Source: Niabella soli DSM 19437 (GTDB taxonomy: Bacteria; Bacteroidota; Bacteroidia; Chitinophagales; Chitinophagaceae). Taken from it: a stretch of 64,000 bases of DNA. This document shows, in pieces, positions 1 through 64,000 of the stretch; positions within the stretch are counted from its first letter, which is position 1; each line of letters begins with the position of its first letter. A model generated the notes under the pieces. The model was not told the DNA's origin, ran no database searches, and saw only the letters and a program-made list of their open reading frames with translations. The DNA is taken from NCBI RefSeq assembly GCF_000243115.2, contig NZ_CP007035.1, positions 4,154,001-4,218,000 on the forward strand. The letters run 5' to 3'. The position numbers were made by a program, and so were the translations under genes.

Positions 1-1
1 G

Positions 2-2470
2 CTGTTCGCCTTATTGTTTGGCCTGGGAATCATCGTGGATGACGCCATCGTGGTAATTGAGAACACGCACCGGATCTTTACGGAGGCCAAAGGAAAGCTC
101 GATTCGCAACGTTCGGCCATGGCCGCAGCAGGCGAGGTATTTGTTCCGGTGCTGGCCGGTACCTTAACCACACTGGCCCCCTTCTTCCCGCTATTATTCT
201 GGCCGGGGATCATCGGTAAGTTTATGATCTACCTGCCATTGATGCTGATCTTTACGTTAGCTGCATCCCTGATCGTAGCCTTTTTAATGAACCCGGTATT
301 TGCGGTTGATTTTATGAATCACGCAGAGAACCCGGAACATAAAAAGAAATCCGACGTGTTCCGGTCCCGGCCGTTCATCACGATGGTGATCATCGGTATT
401 TTCTTTGATCTGATCGGATTGGCGTTTTTCAAAAAAGGAAGCACGGCTTTCTTTATAGGCAACCTTAGCTTGTTTTTGGCGTTGCTCACTGTTTTGTACA
501 CCTATTTTATTGAAGATTGGATCCATAATTTTCAAAACCGGGCCTTGCCCTGGATCATGGGGCATTATGAAACCTTGCTACGCTGGGCATTGAAGGGCTG
601 GCGGCCGGTATGGCTTTTATTGGGCGCCTTTGGATTGTTGGTCTTTTCATTTATGCTCTTTGGCGCCTCGGCAGGGGCCGGAAGAACCAAAGTGGTATTC
701 TTCCCGTCCTCCGATCCTAATTTTATTTATGTGTACCTGAAATTGCCCAGTGGAACGGATGTGAAATACACAGATTCAATCACCCGCACCCTGGAAGCCA
801 AGGTAAATCAGGCGTTGGATCAGGATCCGTTAAAAGGGAAAAAGAACCACGTGGTAGAAAGCGTTATTGCCAACGTGGCGGTTGGCGCTGCCGATCCCAA
901 CAGCGGCGATCGCAGTACGCGTAGCAACCTGGGGCGTATACAGGTGTCGTTTGTGGAGTTTGAGAAGCGGCATGGAGTAGGTACAGCACAGTACCTTACA
1001 AAAGTGCGCCAGGCCATTAAAAATATCCCCGGCGCTGAAATATCGGTGGAGCAGGAAAAGAATGGACCTCCTACCGACCCGCCGATCAATATTGAGGTGG
1101 CGAGTGAGCAATTTGATAACCTGATTCCTACGGCCGTAAATCTGAAAAATTACCTGGATAGTTTGCAAATACCCGGGGTAGAGGAATTGAAAATGGATGT
1201 GGACCTTACCAGTCCGGAAGTAGCGCTGAAAGTGAACCGTGAACGGGCTTTGAGCGAGGGGGTTTCTTCTTACCAGATCGGCATGCAGATACGGACCGCA
1301 CTCTTTGGAAATGAGGCCAGCAAAATAAAGAACGGGAAAGATGAGTATAAGATCTATGTGCGTAATACGGAGCTGCAAAGAAAGAACCTGACCGACCTGC
1401 TCAATATGAACGTGGTATTCCGCGACATGGCTACCGGCAAGGTAAAAAGCGTACCGATCAGTTCCGTTGTGGATGTGGATTATACCAATACATTGGGAAG
1501 CGTACAGCGTAAGAACCAAAAGCGGATGATCACGCTGCGCAGTAACGTTCTGGAATCGGAAGGCTATACGCCTACGGCAGTGAACGCGCAGATTAAATCG
1601 GCAATCGATAACTTCCATCCAACGGGAGAGGATGTAACGATCAAACAGACCGGTGAAGGCGCACAGCAGGCAGAAACGGGGGCCTTCCTTGGGAACGCAT
1701 TGCTCATCGCCCTTGGGCTGATCTTATTGATCCTTGTAGCCCAGTTTAACTCCATGAGCAAATCGGTGATCATCCTTACCGAGATCATATTTAGTATCAT
1801 TGGGGTGCTGTTGGGCTTTACATTCACCGGAATGGCCGTGTCAGTGGTAATGACGGGTGTGGGTATTCTTGGCCTGGCCGGTATCGTAATCAAGAACGGG
1901 ATCCTCGTAATTGAGTTTGCCGATGAGTTGCGGGCCCGTGGATTAAGAACCCGTGAAGCCGTGATACAGGCCGGTAAAACACGGATCATCCCGGTATTGC
2001 TAACGGCTATGGCGGCCATCATGGCGCTGATCCCGCTGGCAGTGGGATTCAATATCAACTTTGTAACAATGTTCTCCGAGCTGAATCCGAAGATCTTCTT
2101 TGGGGGGGATAATGTGATGTTCTGGAAGCCGCTGTCCTGGACGATCATCTTTGGTTTGGCCTTTGCGTTTTTCATGACCCTGGTGATGGTGCCCAGCATG
2201 TACCTGATCGCTGAGCGCTTGAAACGCCCGATGCGGAAACAATATGGAGGGAAGTGGATTTCTTTTCTGGGGATCCCTCCGTTTACATTGATTTTCGCCT
2301 ATTTGGCCACCGTAACTACCATGTTAAAGCCACTTCAGAAATTTTATGGCTTTAACAAAAAGGTGATGCAGGTTGCGGCTGTATTAGTGATACCCTTTCT
2401 CATATTATTGTTTATCTACTATATAGGAAGCTTTTTCAAGTGGATTAGAAAACGGAGATCTAAGGGATAA
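2..2470 (+). CDS. RND-family efflux permease (5' end outside window)
   Basis: Inner-membrane, proton-driven pump of the AcrB/HAE1 type that exports substrates through a periplasmic adaptor and outer-membrane channel. The open frame runs from base 2, so roughly the first 350-400 residues (TM1-3 and the first porter domain) lie outside the window. Visible: the TM4 motif GLGIIVDDAIVVIEN near the start, with the paired Asp of the proton relay; TM5-6; the second periplasmic porter domain (about residues 230-540); and TM8-12 with GILGLAGIVIKNGILVIEF. Odd: about 65 residues between TM6 and TM7 contain two extra hydrophobic stretches (about 115-165), and two more hydrophobic stretches follow TM12 (about 755-810). 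Substrate unknown. No adaptor gene is visible. Confidence 0.93.
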   Translation: MFALLFGLGIIVDDAIVVIENTHRIFTEAKGKLDSQRSAMAAAGEVFVPVLAGTLTTLAPFFPLLFWPGIIGKFMIYLPLMLIFTLAASLIVAFLMNPVFAVDFMNHAENPEHKKKSDVFRSRPFITMVIIGIFFDLIGLAFFKKGSTAFFIGNLSLFLALLTVLYTYFIEDWIHNFQNRALPWIMGHYETLLRWALKGWRPVWLLLGAFGLLVFSFMLFGASAGAGRTKVVFFPSSDPNFIYVYLKLPSGTDVKYTDSITRTLEAKVNQALDQDPLKGKKNHVVESVIANVAVGAADPNSGDRSTRSNLGRIQVSFVEFEKRHGVGTAQYLTKVRQAIKNIPGAEISVEQEKNGPPTDPPINIEVASEQFDNLIPTAVNLKNYLDSLQIPGVEELKMDVDLTSPEVALKVNRERALSEGVSSYQIGMQIRTALFGNEASKIKNGKDEYKIYVRNTELQRKNLTDLLNMNVVFRDMATGKVKSVPISSVVDVDYTNTLGSVQRKNQKRMITLRSNVLESEGYTPTAVNAQIKSAIDNFHPTGEDVTIKQTGEGAQQAETGAFLGNALLIALGLILLILVAQFNSMSKSVIILTEIIFSIIGVLLGFTFTGMAVSVVMTGVGILGLAGIVIKNGILVIEFADELRARGLRTREAVIQAGKTRIIPVLLTAMAAIMALIPLAVGFNINFVTMFSELNPKIFFGGDNVMFWKPLSWTIIFGLAFAFFMTLVMVPSMYLIAERLKRPMRKQYGGKWISFLGIPPFTLIFAYLATVTTMLKPLQKFYGFNKKVMQVAAVLVIPFLILLFIYYIGSFFKWIRKRRSKG

Positions 2471-2564
2471 TCGAATCAGGCTCATCTAAAGCCTTTGAAG
2501 GGAATCATGGATAAATTCTCATAAACAGATTGCTTTCGATAACAACCATTAACCTAAGCATAAC

Positions 2565-2598
2565 AAGAATGGTGGCCGCAGTGCCGCCATTCTTTATT
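2565..2598 (+). terminator. Rho-independent terminator after RND permease
   Basis: The arms AAGAATGG and CCATTCTT enclose an inner GGC/GCC pair and are followed by TTTATTTTAT. It lies about 95 bp past the permease stop codon and probably ends that transcript. Confidence 0.7.
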
Positions 2599-2599
2599 T

Positions 2600-2942
2600 T
2601 ATATAGAGCCGATAATCCAAAGCCACGTACGAATCATTAGCCGGGAATGCGGAAAGTAATCGTTCAGCGCTTACCGTCTCACCGCATTGCCGGCCGGGAA
2701 ATATTTTTTAACCACGGCCAAACAAGATGATAATATAAAGCGTCGGGGAACCAGGACCGTAGCGTTTGTTTTATTCCACCGGAACAGCCTGGTGGTAGGC
2801 TTGCTGGGATTCCAAATCATTTGGTGTGCCGTGGGTACATCCCTTTATTAGGAAAATGATCGCCGGGACTGTGTTCAAAATTAACTACCTGCCTCGCCCA
2901 AAAGCATCAACATCCGGGAAAATCAGTGCTTCAGCGCCTCTG
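2600..2942. other. Intergenic stretch, no supported gene
   Basis: I see no convincing gene, RNA or repeat here. The plus-strand frame starting at 2826 lacks a signal sequence, domain and hydrophobic core, is unusually rich in basic residues, and overlaps the better-supported small lipoprotein on the other strand. Confidence 0.5.
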
Positions 2943-3128
2943 TTATCCAAAATAGCCGGCGCTTACAAAAGGCCGGATGTTATTCTCCTGTTGCTGCGGT
3001 ATCTGTATTTGGGTAAAAGGTCTTCTGGGCCGGCGTGGCCGATGCCTGGGGGGCAAACAGGAACTAAAGAAGGTGGCCAGAAAGACAAAGATTGCGAGCG
3101 TGCGCAAAATGTTGCTAGGTCGTTTCAT
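2943..3128 (-). CDS. Small putative lipoprotein (61 aa)
   Basis: A 61-residue frame with a textbook lipoprotein signal: basic start (MKRPSN), hydrophobic core (about residues 10-22), then the lipobox-like FFSSC with Cys24. The mature part is short, rich in Pro and Arg (PPRHRPRRPRRP) and ends in a polar tail. A good ribosome-binding site (AAAAAGGA) lies a few bases before the ATG. Very short basic lipoproteins of this style are common in Bacteroidota, but I cannot assign a function. The signal peptide and ribosome site are seen; expression is inferred. Confidence 0.55.
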   Translation of the reverse strand: MKRPSNILRTLAIFVFLATFFSSCLPPRHRPRRPRRPFTQIQIPQQQENNIRPFVSAGYFG

Positions 3129-3207
3129 AAAATCCTTTTTAGAAGAATAAATTTACTCCTTTTTAAAAGAACGGATTTGCATTTTAACGTATTGAATTAC
3201 CCATAGC

Positions 3208-3236
3208 AAAAAAAGCTCCTTTGAAAAAGGAGCTTA
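3208..3236 (-). terminator. Terminator of the RRM protein gene
   Basis: On the minus strand, AAGCTCCTTT and AAAGGAGCTT form a hairpin followed by a run of T. It begins about 25 bp after the RRM gene stop codon. Confidence 0.85.
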
Positions 3237-3260
3237 ATAAGTTCAGTAAACATAGCTGAA

Positions 3261-3593
3261 TTAATAACGATCACGGTAGCCACCGCCACCGCCTTTGTAA
3301 CCGCCGCCGCTGCTGCTTCTTTTCTTGTAGCCGCCGCCGCTGTTACCGCCTTCTTTTGGACGGCTTTCGTTTACAACGATATTTCTTCCATCAACTTCAG
3401 TGCCGTTTAATGCTTCAATGGCTGCTTTTGCTTCTTCGTCAGTAGCCATTTCTACAAAACCGAAACCTTTGCTGCGGTTAGTGAATTTGTCTGATACAAT
3501 TTTTGCTGATGTTACTTCTCCATAGGGAGCAAACAAGTTTTGTAAATCCTGGTCTTTCAGGTTCCAGCTAAGGTTTCCTACGTAAATGTTCAT
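3261..3593 (-). CDS. RNA-binding protein, single RRM with Gly-rich tail
   Basis: A 110-residue protein with one RNA recognition motif (residues 1-80) and a disordered tail rich in Gly, Ser, Lys and Tyr (81-110). RNP2 is IYVGNL (residues 3-8) and RNP1 is KGFGFVEM (about 43-50), both with the expected aromatic residues for stacking on single-stranded RNA. The family resembles glycine-rich cold-inducible proteins. In Bacteroidota, which usually lack Hfq, related RRM proteins have been implicated in post-transcriptional control. It has its own promoter-like element and terminator, so it is probably a single-gene transcript. The 5' untranslated region is long, about 100 nt. Confidence 0.93.
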   Translation of the reverse strand: MNIYVGNLSWNLKDQDLQNLFAPYGEVTSAKIVSDKFTNRSKGFGFVEMATDEEAKAAIEALNGTEVDGRNIVVNESRPKEGGNSGGGYKKRSSSGGGYKGGGGGYRDRY

Positions 3594-3701
3594 TTTTTTG
3601 AATTTTTTGAAAATAAAGAGAGTGCTAAAACAGTACCAAACCCAATGAACATTTATAATATTCAGAAACTTTTTTACTGAAAGAACACCATAATTCTATA
3701 T

Positions 3702-3709
3702 CAAATATA
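3702..3709 (-). promoter_or_regulatory. Promoter -7 element of the RRM gene
   Basis: On the minus strand the sequence reads TATATTTG, an exact match to the Bacteroidota -7 consensus TAnnTTTG. I see no good TTG at the usual distance upstream. It would give a 5' untranslated region of about 100 nt. Confidence 0.45.
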
Positions 3710-3750
3710 GTGCAATTTATGATGAAGCGCATTTTTTTTAAGAAAATAAC

Positions 3751-3783
3751 AAAAAAAACACACCCGGGAGGTGTGTTTTTAAA
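3751..3783 (-). terminator. Terminator of the rpsF-rpsR-rplI operon
   Basis: On the minus strand AAACACACC and GGTGTGTTT pair around a short loop, followed by a T run. It starts about 15 bp after the rplI stop codon. Confidence 0.85.
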
Positions 3784-3798
3784 AACTTCAAAAGCAGG

Positions 3799-4245
3799 TT
3801 ATTCTGCAACTACCTCAAAATCTACCTCAGTAGCATGACCGCTACCAAAATCGATAGTAGCTTTGTAAGTGCCTAATTCCTTGATCTCATCGGAAATATG
3901 GATCTTCTTACGGTCGATTTCATAACCTTTTTGTTCGCGGATCGCCCGGCTTAACTGCAGGGTGGTAACGCTACCAAATATTTTACCGCTGGTTCCTGTT
4001 TTCGCGCCCAGTTTTAAAGGACCTTCTTTCAGTTTGGCAATTACGCTGTTGATCTCAGCCAGCATTGCGGCTTCTTTCTTCCGGGCCTGTTTCAGGCGTT
4101 CTTCCAGTTGCTTTTTATTGCTGCCGTTGTTCTCTACCGCTAATTTGCGGGGGATCAGGTAGTTACGGGCATATCCGTTTTTTACGTTTACTACCTCGTT
4201 GGCAGCGCCCAAATTATCTACATACTGAATTAAAATTACTTCCAT
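3799..4245 (-). CDS. rplI: 50S ribosomal protein L9
   Basis: Large-subunit ribosomal protein that binds 23S rRNA. The 148-residue length is normal. The N-terminal domain has the classic start MEVILIQYVDNLGAANEVVNVKNGYARNYL with conserved Gly and Lys residues, then a long connecting helix (about 45-75) and the C-terminal domain. The frame is open 21 codons further upstream, but the conserved L9 start is the ATG at 4245. It is the last gene of the rpsF-rpsR-rplI operon, separated from rpsR by 144 bp that contain an imperfect repeat. Confidence 0.97.
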   Translation of the reverse strand: MEVILIQYVDNLGAANEVVNVKNGYARNYLIPRKLAVENNGSNKKQLEERLKQARKKEAAMLAEINSVIAKLKEGPLKLGAKTGTSGKIFGSVTTLQLSRAIREQKGYEIDRKKIHISDEIKELGTYKATIDFGSGHATEVDFEVVAE

Positions 4246-4319
4246 TGTTGTTTTTTTAGTTCCCGGAGCCCAATCGGTGATTGTGACTGTCTGGCACCGC
4301 AGCGCCATTAGGGAGGGTT

Positions 4320-4388
4320 ACTAATCGGTTCATAGTCGATAGATCATAGCTCATAGTACTGCTATGAACCATGATCCATCAGCTATTG
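4320..4388. repeat. Short-period imperfect repeat (CATAG type) between rpsR and rplI
   Basis: The stretch is built from near-copies of a 6-8 base word (TCATAG, TCGATAG, ATCATAG, CTCATAG), then partly inverted words (CTATGAACCATGATCCATC). The 15-base word GTTCATAGTCGATAG also occurs in the trpG-trpD gap near 56952. It does not look coding. Confidence 0.7.
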
Positions 4389-4389
4389 T

Positions 4390-4653
4390 CTATTTCAAAA
4401 GATCTGCTACATAAGGCAGTAAAGCCATTTGACGGGCTTTTTTAACTGCATCAGAAACACGACGCTGAAATTTGAGGCTGTTTCCTGTTAAACGGCGGGG
4501 TAACAATTTACCTTGCTCGTTCAGGAATTTTTTCAGGAACTCTACGTCTTTGTAGTCTACATAGCGGATGCCATATTTTTTAAAGCGACAAAACTTTTTA
4601 ACACGCTTGTCGGTCTTAATGGCCGTCAGATATTTAATTTCATTCTTTGCCAT
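4390..4653 (-). CDS. rpsR: 30S ribosomal protein S18
   Basis: Small-subunit protein that sits beside S6 on the ribosome platform. The 87-residue length is normal for Bacteroidota. The conserved core [19 protein letters not shown] and the arginine-rich [16 protein letters not shown] are clear. It begins 3 bp after the rpsF stop codon, so translation is probably coupled. Confidence 0.97.
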
Positions 4654-4656
4654 AAA

Positions 4657-5013
4657 TTAAGCCTCCACTGCTTTTTCGGTTCCTGTTTTAACGCCACTAT
4701 TCTTTTTTGCATTATACTCAACGGCGAATTTATCGAGTTTAGTGCAGAGATGACGAAGCACAGCTTCATCACGCAGAAGCTGGATCTTCAGCTTCTCATT
4801 GAAGTCGGATGGCGCAGTGTATTCCAATACCCAGTACAAACCAGTGGTTTTTTTCTGGATAGGGTACGCCAGTGATTTCAGTCCCCATGGGTTTTCGTGC
4901 ACGATAGAGCCACCTGCTTCAGTTACCAGACCGGCAAATTTCTTCTGAGCAGCTTTAAACTCATCTTCGCTTAAAACCGGGGTAAAAATCACCATCAATT
5001 CATAATTGTTCAT
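4657..5013 (-). CDS. rpsF: 30S ribosomal protein S6
   Basis: Small-subunit protein that forms a dimer with S18 on the 30S platform. The 118 residues begin with the standard MNNYELMVIFTPVLSEDEF, continue with the ferredoxin-like fold containing GLKSLAYPIQKKTTGLYWVLEY, and end in an acidic/lysine tail. It is first in the rpsF-rpsR-rplI operon, preceded by a TAnnTTTG element and a leader hairpin. Confidence 0.97.
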   Translation of the reverse strand: MNNYELMVIFTPVLSEDEFKAAQKKFAGLVTEAGGSIVHENPWGLKSLAYPIQKKTTGLYWVLEYTAPSDFNEKLKIQLLRDEAVLRHLCTKLDKFAVEYNAKKNSGVKTGTEKAVEA

Positions 5014-5046
5014 TACCCAAATTGTTTTTAAAAAATAAAATAATTA

Positions 5047-5068
5047 CCCCTCAGGGATTCCTAAGGGG
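5047..5068 (-). promoter_or_regulatory. rpsF leader hairpin
   Basis: On the minus strand CCCCTTAGG and CCTGAGGGG form a 9-pair stem (one G-U) with the loop AATC, between the promoter element and the rpsF ATG. S6-S18 complexes are known to bind a leader motif in many bacteria. This hairpin is in the right place but lacks the CCG feature I associate with that motif. Confidence 0.4.
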
Positions 5069-5071
5069 CTG

Positions 5072-5079
5072 CAAAGATA
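5072..5079 (-). promoter_or_regulatory. Promoter -7 element of the rpsF operon
   Basis: The minus strand reads TATCTTTG followed by C, an exact TAnnTTTG match. No TTG is seen at the ideal distance, so the -33 part is weak. The predicted transcript starts at or just before the leader hairpin. Confidence 0.5.
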
Positions 5080-5362
5080 GGCTTTTTGTTTAAAAGTTGA
5101 TAAATTGACGTGTTGATAAGCCCGTGTCAACTTTTAAACTTATAACTGCTCAACTTTCCGGGGCTCCCGGCTGCGGTGCATTTCCCGGCTTCCGTTCCCG
5201 CTGCTGCGGGCTCCGGCATCCCCGCTTTGGCGGGGAGTGCTAAACCCTCCGCATCGGGCAGCCCTTCATCTGTTTATTAAAGCTCTAGCCCTCCCAAGCC
5301 TTAAATTGATTGGAAATCAGATTATTGCATCTTTTCCGGCGAAGCCGAAGCTCTCCGAAGCT
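5080..5362. other. Intergenic stretch with GC hairpins
   Basis: No gene is supported. It contains small perfect hairpins (CCCG/CGGG at 5197-5210; CCCCGC/GCGGGG at 5220-5235) and, near 5335-5362, a run of short words (GAAGCCGAAGCTCTCCGAAG) that looks like broken REP material next to the intact REP that follows. Confidence 0.5.
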
Positions 5363-5410
5363 CTTCGAGACTTGCAGTCTCGAAGCCTTATTCTATCGCT
5401 TTTAGCGATA
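5363..5410 (-). repeat. REP element A, beside the RAYT stop codon
   Basis: Two-hairpin repeat read on the minus strand. Hairpin 1 is TATCGCT-AAA-AGCGATA (5394-5410). Hairpin 2 is CTTCGAGACT-GCA-AGTCTCGAAG (5363-5385). It starts 3 bp after the transposase stop codon at 5414. It has the same layout as the elements at 6003, 6071 and 59766. Confidence 0.8.
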
Positions 5411-5413
5411 AAA

Positions 5414-5971
5414 CTAAAACAATAAATCTATTTCTATTATCCCTTTCTTACCCTGGTAATCTCCTGCACTGCTGTACAGATAATGCTCCGGAGCCGCAAC
5501 CAACCCTGCTCTCACCGGATTTTCATGAATATAGTTGAGCTTGGTCTTCAAAAAGGCCTCGGAATAAACCACTTCCGGATGGTTATTACCTGTCCACACT
5601 TTAAAGTAGTCGTTGGCATTGGTTCGCTGGGCATAGAAGCCGAATAAATATAAAAGCCAATCCCGCCGGCTTTCCGGCTCTTCCTCAATTGATTTAGTGA
5701 TGGCCTTGCTGGTATGTGTTTTAAAATCACGCACCACATCACTTAAATTATTCTCCCTTGCCGTCCAGATAAAATGGGCATGATTCGACATGATTACATA
5801 AGCGCCTATTTGCAAGCCCTTATTCAACCGGCAGAATCTTAAGCTATTAATGATAATATCACGAAAACGCTGTCGTGTAAAAACATCAACCCAGCCCATG
5901 ATGGTGAAGGTGAGGAAATGTGTAGCAGACTGATCCCTGATTTTGTGGCCTTCGGCGAATTCATAGCTCAT
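5414..5971 (-). CDS. REP-associated tyrosine transposase (RAYT)
   Basis: Single-domain HUH/Y1 transposase that cuts and joins single-stranded DNA at REP hairpins. The 185-residue product has the Y1 fold: the metal-binding pair of the HUH motif in SNHAHFIW (about residue 70), a helix with the candidate nucleophile Tyr (LNYIHENPVRAGLV near 150), and a short C-terminus ending YSSAGDYQGKKG. The frame is open 40 codons further upstream, but that part is translated REP/hairpin DNA. The ATG at 5971 (MSYEFAEGHKIRDQ) gives the normal family start. It is flanked on both sides by REP elements, which supports this function over an active insertion sequence. Confidence 0.9.
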   Translation of the reverse strand: MSYEFAEGHKIRDQSATHFLTFTIMGWVDVFTRQRFRDIIINSLRFCRLNKGLQIGAYVIMSNHAHFIWTARENNLSDVVRDFKTHTSKAITKSIEEEPESRRDWLLYLFGFYAQRTNANDYFKVWTGNNHPEVVYSEAFLKTKLNYIHENPVRAGLVAAPEHYLYSSAGDYQGKKGIIEIDLLF

Positions 5972-6002
5972 AACATAGGTTTGTTTAAAGGTAATGCAAA
6001 TA

Positions 6003-6048
6003 ATTGCCAAAGGCAATAAAATAATGCTGCGAAACTGCAAGTTTCGCA
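6003..6048 (+). repeat. REP element B, upstream of RAYT
   Basis: Hairpin 1 is ATTGCC-AAA-GGCAAT (6003-6017). Hairpin 2 is TGCGAAACT-GCA-AGTTTCGCA (6028-6048, nine pairs). It lies 32 bp from the transposase start codon and faces element C as an inverted pair. Confidence 0.8.
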
Positions 6049-6070
6049 GAGCGGCAGCAACATTAATGCT

Positions 6071-6117
6071 CTTCGAGACTTGTAGTCTCAAAGCTCTATT
6101 CTATTGCTTTTAGCGAT
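6071..6117 (-). repeat. REP element C, inverted partner of B
   Basis: Read on the minus strand: hairpin 1 ATCGCT-AAA-AGCAAT (6103-6117) and hairpin 2 CTTTGAGACT-ACA-AGTCTCGAAG (6071-6093). With element B it makes a 115-bp inverted doublet resembling the REPIN units mobilised by RAYTs. Confidence 0.78.
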
Positions 6118-6134
6118 TAAAACTACCGGCAAAT

Positions 6135-7832
6135 TTACACCTCAGCAAGCCTGATATCCTCCACCCGCAATTGCAGGCTTTTTTGCCCCTGCCATTCGTT
6201 TTCGTCAATTTTAAATACAAGGTCAAAAGGATGTCCGCTTTCGATAATCGGTAGTTTGTCTGCCAGGTTAAAGCCAATTCCTGTAAGGGGCACCCCATCC
6301 TGTTGTACCACAAAACGCAGGTGTTTTTCCTTTACCACTTTGCTGCCGGCATCTTTAACGTTGCGGGCTATAAAAACGGGAGTCATGTTTTCGGGGCCAA
6401 AGGGCTCCATTTGCTTGATAATATTGTAAAAGGCAGGGCTGATGTCTTTGAACTTTATTGCGGCGTCAATCAGCAGTTCGGGGATCAGTTGGTCGTCCGA
6501 AATGGTAATAGAAACGATCGCTTCAAATTTTTCACGAAAGGCTTCGATGTTGTCTTTGCTAAGTGTAAGTCCCGCTGCGGCAAAATGGCCCCCATAGGCG
6601 ATTAAATACTCTCTGCAGGCATGAATGGCTTCATAGAGATTAAAGCCCGGAACACTGCGGGCGCTACCGGCGGCGTAAGCGCCGCTTTCTGTCAGTACAA
6701 CTGTTGGCCGGTAATGCCGTTCGATCAGCCGTGAGGCAACAATGCCCACTACGCCTTTATGCCAGTGCGGCTGGTACACAACGGTCGATTTTCTTGAGGT
6801 CCAGGATGCATTTTGGGCAATCATTTCGAGTGCTTCTTCCGTAATTGCGGCGTCGGCCTCCTTGCGGTCGCTGTTGTCGCTGTGCAGGAGTTCGGCATAG
6901 GCTAATGCCTCTTCATAGGTTCCGGCAACAAATAGTTGCACGGCTTTTCTTGCGTCGTCCATACGCCCGGCGGCATTCACCCGCGGTGCGATCATAAACA
7001 CAAGATTATGTATGTGGAGTGGGAGTTTGGCTCCGCTTAAAAAGGCAAGCGCCTTTATTCCGGGATTGGGTTCTTTATTGGCCACTTCCAGCCCGTGAAA
7101 GGCAAGAATGCGGTTTTCTCCCGTAATGGGAACAATATCCGCGGCAATGGCGGTAGCTACCAGGTCGAGGTATTGATAGGAAAAACTCTGGGGTAATCCC
7201 AGTTTTTCAACAAGGGCTGTAATCAGTTTAAATCCAACGCCACAGCCGCAAAGTTCTTTGTAAGGGTAGGGGCAGTCCTTTTGCTTAGGGTTTAGTACCG
7301 CTACGGCCGCCGGAATTTTTTCATCAGGTAAATGGTGATCGCAGATGATGAAATCAATTTCCAGCGTGTTGGCATAATCGATCAGATCGATTGATTTAAT
7401 ACCGCAATCCAGGGCTACCACCAGCGTAAATCCATTTTCTTTGGCAAAATCGATGCCTGCCTTGCTGATACCATACCCCTCTTTATAACGGTGAGGTATA
7501 TAAAAATCCAGTTGCTGTGTTTGGGTGCTCAAAAACCGGTACATTACGGCCACGGCTGTGGTCCCATCTACATCGTAATCGCCAAAAACCAGTATTTTTT
7601 CACCGGCGCTAAAAGCCTTTAAGAGGCGGTTTACCGCGTGGTCCATATCCTTCATCAGCCATGGGCTGTGCAGGGCCTCCAACTGTGGTCTGAAAAATTC
7701 TTTAGCGTTGGTAAAGGTGGTAATTCCCCGTTGGGTTAATATACGGCAAAGAACGGGGTGTATTTTTAATGCATCTCGAAGTGTTTGTACGGCCGCTTCA
7801 TCGGCAGGTGCAATGTGCCATCTTTTTTCCAA
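6135..7832 (-). CDS. recJ: Single-stranded-DNA-specific exonuclease RecJ
   Basis: 5'-3' exonuclease on single-stranded DNA acting in recombination and mismatch repair in the cytoplasm. The 565-residue length is normal. DHH-domain motifs are intact: FGDYDVDG (84-90), ALDCGI (140-145) and the name-giving DHH (165-167) in IICDHHLPDE. The DHHA1 domain follows with GGHFAAAGLTL, then the C-terminal OB fold (about 455-560). It starts 2 bp after the stop codon of the polyprenyl synthase, so the two form an operon. Confidence 0.95.
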   Translation of the reverse strand: MEKRWHIAPADEAAVQTLRDALKIHPVLCRILTQRGITTFTNAKEFFRPQLEALHSPWLMKDMDHAVNRLLKAFSAGEKILVFGDYDVDGTTAVAVMYRFLSTQTQQLDFYIPHRYKEGYGISKAGIDFAKENGFTLVVALDCGIKSIDLIDYANTLEIDFIICDHHLPDEKIPAAVAVLNPKQKDCPYPYKELCGCGVGFKLITALVEKLGLPQSFSYQYLDLVATAIAADIVPITGENRILAFHGLEVANKEPNPGIKALAFLSGAKLPLHIHNLVFMIAPRVNAAGRMDDARKAVQLFVAGTYEEALAYAELLHSDNSDRKEADAAITEEALEMIAQNASWTSRKSTVVYQPHWHKGVVGIVASRLIERHYRPTVVLTESGAYAAGSARSVPGFNLYEAIHACREYLIAYGGHFAAAGLTLSKDNIEAFREKFEAIVSITISDDQLIPELLIDAAIKFKDISPAFYNIIKQMEPFGPENMTPVFIARNVKDAGSKVVKEKHLRFVVQQDGVPLTGIGFNLADKLPIIESGHPFDLVFKIDENEWQGQKSLQLRVEDIRLAEV

Positions 7833-7834
7833 GG

Positions 7835-8797
7835 TTAGTATTTTCTTTCGGTTACATAATTAACCAGATCAATGAGCCCGCGTTTGTATTCATTATCGGG
7901 GCAGGTATCCAGTATATTTAAGGCCTCTTGCTTAAAGGTATACATTTTTTCAATAGCATAGCTGATGCCGCCGGCCTCTTTTACTGTGTCCAGCACCCAC
8001 TGTACCTTTGCGCGGTCGTTATTATTGTTCTTCACAATAGTAATGATCTTTTGCCGGGTGGATTTGTCAACCTTATTTAAGGTATAGATCAGCGGCAGGG
8101 TCATTTTTTTCTCCTTAATATCATTTCCGGTGGGTTTGCCCACATCTTCGCTGGCATAGTCGAACAGATCATCTTTAATCTGAAAAGCGATCCCTGTTTT
8201 TTCGCCAAAAAGCCGGGCTTTTTCGGTGGCTTCTTCGTTCTCCGTAACCGACCAGGCACCCGCACTACAGGCGGAAGCCAATAACGAGGCCGTTTTGTTC
8301 TTGATAATGTCGTAATAGATTGATTCTTCCAGGTTCAGGGAACGTGCTTTTTCCAACTGCAGCAGCTCTCCTTCAGCCATTTTCTGGATGGCATCCGACA
8401 TAATTTTCAGCATTCTGTAATCTCCGTGCTCGAGTGAGAGGAGGAGGCCGGTAGCAAACAGATAGTCGCCCACCAGCACGGAAGCTTTATTTTTCCATAA
8501 GGCATAAGTGGAAAAAAAGCCTCTTCTTTCATAGGAATCATCCACCACATCATCATGCACCAGGGATCCCGTATGCAAAATTTCAACTAATGATGCCGCC
8601 CGGTAAGTAGCCTCTGTGGTAGGGCCAAAGAGCTTTGCCGAAAGGAAAACAAACATGGGTCGCAATTGTTTGCCCTTGCGTTTGACGATATAACGCATAA
8701 TCCGGTCCAGCAGGGGGGTATTGCTTTTAACGGCCTTTTTAAAACGCTCTTCAAAGTTTTCTAATTCTACCCCTATAAGGGCGGTGGGTAATTGCAT
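7835..8797 (-). CDS. Polyprenyl diphosphate synthase (octaprenyl type)
   Basis: Trans-isoprenyl diphosphate synthase that extends farnesyl diphosphate with isopentenyl diphosphate, most likely for the menaquinone side chain. The 320 residues are typical. The first aspartate-rich motif is HDDVVDDSYERR (DDVVDD at 82-87), the second is IKDDLFDYA (about 210), and the KGKQLRPM substrate-binding motif is at 41-48. Product length cannot be read reliably from sequence. It is first of a two-gene operon with recJ and divergent from the OmpA gene. Confidence 0.92.
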   Translation of the reverse strand: MQLPTALIGVELENFEERFKKAVKSNTPLLDRIMRYIVKRKGKQLRPMFVFLSAKLFGPTTEATYRAASLVEILHTGSLVHDDVVDDSYERRGFFSTYALWKNKASVLVGDYLFATGLLLSLEHGDYRMLKIMSDAIQKMAEGELLQLEKARSLNLEESIYYDIIKNKTASLLASACSAGAWSVTENEEATEKARLFGEKTGIAFQIKDDLFDYASEDVGKPTGNDIKEKKMTLPLIYTLNKVDKSTRQKIITIVKNNNNDRAKVQWVLDTVKEAGGISYAIEKMYTFKQEALNILDTCPDNEYKRGLIDLVNYVTERKY

Positions 8798-8816
8798 TAC
8801 AAATTAAAATTAGGGG

Positions 8817-8824
8817 CAAATCTA
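8817..8824 (-). promoter_or_regulatory. Promoter -7 element for the polyprenyl synthase-recJ operon
   Basis: The minus strand reads TAGATTTG, an exact TAnnTTTG match about 20 bp before the start codon. The upstream TTG is not evident. It would leave a 5' untranslated region of only about 10-15 nt. Confidence 0.45.
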
Positions 8825-8910
8825 GCAATTTGCGATGATTAAAGTACTCATTTTTAATCGAAAACGCATGCTGTATTTTAGGAAATTTATTATTTTTTTT
8901 GGTTAAAAAT

Positions 8911-8940
8911 TTGTTTATATAAGAAATGGCTTTAAATTTG
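8911..8940 (+). promoter_or_regulatory. Strong Bacteroidota promoter of the OmpA gene
   Basis: TTG at 8911-8913, a 19-nt spacer, then TAAATTTG at 8933-8940. Both elements and the spacing match the Bacteroidota housekeeping sigma consensus exactly. The ATG lies 44 bp downstream. Confidence 0.78.
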
Positions 8941-8983
8941 CTATTCATTTTAGGAAATCGTTTTTAAATCTTAATCCTTAGTT

Positions 8984-10534
8984 ATGACAAGCAAAAAGTA
9001 CACATTATTGGCAGGTTTAGGCTGCCTGATTGCGTCTACCGGGTTTTCTCAAGTAAGCCCTACGCACCCGTACACTGCGCCACACCCGCTGTACGGTACT
9101 TATTCTGTTACTGACTCTAATTATTATTCTGGCAAGCGTTTGCAACAGCATAATGATTTTATGGTTGGTACCAGCGATTATCCCGCTAAACCTAGAGATA
9201 TGTGGGAGTTAGGTATTAAAGGTGGATCATTTTTGATATTAGGTGATATGCCGGCTAATCCAGCCTCTTTTGGTTTTGGTGGTCATATCCGTAAGTCTTT
9301 AGGACATGTGATGTCTCTGAGACTGGAGTATGTTTACGGTGTTGCTAAAGGTGAATCTTACAACAACGTAGGCGGTTGGAACCCCAACTACAAAACTACA
9401 GCTCAGGAACTTTCTTTACAGGCATTGTTTAACATCCACAACATCCGTTTCTACAAAGATCATACAAGCATGACTTTGTATGGTATCGCTGGTTTGGGTG
9501 TAAATACCTGGAGAGTAAAGTACAATTCAACAGTTAACGTACCCGGTGCAACAAGCTACGATCAACAAAAAGATGTTGTAAAGCAAGTTAGAGATGCGAT
9601 CGGTGGTAACTATGACGCAAGCTACTATACTACCAACGCCCGTTGGTCTAAAATGTTTGCTGGCCGTTATGGCCCCACTGCTACTGCAGGTTTAGGTATC
9701 GCATTCAGACTGAGCGACAGGGTTAACCTGGCTATTGAAGATCGTCTGATCGTTCCGTTTACAGATATGTATGATGGGTACAGCGCTGCATCTTTTGGCA
9801 ACAAAAACCAGGACTTCGCAAATTACGCATCTATCGGTCTGAACTTCAACCTGGGTAACAAATCAAAAAGAGTTGAGCCTCTGTACTGGTTAAACCCATT
9901 GAACTATGCTTACGGCGAGCTGCGTCGTGTTCCTGAGATCATTCTGCCTGATTCTGATGGTGATGGTGTAACGGATCAATTCGACCAAGAACAAACTCCT
10001 GCTGGTTGCCCTGTTGACACTCATGGTGTTAGCCGCGATACAGATGGTGACGGCGTTCCTGATTGTAAAGATAAAGAACTGGTTACTCCTACTTACTGTC
10101 AGCCAGTTAATGCTGATGGTGTTGGTAAATGCCCTTGTCCGGAAGGATGCGGTGTTCAACCTGCAACTGAGTGTGCTACTTTATTAGGTGCTTTACCTAG
10201 CGTACATTTCGCTAACAACTCTAATACTCTTTCTGCTGACGCTCAGTCTAGCTTAGCTACTGTAGCTTCTAAATTAAGAGCTAATCCAAATTGTAAAGTG
10301 GTTGTAGTTGGATATTGCGCTGCTACTAAGAAACAACAGCAATTAAGCTGGGATCACGTAAACAAAGTGATCACTCACTTACAAGAAAAAGAAGGCATCA
10401 GCGGAGACAGATTTATCTTCTCTTCTGGTCAGGAAGGTGGAGATTGCAACACAGTAGACATCCGTGCTGCTGCTCCTGGAGAAGATGGACCCAACACAGT
10501 GGCTCCTCCTCATCCAAATCTTCGCAAAAAATAG
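8984..10534 (+). CDS. OmpA-family outer membrane protein with thrombospondin type 3 repeats
   Basis: Probable abundant outer-membrane protein tethering the envelope to peptidoglycan. It has a signal peptide (1-22, ending STGFSQ), an N-terminal beta-barrel-like domain (about 50-310, repeated GLG and aromatic strands), calcium-binding type 3 repeats (DSDGDGVTDQFD at about 323 and DTDGDGVPDCKD at about 347), and a C-terminal OmpA-like domain (about 395-500) beginning VHFANNSNTLSADAQ. The canonical peptidoglycan Asp/Arg positions are not obvious in this divergent copy. A strong promoter, a terminator and codon use rich in T-ending codons unlike its neighbours suggest high expression. Confidence 0.9.
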   Translation: MTSKKYTLLAGLGCLIASTGFSQVSPTHPYTAPHPLYGTYSVTDSNYYSGKRLQQHNDFMVGTSDYPAKPRDMWELGIKGGSFLILGDMPANPASFGFGGHIRKSLGHVMSLRLEYVYGVAKGESYNNVGGWNPNYKTTAQELSLQALFNIHNIRFYKDHTSMTLYGIAGLGVNTWRVKYNSTVNVPGATSYDQQKDVVKQVRDAIGGNYDASYYTTNARWSKMFAGRYGPTATAGLGIAFRLSDRVNLAIEDRLIVPFTDMYDGYSAASFGNKNQDFANYASIGLNFNLGNKSKRVEPLYWLNPLNYAYGELRRVPEIILPDSDGDGVTDQFDQEQTPAGCPVDTHGVSRDTDGDGVPDCKDKELVTPTYCQPVNADGVGKCPCPEGCGVQPATECATLLGALPSVHFANNSNTLSADAQSSLATVASKLRANPNCKVVVVGYCAATKKQQQLSWDHVNKVITHLQEKEGISGDRFIFSSGQEGGDCNTVDIRAAAPGEDGPNTVAPPHPNLRKK

Positions 10535-10560
10535 TAACTTTTTGCTATAACAAATACAAA

Positions 10561-10587
10561 CCCTCTCGCCTTGGCGAGGGGGTTTTT
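10561..10587 (+). terminator. Terminator of the OmpA gene
   Basis: CCCTCTCGCC and GGCGAGGGGG form a ten-pair stem (one G-U) with a two-base loop, followed by TTTTTT. It lies 26 bp after the stop codon. Confidence 0.92.
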
Positions 10588-11043
10588 TGTTGCCCGGAAC
10601 TTTCGTTTTACAAGAAATCTGTGGCCCGGACGGCTGCTAAAGATAACGGATCATGCCGCACTGCGCCACAGGAATCAATTTGGGAGATTAAATTTGATTA
10701 TCAATTAGTTGTGGCGTCGGCGAGGACTCGGGATAAGAATAGATCCTGAAGCAAGTTCAGGATGACAGGTTCAACTCCTGCAAGACTTAGCTAATCGCGG
10801 AACGTTGATAATGGCACAGATTGGTAAAGGATTTTTGGTCGGAGAACAATAAATCAAAGCGACAGAAAGATAAAAACTTCCTGTGCATCTCGGTTATAAT
10901 GAACCGGTATCGAAACTCGGCCAGTAATGATACTGATTGTGACATTGGCCATGGTTTGTGTCATGACAAACCACTTGAGATTCGGTATTGTAATAAAATT
11001 GATGCCGGCCTATTCTATTATTGATCAATAAGGCTTAGAAGCA
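10588..11043. other. Intergenic stretch with dispersed hairpins
   Basis: No gene is convincing; the short frames here lack signals or domains. Visible hairpins: ATCCTGAA-GCAAG-TTCAGGAT at 10743-10763 (a common style of intergenic palindrome) and TGGTTTGT-GTCATG-ACAAACCA near 10953-10974. The rest appears to be unique sequence. Confidence 0.5.
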
Positions 11044-11073
11044 TAAAAAAAGGGTGGCAGAACCACCCTTTTT
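11044..11073 (-). terminator. Terminator of the gltB-gltD operon
   Basis: AGGGTGG and CCACCCT pair around CAGAA. A-runs and T-runs on both sides make it usable from either strand. It sits 18 bp beyond the gltD stop codon. Confidence 0.88.
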
Positions 11074-11090
11074 GTTGTCGGTAATCTGTT

Positions 11091-12596
11091 TTATTCGAAC
11101 GATAATAATACAGATTGTTCTTTTGATTCTAACACGGAATGTCCCATCAAAAACTCATCTACTTTCCGGGCGCATTCGCGGCCCTCACTGATGGCCCACA
11201 CCACCAGACTCTGCCCTCTGCGCATATCGCCGGCAGCAAAGACCTTGGGGATATTGGTTTTATATTGTTGTTCAGAAGCCTTTATGTTGCCCCTGTTATC
11301 CAGCTCCACATCCAGCTCCTGTAAAAGCCCTTCATGTTGAGGATGTACAAATCCCATGGCCAAAAGTGCCAGTTCGCAGGGCATTTCCCTTTCTGATCCC
11401 GCTACTTCAACAAATTGCGCCGGTTTGCCGGGTTCCGGGGTTTTCCATTCCAGATCCACCACTACCAGTGATTTGAGGTTTCCATCCGCATCGCCTTTAA
11501 ATTCCTTAGTGGCGATAGACCAATGACGGCTGGCTCCTTCCTCGTGACTGGTAGTCGTTTTCAGCAACATCGGATAAGAAGGCCAGGGCATGGCTTCCGT
11601 ACGCTCTTTGGGTGGCATCGGAAGCAACTCAAACTGGGTTACAGAAGCCGCTTTATGCCGGTTGCTGGTGCCAACACAATCGCTACCGGTATCACCGCCG
11701 CCAATTACCACCACGTTCTTTCCTGTTGCCAACACCTCTTCTGGAAGAATATTGCTTTCCAGATCTTTATGCGCCAGGAAGTCCTTACCATCCACCCGCT
11801 TATTGTTCTGTTTCAAAAAATCCATTGCGAAATGTACGCCTTTAAAAGCCCGCCCCGGAATGGGCAGGTTCCGGGGAACGGTGCTGCCACCGCATAAAAC
11901 GATCGCATCGTAATTCCGGAGCAGGTCGTGAATGCTAACATTTTTACCAACATTCGCATGGCATTGAAATTCAATACCTTCTTCTTTCATAACCTCGACG
12001 CGACGGTCGACCACCCATTTTTCCAACTTAAAGTCGGGGATGCCGTAGCGCAATAGCCCGCCGGGTTTTTCATCCCGCTCAAAAACGGTAACGGCGTGGC
12101 CAGCATAGTTCAACTGGGCAGCCGCTGCCAGGCCGGAAGGCCCGCTGCCTACTACGGCCACTTTTTTCCCGGTGCGGACATTCGGCCCTTTTTTTGAAAC
12201 AAAGCCTTTCTCAAAAGCTATTTCAATAATATGTTTCTCGATCTCCTCAATAGCCACGGGTGGCTGATTGATCCCCAGTACGCAGGCCGATTCGCAGGGG
12301 GCCGGACAGATCCTGCCGGTGAATTCAGGGAAATTATTGGTGGATGTAAGAATATCGTATGCTTCCTTATATTCTTTGCGATAAATTGCGTCGTTAAACT
12401 CGGGAATTACATTACCCAGCGGACATCCGCTATGACAAAAAGGAACGCCGCAATCCATGCATCGCGCAGCCTGGTTGTTTAATTTATCCTCCGGGAATAA
12501 TTCTATGAACTCCTTATAATGTTGTACGCGTTCTGCTACTGCTTTTTTCCCCGGAGTCTCTCTTGAAAATTCTAAAAATCCTGTTGGTTTACCCAT
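11091..12596 (-). CDS. gltD: Glutamate synthase, small (beta) subunit
   Basis: FAD/NADPH oxidoreductase subunit that passes electrons to the large subunit for glutamate synthesis. The 501-residue length is normal. The N-terminal cysteine motifs for iron-sulfur clusters are present (CMDCGVPFCHSGCPLGN at about 42-58 and CPAPCESACVLG at about 98-109). The FAD site is VAVVGSGPSGLAAA (about 147-160), the NADPH site is VVVIGGGDTGSDC (about 288-300), and the second FAD motif is VFAAGDMRRGQSLVVWA. It follows gltB by 47 bp. Confidence 0.96.
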   Translation of the reverse strand: MGKPTGFLEFSRETPGKKAVAERVQHYKEFIELFPEDKLNNQAARCMDCGVPFCHSGCPLGNVIPEFNDAIYRKEYKEAYDILTSTNNFPEFTGRICPAPCESACVLGINQPPVAIEEIEKHIIEIAFEKGFVSKKGPNVRTGKKVAVVGSGPSGLAAAAQLNYAGHAVTVFERDEKPGGLLRYGIPDFKLEKWVVDRRVEVMKEEGIEFQCHANVGKNVSIHDLLRNYDAIVLCGGSTVPRNLPIPGRAFKGVHFAMDFLKQNNKRVDGKDFLAHKDLESNILPEEVLATGKNVVVIGGGDTGSDCVGTSNRHKAASVTQFELLPMPPKERTEAMPWPSYPMLLKTTTSHEEGASRHWSIATKEFKGDADGNLKSLVVVDLEWKTPEPGKPAQFVEVAGSEREMPCELALLAMGFVHPQHEGLLQELDVELDNRGNIKASEQQYKTNIPKVFAAGDMRRGQSLVVWAISEGRECARKVDEFLMGHSVLESKEQSVLLSFE

Positions 12597-12643
12597 TTTG
12601 AAATTTCTGATTGCTTATTTTAATTTCTGATTTTCTGTTGCAG

Positions 12644-15600
12644 TTATGCTAATTGTGCTGCTGCCGCTTTTGCCAGCATTATTTTTTTGTATTCAGCAGG
12701 GAACACTTTTATAAAGTTCTTTAGCTGGTTATCAAAGTCGTCCAGGATGAATTTGGCTACGGGACTTTTGGTGTATTGATAATGTTTGGATATGAATTCC
12801 TGCAGGAACAGGATATCATCATTTTCAACCACCGGGTCCAGTTCCACCATTTCCTTATTACAATTGCCAGCAAACTTCTGGCTGGCATCATATACATAAG
12901 CGATACCCCCGCTCATACCGGCGGCAAAATTTCTTCCCGTATCACCAAGAATGATGGCGCGTCCACCGGTCATGTATTCGCAACCGTGGTCGCCTACGCC
13001 TTCCGTAACTACTGTTGCTCCGGAGTTGCGGACAGCAAAGCGCTCACCCGCTTTTCCGCGGATAAAGCCCTGGCCGCTGGTAGCTCCATAAAAGGCCACA
13101 TTGCCAATGATGCTGTTTTCCTCCGCTACAAATCCGGCATTTTTGTCGGGGTAGATGATCAGCTTCGCGCCACTTAATCCTTTACCGAAATAATCATTGG
13201 CATCGCCCTCCAATTCTAATGTAATGCCTTTATTACAGAATGCTGCAAAGCTTTGCCCGGCGGTACCTTTCAATTTGATATGAACGGTATCTTCCGGCAG
13301 TCCTTCGGAACGATATTTTTTGGTGATCTCGTGCGAAAGAATCGTTCCTGCGGCGCGATCGGTATTTACAATATCGAAGGATGCTTTTACTGCCGCGCCT
13401 TTTTCGATGGCCGGTTTGGCTGCTTCCAGGAATTTCCAGTCCAGCACGGATTTCAACCCATGATCCTGTTCTTCTGCATTAAACAAGCCTACATTTTCTT
13501 CTTCTTTTTCGCGGTACAGGATCGGCGACAGATCCAGGTTCTTGTATTTCCAGTGATCGATACCTTCCCGTACTTTTAAATCGTTCGACTGTCCGATCAT
13601 TTCCTCAACGGTTCTGTAACCCAGTTCGGCCATTACTTCCCGCAAATCTTCTGTTAAGAATTTGAAGAAGTTTACGACATGGTCGGGGTTACCGGTGAAT
13701 CTTTTTCTCAGTTCAGGATCCTGGGTAGCCACACCCACAGGGCAGGTGTTTAAATGACATTTACGCATCATAATACAGCCTTCTACAATCAACGCTGCGG
13801 TGGCCACACCCCATTCTTCTGCGCCCAGCATAGCGGCGACAACAATATCGCGGCCGGTGCGCATTTGTCCGTCGGTTTGCAACACCACGCGGCTGCGCAA
13901 TTTATTTTTTACCAGGGTTTGTTGCGCCTCGGCAACACCTAACTCCCAGGGAAGGCCTGCATGACGAATCGAACTGATAGGAGAGGCGCCTGTGCCACCA
14001 TCATGACCTGCGATCAACACCACATCGGCCTTGGCTTTGGTAACACCCGCCGCAATAGTGCCTACACCTGCCTTGCTCACCAGCTTTACATTAATGCGTG
14101 CATGGCGGTTGGCATTTTTAAGATCGAATATTAACTGGGCCAGGTCTTCGATAGAATAAATATCGTGATGCGGTGGCGGAGAGATCAATCCAACTCCGGG
14201 AGTCGCATGACGGGTCTTACCGATCCAGTCGTCTACCTTATCGCCGGGCAACTGTCCGCCCTCGCCGGGTTTTGCACCCTGCGCCATTTTTATCTGTAAT
14301 TCATCGGCCTCGGTCAGGTACAGACTGGTAACACCAAAGCGGGCGCTGGCCACCTGTTTGATGGCGCTGCGCATACTGTCGCCGTTTTCCAGGCGGGTAT
14401 AACGTGCTTCATCTTCACCACCTTCACCGGTATTGCTTTTGCCGCCCAGGCGGTTCATGGCAATAGCCAGCGTGGTGTGCGCTTCCCAACTGATAGAACC
14501 AAAGCTCATGGCCCCGGTGGCAAAACGTTTGTAGATCTTTTCTGCAGGTTCTACTTCATCAATAGAAATAGGTTTTCTGCTGCGTTTAAAGTCCAGCAGC
14601 CCCCTTAATGTTATTGCTTTAGTAGTTTGATCGTTCACCAGCTTGGTGTACTTTTTAAAGATGTTGTAATCGTTCATCTTTGTTGAGTACTGCAGCAGGT
14701 GGATCGTTTGCGGGTTAAAGAGATGGGCCTCACCTTTCCGCTTCCATTGGTAAAAACCGCCGGTGGGTAGCTGATCCACGGGGATCGGCTTCTGGCTGAA
14801 ACCAAAATTGTGTTTTGCCAGCGCCTCACGGGCCAGCTCATCCAGCCCCATACCCTCAATACGGGAAGTGGTCCCGGTAAAATATTTAGATACCACCGCG
14901 TTGTTGATGCCGATGATCTCAAATATCTGCGCGCCCTGGTAGGATTGCAGGGTAGAGATGCCCATTTTTGAAAATACCTTTAAGAGCCCGTCACTAATGG
15001 CCTTGATATAGTTCTTATATAATGTTTCTAATGGAATATCTGCCTTTATTTTTCCGGCTTCTTTCAGATTGTGGATCGTGGAGAAAGCCATATAGGGATT
15101 GATAGCAGTAGCACCGAAGCCTAACAGGCAGGCAAAATGGTGCACTTCCCAAACATCACCGGCTTCTACCACCAAACCCACTTTACCCCGCAGTCCTCTT
15201 CGTATTAAATGATGATGAACCGCTGCTATCGCTAACAGGGAAGGGATCGGGGCATGCTGGCTATCAATGGCCCGGTCCTGTAATACCAATACCTCAAATC
15301 CATCATTTACCGCATCTTCGGCATAGGCGCAGATACGGTCCAGCCCTTTTTCCAAAGATCCGGGTTTGCCATCCGCCCTGAAATAACATTGCAGGGTCTT
15401 GGCCTGGAACGTACCGGTATCAATGCTTCTGAGTGTTTCCAGTTCAAAATTATTCAGTACGGGCTGCTTCAACGCCACCACATGACAATCCATTTCATCT
15501 TCGATCAACAGGCTGCCGTTATTCCCGACAAATGTTGCCAGGGACATTACCATACGTTCCCGGATAGGGTCGATAGGCGGGTTGGTTACCTGGGCAAATA

Positions 15601-17161
15601 ATTGTTTAAAATAAGAGCTCAGGTGCTGCGGCTGATCGCTTAAAACAGCCAGCGGCGTATCAACACCCATGGCGCCGATCGGTTCTTTCCCGTGCAGGGC
15701 CATCGGTGCAATGATGTTCTCTATGTCTTCAGAAGTATAACCAAAAGCTTTCTGATAGCGAAAGATCTGATCTTCACTCAGGTCAGTGAACATCACCCGC
15801 GGCACGGGCAGTTCGTTCAAGCGGATCTTATATTTGTTCAGCCATTCGCCATAAGGTTTTTGTGAGCAGATATCTCTTTTCAGCTCTTCATCGCTAATGA
15901 TGCGCCCCTGTTCCATGTCCACTACAAACATTTTCCCTGGCTGCAGGCGTCCTTTTTCAATAACAATACTTTGGTCAACCGGCAGTGCGCCTGTTTCAGA
16001 AGCCATAATTACGCGACCATCATTGGTAACGCAATAACGCGAAGGCCTTAAACCGTTACGATCGAGGGTAGCGCCAATAATTTTTCCGTCCGTAAACGAA
16101 ATGGAAGCCGGGCCGTCCCAGGGTTCCATCAAACAGGCATGAAACTCATAGAATGCTTTTTTAACCGGGTCCATATCCTCATTGCCATCCCAAGCTTCGG
16201 GGATCAGCATCATCATTACATGTGGAAGGGAGCGGCCGGTAAGCGCCAGCAATTCGATCATATTGTCTAAACAGGCAGAATCGCTCTGGTCGTTGCTTAC
16301 GATCGGAACCAGCATATCCATTTCTTCTGGTGTGAACAAAGGCGATTCAAAGCCCTGTTCGCCGGCACGCAGCCAGTTCAGGTTTCCCTGTAAAGTATTG
16401 ATCTCACCGTTATGCGCGATAAAGCGGAAAGGCTGCGCCAATCTCCAGGATGGGAAAGTATTGGTAGCGAAACGGGAATGCACCAGTCCGAAAGCACTTA
16501 CGGTTCTGTTATCGGTAAGGTCCTTATAATAAGGGCGTACCTGCAAGCTGGTCAACTGTCCTTTATATATAAGGGTGCGGCAGGAAAGGGAATTGATATA
16601 AAAACCAATCGGGTCTTTTTTCACCGTATTGGTCGTCATATGCGTGGCATATTTACGCAATACAAATAATTTGCGTTCAAATTCCTCTGCTGTTTTTATT
16701 TTATCGGGCCTTTGAAGAAAAACCTGCTCAATATCGGGTTCCACCGCCAGCGCTGAAGAGCCGATCCCATCGGGGTTTACCGGTACATTCCTCCAGCGGA
16801 TCACTTTCATGCCCATTTTTTCCGCTGCGCGGGTGAAGATATCGCGGCACTCTTCCCGTTTTTTAATATCCTTGGGAAAGAAGATCATGCCCACCGCATA
16901 CTCTTCAATCGCAGGCAACGTAATGCCCAGTTGCAGGCACTCATCATAAAAAAGCTCATGGGGTATCTGAATCATAATACCCGCGCCATCACCTGTATTG
17001 GGCTCGTAGCCGCAGGCACCCCGGTGGTCCATATTCTCTAAAACAGTGAGCGCATCTGAAATGGTCTGGTGGTTTTTATTACCTTTAATATTGGCAACAA
17101 AACCAATGCCGCATGCATCACGTTCAAATGAAGGGTCGTATAATCCTTTTCTTTCTGTCAT
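12644..17161 (-). CDS. gltB: Glutamate synthase, large (alpha) subunit
   Basis: Makes two glutamates from glutamine and 2-oxoglutarate, the main ammonia-assimilation route with glutamine synthetase. The 1505 residues match the family. A 16-residue leader ends before Cys17 (CGIGFVANIKG), the N-terminal nucleophile of the glutaminase domain after processing. The central and FMN-binding synthase domain follows (SNTGEGGEDEARY, KPGEGGQLPG, with the 3Fe-4S cysteines in CHLNTCPVGVATQD), then the C-terminal beta-helix GXGXG domain. An in-frame start lies 15 codons upstream (17206), but MTERKGLYDPSFERDACG is the conserved beginning. Confidence 0.96.
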   Translation of the reverse strand: MTERKGLYDPSFERDACGIGFVANIKGNKNHQTISDALTVLENMDHRGACGYEPNTGDGAGIMIQIPHELFYDECLQLGITLPAIEEYAVGMIFFPKDIKKREECRDIFTRAAEKMGMKVIRWRNVPVNPDGIGSSALAVEPDIEQVFLQRPDKIKTAEEFERKLFVLRKYATHMTTNTVKKDPIGFYINSLSCRTLIYKGQLTSLQVRPYYKDLTDNRTVSAFGLVHSRFATNTFPSWRLAQPFRFIAHNGEINTLQGNLNWLRAGEQGFESPLFTPEEMDMLVPIVSNDQSDSACLDNMIELLALTGRSLPHVMMMLIPEAWDGNEDMDPVKKAFYEFHACLMEPWDGPASISFTDGKIIGATLDRNGLRPSRYCVTNDGRVIMASETGALPVDQSIVIEKGRLQPGKMFVVDMEQGRIISDEELKRDICSQKPYGEWLNKYKIRLNELPVPRVMFTDLSEDQIFRYQKAFGYTSEDIENIIAPMALHGKEPIGAMGVDTPLAVLSDQPQHLSSYFKQLFAQVTNPPIDPIRERMVMSLATFVGNNGSLLIEDEMDCHVVALKQPVLNNFELETLRSIDTGTFQAKTLQCYFRADGKPGSLEKGLDRICAYAEDAVNDGFEVLVLQDRAIDSQHAPIPSLLAIAAVHHHLIRRGLRGKVGLVVEAGDVWEVHHFACLLGFGATAINPYMAFSTIHNLKEAGKIKADIPLETLYKNYIKAISDGLLKVFSKMGISTLQSYQGAQIFEIIGINNAVVSKYFTGTTSRIEGMGLDELAREALAKHNFGFSQKPIPVDQLPTGGFYQWKRKGEAHLFNPQTIHLLQYSTKMNDYNIFKKYTKLVNDQTTKAITLRGLLDFKRSRKPISIDEVEPAEKIYKRFATGAMSFGSISWEAHTTLAIAMNRLGGKSNTGEGGEDEARYTRLENGDSMRSAIKQVASARFGVTSLYLTEADELQIKMAQGAKPGEGGQLPGDKVDDWIGKTRHATPGVGLISPPPHHDIYSIEDLAQLIFDLKNANRHARINVKLVSKAGVGTIAAGVTKAKADVVLIAGHDGGTGASPISSIRHAGLPWELGVAEAQQTLVKNKLRSRVVLQTDGQMRTGRDIVVAAMLGAEEWGVATAALIVEGCIMMRKCHLNTCPVGVATQDPELRKRFTGNPDHVVNFFKFLTEDLREVMAELGYRTVEEMIGQSNDLKVREGIDHWKYKNLDLSPILYREKEEENVGLFNAEEQDHGLKSVLDWKFLEAAKPAIEKGAAVKASFDIVNTDRAAGTILSHEITKKYRSEGLPEDTVHIKLKGTAGQSFAAFCNKGITLELEGDANDYFGKGLSGAKLIIYPDKNAGFVAEENSIIGNVAFYGATSGQGFIRGKAGERFAVRNSGATVVTEGVGDHGCEYMTGGRAIILGDTGRNFAAGMSGGIAYVYDASQKFAGNCNKEMVELDPVVENDDILFLQEFISKHYQYTKSPVAKFILDDFDNQLKNFIKVFPAEYKKIMLAKAAAAQLA

Positions 17162-17206
17162 GTTTTTTAAACAAACGGTTTTAATAAAATAAGTTTGGCT
17201 TTTCAA

Positions 17207-17528
17207 TACAGAGTGGGCAATCGAGCCATGTAAGTTAATAAAAAATCTGTTAATTTAGACATCCGCGCCTATTAATGAATGAAAAATTGAAAAACTTCAA
17301 AAATAAATGGCATTTTATTGATCATTTTAAATGATTGTAGCGCTTCTGTTGCTGCCCTGTTTACCCCCCGGGCAATATTGAAAATCATCGGATAAATGCA
17401 AAATTTGTGGGGTTTATTGGCTATTTTTAGTGCGAATTCGATAAGAATAATGACGAAGCCTGCTCAATGCACTATTAAAAAAAATAGTTCAGCGCAATTT
17501 GCAATACCTCAGGCATAAATTTCTACCT
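17207..17528. other. Divergent intergenic region gltB / unknown gene
   Basis: A 322-bp AT-rich spacer that must hold both promoters. The minus-strand TATTTTTG at 17298-17305 matches TAnnTTTG and could serve gltB, but without a good TTG partner. I see nothing else. Confidence 0.4.
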
Positions 17529-18026
17529 ATGAGTTTTTTTGATTTTCTAAACGGAGCTAATAATAACGGTAAAAAAGCAGCATATGATAAAGCGCCCGGA
17601 TCCTGGCAGGATACCAGTCTTGAAGCGGAAATGCGGACATTGGCACAGGAATTTTTGAAAAAATATACCGTTCCATACGGGGGGTTGGATTTTTCAACAG
17701 AAAGTCTGAAGGTGTTGGATCAATTGCTTGACGATGCCCGCGGGTTTTATGCCGAAATGAGTGGGGAGCAACAACGAAAAATTATTGAAGGCGCAGGGGC
17801 TTATATTTTTGAGGTGGCAAGAAAAAATGTGGGGGGTACGTATTATTGGTATCAAAAGCTGGATCAGCCGGTGCTGGTGACCGGTCAGCCTAAATTTGAA
17901 GCGGCCATATTAACATTTAAACAAGTGCGGCAACGCCTTGAAAACGGGAAAGATGATAGTATACCTGTTTATTTTGAAAGCTACCTGGAGGGGGTACGGC
18001 AACATCGTTCAGCGATTGTCATTTAG
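17529..18026 (+). CDS. Conserved-looking cytoplasmic protein of unknown function
   Basis: I do not recognise this 165-residue protein. It has no signal peptide and looks soluble and mostly helical, with a charged middle (EMSGEQQRKIIEGAGAYIFEVARKN, about 77-101) and an aromatic stretch GGTYYWYQKL. The ATG at 17529 (MSFFDFLNG) is chosen over one ten codons upstream because the extra part is AT-rich leader. The MSFFDFL start resembles small proteins whose N-terminal helix packs onto membranes or partners, but this is only an impression. It is 12 bp ahead of the rhamnosidase and likely co-transcribed. Confidence 0.75.
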   Translation: MSFFDFLNGANNNGKKAAYDKAPGSWQDTSLEAEMRTLAQEFLKKYTVPYGGLDFSTESLKVLDQLLDDARGFYAEMSGEQQRKIIEGAGAYIFEVARKNVGGTYYWYQKLDQPVLVTGQPKFEAAILTFKQVRQRLENGKDDSIPVYFESYLEGVRQHRSAIVI

Positions 18027-18038
18027 TATTTTAAATCA

Positions 18039-20771
18039 GTGAAAATAAGGACGCGTTTTTTTTATACGATTGTTTTGCTGTGCGCTTTTTCATTGCTGCA
18101 GGCACAGGAAATTAAACTAACAAAACTTACCTGCGAGTATGCTGAAACCCCTATGGGTATTGATATTTCCCGGCCGAGGTTGGGCTGGCAATCAATATCA
18201 GAAGGTAAAAATAAAACACAGTCGGCCTATGAGATTATGGCGAGCGACCGGCAGGGGATGATTGAAAAAGGACGGGGAACGATATGGAGCACCGGCAAGG
18301 TGCAAAGTGATAACAGCATTTGTATAATATTTAATGGCGCCGCGCTAAAATCGTTTACAAAATATTACTGGAAGGTACGAGTGTATGATGAAAAAGGCAA
18401 ACCTTCTGCCTGGAGCAGTTCCTGGTTTGAAACGGCTATGCTGGCTCCGGCAGACTGGCAGGCCCGCTGGATCACTGACGGGAAGCGGATCCCCGAGCGC
18501 GATGAAGATTTTTACAAGGACGACCCGATGCCGGTATTCAGGAAACAGATCCTTGTCAAAAAAGCAATCCGTTCTGCACGTTTATATATCGCCGGCGCGG
18601 GTTATTTTGAGGCCTATCTGAATGGGGAAAAAATCGGAACAGACCAATTGGCTCCTGCATGGACTAATTTTGACAAGCGGGTTTTGTACCGGACCTATGA
18701 TATTACCAATCAGCTAAGACGCGGGGAAAATACCGGAGCTTTATTGCTGGGAAACGGCTGGTACAACCCCCTGCCCCTGCGCTTTTGGGGAAGATACAAC
18801 CTGAGAGATGTGTTGGCGACCGGGCGCCCAACGGTAAAAGCAGAATACCGGATAACTTATACTGATGGCAGTACGGAAACGGTAATAACGGATGCGTCCT
18901 GGAAATGGACCTCAGGTCCCGTGGTGCGGAATAATGTTTACCTGGGCGAAACGTTTGATAATAACCGCGGGATGACCGGCGCCTCCTTACCCGATGTGGG
19001 TAATAATGCAATAGTGGTTACTGGCCCAAAAGGCAGATTGGAAGCGGATCTGCAACCTCCTATACGCGTGAAAAGGGTCGCCAAACCCATTGCGGTAAGA
19101 GCGGTTGGGAACGGTAAATATGTGGCCGATATGGGTGAAAATTTTGCCGGTGTTGCGCAAATACACGTGAAGGCTCCTAAGGGATCCAGGATAACCCTTC
19201 GTTACGGCGAGGATATTAATAAAGACGGGACCGTGAATGGAATGACGGCCGTAGCGGGTCAGATCAAACATGGCAATGGCGGACCCGGCGCGCCGGAGAT
19301 TGCCTTCCAGGAAGATCATTTTATTGCGGCGGGCAGTGGTATTGAAAGCTGGCATCCGCGCTTTACCTTTCATGTGTTCCGTTATGTGGAAATAACCGGC
19401 TGGCCCGGGGTGCCAACAACTGCCGATATTGAGGGGCTGCAAATGAACGCAGACGTTCCGGTTGCCGGTCAGTTTATTTGTTCAAATCCGTTGCTGAACA
19501 AGATTCAGGATAATGTGTTGCGTACTTTCAAAAGCAACCTGTTCAGTGTGCAGTCCGATTGTGCTGGTCGTGAAAAATTTGGTTATGGCGGTGACCTTTT
19601 TTGTACGCTGGAATCCTTCAGCTATAATTTCGGTATGCATAATTTTTACCGGAAATCCTTGCAGGATTTTGCCGATGATCAGCGACCGTTGGGCGGTATT
19701 ACAGAAACCGCGCCTTTTGTAGGATTATATGATAAAGGACCGGGGGATCAGTCTGGCCCGCTGGGCTGGCAATTGGGCTATCCCTATCTTATAAAAAAAC
19801 TATATGAGTTTTATGGGGACAAGGAAGTTATTGAAAGATATTATCCCTCCCTTACCCGGCAGATCCGTTTTTTGATAGACAGCGCGAAAGATAATTTGTA
19901 TTACCATGATATTAGCGATCATGAGTCGTTGGATGAAAAACCGGAAGCGTTAACGGCATCGCTGTTTTATTATCATCATATGCAACTGATAAAAGAATTT
20001 GCCGGATTGCTGGATAAAAAAGAAGATGCGGCCCGGTATGCGGCACTGGAAGAAAAAATAAAAGCAGCGATCGTAAAGAAATTTTATAAGGGTAATGGTG
20101 TGTTTGACAATAATACAGAATCGGCCCAGTTGTTTTCGCTATGGTATGCATTGCCGGATGAGAAAGAAAAGCGATTGACAACGCAACAATTGATAAATGC
20201 TTTTTCCAAAAAAAACAATCATGTATCCACCGGGATCTTTAGCACCAAAATGTTATTTGATGTGCTGCGTAATATGGATAAAAATGAACTGGCATATACT
20301 ATCGCCAATCAGCAGGACTTCCCCGGCTGGGGTTATATGGTGGAAAAGGGCGCCACCACTATTTGGGAAACCTGGAAATATTCAGATAATACCTATTCCC
20401 AGAATCACCCGATGTTCGGGTCTGTAACGGAATGGTTTTATCGTTCGCTGTTAGGCATTAACAGCACGGCGCCAGGCTTCAAAGCTTTTAGGATCCAACC
20501 CCAGCCTGTCAGATCCCTTCAGTTTGCAAAAGGCTATTATGAAACACCCTATGGAAAAATAGGCAGTAACTGGCAATGGAAAAATAATTTGTTTACTCTA
20601 ACAGTAACGGTGCCAGTGAATACAACCGCTGTAATATGGATGCCCTCAGACGATGCGGGCATTTTGGTAAATGGGAAACGGGGAAAAGATAATCCGGGAA
20701 CCAGCAGACATTATAAGAAGTACACGGTGGGATCCGGTAGTTATACCTTCTCGAGTAGCCTACATAAATAA
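18039..20771 (+). CDS. Alpha-L-rhamnosidase, GH78 family
   Basis: Exported enzyme that releases terminal L-rhamnose from glycosides or plant-type polysaccharides by inversion. The 910 residues begin with a GTG start and a signal peptide (to LLQAQ, about 22). Then come an N-terminal fibronectin-like domain (about 25-140, SRPRLGWQS), the carbohydrate-binding N domain (about 150-330, ARLYIAGAGYFEAYLNGEKIG), and the (alpha/alpha)6 barrel (about 480-800). Family signatures are QSDCAGREKFGYGGDLF, which replaces the usual DCPxRDERxGWxGD, and KGATTIWETW. A beta-sandwich C-domain closes it. The acidic catalytic residues in these motifs are retained. Confidence 0.93.
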   Translation: MKIRTRFFYTIVLLCAFSLLQAQEIKLTKLTCEYAETPMGIDISRPRLGWQSISEGKNKTQSAYEIMASDRQGMIEKGRGTIWSTGKVQSDNSICIIFNGAALKSFTKYYWKVRVYDEKGKPSAWSSSWFETAMLAPADWQARWITDGKRIPERDEDFYKDDPMPVFRKQILVKKAIRSARLYIAGAGYFEAYLNGEKIGTDQLAPAWTNFDKRVLYRTYDITNQLRRGENTGALLLGNGWYNPLPLRFWGRYNLRDVLATGRPTVKAEYRITYTDGSTETVITDASWKWTSGPVVRNNVYLGETFDNNRGMTGASLPDVGNNAIVVTGPKGRLEADLQPPIRVKRVAKPIAVRAVGNGKYVADMGENFAGVAQIHVKAPKGSRITLRYGEDINKDGTVNGMTAVAGQIKHGNGGPGAPEIAFQEDHFIAAGSGIESWHPRFTFHVFRYVEITGWPGVPTTADIEGLQMNADVPVAGQFICSNPLLNKIQDNVLRTFKSNLFSVQSDCAGREKFGYGGDLFCTLESFSYNFGMHNFYRKSLQDFADDQRPLGGITETAPFVGLYDKGPGDQSGPLGWQLGYPYLIKKLYEFYGDKEVIERYYPSLTRQIRFLIDSAKDNLYYHDISDHESLDEKPEALTASLFYYHHMQLIKEFAGLLDKKEDAARYAALEEKIKAAIVKKFYKGNGVFDNNTESAQLFSLWYALPDEKEKRLTTQQLINAFSKKNNHVSTGIFSTKMLFDVLRNMDKNELAYTIANQQDFPGWGYMVEKGATTIWETWKYSDNTYSQNHPMFGSVTEWFYRSLLGINSTAPGFKAFRIQPQPVRSLQFAKGYYETPYGKIGSNWQWKNNLFTLTVTVPVNTTAVIWMPSDDAGILVNGKRGKDNPGTSRHYKKYTVGSGSYTFSSSLHK

Positions 20772-20804
20772 TTTTTAAATAATTGGCCGTATCTTGAGCA
20801 GCCT

Positions 20805-21317
20805 ATGCAGGGTAAGACCATCATTATAATGGGCGTTTCGGGTAGCGGTAAATCTACCATTGGGCAGGCGTTGGCCGATGTGCGCGGTTATAGGTTTATG
20901 GATGGGGATGATTTGCATCCGCCAGCAAATATAAAAAAAATGCATGCCGGTATCCCTTTAGCAGATGAAGATCGCTGGGGTTGGCTACATAATATTGCAT
21001 CCAGGGCATCGGAACTAAACGCGCATAACATAACTGCAGTTATTGCCTGTTCTGCACTAAAAGAAAGTTACCGAAATGTATTGCGCCAGGGGATAAATGA
21101 TCTTTTATTTTTTTATTTGAAAGGCTCTTTTGAACAGATACACAAATTTCTTGAGTCAAGAAGCATGCATTTTATGCCCATTGATTTATTGAAAAGCCAG
21201 TTTGATAGTCTGCAGGAGCCTGCGGCTGATGAGCGGGATTGTATTACCATTCCGGTTACTTCGCCTGAACAGGAATTAAAGGAAATGCAACGGAGTCTTG
21301 ATCTCAGCGGTTTTTAA
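20805..21317 (+). CDS. gntK: Gluconokinase
   Basis: Phosphorylates D-gluconate with ATP to 6-phosphogluconate, feeding the pentose phosphate or Entner-Doudoroff route. The 170 residues match the short thermoresistant-type gluconokinases. P-loop GVSGSGKST is at 10-18, followed by the family motif FMDGDDLHPPANIKKMHAGIPLAD(E)DR (about 31-56) and ACSALKESYR (about 81-90). It lies 33 bp downstream of the rhamnosidase in the same direction. The link to rhamnose metabolism is unclear and may be only positional. Confidence 0.92.
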   Translation: MQGKTIIIMGVSGSGKSTIGQALADVRGYRFMDGDDLHPPANIKKMHAGIPLADEDRWGWLHNIASRASELNAHNITAVIACSALKESYRNVLRQGINDLLFFYLKGSFEQIHKFLESRSMHFMPIDLLKSQFDSLQEPAADERDCITIPVTSPEQELKEMQRSLDLSGF

Positions 21318-21347
21318 GCAGCAAGATAAAAAGGTGCTGTAGTGTTG

Positions 21348-21497
21348 TCAGAATGACATATTTTCAATAGCACAACCGATCAAAAATCCCAATCCACATC
21401 CAACAATAATATATACAATAAGAAGAATGATCTCCTCAGTATTTGATCGGGTTAGTTTAAAGGGGTTAAGCATCTTTGCTTTTGGAAAAAACGACAT
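21348..21497 (-). CDS. Small single-span membrane protein (49 aa)
   Basis: A short frame with one strong transmembrane helix. The protein starts MSFFPKAKMLNPFKLTR, a basic amphipathic N-terminus, and continues into the hydrophobic IILLIVYIIVGCGLGFLIG (about 23-41), ending CAIENMSF. Positive charges before the helix predict the N-terminus inside. I do not recognise the family and see no strong ribosome site. The reading frame and clear topology support a real gene, but conservation is untested. Confidence 0.5.
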   Translation of the reverse strand: MSFFPKAKMLNPFKLTRSNTEEIILLIVYIIVGCGLGFLIGCAIENMSF

Positions 21498-21613
21498 TGC
21501 GGTTTAAAGTTTAGCCGGCGCAAAGATAATAAACGGAAAATTATTGACGGCAATTATTTGGCTTAGTTACACACATACGGGAAAAATAATATTGAACAAA
21601 CGTAAGCGAGTGT

Positions 21614-22972
21614 TTATTTTTTTGATGCCGGTTTTACTACAACCGGCAGGCTTTCGTTGCCCTCTGTATTAACTGCCTGCACTGCAAAAAAATAATTGTC
21701 TTTTGAGTAAGGAACGGTAATCGATTTGTTTTTGGTGAAAAATTTCTTTTGCCAAACCGGGCTGCTGGTTTCGCGCATCAGTAAATAAAAACCGGAGCTG
21801 CTGCCCGTCGCCGGATCATCCCATTGCAGGGTAGTGGAATTTTCCAGGCCTTTCATTATATACCCGGGTTGTTGCGGTTTTGCCGGGGCCCTGGCAAGAT
21901 TGGCCAGTGTGGCCAGGTTCAGGGCTGTGTTCTTTCTAAGGTATTCAAAGTCCATAAATTCAGGAAGATCACCATACTGGATCCCGTTTTGGGTACGGAT
22001 ATCCTGGTGCTGATGTGTGAAATTCTCATTCATTTCAGTGATGCGTACCGCGGTATATCCTTTCTCTACAAAAGGACTATGATCGCCGCCCCTCAAAAAC
22101 CGGTCATTCCTGTAAATTAATTTTACGGTCATATTATCAACATACCGTTCGCCCACTTCTTTAAAGTATCGTGCCAGTTGCCGGGCGGCGCCGTCATTTT
22201 CCAATCCGTAGGATCTGATCTCCCTGGCAGTTGCAGCCGACAGGGTTGCCGGAATGCCTTCGCTGAAAACCCGCACTTCAGTATTGTTGATAGTATTGGT
22301 TTCATTGCTGTTATTGCTGCCAATAATATCATTGTTCAGCAGCGCCTCCAACGGCCAGTTTTGCGTTGCTACTTTACCGGCCATAAATGTAGCGCCCAGC
22401 AGTCCCTGCTCTTCGCCGGAAGTAACCACAAAAATAATGGTGGCAGGAAAAGCCTCCCGGCTCATGACACGGGCGCATTCCATAATGGCTGCCACGCCAC
22501 TTCCATCATCGTTTGCTCCGGGCGCAACCCCCACGGCGTCCATCACATCAGTGCGGCGGCTGTCTAAATGAGCGGTCATCATAAAGATGCGTTTATCTTT
22601 TGGTGCAGTTCCTTTTAATACCGCTACAACATTGCCCAGGGTAAGGGACTTGTTTACCCGTTTGCCGTCCGGCTGGTACGTGATGGTATCCAGATAGGCT
22701 GATAACCGCCCGCCGGAATTTTTTGCGAACTGCTGCAATTGGTCAAGCACCCATTTTTGAGCTGCCCCGATGCCTTCTTTGGAATTGTTCCGGACACTTA
22801 GGGTATGCCTTGTTTTAAATCTGATCAGCGAATGAACATAGCCCTTTAAAGAGTCCGAAGAAACGGCGGCCACCATCTTTTCAATGACGGGGTCTTTACG
22901 GATGATCGTTTGGGCGCAGGCAATAGTACCCGTAAAAACAAGGATTGACAGGAGGACAAAACCGCTTTTCAT
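21614..22972 (-). CDS. Secreted M28-family zinc aminopeptidase
   Basis: Co-catalytic zinc peptidase that removes N-terminal residues from peptides outside the cytoplasm. The 452 residues include a signal peptide (1-20, IACAQ), an N-terminal helical part, and the M28 domain (about 110-340). Metal and catalytic residues are visible: MMTAHLDS (His, Asp), GANDDGSG (bridging Asp), TSGEEQGLLG (Glu-Glu), NNDIIG (Asp), and a late His in GGDHSPF. The last 90 residues look like a fibronectin type III domain (TTLQWDDPATG ... YFFAVQAVNTEGNES). It is a single-gene unit facing the other way from the SusC gene. Confidence 0.92.
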   Translation of the reverse strand: MKSGFVLLSILVFTGTIACAQTIIRKDPVIEKMVAAVSSDSLKGYVHSLIRFKTRHTLSVRNNSKEGIGAAQKWVLDQLQQFAKNSGGRLSAYLDTITYQPDGKRVNKSLTLGNVVAVLKGTAPKDKRIFMMTAHLDSRRTDVMDAVGVAPGANDDGSGVAAIMECARVMSREAFPATIIFVVTSGEEQGLLGATFMAGKVATQNWPLEALLNNDIIGSNNSNETNTINNTEVRVFSEGIPATLSAATAREIRSYGLENDGAARQLARYFKEVGERYVDNMTVKLIYRNDRFLRGGDHSPFVEKGYTAVRITEMNENFTHQHQDIRTQNGIQYGDLPEFMDFEYLRKNTALNLATLANLARAPAKPQQPGYIMKGLENSTTLQWDDPATGSSSGFYLLMRETSSPVWQKKFFTKNKSITVPYSKDNYFFAVQAVNTEGNESLPVVVKPASKK

Positions 22973-23410
22973 TTCTATGTTTTTAGTATGCTTTGATCTT
23001 CATGCAGCTTGGAGTAATCAAAAATAGCGAAAAGCCGGTTGCAATAATGGGGGATTTAGATTCAGATGAATACAGGGCAGACTGCTTCCAGCATTTATCA
23101 ACCCGGCAATTATTTGAGACAAAATGAGGAAAAATCGAGACAAAATGGCGTTTTATTTTTTGAAAACTGATTTAATATTGTTTTAACAAATAGCGATTAG
23201 AATAGTGACGATTGTATTTGCAGCTTCAAATAAATTTTAGGGATAGCAGATCCACGCCTTTAAATCAGGATTAGCAGACGCGCACAGAAGGCCATAAACG
23301 AACCTTACAGGTTTGCCGGCAGGGGTATGTGTTCTTACAAGTGAATTGCCGGAGAGGCCGCGTTTTCCCGGAACAGGAAAATAACAATTTCAATTTTTAA
23401 ATGCCTGAAT
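22973..23410. other. Divergent intergenic region before first SusC
   Basis: A 438-bp spacer. I find no exact TTG-N19-21-TAnnTTTG promoter; the nearest is TGTATTTG at 23213-23220 with an over-long spacer. No repeat or RNA structure stands out. Confidence 0.4.
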
Positions 23411-26400
23411 ATGAGTAAATTTCTCGTTAAATTATCACTGACTGTTATAATGATGGTATCCGTTTGCGTTGCCTTTGGTCAAACCAAAACGATTACGGGA
23501 ACAGTGACGGACTCGGCCGGAGCGCCCTTATCAGGTGCTTCCGTAACCATTAAGGGAACGAGTATTGGAGCCAGTACCAATGCAAACGGAAGGTTTTCAT
23601 TAAACAGCACCCGCAGCGATGGAACTATTATTGTATCCTACGCGGGTTATAAAACACAAGAGGTTGCTTTTGCAGGGACGGGGGAATTGAAGGTGCAGCT
23701 TACCCAGGAAATAAAAGCAGGCGAGGAGGTGATTGTAATCGGGTATGGAACCAGGAAACGGGAAGCAATCAGTGGGTCGGTAGCTTCAATTTCATCAAAA
23801 GATATTGGTAATACGCATGCGGGCAGCCAGGTCAGCAATACGCTGGCAGGTAAATTGCCAGGGCTTTCTTTTAGGCAGGCAGATGGAAGACCGGGCGCTG
23901 CTGCGGGCCTGCAGATCAGGAATTTTGGTCCGGCTTTATATGTAATAGACGGGGTGCAGTCCGACGAAAACTCCTTTAACAGCTTAAACGGAGAAGATAT
24001 AGAATCCATTTCTATTCTTAAGGACGCATCTGCTGCTGTATATGGTTTGCGTGGCGCTAATGGCGTGGTATTGGTGACCACCAAAAAAGGAAAGCTGGGT
24101 CAAAAATCCACCATCTCTGCTAACCTTTCTTATGGCATTCAGAATATGTTCCGGTTTGCAAAAGTGCTTACCAGCGCCTATGACTATATGCGTTACAAAG
24201 CTGAGGGCCAGATAAATTCAGGGACCTCCGGAAATGTTTTTGGAAAAACAGATATTACAGACCAGGAACTGGCGAAATACAAGGCGGATACGGGTTTTAA
24301 CTACAAGAGCTTTGACTGGCCCTCCTTTATCTTTAAAAAGAACTCTCCGCTAACCAGCGTCAATGTGAACGCGACGGGCGGCAGTGATAAGATCACTTAC
24401 TACATTTCAGCAAACAATCTTTTTCAAAATTCATTGTTAGGCCGGGAGTATACCTTCAGGCGCTCCAATATCCAATCAAATGTTTCGGCAAAAATTGCCA
24501 ATGGATTAAAAGTAGGAACGGAGATCTTCGGTAATGATGAATTAACGCAAAACCCCGGCGTGCCGGGTGTGGATGATTATTGGCAGGGGCTTTTTGCTTC
24601 TTTAAGAAACCTGCCCACGGAAAGGCCTTATGCCAACGATAACCCCAATTACCTGAACCATATTTCAAATGACGAATCGAACTGGGCCTTTGATGATTTT
24701 AAACATTCCGGTAAATACCAGGATGAAATTAAAAGAATACGGATCAACTTAACGGGCGAATACCAGGTGCCTTTTATCCAGGGCCTCACCATCAGCGGAT
24801 TGTATTCCTATTACTGGCAGAACCAGATGCTGAACAATCATGAGTTTACCTATGATACCTATACCTATGATCCAACTACCGCTCAATATAACCGTACAGG
24901 GGGCAGTACGAATCCCTGGCGGGAAAGAAGGCAAACCAATGATTATACCACTTCAACAAATATTAAACTGAATTATAACCGCAAGTTTGGTGAGCACACT
25001 ATCGAAGCCACTTTGGTAAACGAGCGGATCAATGAGCATTACCTGATGAACTGGATCCATTCGGTTCCGCCATTAAATACATTGGACCTGATCTATTTTT
25101 CACAGGCAGATCAATATAATGATGTGGATCAAACGCTGGCGCGGATCGGGTATGTGGGCCGGCTGAACTATAATTATGCAGATAAATATTACCTGGAACT
25201 GGCAGGCAGGCGCGACTTGTCCAGCTTGTTTCCTCCGGATCATCGTGTGGGCTATTTCCCTTCCGTTTCCGGTAGCTGGCGGGTTACGCAGGAAAAATTT
25301 ATTCAGAACCTCCTGGGCGGACGATCAGTGCTTTCCGATCTGAAATTCAGAGGCTCCTATGCGGTGCTGGGGCAGGATGGTCTTACTGTTGCTACCGATA
25401 AAAATTCAGGACAGATGGGATATTTTAATCCACTTATACCTTACTTTGCTTATGTGCCGGGCTATACCTATAATGTGGGCAGCGCGGTATTTGGCGGACA
25501 ATTTACACCAGGTTCAAGAGACAGAGGACTTCCAATTACAAATGTTTCATGGGTAAAATCCAAACTGTTTAACCTGGGTATGGATGTAGCGCTTTTCAAT
25601 AATAAACTATCTGCTACTTTCGATTATTTCAGACGTGAACAGACCGGCCTCCTGGCTTCAAAATACACAGTGTTGTTGCCCTCGGAAGTTGGATTTAACC
25701 TGCCACAGGAGAATCTGAATTCGGAGATCATTACCGGTTATGAAATGTCGGCTACCTACAGGAATAATTTTGGACCGCTAAATTACAGCGTAGCCGCTAA
25801 TTTCTCTTATGCAAGACCGAAATATGGTGATGTGTATGCACCAAGGTGGAACAACTCTTTAGACCAATATTTCCCGGGTGGGAACAATACGCCGGGGCGT
25901 TACAGAAGAGCCGACCAAACCTGGGGCTATATTGCCCTCGGACAGTTTACGTCACAGGATCAGATCAATAATTACCCGGTGGATATTGACGGCAAGGGAA
26001 ATAAAACGCTGCTTCCCGGCGATCTGATCTATAAGGATCTGAATGGCGATGGTAAAATTGACATTAACGATCAACGCCCGATAGGTACCGGCACCGGTCA
26101 GCCACTTTATAATTTTGGATTTAATCTTTCTTTAAACTATAAGAATTTTGATTTCGTGGCTGTTCTCTCGGGCGCAGCCGGTTACACCTGGACCCAACAA
26201 TGGGAGGCGCTTTGGCCTTTTCAGAATCAGGGCAACCTGAATACGATCTTTACCGACCGTTGGCACCGGGAAGATTTCAGGGACCCCAACAGCCCCTGGA
26301 TACCGGGCAAATACCCTGCACTCAGATTTTCGGACCAATCGGGACTTAGCAATTACTCCACAACATCCACTTTCTGGACACATAACGTTAAATACCTCAG

Positions 26401-26611
26401 GGCAAGAACCATTGAACTGGGTTACAGTTTTGCAAGAGATTGGATGCGCAGAGTCGGGGCTACCCGTGGACGGATTTTTGTAAACAGCTATAACCTGTTT
26501 TCATTAGATAATTTAAAACAGTACAATGTAGATCCGGAGGTACAGGGCACCAATGGCCTGCAGTATCCTCAAACCCGGAACTTCAATTTTGGTTTTAATC
26601 TCACTTTTTAA
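23411..26611 (+). CDS. SusC/RagA-type TonB-dependent outer membrane transporter (locus 1)
   Basis: TonB-driven outer-membrane importer of glycan fragments or other nutrients, paired with the following SusD. The 1066 residues show a signal peptide (to VAFGQ, about 24), a carboxypeptidase-like regulatory domain (about 26-105, ITGTVTDSAGAPLSGASVTIKGT), a TonB box region (EEVIVIGYGTRKRE), the plug domain (about 115-230, with SILKDASAAVYGLRGANGVVLVTTKKG), and a 22-strand barrel ending in NFGFNLTF with a terminal Phe as expected for barrel insertion. The substrate cannot be read from sequence; the neighbours include no glycoside hydrolase. Confidence 0.95.
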   Translation: MSKFLVKLSLTVIMMVSVCVAFGQTKTITGTVTDSAGAPLSGASVTIKGTSIGASTNANGRFSLNSTRSDGTIIVSYAGYKTQEVAFAGTGELKVQLTQEIKAGEEVIVIGYGTRKREAISGSVASISSKDIGNTHAGSQVSNTLAGKLPGLSFRQADGRPGAAAGLQIRNFGPALYVIDGVQSDENSFNSLNGEDIESISILKDASAAVYGLRGANGVVLVTTKKGKLGQKSTISANLSYGIQNMFRFAKVLTSAYDYMRYKAEGQINSGTSGNVFGKTDITDQELAKYKADTGFNYKSFDWPSFIFKKNSPLTSVNVNATGGSDKITYYISANNLFQNSLLGREYTFRRSNIQSNVSAKIANGLKVGTEIFGNDELTQNPGVPGVDDYWQGLFASLRNLPTERPYANDNPNYLNHISNDESNWAFDDFKHSGKYQDEIKRIRINLTGEYQVPFIQGLTISGLYSYYWQNQMLNNHEFTYDTYTYDPTTAQYNRTGGSTNPWRERRQTNDYTTSTNIKLNYNRKFGEHTIEATLVNERINEHYLMNWIHSVPPLNTLDLIYFSQADQYNDVDQTLARIGYVGRLNYNYADKYYLELAGRRDLSSLFPPDHRVGYFPSVSGSWRVTQEKFIQNLLGGRSVLSDLKFRGSYAVLGQDGLTVATDKNSGQMGYFNPLIPYFAYVPGYTYNVGSAVFGGQFTPGSRDRGLPITNVSWVKSKLFNLGMDVALFNNKLSATFDYFRREQTGLLASKYTVLLPSEVGFNLPQENLNSEIITGYEMSATYRNNFGPLNYSVAANFSYARPKYGDVYAPRWNNSLDQYFPGGNNTPGRYRRADQTWGYIALGQFTSQDQINNYPVDIDGKGNKTLLPGDLIYKDLNGDGKIDINDQRPIGTGTGQPLYNFGFNLSLNYKNFDFVAVLSGAAGYTWTQQWEALWPFQNQGNLNTIFTDRWHREDFRDPNSPWIPGKYPALRFSDQSGLSNYSTTSTFWTHNVKYLRARTIELGYSFARDWMRRVGATRGRIFVNSYNLFSLDNLKQYNVDPEVQGTNGLQYPQTRNFNFGFNLTF

Positions 26612-26637
26612 AGGCCGGATACTGTTGGTACTATTGA

Positions 26638-28581
26638 ATGAAAAATAAATTTAAAATGACTACACAAAATATAAAAATGAGAAGAATATTATTAGGCGCC
26701 CTGATGATCATGATAATATTTGCCGCCTGCAAAAGCGATAAAAGCTTTTTGGATGTGCCGCCAATCGGGATTCTTCCGGTGGATCAGTCCTTTAACGATC
26801 AACCCACAATAGTTTCCATTTTGGCTGATTTGTACGACCGTGAAAATGACCAGGTAAATACGAATAGCGACCGAAGTGATCTGAATGATTGGGCAAACTT
26901 TGTTGATTTTGGCGAAGCCTTTCCGTCGGACGACAACTTAAGCTCTGTTCAAAACACTAATTGGGGTTATGGGCAATGGAGCGCCTGGGACTATGGTTAT
27001 ATCAGGGACCTGAATTTGTTTATTGAGCGGTTAGATTCTTCCAATGCCAGCGGCATTCTGGCCGCTAAACCAAGGTTCAATGCAGAAGCCCGTTTTTTAA
27101 GGGCCAGCTATTATTTTGAATTGGTGAAGCGCATGGGCGGGGTACCCCTTATTCTTAAATCGATGTCTTATAACGTGGGTGATGATGTTACGAAACTCCA
27201 GGTCCCCAGGAGCAAGGAGTCGGATATTTATGATTTTGTAATTAGCGAAATGGAGGCAATAAAAAATAATTTACCCGATGACGCCACCATTAAAGACCGG
27301 GCTACAAAGGCGGCGGCGCTGGCTACAGAAGCCCGTGCAGCCTTGTTCGCCGGATCAATTGCAAAATATGGAGTGAGTACGCCCGGGGTATCGCTGCCCG
27401 GAGGCGAAGTGGGTATTCCGCAGTCCATGGCAAACGGCTACTATCAAAAAGCGCTTGCAGCGGCACAGGAAATTATAAGTGCCAATAAGTATAGTTTGTA
27501 TATGAAAAGGCCGGATGATTTGTCTGTGAACTTTTCGCAACTCTTTACCGATAAGAATGGTAACCCTGAAACTATTTTTATAAAGGATTATAAATTAAAA
27601 ACCACAAAAACACAGTCTTATACTTTAAGAAATCAGCCCCATTACCAGTCGGAAGAAGCGGGAGAATCGGGCCGGTTGAATCCATCCCTTAACCTGGTAG
27701 AATCCTTTGAAAAGCTGGATAACACGTTTGCGCCTATACCCATTACTGATGGAAGCGGCAATCCCATTGTTTATAGTACTCCGATACAGGCTTTCGCGGG
27801 AAGAGATGCCCGGCTCGCAGGCACTGTTATGTTGCCGGGTTCTAATTTTAAATATCCTACCGATATTTGGGCGGGACTTATTCTGCCGAATGGCAGTATT
27901 TTTAGCGGCAACTCCGCGGGACAATTGTTAACACCTCCCGGGGCAAGTGCTCCTGTGCAGGTAGTAGGGAATGATGGACCGCTTTCACTTAAATTCGTAA
28001 CACAAACCGGGTTTTATGTAAGAAAATATATGGACCCCGCACCGGGTAGCGGCGGCAGAGGAACGGGTAGTGAGGTTCCTTATATCAGGTACCGGTTTGG
28101 CGAGGTCTTGTTAAATGCAGCGGAAGCAGCTTTTGAACTGGGGCAGCCTGACGTGGCAGCAGGGTATATTAACCAGATCCGGAGAAGAGCCGGCTTTACC
28201 GTCGATCTTACACCTGCGCAAATCAGTTTTGACCGGATCGTGCACGAGCGCCGGGCCGAGCTTTCCTTTGAAGGACATATTTTGTGGGACATGAAACGCT
28301 GGCGTTTGGCCACCACTATGTGGGATGGTGTACCTATGTCGCAGGCTGATCTGCTTTCTAATATCGGGACCTCCACCAAGCGCAATACACAACCTTATGG
28401 TTTGTGGCCCTACAAAATTTACAACCCGGGCAATGCCAACAATGGTAAATGGATCTTTAAAATTGTGCTGCCGCAGGCTGTTACTGCCGCCCGGCAGTTC
28501 AGGTTGGGCAACTATTATTCTAAGATTGATAATAATATTATTTCCAACAACCCGAAAATAGTGCCCAACCCCAACAACTAA
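26638..28581 (+). CDS. SusD/RagB-type surface lipoprotein (locus 1)
   Basis: Lid and substrate-binding partner of the SusC upstream, anchored on the cell surface. The 647-residue protein has a lipobox (IIFAACK), then the SusD helical repeats (about 60-330) and a C-terminal region with IRYRFGEVLLNAAEAAFELG and the conserved RRAELSFEGHILWDMKRWR. The start is ambiguous: ATGs at 26638, 26656 and 26677 are in frame, and the last (MRRILLGALM) gives the most compact signal peptide. The 26-bp gap from susC indicates co-transcription. Confidence 0.93.
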   Translation: MKNKFKMTTQNIKMRRILLGALMIMIIFAACKSDKSFLDVPPIGILPVDQSFNDQPTIVSILADLYDRENDQVNTNSDRSDLNDWANFVDFGEAFPSDDNLSSVQNTNWGYGQWSAWDYGYIRDLNLFIERLDSSNASGILAAKPRFNAEARFLRASYYFELVKRMGGVPLILKSMSYNVGDDVTKLQVPRSKESDIYDFVISEMEAIKNNLPDDATIKDRATKAAALATEARAALFAGSIAKYGVSTPGVSLPGGEVGIPQSMANGYYQKALAAAQEIISANKYSLYMKRPDDLSVNFSQLFTDKNGNPETIFIKDYKLKTTKTQSYTLRNQPHYQSEEAGESGRLNPSLNLVESFEKLDNTFAPIPITDGSGNPIVYSTPIQAFAGRDARLAGTVMLPGSNFKYPTDIWAGLILPNGSIFSGNSAGQLLTPPGASAPVQVVGNDGPLSLKFVTQTGFYVRKYMDPAPGSGGRGTGSEVPYIRYRFGEVLLNAAEAAFELGQPDVAAGYINQIRRRAGFTVDLTPAQISFDRIVHERRAELSFEGHILWDMKRWRLATTMWDGVPMSQADLLSNIGTSTKRNTQPYGLWPYKIYNPGNANNGKWIFKIVLPQAVTAARQFRLGNYYSKIDNNIISNNPKIVPNPNN

Positions 28582-28603
28582 TTAAACAATAAAAAATAAA
28601 CAG

Positions 28604-29329
28604 ATGAAACCATTATCATTTATATGCCTGATTGTGTTGTCAATGTCAGCAATGTATGGTTGTAAGAAATATGATAACACGCCCGCGCCATCCGTCACTT
28701 TAACCGGAAGGCTGGTATATAATGGCGATTCTATCGGTGTGGCGGATAACCAGGTACCCCTGCAGCTCTACCAATACGGATTGGGCAAAGTAGGGCCAAT
28801 CAACCTTACGTTTACGCAAAGCGGCGGCTTTTCTGAGCTTTTATTTGCGGGAAATTATAAGCTGACCATTCCTAGCGGCCAGGGTCCGTTTTTATGGAAA
28901 AAGACGGCCGCTGGCAACCCTGATAGTTTATCCGTGACCGTTAACAACAATATGACGGTAGACGTTCCGGTGACGCCCTACTATATGATCCGCAACCCGC
29001 AAATTTCAAAATCGGGAACGAATATCGTAGGTACTTTTAAGGCAGAGAAAATTGTTACGGATGCCAATGCCCGCAACATAGAGTTTGTAGCAATTTACCT
29101 CAATAAAACCACGTTTGTTTCTAATATTTCGGATCAGATCATGGTAAATGCCGACGGTTCCCCCGCGCAAATGAAGCAAACTACAATAGCCGACCCTAAC
29201 AATATCAGCCTTTCCGTAGCGATACCAGCGATGCCCGTTACCCAAAACTATGTTTTTGCCCGGATGGGAATAAAGATTGCCGGAGTGGAGGATATGATTT
29301 TTTCTCCCGTAACAAAAGTTTCGTTGTAA
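28604..29329 (+). CDS. DUF3823-type lipoprotein linked to SusD
   Basis: A 241-residue lipoprotein (signal peptide then the lipobox MYGCKK) with two beta-rich modules. The first resembles a carboxypeptidase-like regulatory fold (about 35-125), the second (about 128-241) contains the repeated polar beta strands expected of DUF3823. Proteins of this family regularly follow SusC/SusD pairs and are thought to sit on the surface with them. No catalytic residues are evident. It follows susD by 22 bp. Confidence 0.85.
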   Translation: MKPLSFICLIVLSMSAMYGCKKYDNTPAPSVTLTGRLVYNGDSIGVADNQVPLQLYQYGLGKVGPINLTFTQSGGFSELLFAGNYKLTIPSGQGPFLWKKTAAGNPDSLSVTVNNNMTVDVPVTPYYMIRNPQISKSGTNIVGTFKAEKIVTDANARNIEFVAIYLNKTTFVSNISDQIMVNADGSPAQMKQTTIADPNNISLSVAIPAMPVTQNYVFARMGIKIAGVEDMIFSPVTKVSL

Positions 29330-29360
29330 ACGCTATTCAATAACCTGAAAATTTTGTTTT

Positions 29361-29744
29361 ATGAAACATCTATTTGTTGTTGTATTTGTAATTGCAGCAT
29401 TGGTTGCAAATGGGTCATCTAATTTAAGTTTAAAACAACGGCGTTCCTATGACATAACAATTACCTGTTCAAATAGTACTTATTACCCGGCCGTGTTTTC
29501 AATTTCTAATTCGAGCGGATTCTATACTTCGGTAACTGTTCAACCGCATTCCACAAGCAATGCAACGGTTTCTTCGGGCGCCTATTATAACGTTTCAGCT
29601 TATGTGGATTACACTCCTAATCCCAATGATCCTAATGGTACCTATAGCTTCTGGTATTATGCAGGAAATCAGTCTTATTACGGCTCTTCAGCTTATTTTT
29701 TAAATGTTGATTTTAGCTCTTCACAATCTATTAGTGTTAATTGA
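29361..29744 (+). CDS. Small secreted protein of unknown function
   Basis: I do not recognise this 127-residue protein. A signal peptide (1-18) is followed by a beta-rich chain very high in Ser, Tyr, Asn and Thr (SSGFYTSVTVQPHSTSNATV, then YYNVSAYVDYTPNPNDPNGT), like a single immunoglobulin- or fibronectin-type sandwich. Two cysteines are absent, so no disulfide is suggested. It lies inside the locus-1 cluster and is followed by a terminator. A surface or glycan-binding role is only a guess. Confidence 0.75.
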   Translation: MKHLFVVVFVIAALVANGSSNLSLKQRRSYDITITCSNSTYYPAVFSISNSSGFYTSVTVQPHSTSNATVSSGAYYNVSAYVDYTPNPNDPNGTYSFWYYAGNQSYYGSSAYFLNVDFSSSQSISVN

Positions 29745-29792
29745 AGATTTCAAAAATAATTTCTGTAAATTTTCATCTATAAAGATCATTCC

Positions 29793-29823
29793 GGCCGGTT
29801 ACAAACTATTGTACCGGCCTTTT
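29793..29823 (+). terminator. Terminator after the small secreted protein
   Basis: GGCCGGT and ACCGGCC pair around a 13-base loop and are followed by TTTT. It probably ends the SusC-SusD-DUF3823 transcript before the FG-GAP gene, which would then need its own promoter. Confidence 0.72.
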
Positions 29824-29878
29824 CAGGCCTGTAAGAATAATTGTGTTTAACTTTATTAGCTGTTATTGCTTTAGCCAC

Positions 29879-32800
29879 ATGTACTATTTGCTAAATAAAA
29901 AGTGCGGAATATTGTTTCTTTTATTTTTGGGTGCTTTGTTTGGCAGCAGGGCCCAGTCTCCATTATTCCGTTTGCTGCCTTCCAAAGAAACGGGTATTAC
30001 GTTTAATAACCAGCTTACCGAAACAGATAGTCTTAATATTTTAAGCCAGGCCAATATTTACAACGGCAGCGGAGTAGGTATTGGCGATTTTAACCGTGAC
30101 GGCCTGCCGGATATCTATTTCGCCGCCAATAGGGTGTCGAACAAACTATACCTGAACAAAGGCGGGCTGCATTTTGCCGATATTACCCGGGAATCAGGAA
30201 CGGAAGGTGCAGGCCGGTGGTGTACGGGCGTGTCTGTAGCCGATATCAATAACGACGGCTGGCCCGATATTTATGTTTGTGCCTCTTTCATGAAAAACGA
30301 TATACAAAAAAGGACGAATTTATTGTACATCAATCAGGGGCTTAATGCAAAGGGTATTCCGGTGTTTAAAGAATCGGCAAAAGAATACGGCCTTGCTGAT
30401 ACAGGGTTTAGCACACAAGCTTATTTTTTTGATTATGATAGAGATGGCGACCTGGATGTTTACATAGTAACCAATGAGCTGTATGACCCGAAAACACCGA
30501 TCCGCTTTCGCCCGAAGGTTACGGATGGGTCCGCCCGGAACACGGACCGCCTCTATCGCAATAATGGCAACAATACCTTTACAGATGTGTCAAAGCAAGC
30601 GGGTATTACCATTGAAGGGTGGGGGCATGCAGCCAGCATTACTGATATTAACAGGGATGGTTGGCCGGATATTTATGTGTCGAATGATTTTGTTGCCAAC
30701 GATATCTGTTATATCAATAATAAGGACGGCACTTTTAGCGATCAGTTAAGCAGCTATTTTAAACATACTGCCTGGTATGCCATGGGAACGGATGCCGTGG
30801 ATATCAATAACGACGGCTACTCGGATCTTATTTCACTGGAAATGCAGCCGGAAGATAATATGCGCAAGAAACGTATGTTTGGCGGTAATGAGTACTATAA
30901 TTATACCAATGCGGGAAAATACGGATACACCCATCAGTATGTGCATAATGTGCTGCAGTTGAATTCGGGGCCAACGCCATTGGGGCACCCGGTTTTCAGC
31001 GATATAGCTTATATGGCGAATGTATACCAGACCGATTGGAGCTGGTGCCCGCTGGTAGCGGATTTTGATAATGATGGCTATCGCGACCTGATCATTACGA
31101 ACGGCCTTCCCCATGATGTCACGGATCTGGATTATATAACCTATAACAATGGTATCCGGGACGGCAGCGAAAATTTCTCTTTAAAGAATGCAGCATTACT
31201 GCCGGTTGTGAATATTCATAATTATGCTTTTAAGAATATTGACGGGCTTAATTTTACCGATAAATCCAAAGACTGGGGATTTACGAATACTTCGTTTTCA
31301 AATGGCGCGGCTTATGCTGACCTGGACAATGACGGCGACCTGGATGTTATCATCAATAACCTGAATAGCCCGGCTTTTATTTATGAAAATACGGGTAATA
31401 AAAATGCAGGCAATTATTTAACAGCAACACTAAACGGCAATCCCAGAAACAGCCCGGGCATCGGCGCTACCCTGCATTTATACTATGCGGGGAAACAGTT
31501 GTATTACGAGCACTATCCTGCGCGGGGCTATCTTTCCACAGATGATGCAAGAGCGCATTTTGGATTGGGAAGTGCAAAGAATGTTGATTCCATCAGGGTA
31601 CAATGGCCCGATGGAAAGATGCAGGTGTTAAAAAATATCCCCGTTAATCAATCGGTCACAATAGCCTATAAAGACGCGCAGTTACAGGGAAACATACGGG
31701 TAACAACCGTATTGGATACTTCATTATTGGTGAACGCCGCCTCCCGTTATGCTATAAAATACAGGCATAATGAAGAAGACTTTGTCGATTATGATATCCA
31801 GGTAACCCTGCCGCATAAGTTAAGTCAGTATGGGCCGGGTATTGCCGTGGAGGATATTGATGGTAACGGGTATGATGATTTTTACATTGGCGGAAGTTCG
31901 GGCACGCCGGGTATTTTCTTTATGCAAAATGAAAAAGGAAAATTTATTCCGGACAGTTCAAGGCTTCTGAAAAAGGACGATTCCTTATATGAAGATATGG
32001 GGGCATTGCTTTTTGATGCCAATAATGATGGCAAACCCGACTTATACCTGGTGAGCGGCAGCTACGAAATTCCACCCGGTAACGTTATTGCTTCCGACCG
32101 GCTTTTTATAAATGACGGCTCGGGAAAATTTATCAAGACAACCGGCGCGCTACCTGTGGATACGGCCAATGGCTCCTGTGTGCGCGCAGCGGACTTCGAT
32201 GGCGATGGCTGGCTCGACCTCTTTGTCGGCGGTCGTAGTGTATCCGGGGCCTACCCGCAGGCGCCCCGGAGTTTTTTATTAAAAAATGATCATGGAAAGT
32301 TTGTGGACGTTACGGCAGCCTGTTGTCCGCAACTGAGCAATCTCGGAATGGTTACGGATGCGCTGTTTACCGATTTTGACAATGATGGGAAAACAGATCT
32401 TGTGGTGGTGGGGGAATGGATGGCGCCAACTTTTTTAAGGAACACAGGCACTTCTTTTGTACCCGTGTCTACCGGTCTTGAAAAATATAAGGGTTGGTGG
32501 AACAGCATTGTGGCGGCTGATTTTGATAATGACGGCGACATGGACTATGTGGCGGGAAACCTGGGACTGAACAGTAATTATAAGGCCTCGGCAAAAGAGC
32601 CCATGACGCTGTTGGCAAAGGATATGGATAACAACGGGTCGCTCGATCCGATCGTTTTTTGTTATATGAGGGCTGCGATAACCGATAGCACACGAAAGCC
32701 TTTCCCGATGTGCACCAAGGACGATCTTGCAGGGCAGGTGCTGAGCATGAGAAAAAGATACCCCAGTTTTCAAAGTTATGGGGCGGCGTCTATGGACGAA

Positions 32801-33430
32801 CTGTGGCCGGTAAAAGACCGCGCGGGAGCAATACAGTTGCAGGCCACTGAAATGCGCACGATGTATTTTGAAAACGACGGCAAAGGGCATTTTACGGCGA
32901 AGCCCTTATGTATGCAGGCACAGGAGGCGCCCGTTTATGGCATGCTGGCAAAAGATGTAAACAATGATGGTAATCCCGATCTTTTACTGACGGGTAACGA
33001 TTATGGTATGGATCCTTACAGCGGCAGGCATGATGCGTTCAATGGCTTATGTCTTTTGGGCGATGGTGCGGGCTCCTTTACTCCTTTAACGGTGACGGCC
33101 AGCGGCTTTTTCGTAAAAGGGGATGGAAAAGGAATTGCTGCAATTCATACTGCCGGTGATGCAGAAGCAATTATAGTTACTCAAAACCAGGATAGCTTAT
33201 TGCTGTTTGCGGCTAATCCCGTAAAAGCAGCTACTCCAAAAAAATGGATCCATTTATTGCCGGGCGATTTTTCTGCCGCTGTTTTGTTAGACAATGGAAA
33301 AACAAGGAAGATGGAATTTTATTATGGCTCCACTTACCTGTCTCAATCCTCAAGATCGCTTCCGGTAGACAGTAATATGCGACAAATAATTATTACCGAC
33401 TTCAAAGGCGTTAAACGAAAAGTATTGTGA
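29879..33430 (+). CDS. Giant secreted FG-GAP/VCBS repeat protein with ASPIC/UnbV domain
   Basis: A 1183-residue exported protein. After a signal peptide (to LFGSRAQ, about 27) it contains about a dozen FG-GAP/VCBS blades with calcium-binding DxNxDG loops (DFNRDGLPDIYF, DINNDGWPDIYV, DYDRDGDLDVYI and so on), grouped into two propellers. Between them (about 520-600) is an ASPIC/UnbV domain (GNPRNSPGIGATLHLYY ... YLSTDDARAHFGLG). This architecture is common in Bacteroidota (CRTAC1-like). The reading frame allows a GTG start 12 codons earlier; the ATG at 29879 gives the shorter signal peptide. Its stop overlaps the haloperoxidase start, so the two are coupled. Function is not established. Confidence 0.9.
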   Translation: MYYLLNKKCGILFLLFLGALFGSRAQSPLFRLLPSKETGITFNNQLTETDSLNILSQANIYNGSGVGIGDFNRDGLPDIYFAANRVSNKLYLNKGGLHFADITRESGTEGAGRWCTGVSVADINNDGWPDIYVCASFMKNDIQKRTNLLYINQGLNAKGIPVFKESAKEYGLADTGFSTQAYFFDYDRDGDLDVYIVTNELYDPKTPIRFRPKVTDGSARNTDRLYRNNGNNTFTDVSKQAGITIEGWGHAASITDINRDGWPDIYVSNDFVANDICYINNKDGTFSDQLSSYFKHTAWYAMGTDAVDINNDGYSDLISLEMQPEDNMRKKRMFGGNEYYNYTNAGKYGYTHQYVHNVLQLNSGPTPLGHPVFSDIAYMANVYQTDWSWCPLVADFDNDGYRDLIITNGLPHDVTDLDYITYNNGIRDGSENFSLKNAALLPVVNIHNYAFKNIDGLNFTDKSKDWGFTNTSFSNGAAYADLDNDGDLDVIINNLNSPAFIYENTGNKNAGNYLTATLNGNPRNSPGIGATLHLYYAGKQLYYEHYPARGYLSTDDARAHFGLGSAKNVDSIRVQWPDGKMQVLKNIPVNQSVTIAYKDAQLQGNIRVTTVLDTSLLVNAASRYAIKYRHNEEDFVDYDIQVTLPHKLSQYGPGIAVEDIDGNGYDDFYIGGSSGTPGIFFMQNEKGKFIPDSSRLLKKDDSLYEDMGALLFDANNDGKPDLYLVSGSYEIPPGNVIASDRLFINDGSGKFIKTTGALPVDTANGSCVRAADFDGDGWLDLFVGGRSVSGAYPQAPRSFLLKNDHGKFVDVTAACCPQLSNLGMVTDALFTDFDNDGKTDLVVVGEWMAPTFLRNTGTSFVPVSTGLEKYKGWWNSIVAADFDNDGDMDYVAGNLGLNSNYKASAKEPMTLLAKDMDNNGSLDPIVFCYMRAAITDSTRKPFPMCTKDDLAGQVLSMRKRYPSFQSYGAASMDELWPVKDRAGAIQLQATEMRTMYFENDGKGHFTAKPLCMQAQEAPVYGMLAKDVNNDGNPDLLLTGNDYGMDPYSGRHDAFNGLCLLGDGAGSFTPLTVTASGFFVKGDGKGIAAIHTAGDAEAIIVTQNQDSLLLFAANPVKAATPKKWIHLLPGDFSAAVLLDNGKTRKMEFYYGSTYLSQSSRSLPVDSNMRQIIITDFKGVKRKVL

Positions 33431-34839
33431 GTAGGGTTGTAACATACAGGAAATTAAATAGGTTACTCCGCATCGTTGTCAACACTTCGGACAAGTTCCT
33501 GAAGAGAAAAAATTGTATACAGATGGTGGCCTTACTGGTAACAATGGTTATGGGGTTAGCGGCCCACAGCCAGCCTCAATGGCTGCGAAAGACAGAAGAT
33601 CCTGAGTATTTGCATCGTGCAGTGAAACTGCTCACAGATATTATGGTGCATGATATTTATTCCCCGCCTGTGGCAAGTCGTACCTATGCTTATGTTAGCG
33701 TTGCAGCCTACGAAACGCTGGTGCCTTCCAATAGCAATTATGTTTCGCTTGCCGGCCGGGTGCACGGTTTACAACCCGCGCCAGCGCCCGTTCCTGCTGT
33801 GCAATACAGTTTTACCCTTGCGGCAGTACAGGCGATGCTGACAGTAGGCAAATCGATGGTGATATCCGAAGCGGTAATGGATAACTTCCGGCAAACCGTT
33901 ATTCAAACCATGAAGGCAGATGGAATGCCCGGCAGTGTAATGGATAGCTCGTTGGCGTATGGAAGCCGGGTAGCGGCACATATACTTTCCTGGGCAGCGG
34001 CCGATCATTACCTGCAAACACGTTCTTTACCCAAGTATGCGGTGAACAATGCGCCGGGGTATTGGAAGCCCACTCCTCCGGCGTATATTAAAGCGGTGGA
34101 ACCGCACTGGAACCAGCTCAGACCTTTTTTGATAGACGCGGCGCAATTTAAGCCTTCGCCTCCGCCATCATTTTCAACCGATACCGCCAGCCGTTTTTAC
34201 AAAGAAGCAAATGCCGTTTATTATGCCGGGAAGGGGCTTACCTCCGAACAAACGGCCATTGCAAGTTTTTGGGATTGCAATCCGTTTAAGGTAAATCTGC
34301 GCGGGCACGTGATGTTCGCCACAAAAAAAATATCGCCCGGTGGGCATTGGATCAATATCACGGCGATGGCATGCCGGCAGTTGCAGAAAGATGTGGTAGC
34401 TACTGCGGAAGCCTATGCATTTGCGGCCATTGGCATCGCCGATGCATTTATCAGTTGTTGGGATGAGAAATACCGCAGTAATGTTATTCGCCCTGAAACC
34501 TATATCAATCAATATATAGATGTTGACTGGCTGCCATTATTGCAAACGCCTCCCTTCCCGGAATATACAAGCGGGCACAGCGTGGTATCGGCCTGCGCCG
34601 CAGAAATATTGACTTCGTTATTTGGCGATCATTTTAGCTATGTGGATGCTACAGAAACGGAATTTGATCTGCCGCCCCGCAGGTTTTCATCCTTCCGCCA
34701 GGCCGCAGAGGAAGCGGCCATCAGCCGTTTTTACGGAGGTATTCATTATATGCCTTCTATAAAAAACGGGTTGGATGAGGGTACGGCGATAGGGAAGTAT
34801 GTGGTGGAAAAATTAAATATTAAGCAAGGAACTTTTTAA
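33427..34839 (+). CDS. Vanadium-dependent haloperoxidase-like (PAP2 superfamily) protein
   Basis: Likely exported enzyme of the PAP2/vanadium haloperoxidase superfamily: either a phosphatase or a vanadate enzyme oxidising halides with peroxide. The 470 residues carry the superfamily signature in order: K348 and R355-P356 (KYRSNVIRP), the SGH motif (382-384, YTSGHSV), and R434/H440 (SRFYGGIHYMP). The GTG at 33427 overlaps the previous stop; a later ATG (33523) would begin right at the hydrophobic signal stretch (33-47). Pairing with FG-GAP proteins is a recurring arrangement in this phylum. The halide or phosphatase activity is not decidable here. Confidence 0.85.
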   Translation: MSRVVTYRKLNRLLRIVVNTSDKFLKRKNCIQMVALLVTMVMGLAAHSQPQWLRKTEDPEYLHRAVKLLTDIMVHDIYSPPVASRTYAYVSVAAYETLVPSNSNYVSLAGRVHGLQPAPAPVPAVQYSFTLAAVQAMLTVGKSMVISEAVMDNFRQTVIQTMKADGMPGSVMDSSLAYGSRVAAHILSWAAADHYLQTRSLPKYAVNNAPGYWKPTPPAYIKAVEPHWNQLRPFLIDAAQFKPSPPPSFSTDTASRFYKEANAVYYAGKGLTSEQTAIASFWDCNPFKVNLRGHVMFATKKISPGGHWINITAMACRQLQKDVVATAEAYAFAAIGIADAFISCWDEKYRSNVIRPETYINQYIDVDWLPLLQTPPFPEYTSGHSVVSACAAEILTSLFGDHFSYVDATETEFDLPPRRFSSFRQAAEEAAISRFYGGIHYMPSIKNGLDEGTAIGKYVVEKLNIKQGTF

Positions 34840-34954
34840 TCGCAGTAACAATACTTGGAGATCCCTCAAAAAAGAGCATAAATGATAATTCTCTCATCTT
34901 TTTAACACTAGGGGTATGCTCCGTTTTTTATTACCTTAGCCGAAACGAACTGTT

Positions 34955-35332
34955 ATGATAAAAACGATTATTGCCGTTTTGGTTGTATTCCCCATGTTTT
35001 CCCTTGGTCAAAAACTTACAGTAGTAGCGGACGATCCACGAAGCAAGGAGGCGTTTATAAGGCAGCTAAAATATGATGGGTACAAAATAGATAGCATAGA
35101 TTTCGATTATTCGCTGAATTATTTTGTTACAGGGCAATACAAGCTGGTTGCTTTCAAAAAACCGTATCAAGCGTATGCGACAATAACAGATAAGAAAGGC
35201 AAAGAAATAACCCGCTCCAAAGAAGTTAAAACCAATCCCGCCGCCCTCAATGGGTTTAACGCTGCCTATGGTATGGCCAATATGATTATAAAAAGGTATT
35301 TGCCTGGGATGCTATCGCAATTAAAGAAATAA
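34955..35332 (+). CDS. Small periplasmic protein of unknown function
   Basis: A 125-residue protein with a signal peptide ending near SLGQ (about 19) and a mixed alpha/beta mature part (VVADDPRSKEAFIRQLKYDGYKI ... ATITDKKGKEITRSKEV). I cannot assign a family. It precedes a lipoprotein gene by 26 bp and both seem to be one transcript ending at the terminator after 35769. Confidence 0.75.
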   Translation: MIKTIIAVLVVFPMFSLGQKLTVVADDPRSKEAFIRQLKYDGYKIDSIDFDYSLNYFVTGQYKLVAFKKPYQAYATITDKKGKEITRSKEVKTNPAALNGFNAAYGMANMIIKRYLPGMLSQLKK

Positions 35333-35358
35333 GCTGCTTAACAATTAAAACTACATAA

Positions 35359-35769
35359 ATGAGAAAACGATCGAAACTTGCCGCTATCGTAGCGGCAGCA
35401 TTACTGCTACAGAGTTGCGCAACTATTTTTACCGGATCGCGCCAAAAATTCACTATTGCAAGTACACCCAATGAAGCGAAAATTTCAATCACTAACATTG
35501 ACCAGAAGGAAGTTTTTACTGGCGTAACGCCCGCTATCGTAAAACTAAAAAAAGGTGCTGGGTTCTTTTACAAAAATGAGTATCTGGTTAAACTTTCCGC
35601 TGACGGGTACGAAGAAAAAACAGTACCTATTAAGTTTGGCATTAATGGCTGGTACTTCGGTAATATTTTAATTGGAGGGGCCATTGGGATGGTAATTGTT
35701 GACCCAGCTACGGGAGGCATGTGGAAGGCCCGAAAAAGCGATATTAATGAAGAACTAAAAAAAAAGTAA
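35359..35769 (+). CDS. PEGA-like lipoprotein
   Basis: A 136-residue lipoprotein: signal peptide, lipobox LLLQSCAT, then a short beta domain (about 28-95) whose FTIASTPNEAKISITNID and GVTPAIVKLKKG recall PEGA domains, and a hydrophobic glycine-rich segment (YFGNILIGGAIGMVIVDPATGGMW, about 97-120) that could touch the membrane. The C-terminus is charged. Proteins with the CATIFTG start are widespread in Bacteroidota, with no assigned role. Confidence 0.78.
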   Translation: MRKRSKLAAIVAAALLLQSCATIFTGSRQKFTIASTPNEAKISITNIDQKEVFTGVTPAIVKLKKGAGFFYKNEYLVKLSADGYEEKTVPIKFGINGWYFGNILIGGAIGMVIVDPATGGMWKARKSDINEELKKK

Positions 35770-35777
35770 CATTATAG

Positions 35778-35799
35778 CCACCCGAAACGGTGGTTTTTT
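35778..35799 (+). terminator. Terminator after the PEGA-like lipoprotein
   Basis: CCACC and GGTGG pair around CGAAAC, followed by TTTTTT. It lies 9 bp from the stop codon. Confidence 0.85.
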
Positions 35800-36150
35800 G
35801 TTGACCGAGCTGGAATGAATAAAACCGGACGCTGCGGCTATGGAAACAGGTGTTTTTTACGTTATTTGTCTGCAAGTGCCAAAGCAAAAGAGCATTTACA
35901 ATGGTGTACGTGCTTGGTTACAAAAGTGATCCGGATTGAACCTTGTTGTGTTTAAGCAACTTTATTGCTTAGTATATAGCCTAATCGTAAAAAATTGATG
36001 TTTACTGTTTTGTAATAATTTTTTATTTTTAAAATCTATCTTTATAATTATCAAAGCAGTTACTGTACTCGAACATTCATCCTAAAGGTTCAATGAAAGA
36101 GGTCATAGTAAAAAAATCTTACCTTCCGTTCCCAAAAAGAGATTACAGGA
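35800..36150. other. Intergenic region before the glycosidase-like gene
   Basis: A 351-bp AT-rich spacer that opens the second polysaccharide locus. TATCTTTA at 36037-36044 is one base off TAnnTTTG, with a TTG 24 nt upstream, a weak promoter candidate. I see no gene or repeat. Confidence 0.4.
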
Positions 36151-37320
36151 ATGAGGAAAATTGCTTATGTTTTTGCGTTACTTTTTTTGAATGCTTTGAC
36201 AGCCGCTGTTAAGGCACAGGATGATCTTGATTTGCAGTCAATGTTGCAGAAGGAGATTAATCCATCCCAGCTATTTCTATCTGATTCGTTTTATACCTGG
36301 TGCAGTAGTGTTGTAAAAGGTGAAGATGGGCGATATCATATGTTTTACTCCCGCTGGCCGCATGGCAGCCGGACGCTAGACGATGATTCGCTGAACTATA
36401 TTTTTAATGGCTTCAGCGGCTGGCTGAAATATTCGGAAATTGCTTACGCTGTTGCCGATCGGGTGGACGGGCCTTACCATTACGTAAAGACTATTTTAAA
36501 GGGAAGCGGGGCGCCCGGCGCATGGAACCGGTATACGATGCATAATCCACAAATAAGGAAATTCGGAAATTATTATTACCTGTATTATATCAGTAACGCA
36601 TTTGATTCCTCATTTCATTTTACTGATAACCGGAAAGTAAGCGGCGATTGGCTACACTGGCTGAAGTATAATTGCACGCAAAAAATTGGCGCGTTGAAGG
36701 CTGCCTCTATCAACGATCTTGTTAAGGGCAATTACACGATGATCCCTGAGCCGTTAATGCAGCCGGACAATGTGCATACATTTGAGGTAGCCACCAATCC
36801 CAGCGTAACACAGGGTCCGGACGGAAAATATTATATGATATTCAAATCCCGCAAACCCAATGTGGGCAATATGACCATGTGGATGGCGGTAAGCGATGCC
36901 CCCGACCGTCCTTTCAAGTTGCTGGGGCAGGTATTCACCGATGCTTCGCTGGCCTGTGAAGACCCTTATCTGTGGTATGATAAAAAAAGAAAACGTTTTT
37001 ATGCCGTGGTGAAATACTTTTCAAATAATAAGGTATTGGCACCGCAGTTTGGGGCGCTTGCATTAGTTACTTCCGCTGACGGTCTACATTGGCAGGCTGC
37101 CAGACACCCGGTCGTGTCTTTAAGAAACCTGAAAATAAAAGGAAAGCCTGCAACAGCATTAGCGCACCTGGAACGACCTTTTGTTTTGCAGGATAAGAAC
37201 GGAAAGCTGCAAGCTTTGTTTGCTGCCGCATCCGTAAAAGAGCCGTCAAAAGAAAGTACGCCCATTGTTGACTTTGAATATAATAGTTTCAATGTTTGTT
37301 TTAAACTGTCCGGGCAGTAG
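36151..37320 (+). CDS. Secreted five-bladed beta-propeller glycoside hydrolase-like protein
   Basis: A 389-residue exported protein (signal peptide to AVKAQ, about 22) related to the GH43/GH32/GH68/GH117/GH130 propeller clan. Repeated blades show WCSSVVKGEDGRYHMFYSRWP (about 50-70), YTMHNPQIRKFGNYYYLYYIS (about 128-148), ATNPSVTQGPDGKYYMIFKS (about 212-231) and ACEDPYLWYDKKRKRFYAVVK (about 268-288). Acidic residues at these positions are candidates for catalysis. The exact family and sugar are undetermined. It stands ahead of the second SusC, so it probably belongs to that locus. Confidence 0.82.
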   Translation: MRKIAYVFALLFLNALTAAVKAQDDLDLQSMLQKEINPSQLFLSDSFYTWCSSVVKGEDGRYHMFYSRWPHGSRTLDDDSLNYIFNGFSGWLKYSEIAYAVADRVDGPYHYVKTILKGSGAPGAWNRYTMHNPQIRKFGNYYYLYYISNAFDSSFHFTDNRKVSGDWLHWLKYNCTQKIGALKAASINDLVKGNYTMIPEPLMQPDNVHTFEVATNPSVTQGPDGKYYMIFKSRKPNVGNMTMWMAVSDAPDRPFKLLGQVFTDASLACEDPYLWYDKKRKRFYAVVKYFSNNKVLAPQFGALALVTSADGLHWQAARHPVVSLRNLKIKGKPATALAHLERPFVLQDKNGKLQALFAAASVKEPSKESTPIVDFEYNSFNVCFKLSGQ

Positions 37321-37857
37321 GGGTCAATCCTGGCATTAATTTCTGCTTTTCTGACGGAGGACCGGATACTTCTGATAACTATTTGCTGATCACTTTCAAG
37401 ATACTTAGTAGCCATCGCAAATAGCAACCACACTGCGTAATATTGGTTGGTATAACGAAACCCTTTTTAGTCAACCCCCCTTTTTCTTTTATATAAAACG
37501 CAGGCTGCTTACCGTTTTTTTAAGAATCCAACAAGGGTATAATGCTATTATTTTTCTTGAGCTATTACCTATTTATTCTTTATTTTTTAATTATTGGCTA
37601 TTTATGATAAAATAGTGTATGTATTGGTACAGATACGAAACGATTGGTATTGAATTTTATTTTCCTTTGTACTGGAATTGATTGATTGCTGCGACGTATT
37701 GCCGGAGTTATTGACGTGCCAAAATAGATTGTTCAGCTCGCTAATGGTTGGTTTTTCTGAGTGGGAGTTTTGTGTGGACCATTGTGCTGATTGAAAAAAC
37801 AAGGTATCTGCTGATTCGCAACGTATTTTATTTAATCACACATACAGTATACAAATT
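37321..37857. other. Long intergenic region before second SusC
   Basis: A 537-bp spacer, unusually long for this window, strongly AT-rich from 37540 to 37630. TTCCTTTG at 37662-37669 is near the -7 consensus but poorly spaced from a TTG. I find no gene. It may hold a regulated promoter or operator for the polysaccharide locus. Confidence 0.4.
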
Positions 37858-40800
37858 ATGGGAAAAGGAAACAAACTGTTGCTCGCTTTTTTAATGCTCC
37901 TGAGCACGCTTGCTGTAAGCGCCCAGAATCCGGCAAAGAAAAAGATATCAGGTACTATAAGAGATGAAAGCGGGCAGCCGCTCACCGGTATTACGGTTGC
38001 GGAAAAAGGGACCAAAAATACGGTAATGACCGGTGCCGGAGGCGCCTATACCATTGCCATTAAGCCAGAGGCAACTATTGTGGTTACCGGTATTGGTTAT
38101 GAGACCACAGAGGTCCGGCTCACAACCGATCAAAACGTTCTTGACATCACGTTGAAAAAGGATGTAAAAGGGCTGGAAGACGTGGTTGTTGTGGGGTATG
38201 GTTCGCAAAACAAAACCAAAGTAACGGGAGCTGTCAGTACCATAAAAATGGAAGGAGTGCTGGGCGACCGGCCTGTAAGCAATTTGGGTGTTTTATTGCA
38301 AGGGGCAAGCCCCGGACTGCAGGTTACCATTAACTCCGGCAAACCCGGAGCCTCTAGTTCCTGGAATATCAGGGGCGGCACAGATTTTGGCAGTGGTACC
38401 ACTTCAGGAATTAATTCCGGTGGGCCGTTTATCCTGGTGGACAATGTGCCCTATAATGGGCCTACTAATTTGCTGGACCCGAATGATATTGAAACGGTTA
38501 CTGTGTTAAAAGATGCAGGAGCCGCTGCTATTTATGGCGCCCGGTCGGCGTTTGGAGTTGTATTGATTACAACCAAATCCGGTAAAAAAAATACCAAAAC
38601 ACAGTTTAATTACAGTGATAACTTTGTGATATCGACCCCCATAAATCTTCCTCAGAAAGCTACTCCGCTGCAGCAGGTGCAGGCCTGGATTGATGGTGGG
38701 ATGGCTTCTGTATACAACGGGAATCAGAATCTGGCCACCTGGACGGAGTTTCTGAAAGAGTATGATGCGGATCCGTCGAAATATCCTTTAGGTTATACCC
38801 AGGCGAACGGCGTTTTTTATCAACTTAAAGCAACGGACCCGGTTAAGGATTTATTAGGGAATCATGCCTTTCAGCAAATGCACAACTTTTCCGTAAATGG
38901 GGGGACGGAAAAAACAACTTACCGTCTGTCTTTAGGTACGACCAATGAGAACGGTATTCTTGTTCCACAGGCGCACCAGGATAATTTTAGCCGTTATAAT
39001 ATCAAATCTATCGTAACCTCTGATGTGGCTTCCTGGCTGAACATGCAGTTGGATGCGAATTATAGCAGCTCAAATACGCTTGCCCCTTTTTATACCAATG
39101 CGTTTGGCAATGCCGTAAATTTACCTTCTGCACTGGCGACGGACTCTATTCCCGGGTTACCCGGAATACTGAATACCGCGAAAAACCAGATTATGGCTAC
39201 GGCGCCTACAACGACGCGTTATGATGATATACGCATCACCGGACGTGCTGTTATAAAACCTGTAAAAGGAGTTACTATAACCGGAGAGTATACCATTGAT
39301 AATAACTTTAATAAAGTAACAACCTATGACAAAAAAGTAGGCGGTTTCATAAACCCTTATGGCTATACTGCAGAAACGATCGGGTCTGATAATTTTTCGA
39401 AAAGCAATGCGAGCACCCGTTACAATGCGCTGAATGTTTTTGGGAACTATGTAAAGGCAATTGATCGCCATAATTTTACGCTTACAGCAGGCTATAACCA
39501 GGAAGAAAATAACTATGAAATTCAATCTACTACGGCATCCGGTATGCTAAGCCCCGATCTGCCTTTTTTATCGGGTACCACCGGGTTAATTCCTTTTAAG
39601 GCTTCGGATAATTATCTGGACTATGCTACCCAGGGTTTTTTTGGGAGACTGAATTATGACTTCGGCGGCAAATATTTATTCCAGGTGAATGGCCGTTATG
39701 ATGGATCTTCTAAATTTCCGAAGGGAAGTCGCTGGGGTTTTTTCCCTTCCGTGTCTGCAGGATGGAGAATAACTGAAGAGGAATTTATGCAGCGGCTGAA
39801 GCCCTATTTGAACGAGCTGAAGTTGAGGGCTTCTTATGGTTCCGTAGGAAATCAGAATATTAGTGACTACCAGTTTTTTGCCGGTATGACTTCCTATATC
39901 CCCAATTGGTTGTATAATGGCACTCAGGTAGGTACTTTAAACCCCCCGATACTGGTTGGCAATTTTACCTGGGAAACCGTGGCTACTAAGGACTTTGGAG
40001 TTGATTTTGGATTTTTAAGGAACCGACTGACGGGTGCATTTGATTGGTATCAGAGAGATACAAAAGATATTCTTACCACCAATCCCACACCCCTTCCCGT
40101 GCTATTGGGTACCGGAGCCCCTTTGCAAAATGCCGGATCATTGCGCACAAAAGGATTTGAGATTCAGTTGGGATGGAAAGATAAAATAGGGAAAGTAGGC
40201 TACTATATTAATGGAAGTTTATACAATTATAATTCAGTTGTTACCGGAGCCAATAACCCTAAAAATGTTATTACAAATGGTACTTTGTATAACGGCAAGC
40301 GCATGGGTGAAATTTGGGGCTATGTTACTGACCGGTTTTATACAACAGATGATTTTGTAGATGGTACATTAAATGCAAACCTGAGAGGAGGTACCTTAAA
40401 GCCGGGGATTCCCAAGCAAAACGGGCAGGCGCCTAATCCGGGCGACATTGTTTATAAAGATTTTGACGGAAACGGGGTTATTACCAGTGGCTCCGGCACA
40501 TTGGATGATCCCGGAGATTACAAAATTATCGGAAACAGTACCCCTCAATATCAATACGGGGTTTCAGGCGGAGTGTCCTATCGGAACGTTGAATTTTCAT
40601 TCGTAATTACAGGAGTAGGAAAACAGGATATCTGGCAGAATAATACTTTGGCCTTCCCAAACCAATGGTTGACCTATGGCGCCTTGTATTCCAATCAACT
40701 GAATTATTGGACGCCTGCTAATACCAATTCTTATTATGGGCGGATTTATACTGATAATGTGAATAGCCCAAACCAGGGGTATAACCAGATTGTGCAGACG

Positions 40801-41052
40801 AAGTTCTTATATAACGGTGCGTATATGCGTATTCAGAACTTATCATTAAGTTATAGTATTCCGCAGCCGGTAATAACAAAAGCTCATATAAACAAATTGC
40901 AGGTATTTGTTAGTGTAGAAAATCCATATACGTTTACCCATATGCCCAAAGGAATGTATCCGGATATTGCGGTGCAGGGATCAACGGCAGGCGGGGGATT
41001 AGGATACCCGTTTATGCGTAAAACTTCTTTTGGTGTAAATGTTTCATTTTAA
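37858..41052 (+). CDS. SusC/RagA-type TonB-dependent transporter (locus 2)
   Basis: Outer-membrane importer for glycan fragments, partner of the next gene. The 1064 residues have a signal peptide (to LAVSAQ, about 23), a regulatory domain (about 28-105), the SusC TonB-box region LEDVVVVGYGSQNK (about 106-120), the plug (to about 245, with TVTVLKDAGAAAIYGARSAFGVVLITTKSGKKN), and a barrel closing in FGVNVSF. It differs clearly from the first SusC of the window. Neighbouring sulfatases, fucosidase and hexosaminidase point to a sulfated fucosylated glycan. Confidence 0.95.
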   Translation: MGKGNKLLLAFLMLLSTLAVSAQNPAKKKISGTIRDESGQPLTGITVAEKGTKNTVMTGAGGAYTIAIKPEATIVVTGIGYETTEVRLTTDQNVLDITLKKDVKGLEDVVVVGYGSQNKTKVTGAVSTIKMEGVLGDRPVSNLGVLLQGASPGLQVTINSGKPGASSSWNIRGGTDFGSGTTSGINSGGPFILVDNVPYNGPTNLLDPNDIETVTVLKDAGAAAIYGARSAFGVVLITTKSGKKNTKTQFNYSDNFVISTPINLPQKATPLQQVQAWIDGGMASVYNGNQNLATWTEFLKEYDADPSKYPLGYTQANGVFYQLKATDPVKDLLGNHAFQQMHNFSVNGGTEKTTYRLSLGTTNENGILVPQAHQDNFSRYNIKSIVTSDVASWLNMQLDANYSSSNTLAPFYTNAFGNAVNLPSALATDSIPGLPGILNTAKNQIMATAPTTTRYDDIRITGRAVIKPVKGVTITGEYTIDNNFNKVTTYDKKVGGFINPYGYTAETIGSDNFSKSNASTRYNALNVFGNYVKAIDRHNFTLTAGYNQEENNYEIQSTTASGMLSPDLPFLSGTTGLIPFKASDNYLDYATQGFFGRLNYDFGGKYLFQVNGRYDGSSKFPKGSRWGFFPSVSAGWRITEEEFMQRLKPYLNELKLRASYGSVGNQNISDYQFFAGMTSYIPNWLYNGTQVGTLNPPILVGNFTWETVATKDFGVDFGFLRNRLTGAFDWYQRDTKDILTTNPTPLPVLLGTGAPLQNAGSLRTKGFEIQLGWKDKIGKVGYYINGSLYNYNSVVTGANNPKNVITNGTLYNGKRMGEIWGYVTDRFYTTDDFVDGTLNANLRGGTLKPGIPKQNGQAPNPGDIVYKDFDGNGVITSGSGTLDDPGDYKIIGNSTPQYQYGVSGGVSYRNVEFSFVITGVGKQDIWQNNTLAFPNQWLTYGALYSNQLNYWTPANTNSYYGRIYTDNVNSPNQGYNQIVQTKFLYNGAYMRIQNLSLSYSIPQPVITKAHINKLQVFVSVENPYTFTHMPKGMYPDIAVQGSTAGGGLGYPFMRKTSFGVNVSF

Positions 41053-41063
41053 ATTATATTGTT

Positions 41064-43022
41064 ATGTTAGGAAATAGATTCAAAATTAGCATAATACTTA
41101 TCTTTCTTGTTTTTTGTAGTTGTACTAAAAATTTTCTGGATAAAAAGCCGGCCAATCAACTTACGGCGGAAACGGCTTTTGCTACTTATCAGAATTTTCA
41201 AACCTATGCATGGGGTTTGTACGATTATTTTGCTGGCTATGGTAATTCAGGGGCAACGATGCCGCCGGCTTTTAACAGCCAGGAAAATGCCAATTCCGAT
41301 AATATCAGTAGTGGCACCCAGTCTGCCTACGCCAATCAATCTAAATTAGCTCCTTCTGCCGCGGGTGGCAATACCGGTTCTCTGGAGATAGCGCAATGGA
41401 ATTTTTCTTATGTAAGAAGGGTGAATATTTTGCTGGACAATATTGATCAGTCATCTATGTCGCAGGCCGATAAAGATCACTGGCGCAGTGTGGGATATTT
41501 TTTCAGGGCCCTGCGCTATTATGACCTTATTGCTGCCTTTGGCGATGTACCCTGGCTGGAGCACGCGCTGTCAGATACATCCACAAGTGTATTGTTTGGC
41601 AGCCGTACTCCGAGAGATGAAGTGGCACAGCATGTACTGGATAATTTAGTATGGGCTGAAAGTCATATTAAACCTGCCGGCGAAGGGGCAAAAACAAATA
41701 CGATCAACCAGGATTGTGTGCGCTTCCTGCTGTCCAGGTTCGGACTGTTTGAAGGTACGTGGCGAAAATATCATGGATTGACGGGGGCGGATCAATACTT
41801 AGAAGCCTGCAAAACCTATTCGCAAAAACTGATCGCATCCTATCCATCTTTGATGAGCAACTATGATGATGTATATAATTCAGAGGATCTTAGCGGCGGT
41901 AAACCCGGTATTATCTTATATAAACAATATGTAAATACTATATTCAATAATCCGCAGGTAACCCGTTATACTGCAAGCACCTCATGGAACTGCGAAGTAC
42001 CAAAAAATGCAGTGGAAAGTTTCCTTTGCACGGACGGAAGACCCGTATCCACCAGTAGTGTGTATAAAGGCGACGATTCTATTTATGCGGCGTTTAAAAA
42101 CCGGGACCGGCGTTTGTACTATATGGTAGTGCCTCCTTATAGTGTTAAATTCATCAATACATCAGTTACGAACCAGGCGGGGAATTCAGATAACCTATGG
42201 GCCTATGACCCCAATCCGGATCATGGCTATTTTATTCATTATATGAACGACTCTATTGCCGGTAATGTAGGGAAAAAACTTCCTGCGCTTTCTCAGACTG
42301 TTGACATGAAATCCGGAAATGTGATCCCTAATTTTCCTCATTTTTCCTCTTATACTGTGGCGCTTAGTCATCTTCCCACTGCAGCGGTGGGCATCAGCCA
42401 GATGGTTGGTAAACTGGGATATTTTTTCTGGAAGTTTTATAATCGCCTGCCGATGGATGGGAGCTCTAATTATGGAGGTACACAGGACTGTCCGCTCTTC
42501 CGGATAGGAGAAGTAATGGTAAACTATGCTGAAGCGATGTGGGAGCTGGGTGCATTTGATCAGGGAATTGCAGATCAAACCATCAATGTATTGCGCAAAA
42601 GAGCTAACCCCACCAGTTGGCCCGCTATGAAAATGACAGTGGCGGCTATTGATGGTGGGTTTGATTTAAACAGGGATCCCTCTGTAGATCCGGTTTTATG
42701 GGAGATCAGAAGAGAGCGCCGCGTGGAGTTGTTTGGCGATGGATTCCGGTTTAATGATTTAAAACGATGGGGCAAGGGCGCCTATATGAATACCACATTA
42801 CTTGGGGTTAAAATTTATGACAAAAACAAGATGTATCCCAATATTAAGATCGGGTCAACAACCCTCAACAACACCAATATTTTGATTGATGGCGGAGGGA
42901 ACTCGGGATATGTAAAAAACCTGCCGGCGCCCATCGGTTGGCTGGATAAATATTACCTGGAACCGATCCCTCTTCAGGAAATAGCAATTAATCCGGATCT
43001 TTCTCAGAATCCGGGATGGTAG
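41064..43022 (+). CDS. SusD/RagB-type surface lipoprotein (locus 2)
   Basis: Surface glycan-binding lipoprotein pairing with SusC. The 652 residues start with a lipobox (VFCSCTK), continue with the SusD helices (about 50-330), and end with the conserved LFRIGEVMVNYAEAMWELG and RRERRVELFGDGFRFNDLKRWGKG. It follows susC by 11 bp. Confidence 0.94.
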   Translation: MLGNRFKISIILIFLVFCSCTKNFLDKKPANQLTAETAFATYQNFQTYAWGLYDYFAGYGNSGATMPPAFNSQENANSDNISSGTQSAYANQSKLAPSAAGGNTGSLEIAQWNFSYVRRVNILLDNIDQSSMSQADKDHWRSVGYFFRALRYYDLIAAFGDVPWLEHALSDTSTSVLFGSRTPRDEVAQHVLDNLVWAESHIKPAGEGAKTNTINQDCVRFLLSRFGLFEGTWRKYHGLTGADQYLEACKTYSQKLIASYPSLMSNYDDVYNSEDLSGGKPGIILYKQYVNTIFNNPQVTRYTASTSWNCEVPKNAVESFLCTDGRPVSTSSVYKGDDSIYAAFKNRDRRLYYMVVPPYSVKFINTSVTNQAGNSDNLWAYDPNPDHGYFIHYMNDSIAGNVGKKLPALSQTVDMKSGNVIPNFPHFSSYTVALSHLPTAAVGISQMVGKLGYFFWKFYNRLPMDGSSNYGGTQDCPLFRIGEVMVNYAEAMWELGAFDQGIADQTINVLRKRANPTSWPAMKMTVAAIDGGFDLNRDPSVDPVLWEIRRERRVELFGDGFRFNDLKRWGKGAYMNTTLLGVKIYDKNKMYPNIKIGSTTLNNTNILIDGGGNSGYVKNLPAPIGWLDKYYLEPIPLQEIAINPDLSQNPGW

Positions 43023-43058
43023 TAGTGCTATTCATTTATGATTTAAAACATTTATTCT

Positions 43059-44534
43059 ATGCGAAGGTTGTATGTTTATTGTTTACTGCTGCTGCTGGCT
43101 GTTAACAGCAGAAAATTATCCGCGCAGGCGCCTCATTCGTCTACCAGTAAACCCAACATCATCATCATCCTGATGGACGATATGGGTTATGGTGATCCTG
43201 AATGCTATAATGGCTCCGGCTATCATACACCAAGCATCAACAGGTTGGCGGCAGAAGGCATGCGGTTTACCAACTTTTATGCAGCGCAGGCTACCTGTAC
43301 GGCATCCAGGGCTGCATTGCTTACGGGGTGTTACCCAAACCGCATAGGAATCTCTGGCGCCATTATGCCGTGGGCAAGTATGGCTTTAAATCCGAAGGAA
43401 GAAACGATCGCTTCCCTCCTCAAAAAAAATGGTTATAAAACATCGATGATAGGGAAGTGGCACCTGGGCGCTAAAGCTCCCTATTTACCTATTCATTATG
43501 GGTTTGATGAATATTTGGGTTTGCCCTATTCAAATGATATGTGGCCGGTGGATTATGATGGAAAGCCGGTTACAGATCCTGCTAATCCTAAATTCAAATA
43601 TCCTCCATTGCCTTTACTGGAGGGCGACAAACCTATCAGGTACATCAATACATTAGAAGACCAGGGCGAACTTACAGGCATTTATACGCGCAGAGCTTGC
43701 CAGTTCATAAAGAAAAATAAAAAACAACCCTTCTTTTTGTACCTGGCAAATGCAATGGTGCACGTGCCCATTTATGCGTCCAAAAGGTTTTTAGGGAAAA
43801 GTGGCGTCGGCCTGTTTGGAGATGTAATGATGGAAGTGGACTGGTCCATTGGCGAGATCATGAAAACATTGAAAGAGGAAGGGTTGGATAAAAATACTTT
43901 AGTTGTTTTTACGAGCGATAACGGTCCCTGGCTCACCTTTGGAGATCATGCGGGAAATACCGCCGGATTAAGAGAAGGTAAAGGCACTAGCTGGGATGGC
44001 GGCCAGAAAGAGCCCTGTATTATGCATTGGACCGGCACTATTCCTGCCGGAACTATTTGCAGCAATCTGTCTTCAACTATAGATCTGTTACCCACTATTG
44101 TAAAACTTACAGGCGCCTCCATGCCTGCCAACAAAATAGATGGGGTGGATATTTCTTCTTTATTGCTGATGAAACCCGGCGCTAACCCCAGGGATGAATT
44201 TGCTTATTATTATCACCGGAACAACCTGGAAGGCGTGCGGAAAGGCAACTGGAAGCTGGTGACGCCGCACAGAAGCCAAACCTATAAAACGTATATGCCG
44301 GGAAAGAACGGCTACCCCGGCGGCTATGCGGAAGTAAATGTGCCCGGGGCCTTATATGATTTGGCGCATGACCCGGGAGAAACACAGGATGTGCAAAATG
44401 CCCACCCCGAATTGATGAAAGAATTGGAAGCGCTGGCAGATAAATACCGTAAAACGTTGGGCGATGATATTACAAAGTCACCCTGTACGGAATGCCGGCC
44501 CGCTGCGCAGATTAACAGCGGAGAAAAAAAGTAA
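43059..44534 (+). CDS. Secreted sulfatase, S1 family (first)
   Basis: Removes sulfate esters from a glycan in the periplasm or at the surface. The 491 residues have a signal peptide (to LSAQ, about 23), the start IIIILMDDMGYGDP with metal-binding Asp40-Asp41, and the activation motif CTASR with Cys80, which a formylglycine-generating enzyme must convert. Further metal and substrate motifs are SMIGKWHLG (about 133) and FTSDNGPW (about 287). The subfamily and target sugar cannot be named with confidence. No formylglycine enzyme is in the window. Confidence 0.92.
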   Translation: MRRLYVYCLLLLLAVNSRKLSAQAPHSSTSKPNIIIILMDDMGYGDPECYNGSGYHTPSINRLAAEGMRFTNFYAAQATCTASRAALLTGCYPNRIGISGAIMPWASMALNPKEETIASLLKKNGYKTSMIGKWHLGAKAPYLPIHYGFDEYLGLPYSNDMWPVDYDGKPVTDPANPKFKYPPLPLLEGDKPIRYINTLEDQGELTGIYTRRACQFIKKNKKQPFFLYLANAMVHVPIYASKRFLGKSGVGLFGDVMMEVDWSIGEIMKTLKEEGLDKNTLVVFTSDNGPWLTFGDHAGNTAGLREGKGTSWDGGQKEPCIMHWTGTIPAGTICSNLSSTIDLLPTIVKLTGASMPANKIDGVDISSLLLMKPGANPRDEFAYYYHRNNLEGVRKGNWKLVTPHRSQTYKTYMPGKNGYPGGYAEVNVPGALYDLAHDPGETQDVQNAHPELMKELEALADKYRKTLGDDITKSPCTECRPAAQINSGEKK

Positions 44535-44572
44535 AAAGGAATTATACGAATGACTTAGCTAAAAACATTTCA

Positions 44573-45880
44573 ATGAAAAAGAATTTTGTCTTTGCCGCTT
44601 TCCTGCTGTCATTATCTGGCGCTCTGTTCGCGCAGAAGCAAAATGCCCAAATGCGCCGCACCGAAACAAAGGAAGTTAAAGATTTTATGGATTTGCGTTT
44701 TGGGATGTTTGTGCATTGGGGACCGGTTACGTTGAGGGGAACGGAAATAGGCTGGTCAAGAAATCACCAGGTTCCGCAAAATGATTATGACAGCCTTTAT
44801 AAAGAGTTTGACCCGGTTCTTTTTAATGCAGATGATTGGGTAAAGACTGCAAAGGAAGCAGGTGTGAAGTATTTAGTGATTACTGCAAAGCACCACGATG
44901 GTTTTTGTCTGTGGCCTACTGCTTTTACCGATTATAATATTGCACATACACCGTTTAAGAAAGATGTGGTAGGCGCTTTGGCAAAGGCGTGTAAGCAGCA
45001 TGGAATTAAATTTTGTATTTATTATACCGTGTTGGATTGGTACGATAAAAATTATCCCCTGCATAACGATGGAAAAGGAGAAGACAAAAATGCGGATATG
45101 GGAAAATTTATCTTGTATATGAAAAATCAATTAAAGGAATTAGTTACAAACTATGATCCTTATATGATTTGGTTCGATGGTAATTGGGAAAAGCCCTGGA
45201 CGCAAGCCGATGGTAAAGAAATCTACGATTATCTCAAACGATTAAACCCACGGTTGATAATCAATAACAGGTTAGGAAAAAATGAGCATGATAAATTAAC
45301 CGCCGAATCAGTTGGCGACTATGCCACTCCCGAGCAAAAGATTGGTGCTTTGAATATGGACTTTCCATGGGAGTCCTGCATAACCATCTGCAAGCAATGG
45401 GCATGGAAACCCAACGATGCTATGAAGCCGTTAAAAGAATGTATTCAAACGTTAGCCTGTACCGCCGGAGGTAATGGAAATTTGTTATTGAATGTTGGTC
45501 CAATGCCTGATGGAAGAATGGAGTTGCGTCAGGTAAAAAGATTACAGGAGATGGGCGGCTGGTTGCAGCATTATGGAGAATCTGTTTATGGCACTTTAGG
45601 AGGGCCTTATGTCCCGGATTCTGTAATGGCAGCTACGCGTAAACAAAATAGGATATTTATTCATCTATTTAAAAACTTCAGCGGCCAACTGAACCTGGCG
45701 GCTGTTCCCAATGTGCAGGTCGTAAAAGCATATTGGCTAAAAGGAATTGCAGTTAAATTTAAGCAGGGCGAGAAGGGTATTACATTAGAATTACCGCAGA
45801 TCTTGCCAGATGAAAATGACGCGGTCTTAGTGTTGGAAATGAATAAAAATGTAGAGCAGGCCAACATAATAGAAAAATAG
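44573..45880 (+). CDS. Alpha-L-fucosidase, GH29 family
   Basis: Retaining exo-fucosidase that releases L-fucose from glycans. The 435 residues begin with a signal peptide (to LFAQ, about 21), then the GH29 barrel: RFGMFVHWG (42-50), AKHHDGFCLW (105-114), the nucleophile Asp202 in MIWFDGNW, and NGNLLLNVGPMPDGRM near 306-320. The small C-terminal beta domain is short (about 345-430). It lies between two sulfatases and upstream of fucose catabolism genes, so fucose is a released product of this locus. Confidence 0.94.
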   Translation: MKKNFVFAAFLLSLSGALFAQKQNAQMRRTETKEVKDFMDLRFGMFVHWGPVTLRGTEIGWSRNHQVPQNDYDSLYKEFDPVLFNADDWVKTAKEAGVKYLVITAKHHDGFCLWPTAFTDYNIAHTPFKKDVVGALAKACKQHGIKFCIYYTVLDWYDKNYPLHNDGKGEDKNADMGKFILYMKNQLKELVTNYDPYMIWFDGNWEKPWTQADGKEIYDYLKRLNPRLIINNRLGKNEHDKLTAESVGDYATPEQKIGALNMDFPWESCITICKQWAWKPNDAMKPLKECIQTLACTAGGNGNLLLNVGPMPDGRMELRQVKRLQEMGGWLQHYGESVYGTLGGPYVPDSVMAATRKQNRIFIHLFKNFSGQLNLAAVPNVQVVKAYWLKGIAVKFKQGEKGITLELPQILPDENDAVLVLEMNKNVEQANIIEK

Positions 45881-45901
45881 AATTCAGCTAAATCTAAACG
45901 T

Positions 45902-47503
45902 ATGCACTTATTGAGCGCAAAGGGTTTACATATAAAAAACGCACTGTTACTCTTTTTTGTTTTCGCGACTTTTTTTACCAATGCGCAAACAAAGCGACCG
46001 AATATTTTAATCATAGTTTCGGATGATCATGCCTATCAAGCCATCGGAGCTTATGGCTCCCCTTACCACGCTACGCCAAATATTGACCGGCTGGCAGCCC
46101 AGGGGGTTACATACGCCAATGCGTTTGTAACGAATTCACTTTGCGGCCCCAGTCGCGCCTGTCTGCTCACCGGGAAATACAGTAATATCAACGGGTTTAA
46201 AGATAATTTCTCTCGTTTCGATGCTGCTCAACCTACATTTGCAAGCTATCTTAAGCAAGCCGGTTATCAAACGGCCTGGATAGGTAAATGGCATCTTGAA
46301 TCGATGCCACAACATTTTGATTATTTCAAAATATTACCAGGGCAGGGATATTATTACAATCCCAACTTTATAGATATGAAAGGTGACACAGCAACCATGC
46401 AGGGTTATTGCACCAATGCGATTACTGACCTTACTTTGAATTGGTTGCAACAGCGCGATACGGCAAAACCCTTTTGTATCGTCGTTGGAGAAAAAGCCAC
46501 ACACCGCTCATGGATACCCGATACAGCCGACTTTGGCGCGTTTGATAAAGTGGATTTTCCACTACCGGTTGATTTCTACGATGATTATAAAGACCGCTAT
46601 GCGGCAAGTGTAAATGACATGAACATCGCACATTCCATGCGTTTGGGTTATGATCTGAAGATGGCTGCCGATACAGGCTTTGGTAAGGATAATTATACGA
46701 GATTCACTGTCTCCCAGAAAAGATATTTCGATAAATATTACGATTCAATTTATAGTGATTTTAAGTCGAGGCACCTTTCGGGAAGGGCCCTGGCGGAGTG
46801 GAAATACCAGCGCTATATGCGTGACTATTATGCTACAGGGTTAAGCCTTGATCGTAATATTGGCCGCATAGTGGATTACATCGATAAGAACGGGCTGGAT
46901 AAGAACACCATTGTAATATATACTTCGGATCAGGGAATGTACCTAGGCGAGCATAATTTTTTCGATAAAAGATTCATGTACGAAGAATCGTTTAAAACGC
47001 CGTTCATCGTTCGTTACCCGCAACTGATAAAGCCCGGCAGGGAGGATAGCACCCTGGTGATGTTGCTGGACGTTGCGCCTACTTTAGTGCAACTGGCAGG
47101 GTTGCAAGTGCCGCCAGATATGCAAGGCAAATCACTAATTCCGGTATTTAAAGGCAATGGGAAGCATTTCCGTTATGAAGTGTTTTATCACTATTACGAA
47201 TATCCCAACGAACATAATGCGCTGCCACATTTTGGCATACGCACACACCGTTATACACTGATCCGTTTTTATGATCCTAAGAAAAGGCAAAAAAAAATTA
47301 ATGAGGGGTCGCTGCTGATTAAAGACTACAATCCTAAAGATTACTGGGAATTGTATGACCTGGAAGCAGACCCACATGAAGTACACAATATCTACGGGAA
47401 AAATAAAAATTCAGTATTGGTAAAAAAATTAAAAGAAGATTTGAATAGCCTTATAAAAAAATACCACCAGGCAGATGCAGAGACGATCCTGTCCGGGAAG
47501 TAG
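45902..47503 (+). CDS. Secreted sulfatase, S1 family (second, GlcNAc-6-sulfatase-like)
   Basis: A 533-residue exported sulfatase. A signal peptide (to TNAQ, about 29) precedes ILIIVSDDHAYQAIGAYG, and the activation motif is CGPSR with Cys81 in LCGPSRACLLTGKYSN. TGKYSxxNGFxDN and SDQGMYLGEHNFFDKR are features I associate with the S1_11-like group, known for N-acetylglucosamine-6-O-sulfatases, so this specificity is likely but inferred. A GH20 hexosaminidase next door supports GlcNAc as the substrate. Confidence 0.9.
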   Translation: MHLLSAKGLHIKNALLLFFVFATFFTNAQTKRPNILIIVSDDHAYQAIGAYGSPYHATPNIDRLAAQGVTYANAFVTNSLCGPSRACLLTGKYSNINGFKDNFSRFDAAQPTFASYLKQAGYQTAWIGKWHLESMPQHFDYFKILPGQGYYYNPNFIDMKGDTATMQGYCTNAITDLTLNWLQQRDTAKPFCIVVGEKATHRSWIPDTADFGAFDKVDFPLPVDFYDDYKDRYAASVNDMNIAHSMRLGYDLKMAADTGFGKDNYTRFTVSQKRYFDKYYDSIYSDFKSRHLSGRALAEWKYQRYMRDYYATGLSLDRNIGRIVDYIDKNGLDKNTIVIYTSDQGMYLGEHNFFDKRFMYEESFKTPFIVRYPQLIKPGREDSTLVMLLDVAPTLVQLAGLQVPPDMQGKSLIPVFKGNGKHFRYEVFYHYYEYPNEHNALPHFGIRTHRYTLIRFYDPKKRQKKINEGSLLIKDYNPKDYWELYDLEADPHEVHNIYGKNKNSVLVKKLKEDLNSLIKKYHQADAETILSGK

Positions 47504-47556
47504 GTGGGCCAATTGTTGCAAGGTATTCGGTAGTTCAAATAATAAAATCTATACAA

Positions 47557-49221
47557 TTGAAACTGTTTGCATCTTTTTTTCTTTTTATCCCGTTTTTTAT
47601 TCAGGCACAAACGGTTAACCTCATTCCTAAGCCGGCTTTTGTAAAACAGGAAAATGGAACGTTTGTACTTAATGCAGAAACGAAAATTATTGTGAGGGAT
47701 AACAGGCTTTTTAAAACTGCCAAATTATTCAACGAATACTTAGCGCAGTATTATGGGTTTAAAATTGCTGTAGTTGCCAGGGGAGAAAAAAATACGCAAC
47801 GGGATATTGTTTTGCAAATGAAAGAAACAGGCAAAAGCAAAGTGCCGGGGGGATATGCGCTTCATCTGACCAGTAAGCAAGTCTCGATCACCGGTAATGA
47901 TCCCGAAGGGGTGTTTTATGGCGTTCAATCACTTATTCAACTGCTTCCTTTTGAAAAATCCGGAAAGCTGGCATTGCCTTGCGTCAAGGTGATGGATACG
48001 CCTCGGTTTGCTTATCGTGGATTAAATATCGATGTTTCGCGCCATTTCTTCGATGTGGCTTTTATAAAAAAATACATTGATCTGATGGCCTTGTACAAAA
48101 TGAACGTATTTCACTGGCACCTGACCGATGATCAGGGCTGGCGAATTGAAATAAAGAAATATCCTTTGCTTACCCAAACCGGATCCCTAAGGAATGGTAC
48201 CATTAAAGGGCATTATCCCGGAACGGGCAATGACAACCAGACCTACGGGGGGTACTATACACAGGAGCAAATAAAAGAAGTGGTTGCCTATGCTGCGGCC
48301 CGGTATATTACCGTAATACCCGAAATAGAAATGCCGGGGCATAGCAGTGCTGCCATAGCGGCGTATCCTTCATTGAGTTGTTTTCCAAACCGGACAACAG
48401 CGATCCCGCTCAATATGGTTGCGCTAAAGACGGTGCAGCAGGCACAGGATGCCGGGCGCAAGAAATTTGTACAGGAAACATGGGGTGTTTTTGATGATGT
48501 TTATTGCGCAGGCAAGGATTCGACGTTTATTTTTCTTCAGAATGTATTGGATGAGGTGCTCTCTCTTTTCCCCTCAAAATACATTCATATCGGAGGAGAC
48601 GAATGCCCTAAAACCGACTGGAAGCAATGCCCGCTGTGCCAGAAAAGAATGAAAGAAAACCATTTGAAAGACGAGCATGCGCTGCAGAGTTATTTTATTC
48701 AGCGAATAGAAAAATACCTGAACAGCAAGGGCCGCCAGATTATTGGATGGGACGAGATTTTGGAAGGAGGGCTGGCACCCAATGCAACGGTGATGAGCTG
48801 GCGGGGTGAGCAGGGTGGGATAGAAGCTGCAAGACAACATCATAATGTTGTTATGACGCCTTCCAGCTATTGTTATCTGAACAGGTCCGGATTGAGAAAT
48901 GACGACTCCTTAACCGCTGGCAATTACCTGCCCATTGATAGAGTATATAATTACAACCCGGTTTCGGATTCTTTGACAAATGAGGAGTCAAAATATATTA
49001 TTGGCGGGCAGGCAAGTTTATGGACGGAATATATTGCGAATCCTGCTAAGGTAGAATACATGATACTTCCCCGTTTAAGCGCGATGAGTGAAGTGCTATG
49101 GACGGATATGAAGCATAAGAATTGGGATGATTTTAAGAAAAGGATGTTGCAGGAACAAAAACGGTATGAATGGCTGGGATTAAACTACAATCATAAGATC
49201 ACGGAAGCGCTGTTGCGCTAA
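47557..49221 (+). CDS. Beta-N-acetylhexosaminidase, GH20 family
   Basis: Retaining exo-enzyme that removes terminal GlcNAc or GalNAc by substrate-assisted catalysis. The start is an unusual TTG (47557), chosen because it begins the signal peptide exactly (to FFIQAQ, about 18) and no ATG is nearby. The GH20b domain (about 20-145) precedes the catalytic barrel: RGLNIDVSRHFF (154-165), FHWHLTDDQGWRIEIK (185-200), and the catalytic pair Asp348-Glu349 in HIGGDECPK. The 554-residue length fits the family. The stop codon overlaps the AraC gene stop on the other strand. Confidence 0.94.
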   Translation: MKLFASFFLFIPFFIQAQTVNLIPKPAFVKQENGTFVLNAETKIIVRDNRLFKTAKLFNEYLAQYYGFKIAVVARGEKNTQRDIVLQMKETGKSKVPGGYALHLTSKQVSITGNDPEGVFYGVQSLIQLLPFEKSGKLALPCVKVMDTPRFAYRGLNIDVSRHFFDVAFIKKYIDLMALYKMNVFHWHLTDDQGWRIEIKKYPLLTQTGSLRNGTIKGHYPGTGNDNQTYGGYYTQEQIKEVVAYAAARYITVIPEIEMPGHSSAAIAAYPSLSCFPNRTTAIPLNMVALKTVQQAQDAGRKKFVQETWGVFDDVYCAGKDSTFIFLQNVLDEVLSLFPSKYIHIGGDECPKTDWKQCPLCQKRMKENHLKDEHALQSYFIQRIEKYLNSKGRQIIGWDEILEGGLAPNATVMSWRGEQGGIEAARQHHNVVMTPSSYCYLNRSGLRNDDSLTAGNYLPIDRVYNYNPVSDSLTNEESKYIIGGQASLWTEYIANPAKVEYMILPRLSAMSEVLWTDMKHKNWDDFKKRMLQEQKRYEWLGLNYNHKITEALLR

Positions 49222-50078
49222 GTATTAATCATTTTGCGGTATTCATTCGGTTGTACATCTTTTAGTTTTTTAAATAGTCGATTGAAATGGGTGATATTGT
49301 TGAACCCGCTTTCATAACATATTTGTTTAATGCTTTTTTCACCTTCCGACAAAAGCTTGCAGGCATATCCTATTCTTAGCTCCGCAATAACCTGGCTGTA
49401 GCTCTTCCGGGTGCAGGATTTAAAATACCTGCAAAAAGAATTAGTGGTTAGGTTGGCAATAGCCGCAACATCCTTTATATAAATATTTGATTTGAAATGT
49501 TGCAACGTGTAGTTGTAAACTTTAGTAATGCGTTCTGATTGGGTAAAGATATTATCGTGGTGATAGGCCGAAGAGATATGAAGGCTTCTTTTGCAGGAGG
49601 CTATGCTTATCAAAAGTTCTAATAGCAAAATAACACGCCGGGTATCGGTTGCTGCAATAAGTGTTGTAAGAATGCCTTTGGCTTCAATAGTTTTATTGCC
49701 TCTGAACACAAGACCCTTTCTGCTTTTTTCCAATAAGGCGGCAATATATTTGTTCTCCGGTATGGATAAAAAGTCTTTTCCCCAGAAGTCCCCTTTGAAT
49801 TGTGTTAGCTCGGTATAAGATTTTTCTGGCGATTCCGTGGTGTATTGCGTATCAAATTTCCAATAATGCGGCAGGTAGCTTCCGATAAAAACGAGATCAC
49901 CCGGTTTGAAATAGTGGACACCATCGCCTGCAAACAGAGTGCCCGATCCTTTTATGACGTGTATCAGTTCAAATTCAGGATGGTAATGCCAGCTATTGTT
50001 TTTGTACGACTTGCTATCAGAGCGGGCGCTGAAAGAGATAGCTGGTCCGGATGTGATTTTAAGAAGGATCGGTTTCAT
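49218..50078 (-). CDS. AraC-family transcriptional regulator
   Basis: A 286-residue regulator with an N-terminal cupin-like sensing domain (about 10-110, HYHPEFELIHVIKGSGTLFAGDG) and a C-terminal double helix-turn-helix (about 190-285, VAAIANLTTNSFCRYFKSCTRKS and ICYESGFNNITHFNRLFKKLKD). Convergent with the GH20 gene (stops overlap by 3 bases, within 49218-49221) and divergent from the fucose operon, it is the obvious candidate regulator of those genes, sensing a sugar such as L-fucose or a pathway intermediate. This is inferred from position. Confidence 0.92.
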   Translation of the reverse strand: MKPILLKITSGPAISFSARSDSKSYKNNSWHYHPEFELIHVIKGSGTLFAGDGVHYFKPGDLVFIGSYLPHYWKFDTQYTTESPEKSYTELTQFKGDFWGKDFLSIPENKYIAALLEKSRKGLVFRGNKTIEAKGILTTLIAATDTRRVILLLELLISIASCKRSLHISSAYHHDNIFTQSERITKVYNYTLQHFKSNIYIKDVAAIANLTTNSFCRYFKSCTRKSYSQVIAELRIGYACKLLSEGEKSIKQICYESGFNNITHFNRLFKKLKDVQPNEYRKMINT

Positions 50079-50154
50079 GCTATGGCATTAGTTATTCTTT
50101 TTAGATATAAAAATAGCATAATCTGGATAAAATAATGTTAGCTATGGAAAAAAT

Positions 50155-50185
50155 TTGAAATCGTTTTGTAAAGAAATTATCTTTC
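50155..50185 (+). promoter_or_regulatory. Probable promoter of the fucose catabolic operon
   Basis: TTG at 50155-50157, 20 nt, then TATCTTTC at 50178-50185, one base off TAnnTTTG. It sits in the divergent gap between the AraC gene and the dehydrogenase, about 25 bp before the start codon. Confidence 0.5.
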
Positions 50186-50210
50186 TTTGTAAACGTAAAT
50201 AAGATTTGCT

Positions 50211-50966
50211 ATGCTTTTATCAGGTAACGTTATTATTGTTACGGGAGGTGCCAGCGGCATTGGACAGGAGTGTGCTAAAGCTTATGTGAAGGAGGGAGCG
50301 CAAGTGGCCGTTTTAGACCTTCAGGAAACGGTGCCAGACCGTATGGCCGGAGACGAGCCGGTTTTATATGTACAGTGCGATGTTTCGGACGAAGCGCAGG
50401 TTGCTGCCGCTGTGGAAAAAGTGATAGCCCGTTTCGGGAAAATTGATGCGGTGCATAATAACGCGGGTATTGCCAGCCCTTCTAAAACCTTGCACGACAC
50501 AACCGTCTCAGAATGGCGCCGGTTTATGGATGTCAACCTCTTTAGTATATACTTTACCACAAAATATGCGCTGCCGTACTTAAAGATAACCAAAGGCTGC
50601 ATCCTTAATACCAGCAGTATGGTGGGTGAAATTGGCCAGGCGCAGCACGCTGCTTATGCTGCAAGCAAAGGGGCGGTGAATGCGCTTACCAAATCAATGG
50701 CGCTGGACTATGCTCCAATGGGGATCAGGGTAAATGCAGTTGCCCCGGCAGGTGTGTGGACGCCTGCCTTAAGAAAGTGGGCTACGGAGCAGCCGGATGC
50801 GGGCAGTATAGAAACCTACCTGGATGCTATTCACATATTGGGCTACTGCCCCGGAGGCGATGTGGTGGCGGACGCCTGTGTTTTTTTGATATCGGGGAAG
50901 GCAAGGTTTATAACGGGGTGTATTATGCCCGTTAGCGGGGGAGCAGAGCTGGGGTATAGAAAATAA
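50211..50966 (+). CDS. Short-chain dehydrogenase, probable L-fucose dehydrogenase
   Basis: NAD(P)-dependent oxidoreductase that likely oxidises L-fucose to L-fucono-lactone, the first step of the non-phosphorylating pathway. The 251 residues hold the cofactor motif TGGASGIG (11-18), NNAG (83-86) and the catalytic YxxxK (Tyr149, Lys153). From memory, VGEIGQAQHAAYAASKGAV, GVWTPAL and the C-terminal SGGAELGY resemble human HSD17B14, now known as an L-fucose dehydrogenase. The alternative is 2-keto-3-deoxy-L-fuconate dehydrogenase, a later step. It is first in a four-gene operon with the dehydratase 22 bp downstream. Confidence 0.85.
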   Translation: MLLSGNVIIVTGGASGIGQECAKAYVKEGAQVAVLDLQETVPDRMAGDEPVLYVQCDVSDEAQVAAAVEKVIARFGKIDAVHNNAGIASPSKTLHDTTVSEWRRFMDVNLFSIYFTTKYALPYLKITKGCILNTSSMVGEIGQAQHAAYAASKGAVNALTKSMALDYAPMGIRVNAVAPAGVWTPALRKWATEQPDAGSIETYLDAIHILGYCPGGDVVADACVFLISGKARFITGCIMPVSGGAELGYRK

Positions 50967-50988
50967 AAGAGCTTAGATAGTTATTATT

Positions 50989-52212
50989 ATGATTAAAAGG
51001 GTAGCGGTAAAGGACAGGAGATTTGTATTGCAAAATGGCGCGGGCAGCGATGCGGTGCACCGGGATCCTGTTTACTCGTATGCTGTTACAGAACTTATTG
51101 ACGACAGTGGGGTCAAAGGCTCGGGTTTTGCCTTTACTTTAGGGGCCGGCAATGACCTGGTTTGCAAAGCCGCGGCTTTTTATGCCGAACAACTAAAAGG
51201 CCTGGATATTGAAGAAGTAATGGCTGATTTTGGCAGTTGGTTTTACCGGTTTTCCAATGAGCAGCAGTTCCGGTGGCTGGGCCCTCACAAAGGCGTGGTG
51301 CATTTAGCCCTGGCATCGGTAACCAATGCCTGCTATGATTTGTGGGCACGGAAGAGAGGGGTGCCGCTTTGGAAATTATTAACAGACTTAAGCCCCGGGC
51401 AACTTGTAAATACGCTGGATCTCAGCTATATGGAAGATGAACTGACGAAAGAAGAAGCGTTAGCCATCATCGGCGATGAGCAGAAGACCATGGAAGACAG
51501 ACTGCCTGTTTTGAGTAAGGGCTATCCGGGGTATGATACTTCTATCGGCTGGTTTAATTATACTGATGATAAAGTAAAAGAAAACTGTAAAAAAGCAGTA
51601 GACAATGGTTTTACTGCAATGAAACTGAAAGTGGGTTCCTCCAACCCCGAACGCGATGTACGCAGGGCACATATTGTTAGGGAAGTGGCCGGATGCAATG
51701 TGAAGGTAATGCTTGATGCTAACCAGAAATGGAACCTGCCGGAGGCATTAAAAATTTGTAACGCCCTGAAAGATATGGAGCCCTATTGGATTGAAGAGCC
51801 TACCCACCCGGATGACCTGTATGCGCATAAAACGCTGGCGGACGCCATCAGGCCTGTAAAGCTGGCCCTGGGAGAGCATGTACCTAATCGTGTGCTCTTT
51901 AAAAACTTTCTGCAGGCGAAATGTGCAGGGTTTATGCAGGTGGATGCCGTGAGGGTTGGAGGGGTAAGCGAATTTATTACAGTAAGTCTCTTGTGCAAAA
52001 AGTATGGCATACCGGTAGTGCCGCATGTCGGAGACATGGGGCAGCTACATCAGCACCTGGTATTGTTCAATCATATTAAATTAGGACATGAGGCGCTGTT
52101 TTTAGAGCACATACCCCATTTGAAACAGTATTTTGTAGAACCTGTACAAATAGAAAAAGGCGTTTATATAACACCACAGGAACCAGGTAGTTCCTGCGAT
52201 TTAATAGAATAA
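50989..52212 (+). CDS. Enolase-superfamily sugar acid dehydratase, probable L-fuconate dehydratase
   Basis: Mg-dependent enzyme predicted to dehydrate L-fuconate to 2-keto-3-deoxy-L-fuconate. The 407 residues show the mandelate racemase-type barrel: the base pair KLK (Lys212 and Lys214), metal ligands Asp243, Glu269 (YWIEEPTHPDD) and Glu296 (LGEHVPNR), and the second base His346 (VVPHVGDMGQLHQHL). It is slightly shorter than the characterised Xanthomonas enzyme (about 440). Fuconate is inferred from the context; related acids are possible. It lies between the dehydrogenase and the mutarotase. Confidence 0.86.
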   Translation: MIKRVAVKDRRFVLQNGAGSDAVHRDPVYSYAVTELIDDSGVKGSGFAFTLGAGNDLVCKAAAFYAEQLKGLDIEEVMADFGSWFYRFSNEQQFRWLGPHKGVVHLALASVTNACYDLWARKRGVPLWKLLTDLSPGQLVNTLDLSYMEDELTKEEALAIIGDEQKTMEDRLPVLSKGYPGYDTSIGWFNYTDDKVKENCKKAVDNGFTAMKLKVGSSNPERDVRRAHIVREVAGCNVKVMLDANQKWNLPEALKICNALKDMEPYWIEEPTHPDDLYAHKTLADAIRPVKLALGEHVPNRVLFKNFLQAKCAGFMQVDAVRVGGVSEFITVSLLCKKYGIPVVPHVGDMGQLHQHLVLFNHIKLGHEALFLEHIPHLKQYFVEPVQIEKGVYITPQEPGSSCDLIE

Positions 52213-52237
52213 ATTTTTTAATTATTCCGCATTTATT

Positions 52238-52582
52238 ATGAAACGATTTTGCCTCACGCTGGATTTAAAAAATGACCCTGAACTCATTAAAACGTATGAG
52301 CACTATCATTCCAGGCAGGCCATCTGGCCGGAGGTCATTGAAGGTATAAAGGCCTGCGGCATATATTCCATGGATATCTATCGTGCTGATACAAGGCTGG
52401 CAATGATTTTAGAGGCACAGGATGACTTTGAATTGGACGCGGGATTCGCAAAAATGTCGGAATTGCCCAGGCAAAAAGAATGGGCCGCTCTAATGAACCG
52501 GTTCCAGCAAAAGCCGCCTTTTGCAAAACCGGGCGAACATTGGGTGCCTATGCAACAAATTTTTGAACTGTATGGCGAATAA
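52238..52582 (+). CDS. L-rhamnose/L-fucose mutarotase family protein
   Basis: Interconverts alpha and beta anomers of a deoxy sugar so that the next enzyme is not limited by slow ring opening. The 114-residue length fits the family. Motifs are YEHYHSRQAIWPEVIEGIKACGIYSMDIYR (about 21-50) and LPRQKEWAALMNRFQ. The catalytic His and Tyr positions of RhaM (His in YHS, the Tyr cluster) are present. Context suggests L-fucose. Its stop is overlapped by the start of the permease gene. Confidence 0.9.
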   Translation: MKRFCLTLDLKNDPELIKTYEHYHSRQAIWPEVIEGIKACGIYSMDIYRADTRLAMILEAQDDFELDAGFAKMSELPRQKEWAALMNRFQQKPPFAKPGEHWVPMQQIFELYGE

Positions 52583-53822
52583 GAGTAAAAGCGCATCCCA
52601 ATACATGGTACCCTTGCTTATAGTAATGGGGCTGATGTTTTTCTGGAACCTGAGCCGGAACATCAATGATATCTTAATCCCGCATTTAAAACGGGCCTGC
52701 CAGTTAACAGACTTCCAGTCTTCTTTGGTACAATCAGCTTTTTTTGGAGCCTATTTTTTATTGGCTATACCGGCCGGTCAGTATATTCATAAAAAAGGGT
52801 ACCGGGCCGGAATGATTATGGGCTTGCTGATAGCTAGTGTTGGAGCTGCATTGTTTTATCCTGCTGCGGAAACCAGGCATTACCCCGTTTTCCTTGCTGG
52901 TTTATTTGTTATGGCCGCGGGTTTTACTTTTCTGGAAGTGACAGCAACACCTTATATCTCCAAATTAGGCAATCCGGATGAGGCTTCCAGCAGGCTGAGC
53001 CTGTCCGCAGCCATCGGCTCTGCAGGGGCAACCCTTGCACCTTATATAGGATCGCTTTTGTTATTGCATAAACAGGATATTTCTGAAACAACAATACGGA
53101 GCTATTCCCCGGTACAGCTAAAGGTGTTTTTAACATCGGAGGCCAATCTCGTTAAACTGCCCTATCTTTCACTGGCGGCTTTATTTTTAATAGTAGCCGT
53201 TGTGTTGCGGTTTATTAAATTGCCGGCAATTAAGGATGAAGCCGCTCATCAATATTCATTTAAAAAAATATTTAGTTACCCGCACACGCTCTTGGGCGTA
53301 GTAGGCGTCTTTTGCTATCTTGGTGCTGAAGTAGGAATCGTCAGCTTTTTAATCCGGTATTCCAAATCGTTTCATCTTGCGGGATTGACAGAGCAGAAAG
53401 CTGCCTTATTTATTTCGCTGTTTATGGCTTTGGTATTAGCAGGCAGGCTGCTGGGCGCTTATATTTTAAAGAGAATAGCGCCGCCAAAAATGCTCGTTGT
53501 TTCAGCAGGTGGAGCTTTGTTGCTTGTGATTTGCGCTATTGCAGTAAACGGATATCCCTCTTTGTTTTTACTGGCGTTTGTGGGGCTCTTTACTTCTATT
53601 ATGTACCCGGTTATTTTTATCTTAAGTATTAAGGGTTTGGGAAATTATACCAAAACAGCTTCATCGCTGCTTATTATGGGCATCGTAGGAGGCGCACTAA
53701 TACCGCCACTGATGGGTCTGATTTCTGATAATGTAGGTATCAGGTGGGCTTTTCTTTTTCCTGCGTTGTGTTATGTTTATGTTGTGTATTTTGCTTTGAA
53801 GGGGCACCGGGTAAAAGTATAG
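52572..53822 (+). CDS. fucP: L-fucose:H+ symporter (MFS)
   Basis: Cytoplasmic-membrane importer for L-fucose. The 416 residues have about 12 transmembrane helices, the FucP-type N-terminus FFWNLSRNINDILIPHLKRACQLTDFQSSLVQSAFFGAYFLLAIPAG, and the second half LGAEVGIVSFLIRYS. The open frame begins at 52521, but MANKSKSAS at 52572 gives the right size and overlaps the mutarotase by 11 bp, indicating coupled translation. The 3' end (46 bp) overlaps the 3' end of a GIY-YIG gene on the other strand. Confidence 0.9.
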   Translation: MANKSKSASQYMVPLLIVMGLMFFWNLSRNINDILIPHLKRACQLTDFQSSLVQSAFFGAYFLLAIPAGQYIHKKGYRAGMIMGLLIASVGAALFYPAAETRHYPVFLAGLFVMAAGFTFLEVTATPYISKLGNPDEASSRLSLSAAIGSAGATLAPYIGSLLLLHKQDISETTIRSYSPVQLKVFLTSEANLVKLPYLSLAALFLIVAVVLRFIKLPAIKDEAAHQYSFKKIFSYPHTLLGVVGVFCYLGAEVGIVSFLIRYSKSFHLAGLTEQKAALFISLFMALVLAGRLLGAYILKRIAPPKMLVVSAGGALLLVICAIAVNGYPSLFLLAFVGLFTSIMYPVIFILSIKGLGNYTKTASSLLIMGIVGGALIPPLMGLISDNVGIRWAFLFPALCYVYVVYFALKGHRVKV

Positions 53823-54055
53823 AATGTCATAGATTTTGCGCTTTTCCATCGTTTAATTTCTTTTTCTCTTTTCTGGGCTTCTTCTTTAGATTCATAGATT
53901 TCCGAGAAAACACATTTCCAGTCCTTTGCTCTGGCAGTAAATCCCGAATGGTTGGTCAAATGCTTTTGCAGGCGCTGCCCTAAAAGCCCTGAAGTGAAAC
54001 CGATATAGAATTTATCGAGTGTAGAGGAATAAAGGATATAAAAGGTGTAAGGCAT
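53777..54055 (-). CDS. GIY-YIG nuclease domain protein (copy 1)
   Basis: A 92-residue single-domain protein of the YhbQ-like GIY-YIG type, predicted to nick or cut DNA. It shows the beta strand FYILYS, YIGFTS, the helix with Arg (GQRLQKHL, about 27), and the acidic SEIYESKEEAQKRE. It is nearly identical to copy 2 (one amino acid differs in the shared part: Ile versus Thr in the YIG motif), but after KRWKSAK its C-terminus reads into DNA antisense to the fucP end, ending FKAKYTT. So its tail has been replaced by the duplication. Function is unknown. Confidence 0.78.
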   Translation of the reverse strand: MPYTFYILYSSTLDKFYIGFTSGLLGQRLQKHLTNHSGFTARAKDWKCVFSEIYESKEEAQKREKEIKRWKSAKSMTFYTFTRCPFKAKYTT

Positions 54056-54066
54056 AGCAAGGAGTT

Positions 54067-54127
54067 TGTGACCCGGATTGGATTCGAACCAATGACCTTC
54101 CCGCCTTAGGGGCGGGATGCGCTATCC
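54067..54127 (-). pseudogene. tRNA-Arg remnant between the GIY-YIG copies
   Basis: The T-arm and acceptor 3' strand (GGTTCGAATCCAATCCGGGTC) and variable region are the same as in the intact tRNA-Arg at 54387. The anticodon arm has become a 7-bp GC hairpin with a 5-base loop CCTAA, and the 5' half is lost. It is not a working tRNA. Its upstream part is also the coding end of GIY-YIG copy 2. Confidence 0.75.
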
Positions 54128-54373
54128 AGCGGCTATCAATGCTGCAATGCGTTTAGAGCTTTTCCATCGTTTAATTTCTTTTTCTCTTTTCTGGGCTTCT
54201 TCTTTAGATTCATAGATTTCCGAGAAAACACATTTCCAGTCCTTTGCTCTGGCAGTAAATCCCGAATGGTTGGTCAAATGCTTTTGCAGGCGCTGCCCTA
54301 AAAGCCCTGAAGTGAAACCGGTATAGAATTTATCGAGTGTAGAGGAATAAAGGATATAAAAGGTGTAAGGCAT
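54122..54373 (-). CDS. GIY-YIG nuclease domain protein (copy 2)
   Basis: An 83-residue YhbQ-like GIY-YIG protein. Its C-terminus (KSSKRIAALIAAG) looks like the natural end of the family (basic helix, then hydrophobic), so this is probably the ancestral copy, although the YIG motif reads YTG. It lies directly next to tRNA-Arg, upstream on the same strand, and the tRNA is duplicated along with it. The 259-bp shared block (54158-54416 versus 53840-54098) differs at one base, which marks a very recent event. Confidence 0.8.
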   Translation of the reverse strand: MPYTFYILYSSTLDKFYTGFTSGLLGQRLQKHLTNHSGFTARAKDWKCVFSEIYESKEEAQKREKEIKRWKSSKRIAALIAAG

Positions 54374-54386
54374 AGCAAGGAGTTTG

Positions 54387-54460
<74 letters not shown>

Positions 54461-54495
54461 AATTATTTTTTATTGTGAAGTCATTAGTTATTGAC

Positions 54496-54538
54496 CGAAC
54501 CAATGACCTTCCCGCCTTAGGCGCGGGGTGCTCTATCC
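54496..54538 (-). pseudogene. Second tRNA remnant
   Basis: Matches the remnant at 54067-54127 in the anticodon-like hairpin (CCTAA loop) and start of the T-arm, and keeps the D-arm end GGATAGAGC. The acceptor and most of the T-arm are missing. It lies between tRNA-Arg and the trp promoter. Confidence 0.65.
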
Positions 54539-54652
54539 TCCCGGTGGCTATCAGGAGAGCCATCGGACCCTGACTCCCAGGGGTGATGGAGGCGCAAATA
54601 TAGACCAAAAATCCCTTTTTTTGATAAACAAGGCCTTAAACGCGTAAAAAAT

Positions 54653-54683
54653 TTGCTGATTTTATTTTTGGAATTTATATTTG
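54653..54683 (+). promoter_or_regulatory. trp operon promoter
   Basis: TTG at 54653-54655, a 20-nt spacer, then TATATTTG at 54676-54683: a full match to the Bacteroidota promoter. The expected start point (about 54688-54690) falls on or beside the ATG of the leader peptide, so that message would be nearly leaderless. Confidence 0.72.
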
Positions 54684-54689
54684 CTGCAA

Positions 54690-54749
54690 ATGAATTTTGT
54701 AAAAAACAATAATTGGTGGTGGCATAACAACGCTTTCGGGGTGCTGTAA
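54690..54749 (+). CDS. trpL: trp operon leader peptide
   Basis: A 19-codon frame reading MNFVKNNNWWWHNNAFGVL. Three consecutive TGG codons (54714-54722) sit just before the first arm of a hairpin, as in classic attenuation leaders. The frame ends with TAA at 54747-54749. It lies between a consensus promoter and a terminator, 95 bp ahead of trpE. Low tryptophan would stall the ribosome at the Trp codons and free the downstream antiterminator strand. Sequence and position are seen; attenuation is inferred. Confidence 0.85.
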   Translation: MNFVKNNNWWWHNNAFGVL

Positions 54750-54806
54750 TGCTATTGTCCAGTATTGTAACAATATATTCAAACCCCGGTGCTACCGGGG
54801 TTTTTT
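54722..54806 (+). promoter_or_regulatory. trp attenuator with competing hairpins
   Basis: Strand 1 GCATAACA (54722-54729) pairs with strand 2 TGTAATGC (54745-54752), one A-A mismatch. Alternatively CGGGGT (54737-54742) pairs with ACCCCG (54783-54788), the antiterminator. The terminator is AAACCCCGGT / ACCGGGGTTT (54781-54803) with a 3-base loop, followed by TTTTTT. The pairing choices are mutually exclusive, as expected for ribosome-controlled attenuation. Confidence 0.75.
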
Positions 54807-54843
54807 GTTGATCGCTCTCAAACAGAACAAAGAAATAAAACGG

Positions 54844-56259
54844 ATGAAAAAAATAAAAATTATAACTGAAGTGCAAACAATGCTGGCGGATGTTTTTACG
54901 CCCGTGGGCATTTACCTGCGCCTGCGCGACCGTTTTCGCGACACCATCATGCTGGAAAGCGCCGATAATAATGCCACTAACAATAGCTGGTCTTTTATTG
55001 GCGTTAATGCTATCGCCGGCATTGAAATGATTTCCGGTGATACGATCGATTGTAAATTGCCGGGCCAGACCGCTGAAAAAATACAGCTTTCCGGATCCCG
55101 GAAAATAGCGGAGGTGCTGGCAGGTTTTATGGATCATTTTGAAGTGGAGCCCCACGAACAAAAGGAAGCGCGTTATGCCCAGGGGGTATATGGGTACACC
55201 ACTTATGACGCCATCCAGTTTTTTGAGACCATCCCCGGCAGCCGTTTTAAAAACAGCGCGGCAGATATTCCTTTATTACGCTATCGGTTGTATCAGTATA
55301 TCATTGCCATTAATCATTTTAAAGACCAGTTGTTTTTGCTTGAAAATAAAATAGCAACTATTAAAAGCGAAAAAGAAGCGCTGCTGTCGATTTTGAAAGG
55401 AAGAGATGTTCCGGTCTATCCGTTTAAAGCTATAGGAGCGGAGGCGTCAAATATGACCGACGAAGAGCATCGCGCTATGGTGCGTAAAGGAATTGCGCAT
55501 TGCCACCGCGGCGATGTATTCCAGATCGTATTGAGCCGTCGGTTTACCCAGCAATTCAGCGGGGATGAATTCAATGTGTACCGGGCCCTCCGCAGCATCA
55601 ACCCGTCACCATATCTTTTCTTTTTTGATTATGGCGATTATAAATTAATGGGCTCTTCACCAGAATCGCAATTGATCATCCACCGGGGGAAAGCCACCAT
55701 ACATCCGATAGCCGGCACTATTAAACGCACGGGCGATGATACAACAGATGCCGAGCAGACCCGCATCCTGGAAGCGGATCCGAAGGAAAATGCAGAACAT
55801 GTAATGCTGGTAGACCTTGCCCGCAACGATCTCAGCCGTGGCTGCAGCGATGTGCACGTAAGCCATTTTAAAGAAGCGCATTACTATTCGCATGTCATCC
55901 ATTTGGTAAGCGAAGTAAACGGAACCGTTCAGGCGCATACCAATCCTTTTGATCTGTTTGCAAAAACATTTCCGGCGGGCACTTTAAGCGGCGCCCCCAA
56001 AATAAAAGCCATGGAGCTGATCAGTTTATTTGAGCCCACCGCACGCAGTTTTTATGGTGGCGCCATCGGCTTTATGGGCTTCGATGGCAGTTGCAACCAG
56101 GCGATCATGATCCGCAGCTTTTTAAGTCGTAATAATACTTTAACCCGCCAGGCTGGCGGCGGTATCGTAGCTGCCAGTAATCCCGAAGGCGAGTTGCAGG
56201 AAGTGATCAATAAACTCGGCGCTTTAAAAAAGGCCATCGTGGAAGCCGAAAATATTTAA
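54844..56259 (+). CDS. trpE: Anthranilate synthase component I
   Basis: Converts chorismate and ammonia to anthranilate with TrpG, the first step of tryptophan synthesis. The 471-residue length is normal. The N-terminal tryptophan-binding motif is kept as MLES (LLES-type, about residue 36), which implies feedback inhibition. The chorismate-binding domain shows INPSPYLFFFDYGDYKLMGSSPE, HPIAGTIKRTGDD, LVDLARNDLSRGC, and TLSGAPKIKAMELI. The frame is open to 54805, but the ATG at 54844 matches the family. Confidence 0.96.
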   Translation: MKKIKIITEVQTMLADVFTPVGIYLRLRDRFRDTIMLESADNNATNNSWSFIGVNAIAGIEMISGDTIDCKLPGQTAEKIQLSGSRKIAEVLAGFMDHFEVEPHEQKEARYAQGVYGYTTYDAIQFFETIPGSRFKNSAADIPLLRYRLYQYIIAINHFKDQLFLLENKIATIKSEKEALLSILKGRDVPVYPFKAIGAEASNMTDEEHRAMVRKGIAHCHRGDVFQIVLSRRFTQQFSGDEFNVYRALRSINPSPYLFFFDYGDYKLMGSSPESQLIIHRGKATIHPIAGTIKRTGDDTTDAEQTRILEADPKENAEHVMLVDLARNDLSRGCSDVHVSHFKEAHYYSHVIHLVSEVNGTVQAHTNPFDLFAKTFPAGTLSGAPKIKAMELISLFEPTARSFYGGAIGFMGFDGSCNQAIMIRSFLSRNNTLTRQAGGGIVAASNPEGELQEVINKLGALKKAIVEAENI

Positions 56260-56301
56260 TAATTTCTTAATGAGCCCAACAACAGTACATATGGCATCCC
56301 C

Positions 56302-56313
56302 GTTGCGTCGCAC
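56302..56313. repeat. Inverted dispersed word GTTGCGTCGCAC (trpE-trpG gap)
   Basis: This 12-base word recurs inverted as GTGCGACGCAAC at 57048-57059 in the trpG-trpD gap; an extra flanking base makes it a 13-mer. A second small repeat, ATTCACTAATTCACTATTCAC-like and imperfect, follows near 56348-56372. Confidence 0.6.
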
Positions 56314-56373
56314 TCTTCGGCTGCAGAATATATATCAATCCATTTACGATTCACTAATTCACTATTCACAGAT

Positions 56374-56943
56374 ATGAAATTACTCGTTTTTGATAATTAC
56401 GATTCCTTTACCTACAACCTGGTGCATATGGTGGAAAAGATCCTGCATCAGAAAGTAGAAGTGCACCGTAATGACCAGATCCCTTTGGAAGCTATAAAAC
56501 AATATGATAAAATAATTTTATCGCCGGGCCCCGGCATCCCCTCGGAATCGGGATTGTTATTACCGCTGATCAAAGAGTATGCAGCTTCCAAATCCGTACT
56601 GGGCGTGTGTTTGGGCCAGCAAGCTATTGGCGAAGTGTTTGGCGGGTCGCTGTATAACCTGCCCCATGTCTATCATGGAATTGCCACCAATTGTAAAATC
56701 ATAAAACGTTCCGGGAACCTTTTTGACGGCATTCCGGACGGGTTTGAGATCGGGCGTTATCATTCATGGGTGGTGGCTCCCGAAAATTTTCCGGCCGACC
56801 TGGAAATTACAGCGGTGGATGATAATGATATGATCATGGCACTACGGCATAAACAATATGATGTGCAGGGGGTGCAGTTTCATCCGGAAAGCGTGTTAAC
56901 CCCACTGGGGGAAACGATCATACGGAATTGGCTGAAGCAGTGA
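56374..56943 (+). CDS. trpG: Anthranilate synthase component II (glutamine amidotransferase)
   Basis: Supplies ammonia from glutamine to TrpE. The 189 residues form a class I glutamine amidotransferase: LSPGPGIPSESG (about 49-60), the nucleophile Cys in GVCLGQQAIG (about residue 78), and the catalytic His and Glu in VQFHPESVLTPLG. A 114-bp gap from trpE holds a dispersed repeat word. Confidence 0.96.
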   Translation: MKLLVFDNYDSFTYNLVHMVEKILHQKVEVHRNDQIPLEAIKQYDKIILSPGPGIPSESGLLLPLIKEYAASKSVLGVCLGQQAIGEVFGGSLYNLPHVYHGIATNCKIIKRSGNLFDGIPDGFEIGRYHSWVVAPENFPADLEITAVDDNDMIMALRHKQYDVQGVQFHPESVLTPLGETIIRNWLKQ

Positions 56944-57094
56944 AGAGCCAATAGTTCATAGTCGATAGCTCATGGTACAGCTCCGTAGGAGCGAGATATT
57001 TGTAGCCGCATCGCGGCGATACATAGATAGGATCGGGACGATGAAGGGTGCGACGCAACGAAGCTGATAGTAGCATTGCAGCCGGCATAAAAAA
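56944..57094. repeat. Composite repeat region between trpG and trpD
   Basis: It starts with GTTCATAGTCGATAG (shared with the rpsR-rplI gap), followed by GCTCC-GTA-GGAGC (56980-56992), then GCCGCATCGCGGC and the inverted word GTGCGACGCAAC (57048-57059). Nothing here appears to encode protein; the trpD start follows a run of ATGAAAAAA words. Confidence 0.65.
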
Positions 57095-58096
57095 ATGAAA
57101 AAAATGAAAAAAATATTATCGATATTATTTGAGCACAAAACGCTGGACCGGTCGACCGCCCGGGAGGTGTTGGTGAATATTGGCAAAGGGGTTTATAATG
57201 AGCACGAAGTAACAGCATTTATGACCGTGTACCTGATGCGCAGCATCACCCTGCAGGAACTGCAAGGGTTCCAGGAAGCACTGCTGGAACTCTGTGTGCC
57301 GCTGGATTTTGGCGGAATCGATACCATTGATATTGTAGGCACCGGTGGCGATGGGAAGAATACGTTTAACATTTCCACGCTGTCCTGTTTTATTGTTGCC
57401 GGCACAGGACATAAAGTGAGTAAACACGGAAATTATGGCGCTTCCACGGTTAGTGGCGCATCCAACCTGGTGGAATCCCTGGGGTATAAATTTAAGAATG
57501 ATCAGCAAACCCTGCAGCGCGAACTGGAAGCTGCGGGCATTTGCTTTTTGCATGCCCCGCAGTTTCATCCGGCGCTGAAAAATGTAGGTCCCATTCGCAA
57601 AAACCTGGGGCTGCGTACGTTTTTTAATATGCTGGGCCCCCTGGTAAACCCGGCCTTTCCGTCCTTTAGTATTATTGGTGTATACAACCTGGAAATGGCG
57701 CGGCTGTACAATTATCTTATGCAACAACAGACAAAGAATTTTGCTATCGTTCACGGACTGGATGGATATGATGAAATTTCATTGACGGGGGATTCCAAAA
57801 TTATTACAGTTGCCGGGGAGCGTATCTTATCTGCTATGGAGCTGGGTGGCAGGGAAGTAGGTCCGGAATCAATTAAAGGCGGCGATACCGTAGCGGCAGC
57901 GGCAAAAATATTTTCGGATATCATACAGGGGAATGGCACGCCGGAACAGGAAGCGGTGGTGCTGGCAAATGCTGCCGTGGCGCTGGAGGTAACGGGTGCC
58001 TACCCGGATTATGCAGCGGCATTTGATGCGGCAAAAGAAAGCCTGCGGGCAGGTAAAGCGTATCAATGCTTACAGAAATTAATTGCATTGCAGTAA
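57095..58096 (+). CDS. trpD: Anthranilate phosphoribosyltransferase
   Basis: Transfers phosphoribose from PRPP to anthranilate. The 333 residues carry the PRPP-binding VGTGGDGKNTFNIST (about 86-100), the KHGNYGASTVSGASN anthranilate and metal region, and FNMLGPLVNPA. Two start codons three codons apart (57095, 57104) cannot be distinguished; both lie in repeated ATGAAAAAA words. Confidence 0.96.
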   Translation: MKKMKKILSILFEHKTLDRSTAREVLVNIGKGVYNEHEVTAFMTVYLMRSITLQELQGFQEALLELCVPLDFGGIDTIDIVGTGGDGKNTFNISTLSCFIVAGTGHKVSKHGNYGASTVSGASNLVESLGYKFKNDQQTLQRELEAAGICFLHAPQFHPALKNVGPIRKNLGLRTFFNMLGPLVNPAFPSFSIIGVYNLEMARLYNYLMQQQTKNFAIVHGLDGYDEISLTGDSKIITVAGERILSAMELGGREVGPESIKGGDTVAAAAKIFSDIIQGNGTPEQEAVVLANAAVALEVTGAYPDYAAAFDAAKESLRAGKAYQCLQKLIALQ

Positions 58097-58343
58097 AAAA
58101 GGGGCAATAGTCAATGGGGAATAGTGAATAGGGGCAAGCGCAAAATCGACGAGCTAAAAGAAATGTAAAATAAAGAATATTGAATTTAAAAGGGCGGACA
58201 ATAGCAATGTAAATTTATGTCAATGCCACTCTTCTTTGTTTGTCTCGTTTTACAACGCCCCGTAGGGGCGTCCGGTTGGTAGAAAAAATGATTAAATAAA
58301 TTAACAGCGTGCCGTAGTTACGCAACAACAGGTTTTTAAGGGT
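58097..58343. repeat. trpD-trpC gap with CAATAG words and GTAGGGGCG hairpin
   Basis: The 247-bp gap begins with imperfect copies of GGGGCAATAGTCAATG / GGGGAATAGTGAATAG (58103-58137). It also has ACGCCCC-GTA-GGGGCGT (58255-58271), the same type as GCTCC-GTA-GGAGC in the previous gap. No gene is visible. Confidence 0.6.
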
Positions 58344-59132
58344 ATGAATATATTAGATACGATCATTGCGCACAAAAGAACAGAAGTGGCCGCACGGAAG
58401 CAACAAACAGCGTATAAAATGCTGGAAACAACAGCGGCCTTTCAGTTGCCGGTGCGATCGCTGGCGGCATCACTGCAGCAGCCCGGCAGCACGGGTATTA
58501 TAGCAGAGTTCAAGCGCAAATCACCCTCCAAAGGATTTATCAATAAAGAGGCAGATGTGGCAACGATCACAGCGGCGTATAGCCGCTTTGGTGCTGCGGC
58601 GCTTTCGGTTTTAACCGATGAAAATTTTTTCGGTGGCTCCCAGAAGGATCTTGTTATTGCCCGGGAGCAGGCGATCCCCATTCTGCGAAAAGATTTTATT
58701 ATTGATGAATACCAGATTGTAGAGGCAAAATCTATAGGGGCTGATATTATATTGCTGATTGCGGCTTGTTTATCTCCGGCCGAGGTAAACCGGTTGGCGA
58801 ACTTTGCAGCTTCCCTGGGATTGGAAACGATATTGGAACTGCATGCGGAAGAGGAGTTGGGACATATTTGTAGTGCCACCCGGATTGTGGGTATTAATAA
58901 TCGCGATCTTAAAACTTTTAAGGTAGATATTGACCGGAGTTTGAAAATGGCGGAACAGATTCCCGGCGATCGTATTAAAATTGCAGAAAGCGGCATCGAT
59001 AAGATTGAAGATATTTTACTGTTCCGTAAAAACGGCTTTAAAGGATTTTTGATCGGTGAATATTTTATGAAACAGGAAAATCCGCCCATGGCATTTGAAA
59101 ATTTTGTAACCCAATTACAGGCGCAGCAATGA
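58344..59132 (+). CDS. trpC: Indole-3-glycerol phosphate synthase
   Basis: Closes the ring of CdRP to indole-3-glycerol phosphate. The 262-residue barrel has the catalytic KRKSPSKG (about 53-60), VLTDENFFGGS, LRKDFIIDEYQI, GINNRDLKTF, and ESGI near the end. It overlaps trpF by 4 bp (ATGA). Confidence 0.97.
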   Translation: MNILDTIIAHKRTEVAARKQQTAYKMLETTAAFQLPVRSLAASLQQPGSTGIIAEFKRKSPSKGFINKEADVATITAAYSRFGAAALSVLTDENFFGGSQKDLVIAREQAIPILRKDFIIDEYQIVEAKSIGADIILLIAACLSPAEVNRLANFAASLGLETILELHAEEELGHICSATRIVGINNRDLKTFKVDIDRSLKMAEQIPGDRIKIAESGIDKIEDILLFRKNGFKGFLIGEYFMKQENPPMAFENFVTQLQAQQ

Positions 59133-59764
59133 ACGCTCCTTTGATAAAAGTTTGTGGGATGACGCAGTTGCAGCAGGTGGCGCAACTGGCAGCGCTGGGC
59201 GTAGATTATGCAGGGTTTATTTTTTACCCGGCTTCGCCGAGATATGTTGCAGGAAAAATAGAACCTGCGGCATTAAAGGCGCTGGCCGGTATCAAAAAAG
59301 TTGGAGTATTTGTTAACGCAACTGTTGAAACGATACGGGAAACAGTAGCAGCCTACGGACTGGAGGCTGTTCAGTTACATGGGGAGGAGACGCCGGAGTT
59401 CATAAGATCATTGAACATAAATGCGAAAATTATTAAAGTGTTCCGCCTAAAAGGAGATGAGGATATTGCAGGTCTGACTGACCCTTTCGAAAAAGAGGCT
59501 GCCGCTTTTTTATTCGATACTAAAGCGAAAGAATATGGGGGCACGGGTCAGAAGTTCGACTGGTCGGCCCTGCGCTCGGCTGTCCTGGGAAAATCCTGGT
59601 TCCTAAGCGGCGGCATCGGACCAAAAGATATAACAGATTTGAAATCGTTCCTTGCGGATCAGGAAGTGTATGCGCTGGATGTGAACAGCCGGTTTGAAAC
59701 AGCGCCGGGTATAAAGGATATGGGATTGATTGAAAAGTTTATAAAGGGATTAAAAGGGGAATAG
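59129..59764 (+). CDS. trpF: Phosphoribosylanthranilate isomerase
   Basis: Amadori isomerisation of phosphoribosylanthranilate. The 211 residues begin KVCGMT (7-12, with the catalytic Cys), then DYAGFIFYPASPRYV, VQLHGEE, LFDTKAKEYGGTG with catalytic Asp, and LSGGIGPKD. It is the last trp gene in this block. trpB and trpA, which often follow in related genomes, are not here. Confidence 0.96.
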   Translation: MNAPLIKVCGMTQLQQVAQLAALGVDYAGFIFYPASPRYVAGKIEPAALKALAGIKKVGVFVNATVETIRETVAAYGLEAVQLHGEETPEFIRSLNINAKIIKVFRLKGDEDIAGLTDPFEKEAAAFLFDTKAKEYGGTGQKFDWSALRSAVLGKSWFLSGGIGPKDITDLKSFLADQEVYALDVNSRFETAPGIKDMGLIEKFIKGLKGE

Positions 59765-59765
59765 T

Positions 59766-59811
59766 GTCGCCGAAGGCGACAAAATAATTACGCGAGACTA
59801 CAAGTCTCGCG
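59766..59811 (+). repeat. REP element D, after trpF
   Basis: Hairpin 1 is GTCGCC-GAA-GGCGAC (59766-59780), hairpin 2 is CGCGAGACT-ACA-AGTCTCGCG (59791-59811), separated by the AAAATAATTA-type linker. It matches the elements around the RAYT gene 54 kb away, with both stems altered by paired changes. It begins right after the trpF stop. Confidence 0.82.
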
Positions 59812-59886
59812 CAGCGTCTCTTACGTGCCGTTTTACCGCCTTCCCGGCAAAAAATATCTCTTAGTCGTTAAAGCAATAAACAAAAA

Positions 59887-60510
59887 ATGACAGTAACTGA
59901 TATTTTTTTAGAAACCTCGAAAGTCTTTTTAAGGCCGGTGCAGCCAGTGGACTACGGGTCCTTTTGGGCATTAACAAGTCTGGATAAAGACATGTGGGAA
60001 TACTTTTCCCTTAACCTGAGCCTACCGGTACAGTTGGAAAAATGGATCGCAGAGGCGGTACAGGGTAAAAACGCCGGCACCCGTTTGCCGTTTACGATAA
60101 TTGTAAAAGCCACGGGTTCCGTCGCTGGCAGCAGCAGTATCGGCAATATAGCGTGGTACGATAAACGCGCAGAGATCGGGTGGAGCTGGCTGGCGCCCAC
60201 ATTCCGGGGGACGGGTATTAATTTTCATGCAAAATTCTGTTTATTATATTACGCTTTTGAGGTTATGAACATGGAGCGCGTCGAATTTAAAACCGGCGTG
60301 CAGAACCTAAGGGCGAGGCGGGGGTTGGAAAAAGTGGGTGGTGTGGCCGAAGGCGTTTTGCGGAGCCACTCCCTGCTGTGGAACGGCAACCGTAGAACCT
60401 CAATCTACTATAGTGTTTTAAAGGATGAATGGGAAGGGTATAAAAAAACTATTTTTGCTGATCTCATGGATTCCTTTAAATGGAGTTCAGCGGCTTCAAA
60501 TAATGAATGA
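59887..60510 (+). CDS. GNAT-family N-acetyltransferase (RimJ/RimL-like)
   Basis: Acetyl-CoA dependent acyltransferase of 207 residues. The acetyl-CoA loop is FRGTGINFHAK (about 108-118), and the strand AEIGWSWLAPTF precedes it as in RimJ/L proteins. It probably modifies a protein N-terminus or a small amine; the target is unknown. Its stop codon is followed immediately by the ATG of the acyltransferase, with no gap. Confidence 0.85.
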   Translation: MTVTDIFLETSKVFLRPVQPVDYGSFWALTSLDKDMWEYFSLNLSLPVQLEKWIAEAVQGKNAGTRLPFTIIVKATGSVAGSSSIGNIAWYDKRAEIGWSWLAPTFRGTGINFHAKFCLLYYAFEVMNMERVEFKTGVQNLRARRGLEKVGGVAEGVLRSHSLLWNGNRRTSIYYSVLKDEWEGYKKTIFADLMDSFKWSSAASNNE

Positions 60511-61245
60511 ATGAATATCCTTAAAGAAATTGCGGGCAGGCTGTGCGCGGCATGGGCGCTGGTGACCTTTATTATTACTTTTATCCTTGTACTGCCATTT
60601 GCATTGCTTTCCTATTTATTTAAGGAGCCTGCCTCCACGGCCTACTTTATACAAGTGTCGAAAGTGTGGATGCATATCTGGATGTTTATCATCGGGTGCC
60701 CGGTAAAAATACGGGGCACTGAAAATTTTCAAGAGGGGATGGGCTATATCGTTACCTGTAATCATAATTCATTGCTCGATATTCCATTGTCTTCGGCCTT
60801 TATTCCCGGTCCCAATAAAACGATCGCCAAAAACAGCTTTGCAAAAATTCCCATCTTTGGCTGGTATTATTCCAAAGGCTCGGTATTGGTAGATCGTAAA
60901 AGTGAAAAGAGCCGGAAACAAAGTATCGAAAAAATGAAGGCCGTTTTAAAGGCGGGGATGCATATGTGTATTTATCCCGAAGGCACGCGTAACCGCACCA
61001 GCGCACCGCTAAAGCCTTTTTATAACGGCGCTTTTAAGCTGGCGGCCGATACCGGTCACCCGGTTATCCCCGGCGTGATCATCGGTACTAAAGAAGCAGT
61101 GCCTTTGAACAAACCCTTTTTCTTTTTGCCCCGCACGCTGGAACTGCATTTTTTAAAACCGGTGGAAGTGAGTGGGAAAGGTGCGGCAACGTTAAAGGAA
61201 GAAGTGTTTGCTATTATGACCGGTTATTTGCGCGACAGGCAATAG
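60511..61245 (+). CDS. plsC: 1-acyl-sn-glycerol-3-phosphate acyltransferase
   Basis: Membrane-bound LPLAT enzyme acylating lysophosphatidate to phosphatidate. The 244 residues start with a membrane anchor (about 10-40) and carry NHNSLLDIP (HX4D motif, about 92-98), motif II around GSVLVDRKSEKSRK, motif III YPEGTRNRT (about 155-163), and HPVIPGVI. It is co-directional and contiguous with the GNAT gene. Confidence 0.93.
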   Translation: MNILKEIAGRLCAAWALVTFIITFILVLPFALLSYLFKEPASTAYFIQVSKVWMHIWMFIIGCPVKIRGTENFQEGMGYIVTCNHNSLLDIPLSSAFIPGPNKTIAKNSFAKIPIFGWYYSKGSVLVDRKSEKSRKQSIEKMKAVLKAGMHMCIYPEGTRNRTSAPLKPFYNGAFKLAADTGHPVIPGVIIGTKEAVPLNKPFFFLPRTLELHFLKPVEVSGKGAATLKEEVFAIMTGYLRDRQ

Positions 61246-61642
61246 GGAAATGTGAAAAGTCAATGGCCCATGGTCAATAGTCTATGGAAGGAACCTTGAA
61301 CTTTGAACGCAGAACGCGCAATGCGCAACGCAAGATCCAGAAACCTGTAACCTGGAACGGCAGTTAACGCCAAACGATAAACAATAGACGAAAAACTGTT
61401 TCGGAAGCGAGTCCCCAACATTAAACCTTGAACGCTAAACGCGGAATGCGCAATGCTGAACGCATATCCAGAAACCAGCATCCAGTAACCTGAAACCTGG
61501 AACAATAGTTAACGATAAACAATAAACGAAAAATCGTTTCGGAAGCGAGTCCCCAACATTAAACCTTGAACGCTAAACGCGGAATGCGCAATGCTGAACG
61601 CATATCCAGAAACCAGCATCTAGAAACTAGGAACCAGCAACA
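61246..61642. repeat. Degenerate tandem repeats beside lptD (138-bp period)
   Basis: An 85-bp identical block at 61398-61482 and 61536-61620 repeats with a period of 138 bp. The parts before each copy are similar too (for example AACGATAAACAATA), and a decayed third copy begins near 61288. Inside are shorter words: CTTGAAC/GCTAAAC/CTGAACGC and CCAGAAAC/CCAGCATC/CCAGTAAC. It starts with CAATGG/CATGG/CAATAG words like those in the trp gaps. No frame looks coding. Confidence 0.8.
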
Positions 61643-64000
61643 CTAATAGCTTGGTCCTCCGTTATAGAAGGAGCGGTTGCGGTTGATCTTCAGATCCTGT
61701 AATATCCCGGCTTTCGGGCTGATGGTAAAATTGAAATACCGGTAAATGCCCACAGGTGTCACATTTACGGATAACTGCCAGCAGTGCAGGTCCCTGGAAA
61801 TGGCCATGCTAAAAGTCTGGATCTTGTTGGTAGCAAAATCATAATAGCCGTTTACACTAAAATTCCATTTGGGCGTTAAGTTAAAGCTGCCGCTGAAACT
61901 GCTGCTGGAAGTAATGCCATTATATCGCGATGCATAGGAGCCGGTAATGCTGCTGGGCTTTGTATAAGTGAGCGAGTACGAAACGTTTACCGACCATTGG
62001 GTATTAAAATCGACAAACTCCGCGGGGTTTTGCTGCATATATTCCAGCAGCCGCTGCCGGTCTCCCTGCAGCATAGGATCATTCATTTGATTGTTAATAG
62101 CCTCCTGTCGTTGCTTGGCTTTAGCAGCGTCCTTGGGCTTACTTTGGAAGCTGGTGCTCAAAGATACACTGGCATTGGTCAGGGTACCTATATTGAACCG
62201 CCGGCCTTCCCAGGCATAATATTTTGTGGGGGCGCCGTTCGCATCCAGCCGGTAAGGCATTATCGTTCCGTTGGCGCTCAGATTTATTTTATCAAACAGG
62301 TTGGTTCTGAAATACATACTGAAAGGAGAAAGCTTCATGGAATCCGCAAACATGTTATAGGAGGAAGTGATCCCGAACCCATCGATCAGCCGCACTTTTT
62401 TAAACCCGTTCTCATCTACCTTGGAGCTGGTCACGGTACCATCAGCCGCGGTGTCAGCATCGCTCTGTTTCTTGCCTTTCTTGGCGCGCACTTTCATCTC
62501 CAGGTTATTATCCAGCCCAAAATTGATACCCCCAAACTTCCGGGCGGTGAAAATACTTATGGGTGCTGCACCAATGCCGGCCAGTTGGTCGTAGTAATAG
62601 ACCGATTGCTCCCCGGTTTTTTTATCTGTTACCGTTACCTTTTGGTAATTATCTTTATTCAGATCCGGTGTATAGCTTAAGGCCACCGTTGGCCGTATCA
62701 CATGCCGTATAAAAGTGTTATTCTTAAATTTATAGGTTCCGTAAAGGGCTGAGTTAAAGCTGATGCCCATGCTCATCTGGTGCCGCAGCGACATAGCATT
62801 GCTGGCTACACCTATAACAGTATCTTGTATGAATTCGTATTTCGTTCTACGGTTCATAAAAGTCTGTGAATAAGAAATGGACGGGGAGATCATAACGGCA
62901 CCGCCTAAAATAGGAGGCAAGGAAAGCGAAATCGGTATGCTTTGGGTGCCGTTGAACTGCAAGGTATCCCACATACGCTGAAATACGCCCCGGTAGCGCC
63001 CTTCCCGCCTTAGCTGGGCTTTAACGGAGTCTGAATATTCATAAAAAGGAGCTGCTGTCTGAAAACCCACCTGGTAGCCAATCCCTAACTGTTCGTACCA
63101 CTTCTTGGGGCCAACAGCCTCTTTTTTCTGCAGCGGGTATAAGGTGTTTACCGTAAATGCGGCATTGGGAAAATTGATCGTCACCAGGCGCGCCGCATTA
63201 TTCTGGTTGTGGTTGGCGCTCACCGTTAGGGAAAAGGGTTTGTCCTGCCAGGTTTTGGAATAGGTAATGGAGGAACCTGCTGTATTATTAAAATTCATCA
63301 GGTTACTGTTGGGAATATTCTCATTATACCGGGTAGAGCTCATATTTACGTTGGCGGAAAAGTTCGTACCCGGCCTTGCCCGGCTGTCGGACGAATGCGC
63401 CCAGTTGAGCGTGTAGGTTTTGGTGCTGTAATAATCCGGATCGCCTTTGAAATTACGCTTGGTAGCCTGCAAGCCAAAATTCAGCGAACCCTGGTATTTA
63501 TAACGTTTCCGGTAGGTGGGCTGTATGTTGCCCGACCAGCTTCCATAGGAATAAATATTGCCATATACCTGAACATCCCAATTATCATTAATTACTTTAT
63601 AATAACCCAGGCGGGACAGCCCCAACCCCTGCACATCGTTGCGTTCAAAAGAAGGGGATAAGATGCCGGAATGCCGCCCCTGGTACAACGGAAAAATTCC
63701 AAAAGGCAAATAAACAGGGATCGGCACGGAGTCAAACTCGGGCCGGATGGCGCCTGTTACCGCTAATTTTTTGTTAATGATTTTTGACTTACGCGCGCGA
63801 AAACCGAAATGGGGATGATCCAGGTTACAGGTGGTAAAAAATGTTCCCTGGCTGTACATAGTCCGTTCATCCACCTTTTTTACAATATCAGAATGCACGA
63901 ACATATCGCCCTGCTGGGTAATGGTTCCCTTGGTGATCCCCTGCTGCGTTTTGAAGTTATACTCCATATGCTCGCTCTTAAACTCGTTATCAGCCTGCTT
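61643..64000 (-). CDS. lptD: LPS-assembly protein LptD, Bacteroidota type (N-terminus outside window)
   Basis: Outer-membrane translocon that inserts lipopolysaccharide into the outer leaflet. The frame continues past the window end (codons KQADNEFKSEH before the first visible Met), so the first residues are missing. Visible are the LptD beta-jellyroll end and a long barrel: YLPFGIFPLYQGRHSGILSPSFERNDVQGLGLSRLGYYKVINDNWDVQVYG (about residues 105-155), repeated amphipathic strands, and a C-terminus with IYRYFNFTISPKAGILQDLKI. Nearby lysine-rich KGKKQSDADTAADG forms a likely surface loop. Confidence 0.88.
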   Translation of the reverse strand, partial: KQADNEFKSEHMEYNFKTQQGITKGTITQQGDMFVHSDIVKKVDERTMYSQGTFFTTCNLDHPHFGFRARKSKIINKKLAVTGAIRPEFDSVPIPVYLPFGIFPLYQGRHSGILSPSFERNDVQGLGLSRLGYYKVINDNWDVQVYGNIYSYGSWSGNIQPTYRKRYKYQGSLNFGLQATKRNFKGDPDYYSTKTYTLNWAHSSDSRARPGTNFSANVNMSSTRYNENIPNSNLMNFNNTAGSSITYSKTWQDKPFSLTVSANHNQNNAARLVTINFPNAAFTVNTLYPLQKKEAVGPKKWYEQLGIGYQVGFQTAAPFYEYSDSVKAQLRREGRYRGVFQRMWDTLQFNGTQSIPISLSLPPILGGAVMISPSISYSQTFMNRRTKYEFIQDTVIGVASNAMSLRHQMSMGISFNSALYGTYKFKNNTFIRHVIRPTVALSYTPDLNKDNYQKVTVTDKKTGEQSVYYYDQLAGIGAAPISIFTARKFGGINFGLDNNLEMKVRAKKGKKQSDADTAADGTVTSSKVDENGFKKVRLIDGFGITSSYNMFADSMKLSPFSMYFRTNLFDKINLSANGTIMPYRLDANGAPTKYYAWEGRRFNIGTLTNASVSLSTSFQSKPKDAAKAKQRQEAINNQMNDPMLQGDRQRLLEYMQQNPAEFVDFNTQWSVNVSYSLTYTKPSSITGSYASRYNGITSSSSFSGSFNLTPKWNFSVNGYYDFATNKIQTFSMAISRDLHCWQLSVNVTPVGIYRYFNFTISPKAGILQDLKINRNRSFYNGGPSY

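Follow-up and report, generated by a model that had tools for sequence, protein, structure and literature searches.

Ribosome-mediated attenuation is textbook regulation in Enterobacteria. According to the cited passage of a 2010 survey, the only leader-peptide systems known ahead of the Firmicutes case presented in it came from Proteobacteria and Actinobacteria (PMC2965389); a listing of the same year gives Bacteroid-trp (RF01692) as a Bacteroidetes RNA with a probable cis-regulatory role (Weinberg, PMC2864571). For F. psychrophilum, the quoted part of a transcriptome study reports strong clues that amino acid operons are attenuated through leader peptides (PMC9723704). The original prediction of a trp attenuator at the locus presented here held such a find to be notable for the phylum, an assessment that is weakened by the presence of a Bacteroidetes trp leader family in Rfam since 2010 and by the F. 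psychrophilum clues. In the literature covered, with most subscription papers lying outside its scope, we recognised no experimental study of RF01692 or of the leader described below.

The window analysed, a 64,000-nucleotide stretch of the Niabella soli DSM 19437 genome, contains a promoter, a short ORF with three consecutive Trp codons, alternative stems, an intrinsic terminator and trpE, recognised through sequence, translation, folds and Pfam and all present as had been predicted (Table 1). We propose that together they very probably attenuate transcription of the trpEGDCF operon in the classical, ribosome-mediated way. The elements, their conservation and the covariation of their pairing are directly apparent from sequence and comparison: the locus has a run of end-product codons, a terminator before the first structural gene and tryptophan genes downstream, while mutually exclusive structures chosen by ribosome position are seen in silico only.

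Table 1. Features of the trp leader and the operon downstream, in window coordinates.
Feature	Coordinates	Strand	Evidence
-33 promoter element, TTG	54653-54655	+	Sequence; TTG at near equal spacing in 73/82 family loci
-7 promoter element, TATATTTG (TAnnTTTG)	54676-54683	+	Sequence; -7-like box in 82/82 family loci
Leader peptide ORF, 19 codons + stop, MNFVKNNNWWWHNNAFGVL	54690-54749	+	Translation; WW ORF in 154/173 trpE loci
Strand 1, contains the Trp codons, pairs with 54749-54768	54706-54725	+	Fold; family alignment
Three consecutive Trp codons, presumed ribosome stalling site	54714-54722	+	Sequence, translation
Antiterminator arm UCGGGGU, inside the last leader codons	54736-54742	+	Fold; covaries with terminator 5' arm in family
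Partner of strand 1, begins at last base of leader stop codon	54749-54768	+	Fold; alignment
Intrinsic terminator, hairpin 54781-54803 and six-T run 54801-54806	54781-54806	+	Sequence, terminator scan, family comparison
Terminator 5' arm ACCCCGG, antiterminator target	54783-54789	+	Fold; family covariation
trpE, anthranilate synthase component I	54844-56259	+	Pfam PF00425, PF04715
trpG, glutamine amidotransferase	56374-56943	+	Pfam PF00117
trpD, phosphoribosyltransferase	57095-58096	+	Pfam PF00591, PF02885
trpC, indole-3-glycerol phosphate synthase	58344-59132	+	Pfam PF00218
trpF, PRA isomerase	59129-59764	+	Pfam PF00697

The RNA spanning 54687-54805 folds at -40.7 kcal/mol versus -25.2 kcal/mol (sd 3.4) for shuffled sequences (z -4.56; 0/200 as good), with the GGGG near the end of the ORF sitting within the inner stem of the first hairpin. 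The Trp codons were expected to adjoin the first stem; their association with it holds, with the correction that in this fold they lie inside its 5' strand. In an alternative fold of 54735-54790, UCGGGGU pairs with ACCCCGG at -16.4 kcal/mol, a value reached by 3 of 200 shuffles. Between leader stop and terminator hairpin lies a 31-nt spacer. When strand 1 is removed and RNA starting at 54735 is folded with the complete terminator present, the terminator is the best fold; the switch must therefore be kinetic and decided during transcription, as the choice of structure likewise is in textbook attenuation. A terminator scan over the whole 6 kb gave no excess relative to shuffles (6 vs. 7.0), and the case consequently rests on the strength, place and conservation of this particular terminator. 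As for the neighbourhood, trpA is found approximately 13 kb past trpF in the same genome (G000:C1:4227232-4227921), apart from the trpEGDCF group that the leader would control; upstream of the leader, in divergent orientation on the minus strand, is a tRNA-Arg (tct) gene (window 54386-54460), and the minus-strand segment beside it, at about 54490-54600, resembles a degraded tRNA copy as judged by eye.

In the proposed mechanism, the Bacteroidetes-type promoter would start the RNA a few nucleotides 5' of the leader ATG and the ribosome would load at the 5' end. With charged tRNA-Trp scarce, it would stall at the three Trp codons and mask strand 1, so that the CGGGG near the end of the ORF stays free to pair with CCCCG of the terminator 5' arm and polymerase reads into trpE. 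With Trp plentiful, a ribosome at the stop codon would instead cover CGGGG and the terminator would form, as it would on ribosome-free RNA, where the Trp-codon hairpin would sequester CGGGG. Here the 5' end, translation, stalling and Trp response of the leader are what we infer from the arrangement of its parts.

TrpE was searched for in 117 genomes of the same family (86 with a match) and 247 genomes of the phylum (211 with a match), and we read 85 of the 86 family loci (the partial match of G059 being left out), each of the 50 additional matches within the same order or class and 34 loci hand-picked from other classes. Trp-rich frames or paired stems missing from trpE homologues had been named as evidence that would speak against the attenuator, and the outcome was the opposite: the stems are kept, and a short ORF with consecutive Trp codons (WW) precedes trpE in 154 of 173 fetched loci, with the reverse complement giving 2/173 and mononucleotide shuffling, done five times, giving 0-2. 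Four of the 173 are duplicates (L086-L089 equal L032, L039, L040 and L076); under a second rule (ATG/WW), 150 of the 169 distinct loci qualify, namely 82/85 in the family, 47/50 in the class and 21/34 beyond it. Two of the latter, L142 and L156, were discounted because their WW ORFs were taken to be chance occurrences, leaving 148 credible cases and 15 of the 34 other-class loci without a leader, including all of L164-L173. Read by eye, two family loci outside the rule have a GTG start (L013) or a single Trp (L066) and are matched by the family covariance model described below at 102.5 and 55.4 bits, and in the third, L081, no leader was found; in the class, L120 and L126 fail the WW rule yet possess a WLW ORF and a terminator, again read by eye. 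A terminator of -9 kcal/mol or below follows the leader in 147 of the 148 credible loci versus 24/148 after dinucleotide shuffling; the reverse complement, with terminator-like hairpins in 81/148, is a weak control. A chance origin of the leader is ruled out by its fold against shuffles and by the ORF and terminator controls.

The family covariance model (R1) was built from an alignment (A1) of 44 leaders, drawn from the 81 in the family that have a terminator; A1 includes the window, whose own score is thus circular, and two loci outside A1 (L003 and L016) are matched at E 1.3e-12 and 3.5e-16. Across the 117 family genomes, R1 has matches in 85 at E<=0.01 and in 72, one each, at E<=1e-4. Of these 72, 71 lie upstream of TrpE, 5-558 nt from a same-strand match; the remaining one sits at the end of a contig, and its genome has no TrpE match at the applied cut-off; 15 of the 86 TrpE genomes have no R1 match at E<=1e-4. 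A second trp leader in the window's genome was considered and rejected, with R1 finding one place only; a sequence-pattern search of this genome returned 9 places, one of them the window leader, against 5 for a reversed control pattern. In the class, R1 gives a weak match of 31.9 bits in L097, the third locus there to fail the WW rule; the match lies on the minus strand at locus 4117-4269, some 1.2 kb upstream of trpE. The sequence directly 5' of this trpE looks coding by eye, and the leader may precede another gene there.

The pairing on which the switch would depend covaries. In 81 family loci, matched antiterminator arms and terminator 5' arms score -14.18 against -12.07 (sd 0.24) when permuted, a value reached in 0/2000 permutations; kinship of the sequences inflates such tests, and the terminator 3' arm, which has equal ancestry, serves as an internal control without signal (-9.11 vs. 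-9.01; 659/2000). Permutation gives 0/2000 for both arms in 47 class loci, and 0/2000 for the 5' arm and 288/2000 for the 3' arm in 19 loci of other classes. Relative to shuffled leaders, pairing reaches p<=0.05 with the 5' arm in 67/81 family loci and with the 3' arm in 11/81, and p for the 5' arm is above 0.10 in nine; in L073, L075 and L076 the leader pairs better with the 3' side of the terminator (p 0.01-0.03) than with its 5' arm (p 0.28-0.36). The six pairs of the Trp codons with the segment past the stop are kept in 40-44 of the 44 aligned family leaders, with changes only on the free side.

Folding with a ribosome in place, modelled just before the terminator 3' arm emerges, points in the same direction. 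The ribosome was taken to reach 9 nt beyond the last Trp codon or beyond the stop, the usual value for the footprint. The source cited for this position, in the part used, has a ribosome cover up to 12 nt past the stop (PMC4833913). In the window, upstream RNA holds the terminator 5' arm with a modelled probability of 0.86 when the ribosome is stalled, 0.36 when it is at the stop, a value above the family mean, and 0.003 without a ribosome. The corresponding means are 0.80, 0.21 and 0.45 over the 81 family loci, 0.72, 0.19 and 0.44 over the 47 class loci and 0.74, 0.25 and 0.52 over the 19 loci of other classes. Stalled minus stop exceeds 0.2 in 74/81, 43/47 and 16/19 loci, respectively, and the difference is absent in 7/81 family loci. 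Shuffling the spacers gives probabilities of 0.46-0.50 for the family loci and 0.53-0.55 for those of the class; in this model the switch therefore differs clearly, though not hugely, from chance.

These results bear on the reading in which the terminator and the Trp-rich ORF coexist without translational control and the locus is a plain leader terminator or answers to a repressor, T-box or RNA-binding protein. The terminator is indeed strong by itself, and the evidence gathered here is drawn from sequence. Conversely, two to four consecutive Trp codons are found in nearly every relative in the family and class, the complementary arm occupies a position that would be covered by a ribosome at the stop codon, and against Rfam at gathering scores the window yields tRNA only, with no T-box or other leader family; we judge this reading very unlikely. 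Ribosome-mediated attenuation, as originally predicted, is supported by the WW ORF, the covariation, the alignment and the folding of the switch in relatives.

A further alternative retains stalling and attributes it to the nascent peptide together with free Trp, in the manner of TnaC, instead of to uncharged tRNA-Trp. The Trp run of the 82 family loci identified under the WW rule has three codons in 72 loci, two codons in 9 and four codons in one, and the residues that follow are conserved, reading HTN in 41 of the 82, as a peptide effect would have it. The bases after the Trp codons, however, join the first hairpin, which can explain this conservation, what follows WWW is different elsewhere in the class, and induction by Trp makes little sense for a biosynthetic operon, all of which renders peptide-dependent stalling extremely unlikely. 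Codon-position entropies before the Trp run (1.22, 1.20 and 1.40 bits) give a weak coding signal only. At the other end of the ORF, GGGG precedes the leader stop in 63/82 family loci and is read in all three frames (43, 14 and 6 loci; e.g., RGL, SGV, KGL), and hence it is the RNA and not the peptide that is conserved there: the end of the peptide at GGGG reads as a by-product of the kept RNA.

For tRNA-Trp-dependent attenuation of this kind the ribosome must board a leader that appears to begin almost at its start codon. In the window, 20 nt separate TTG from TATATTTG and 6 nt separate TATATTTG from the leader ATG at 54690; a sigma-70 site scan of the 6 kb does not list this promoter, as the differing Bacteroidetes consensus would lead one to expect. 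An element near -7, as given in the cited part of PMC7366714, would place the transcript start a few nucleotides 5' of the ATG, and this suggests a predicted 5' UTR of about 0-5 nt. The near-leaderless start singled out by the original prediction stands as a conserved geometry, its 5' end being a prediction from the promoter: a -7-like box ends 4-10 nt 5' of the leader ATG in 74 of 82 family loci (mode 7 nt, 44 loci), compared with 2/82 in a control scan at the trpE start and 13/82 in one placed 60 nt downstream of where the Trp run starts, with box plus TTG in 3/82 and 5/82, respectively. Over the window plus 400 kb of the same genome, a strict box lies at 4-10 nt in 11 of 313 ORFs of at least 120 codons; 46 of these ORFs have a strict box in the 60 nt upstream, 11 of them at 4-10 nt, and such spacing is thus uncommon, not rare, among genes with a visible box. 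For comparison, the quoted figures are, in B. thetaiotaomicron, about 3.7% for 5' UTRs shorter than 10 nt (PMC7366714) and, for F. psychrophilum, a leaderless share of 5.5% (PMC9723704). The class shows a bimodal distance: of the 43 loci with a box, 21 have 4-10 nt and 20 have 16-21 nt, and the near-leaderless form is therefore not universal. That the transcript instead starts at or after the leader ATG, leaving an untranslated remnant ORF, draws on the mere 6 nt between -7 box and ATG and on a start placed by prediction, and is extremely improbable given that the 4-10 nt distance is conserved (74/82) along with an intact frame, that the -7 element itself implies a start upstream of the ATG (PMC7366714, cited part) and that S. 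meliloti trpL, with its RNA start at the ATG, is a known working case (PMC7298713, cited part).

The attenuator proposed for trp has candidate counterparts in the same genome. A his leader, MKNLIHTHHHFTDLPK, stands before hisG with its ATG at locus position 1218 and a terminator present (L195, G000:C1:1342137-1345601), and a Phe/Tyr-rich, pheA-type leader, MKSTRFYTWFYFSFFFFGAKPGSLLLK, with a terminator and its ATG at locus position 1254, stands before the prephenate dehydratase gene (L235, about G000:C1:267264). The box ends 7 nt from the ATG in the former and 10 nt in the latter, and no -33 TTG was found for either. In relatives, a short HHH ORF occurs in all 15 hisG loci from 14 genomes, and the same box layout in 13/15 hisG and 11/13 prephenate dehydratase loci; scans of the ilvD and homoserine dehydrogenase neighbourhoods gave no near-leaderless leader, the flanks maybe being too short for fused genes.

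Variation of another kind was encountered in a second family of the class (f5). In 26 of its loci (among L093-L136) the terminator loop is nearly fixed as ATCAC and variants, ending in TCAC in 25, and is complementary to the leader segment around the stop codon (GTGA in 26/26, CGTCGTGA in 16). Matched leaders pair better than permuted ones with the loop and 3' arm (23/2000 reach the matched value) and not with the 5' arm and loop (985/2000), which suggests, on modest numbers of close relatives, that the f5 antiterminator pairs with the loop and the 3' arm of the terminator, opposite to what the window's family shows. A joint proposal, on whose truth we are evenly divided, is that near-leaderless leaders are a general attenuator design in the family (trp, his and phe; 6-10 nt) and that the phylum also has two antiterminator layouts built on one ancestral trp leader. 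If so, ribosomes would enter at the extreme 5' end and pace RNA polymerase without a Shine-Dalgarno site.

Leader-peptide trp attenuation thus appears to precede trpE in nearly all family and class genomes examined, and the present Rfam model misses a whole family. The most interesting feature is the near-leaderless start, and the points worth passing on are the family missed by Rfam and the shared near-leaderless design, which offers a clean case for studying ribosome loading on near-leaderless leaders, and coupled transcription and translation, in bacteria that barely use Shine-Dalgarno sites.

Among the known systems, the window's best Rfam resemblance is to the Trp_leader family RF00513, at 26.5 bits and under the gathering score of 41. 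Like the enterobacterial trp leader, it has Trp codons, alternative hairpins and a terminator before trpE; it differs in its near-leaderless start, its Bacteroidetes promoter and its three tandem Trp codons. In Sinorhizobium meliloti trpL (rnTrpL), the RNA starts at the ATG of the Trp leader and attenuation controls trpE(G), as given in the cited part of PMC7298713; it belongs to another phylum, and the likeness considered here is one of layout. RF01692 is likewise a trpE leader RNA in Bacteroidetes; its hairpin carries the Trp codons on the 5' strand and precedes the terminator 5' arm. At its gathering score of 49 bits it matches 4/20 and 7/20 sampled loci (two being shared, 11/38), all 11 of them in f5, of which 14 loci were sampled, and none of the 117 genomes of the window's family under Infernal's stricter filters, with the window's own genome lacking a match at E<=1. 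Weak matches (E<=1) in this family number 23, of which 13 fall on trp leader places, the best being a trpE leader at 41.7 bits; in the other direction, R1 was run against 38 of the 50 class loci and matched 34 at 18-44 bits (E<=1). The window's family targets the terminator 5' arm, whereas the family matched by RF01692 fits the loop and 3' arm better, with modest support. Both probably descend, as remote branches, from a single leader, and the window's family is an uncatalogued branch of a known kind, outside the present RF01692 model.
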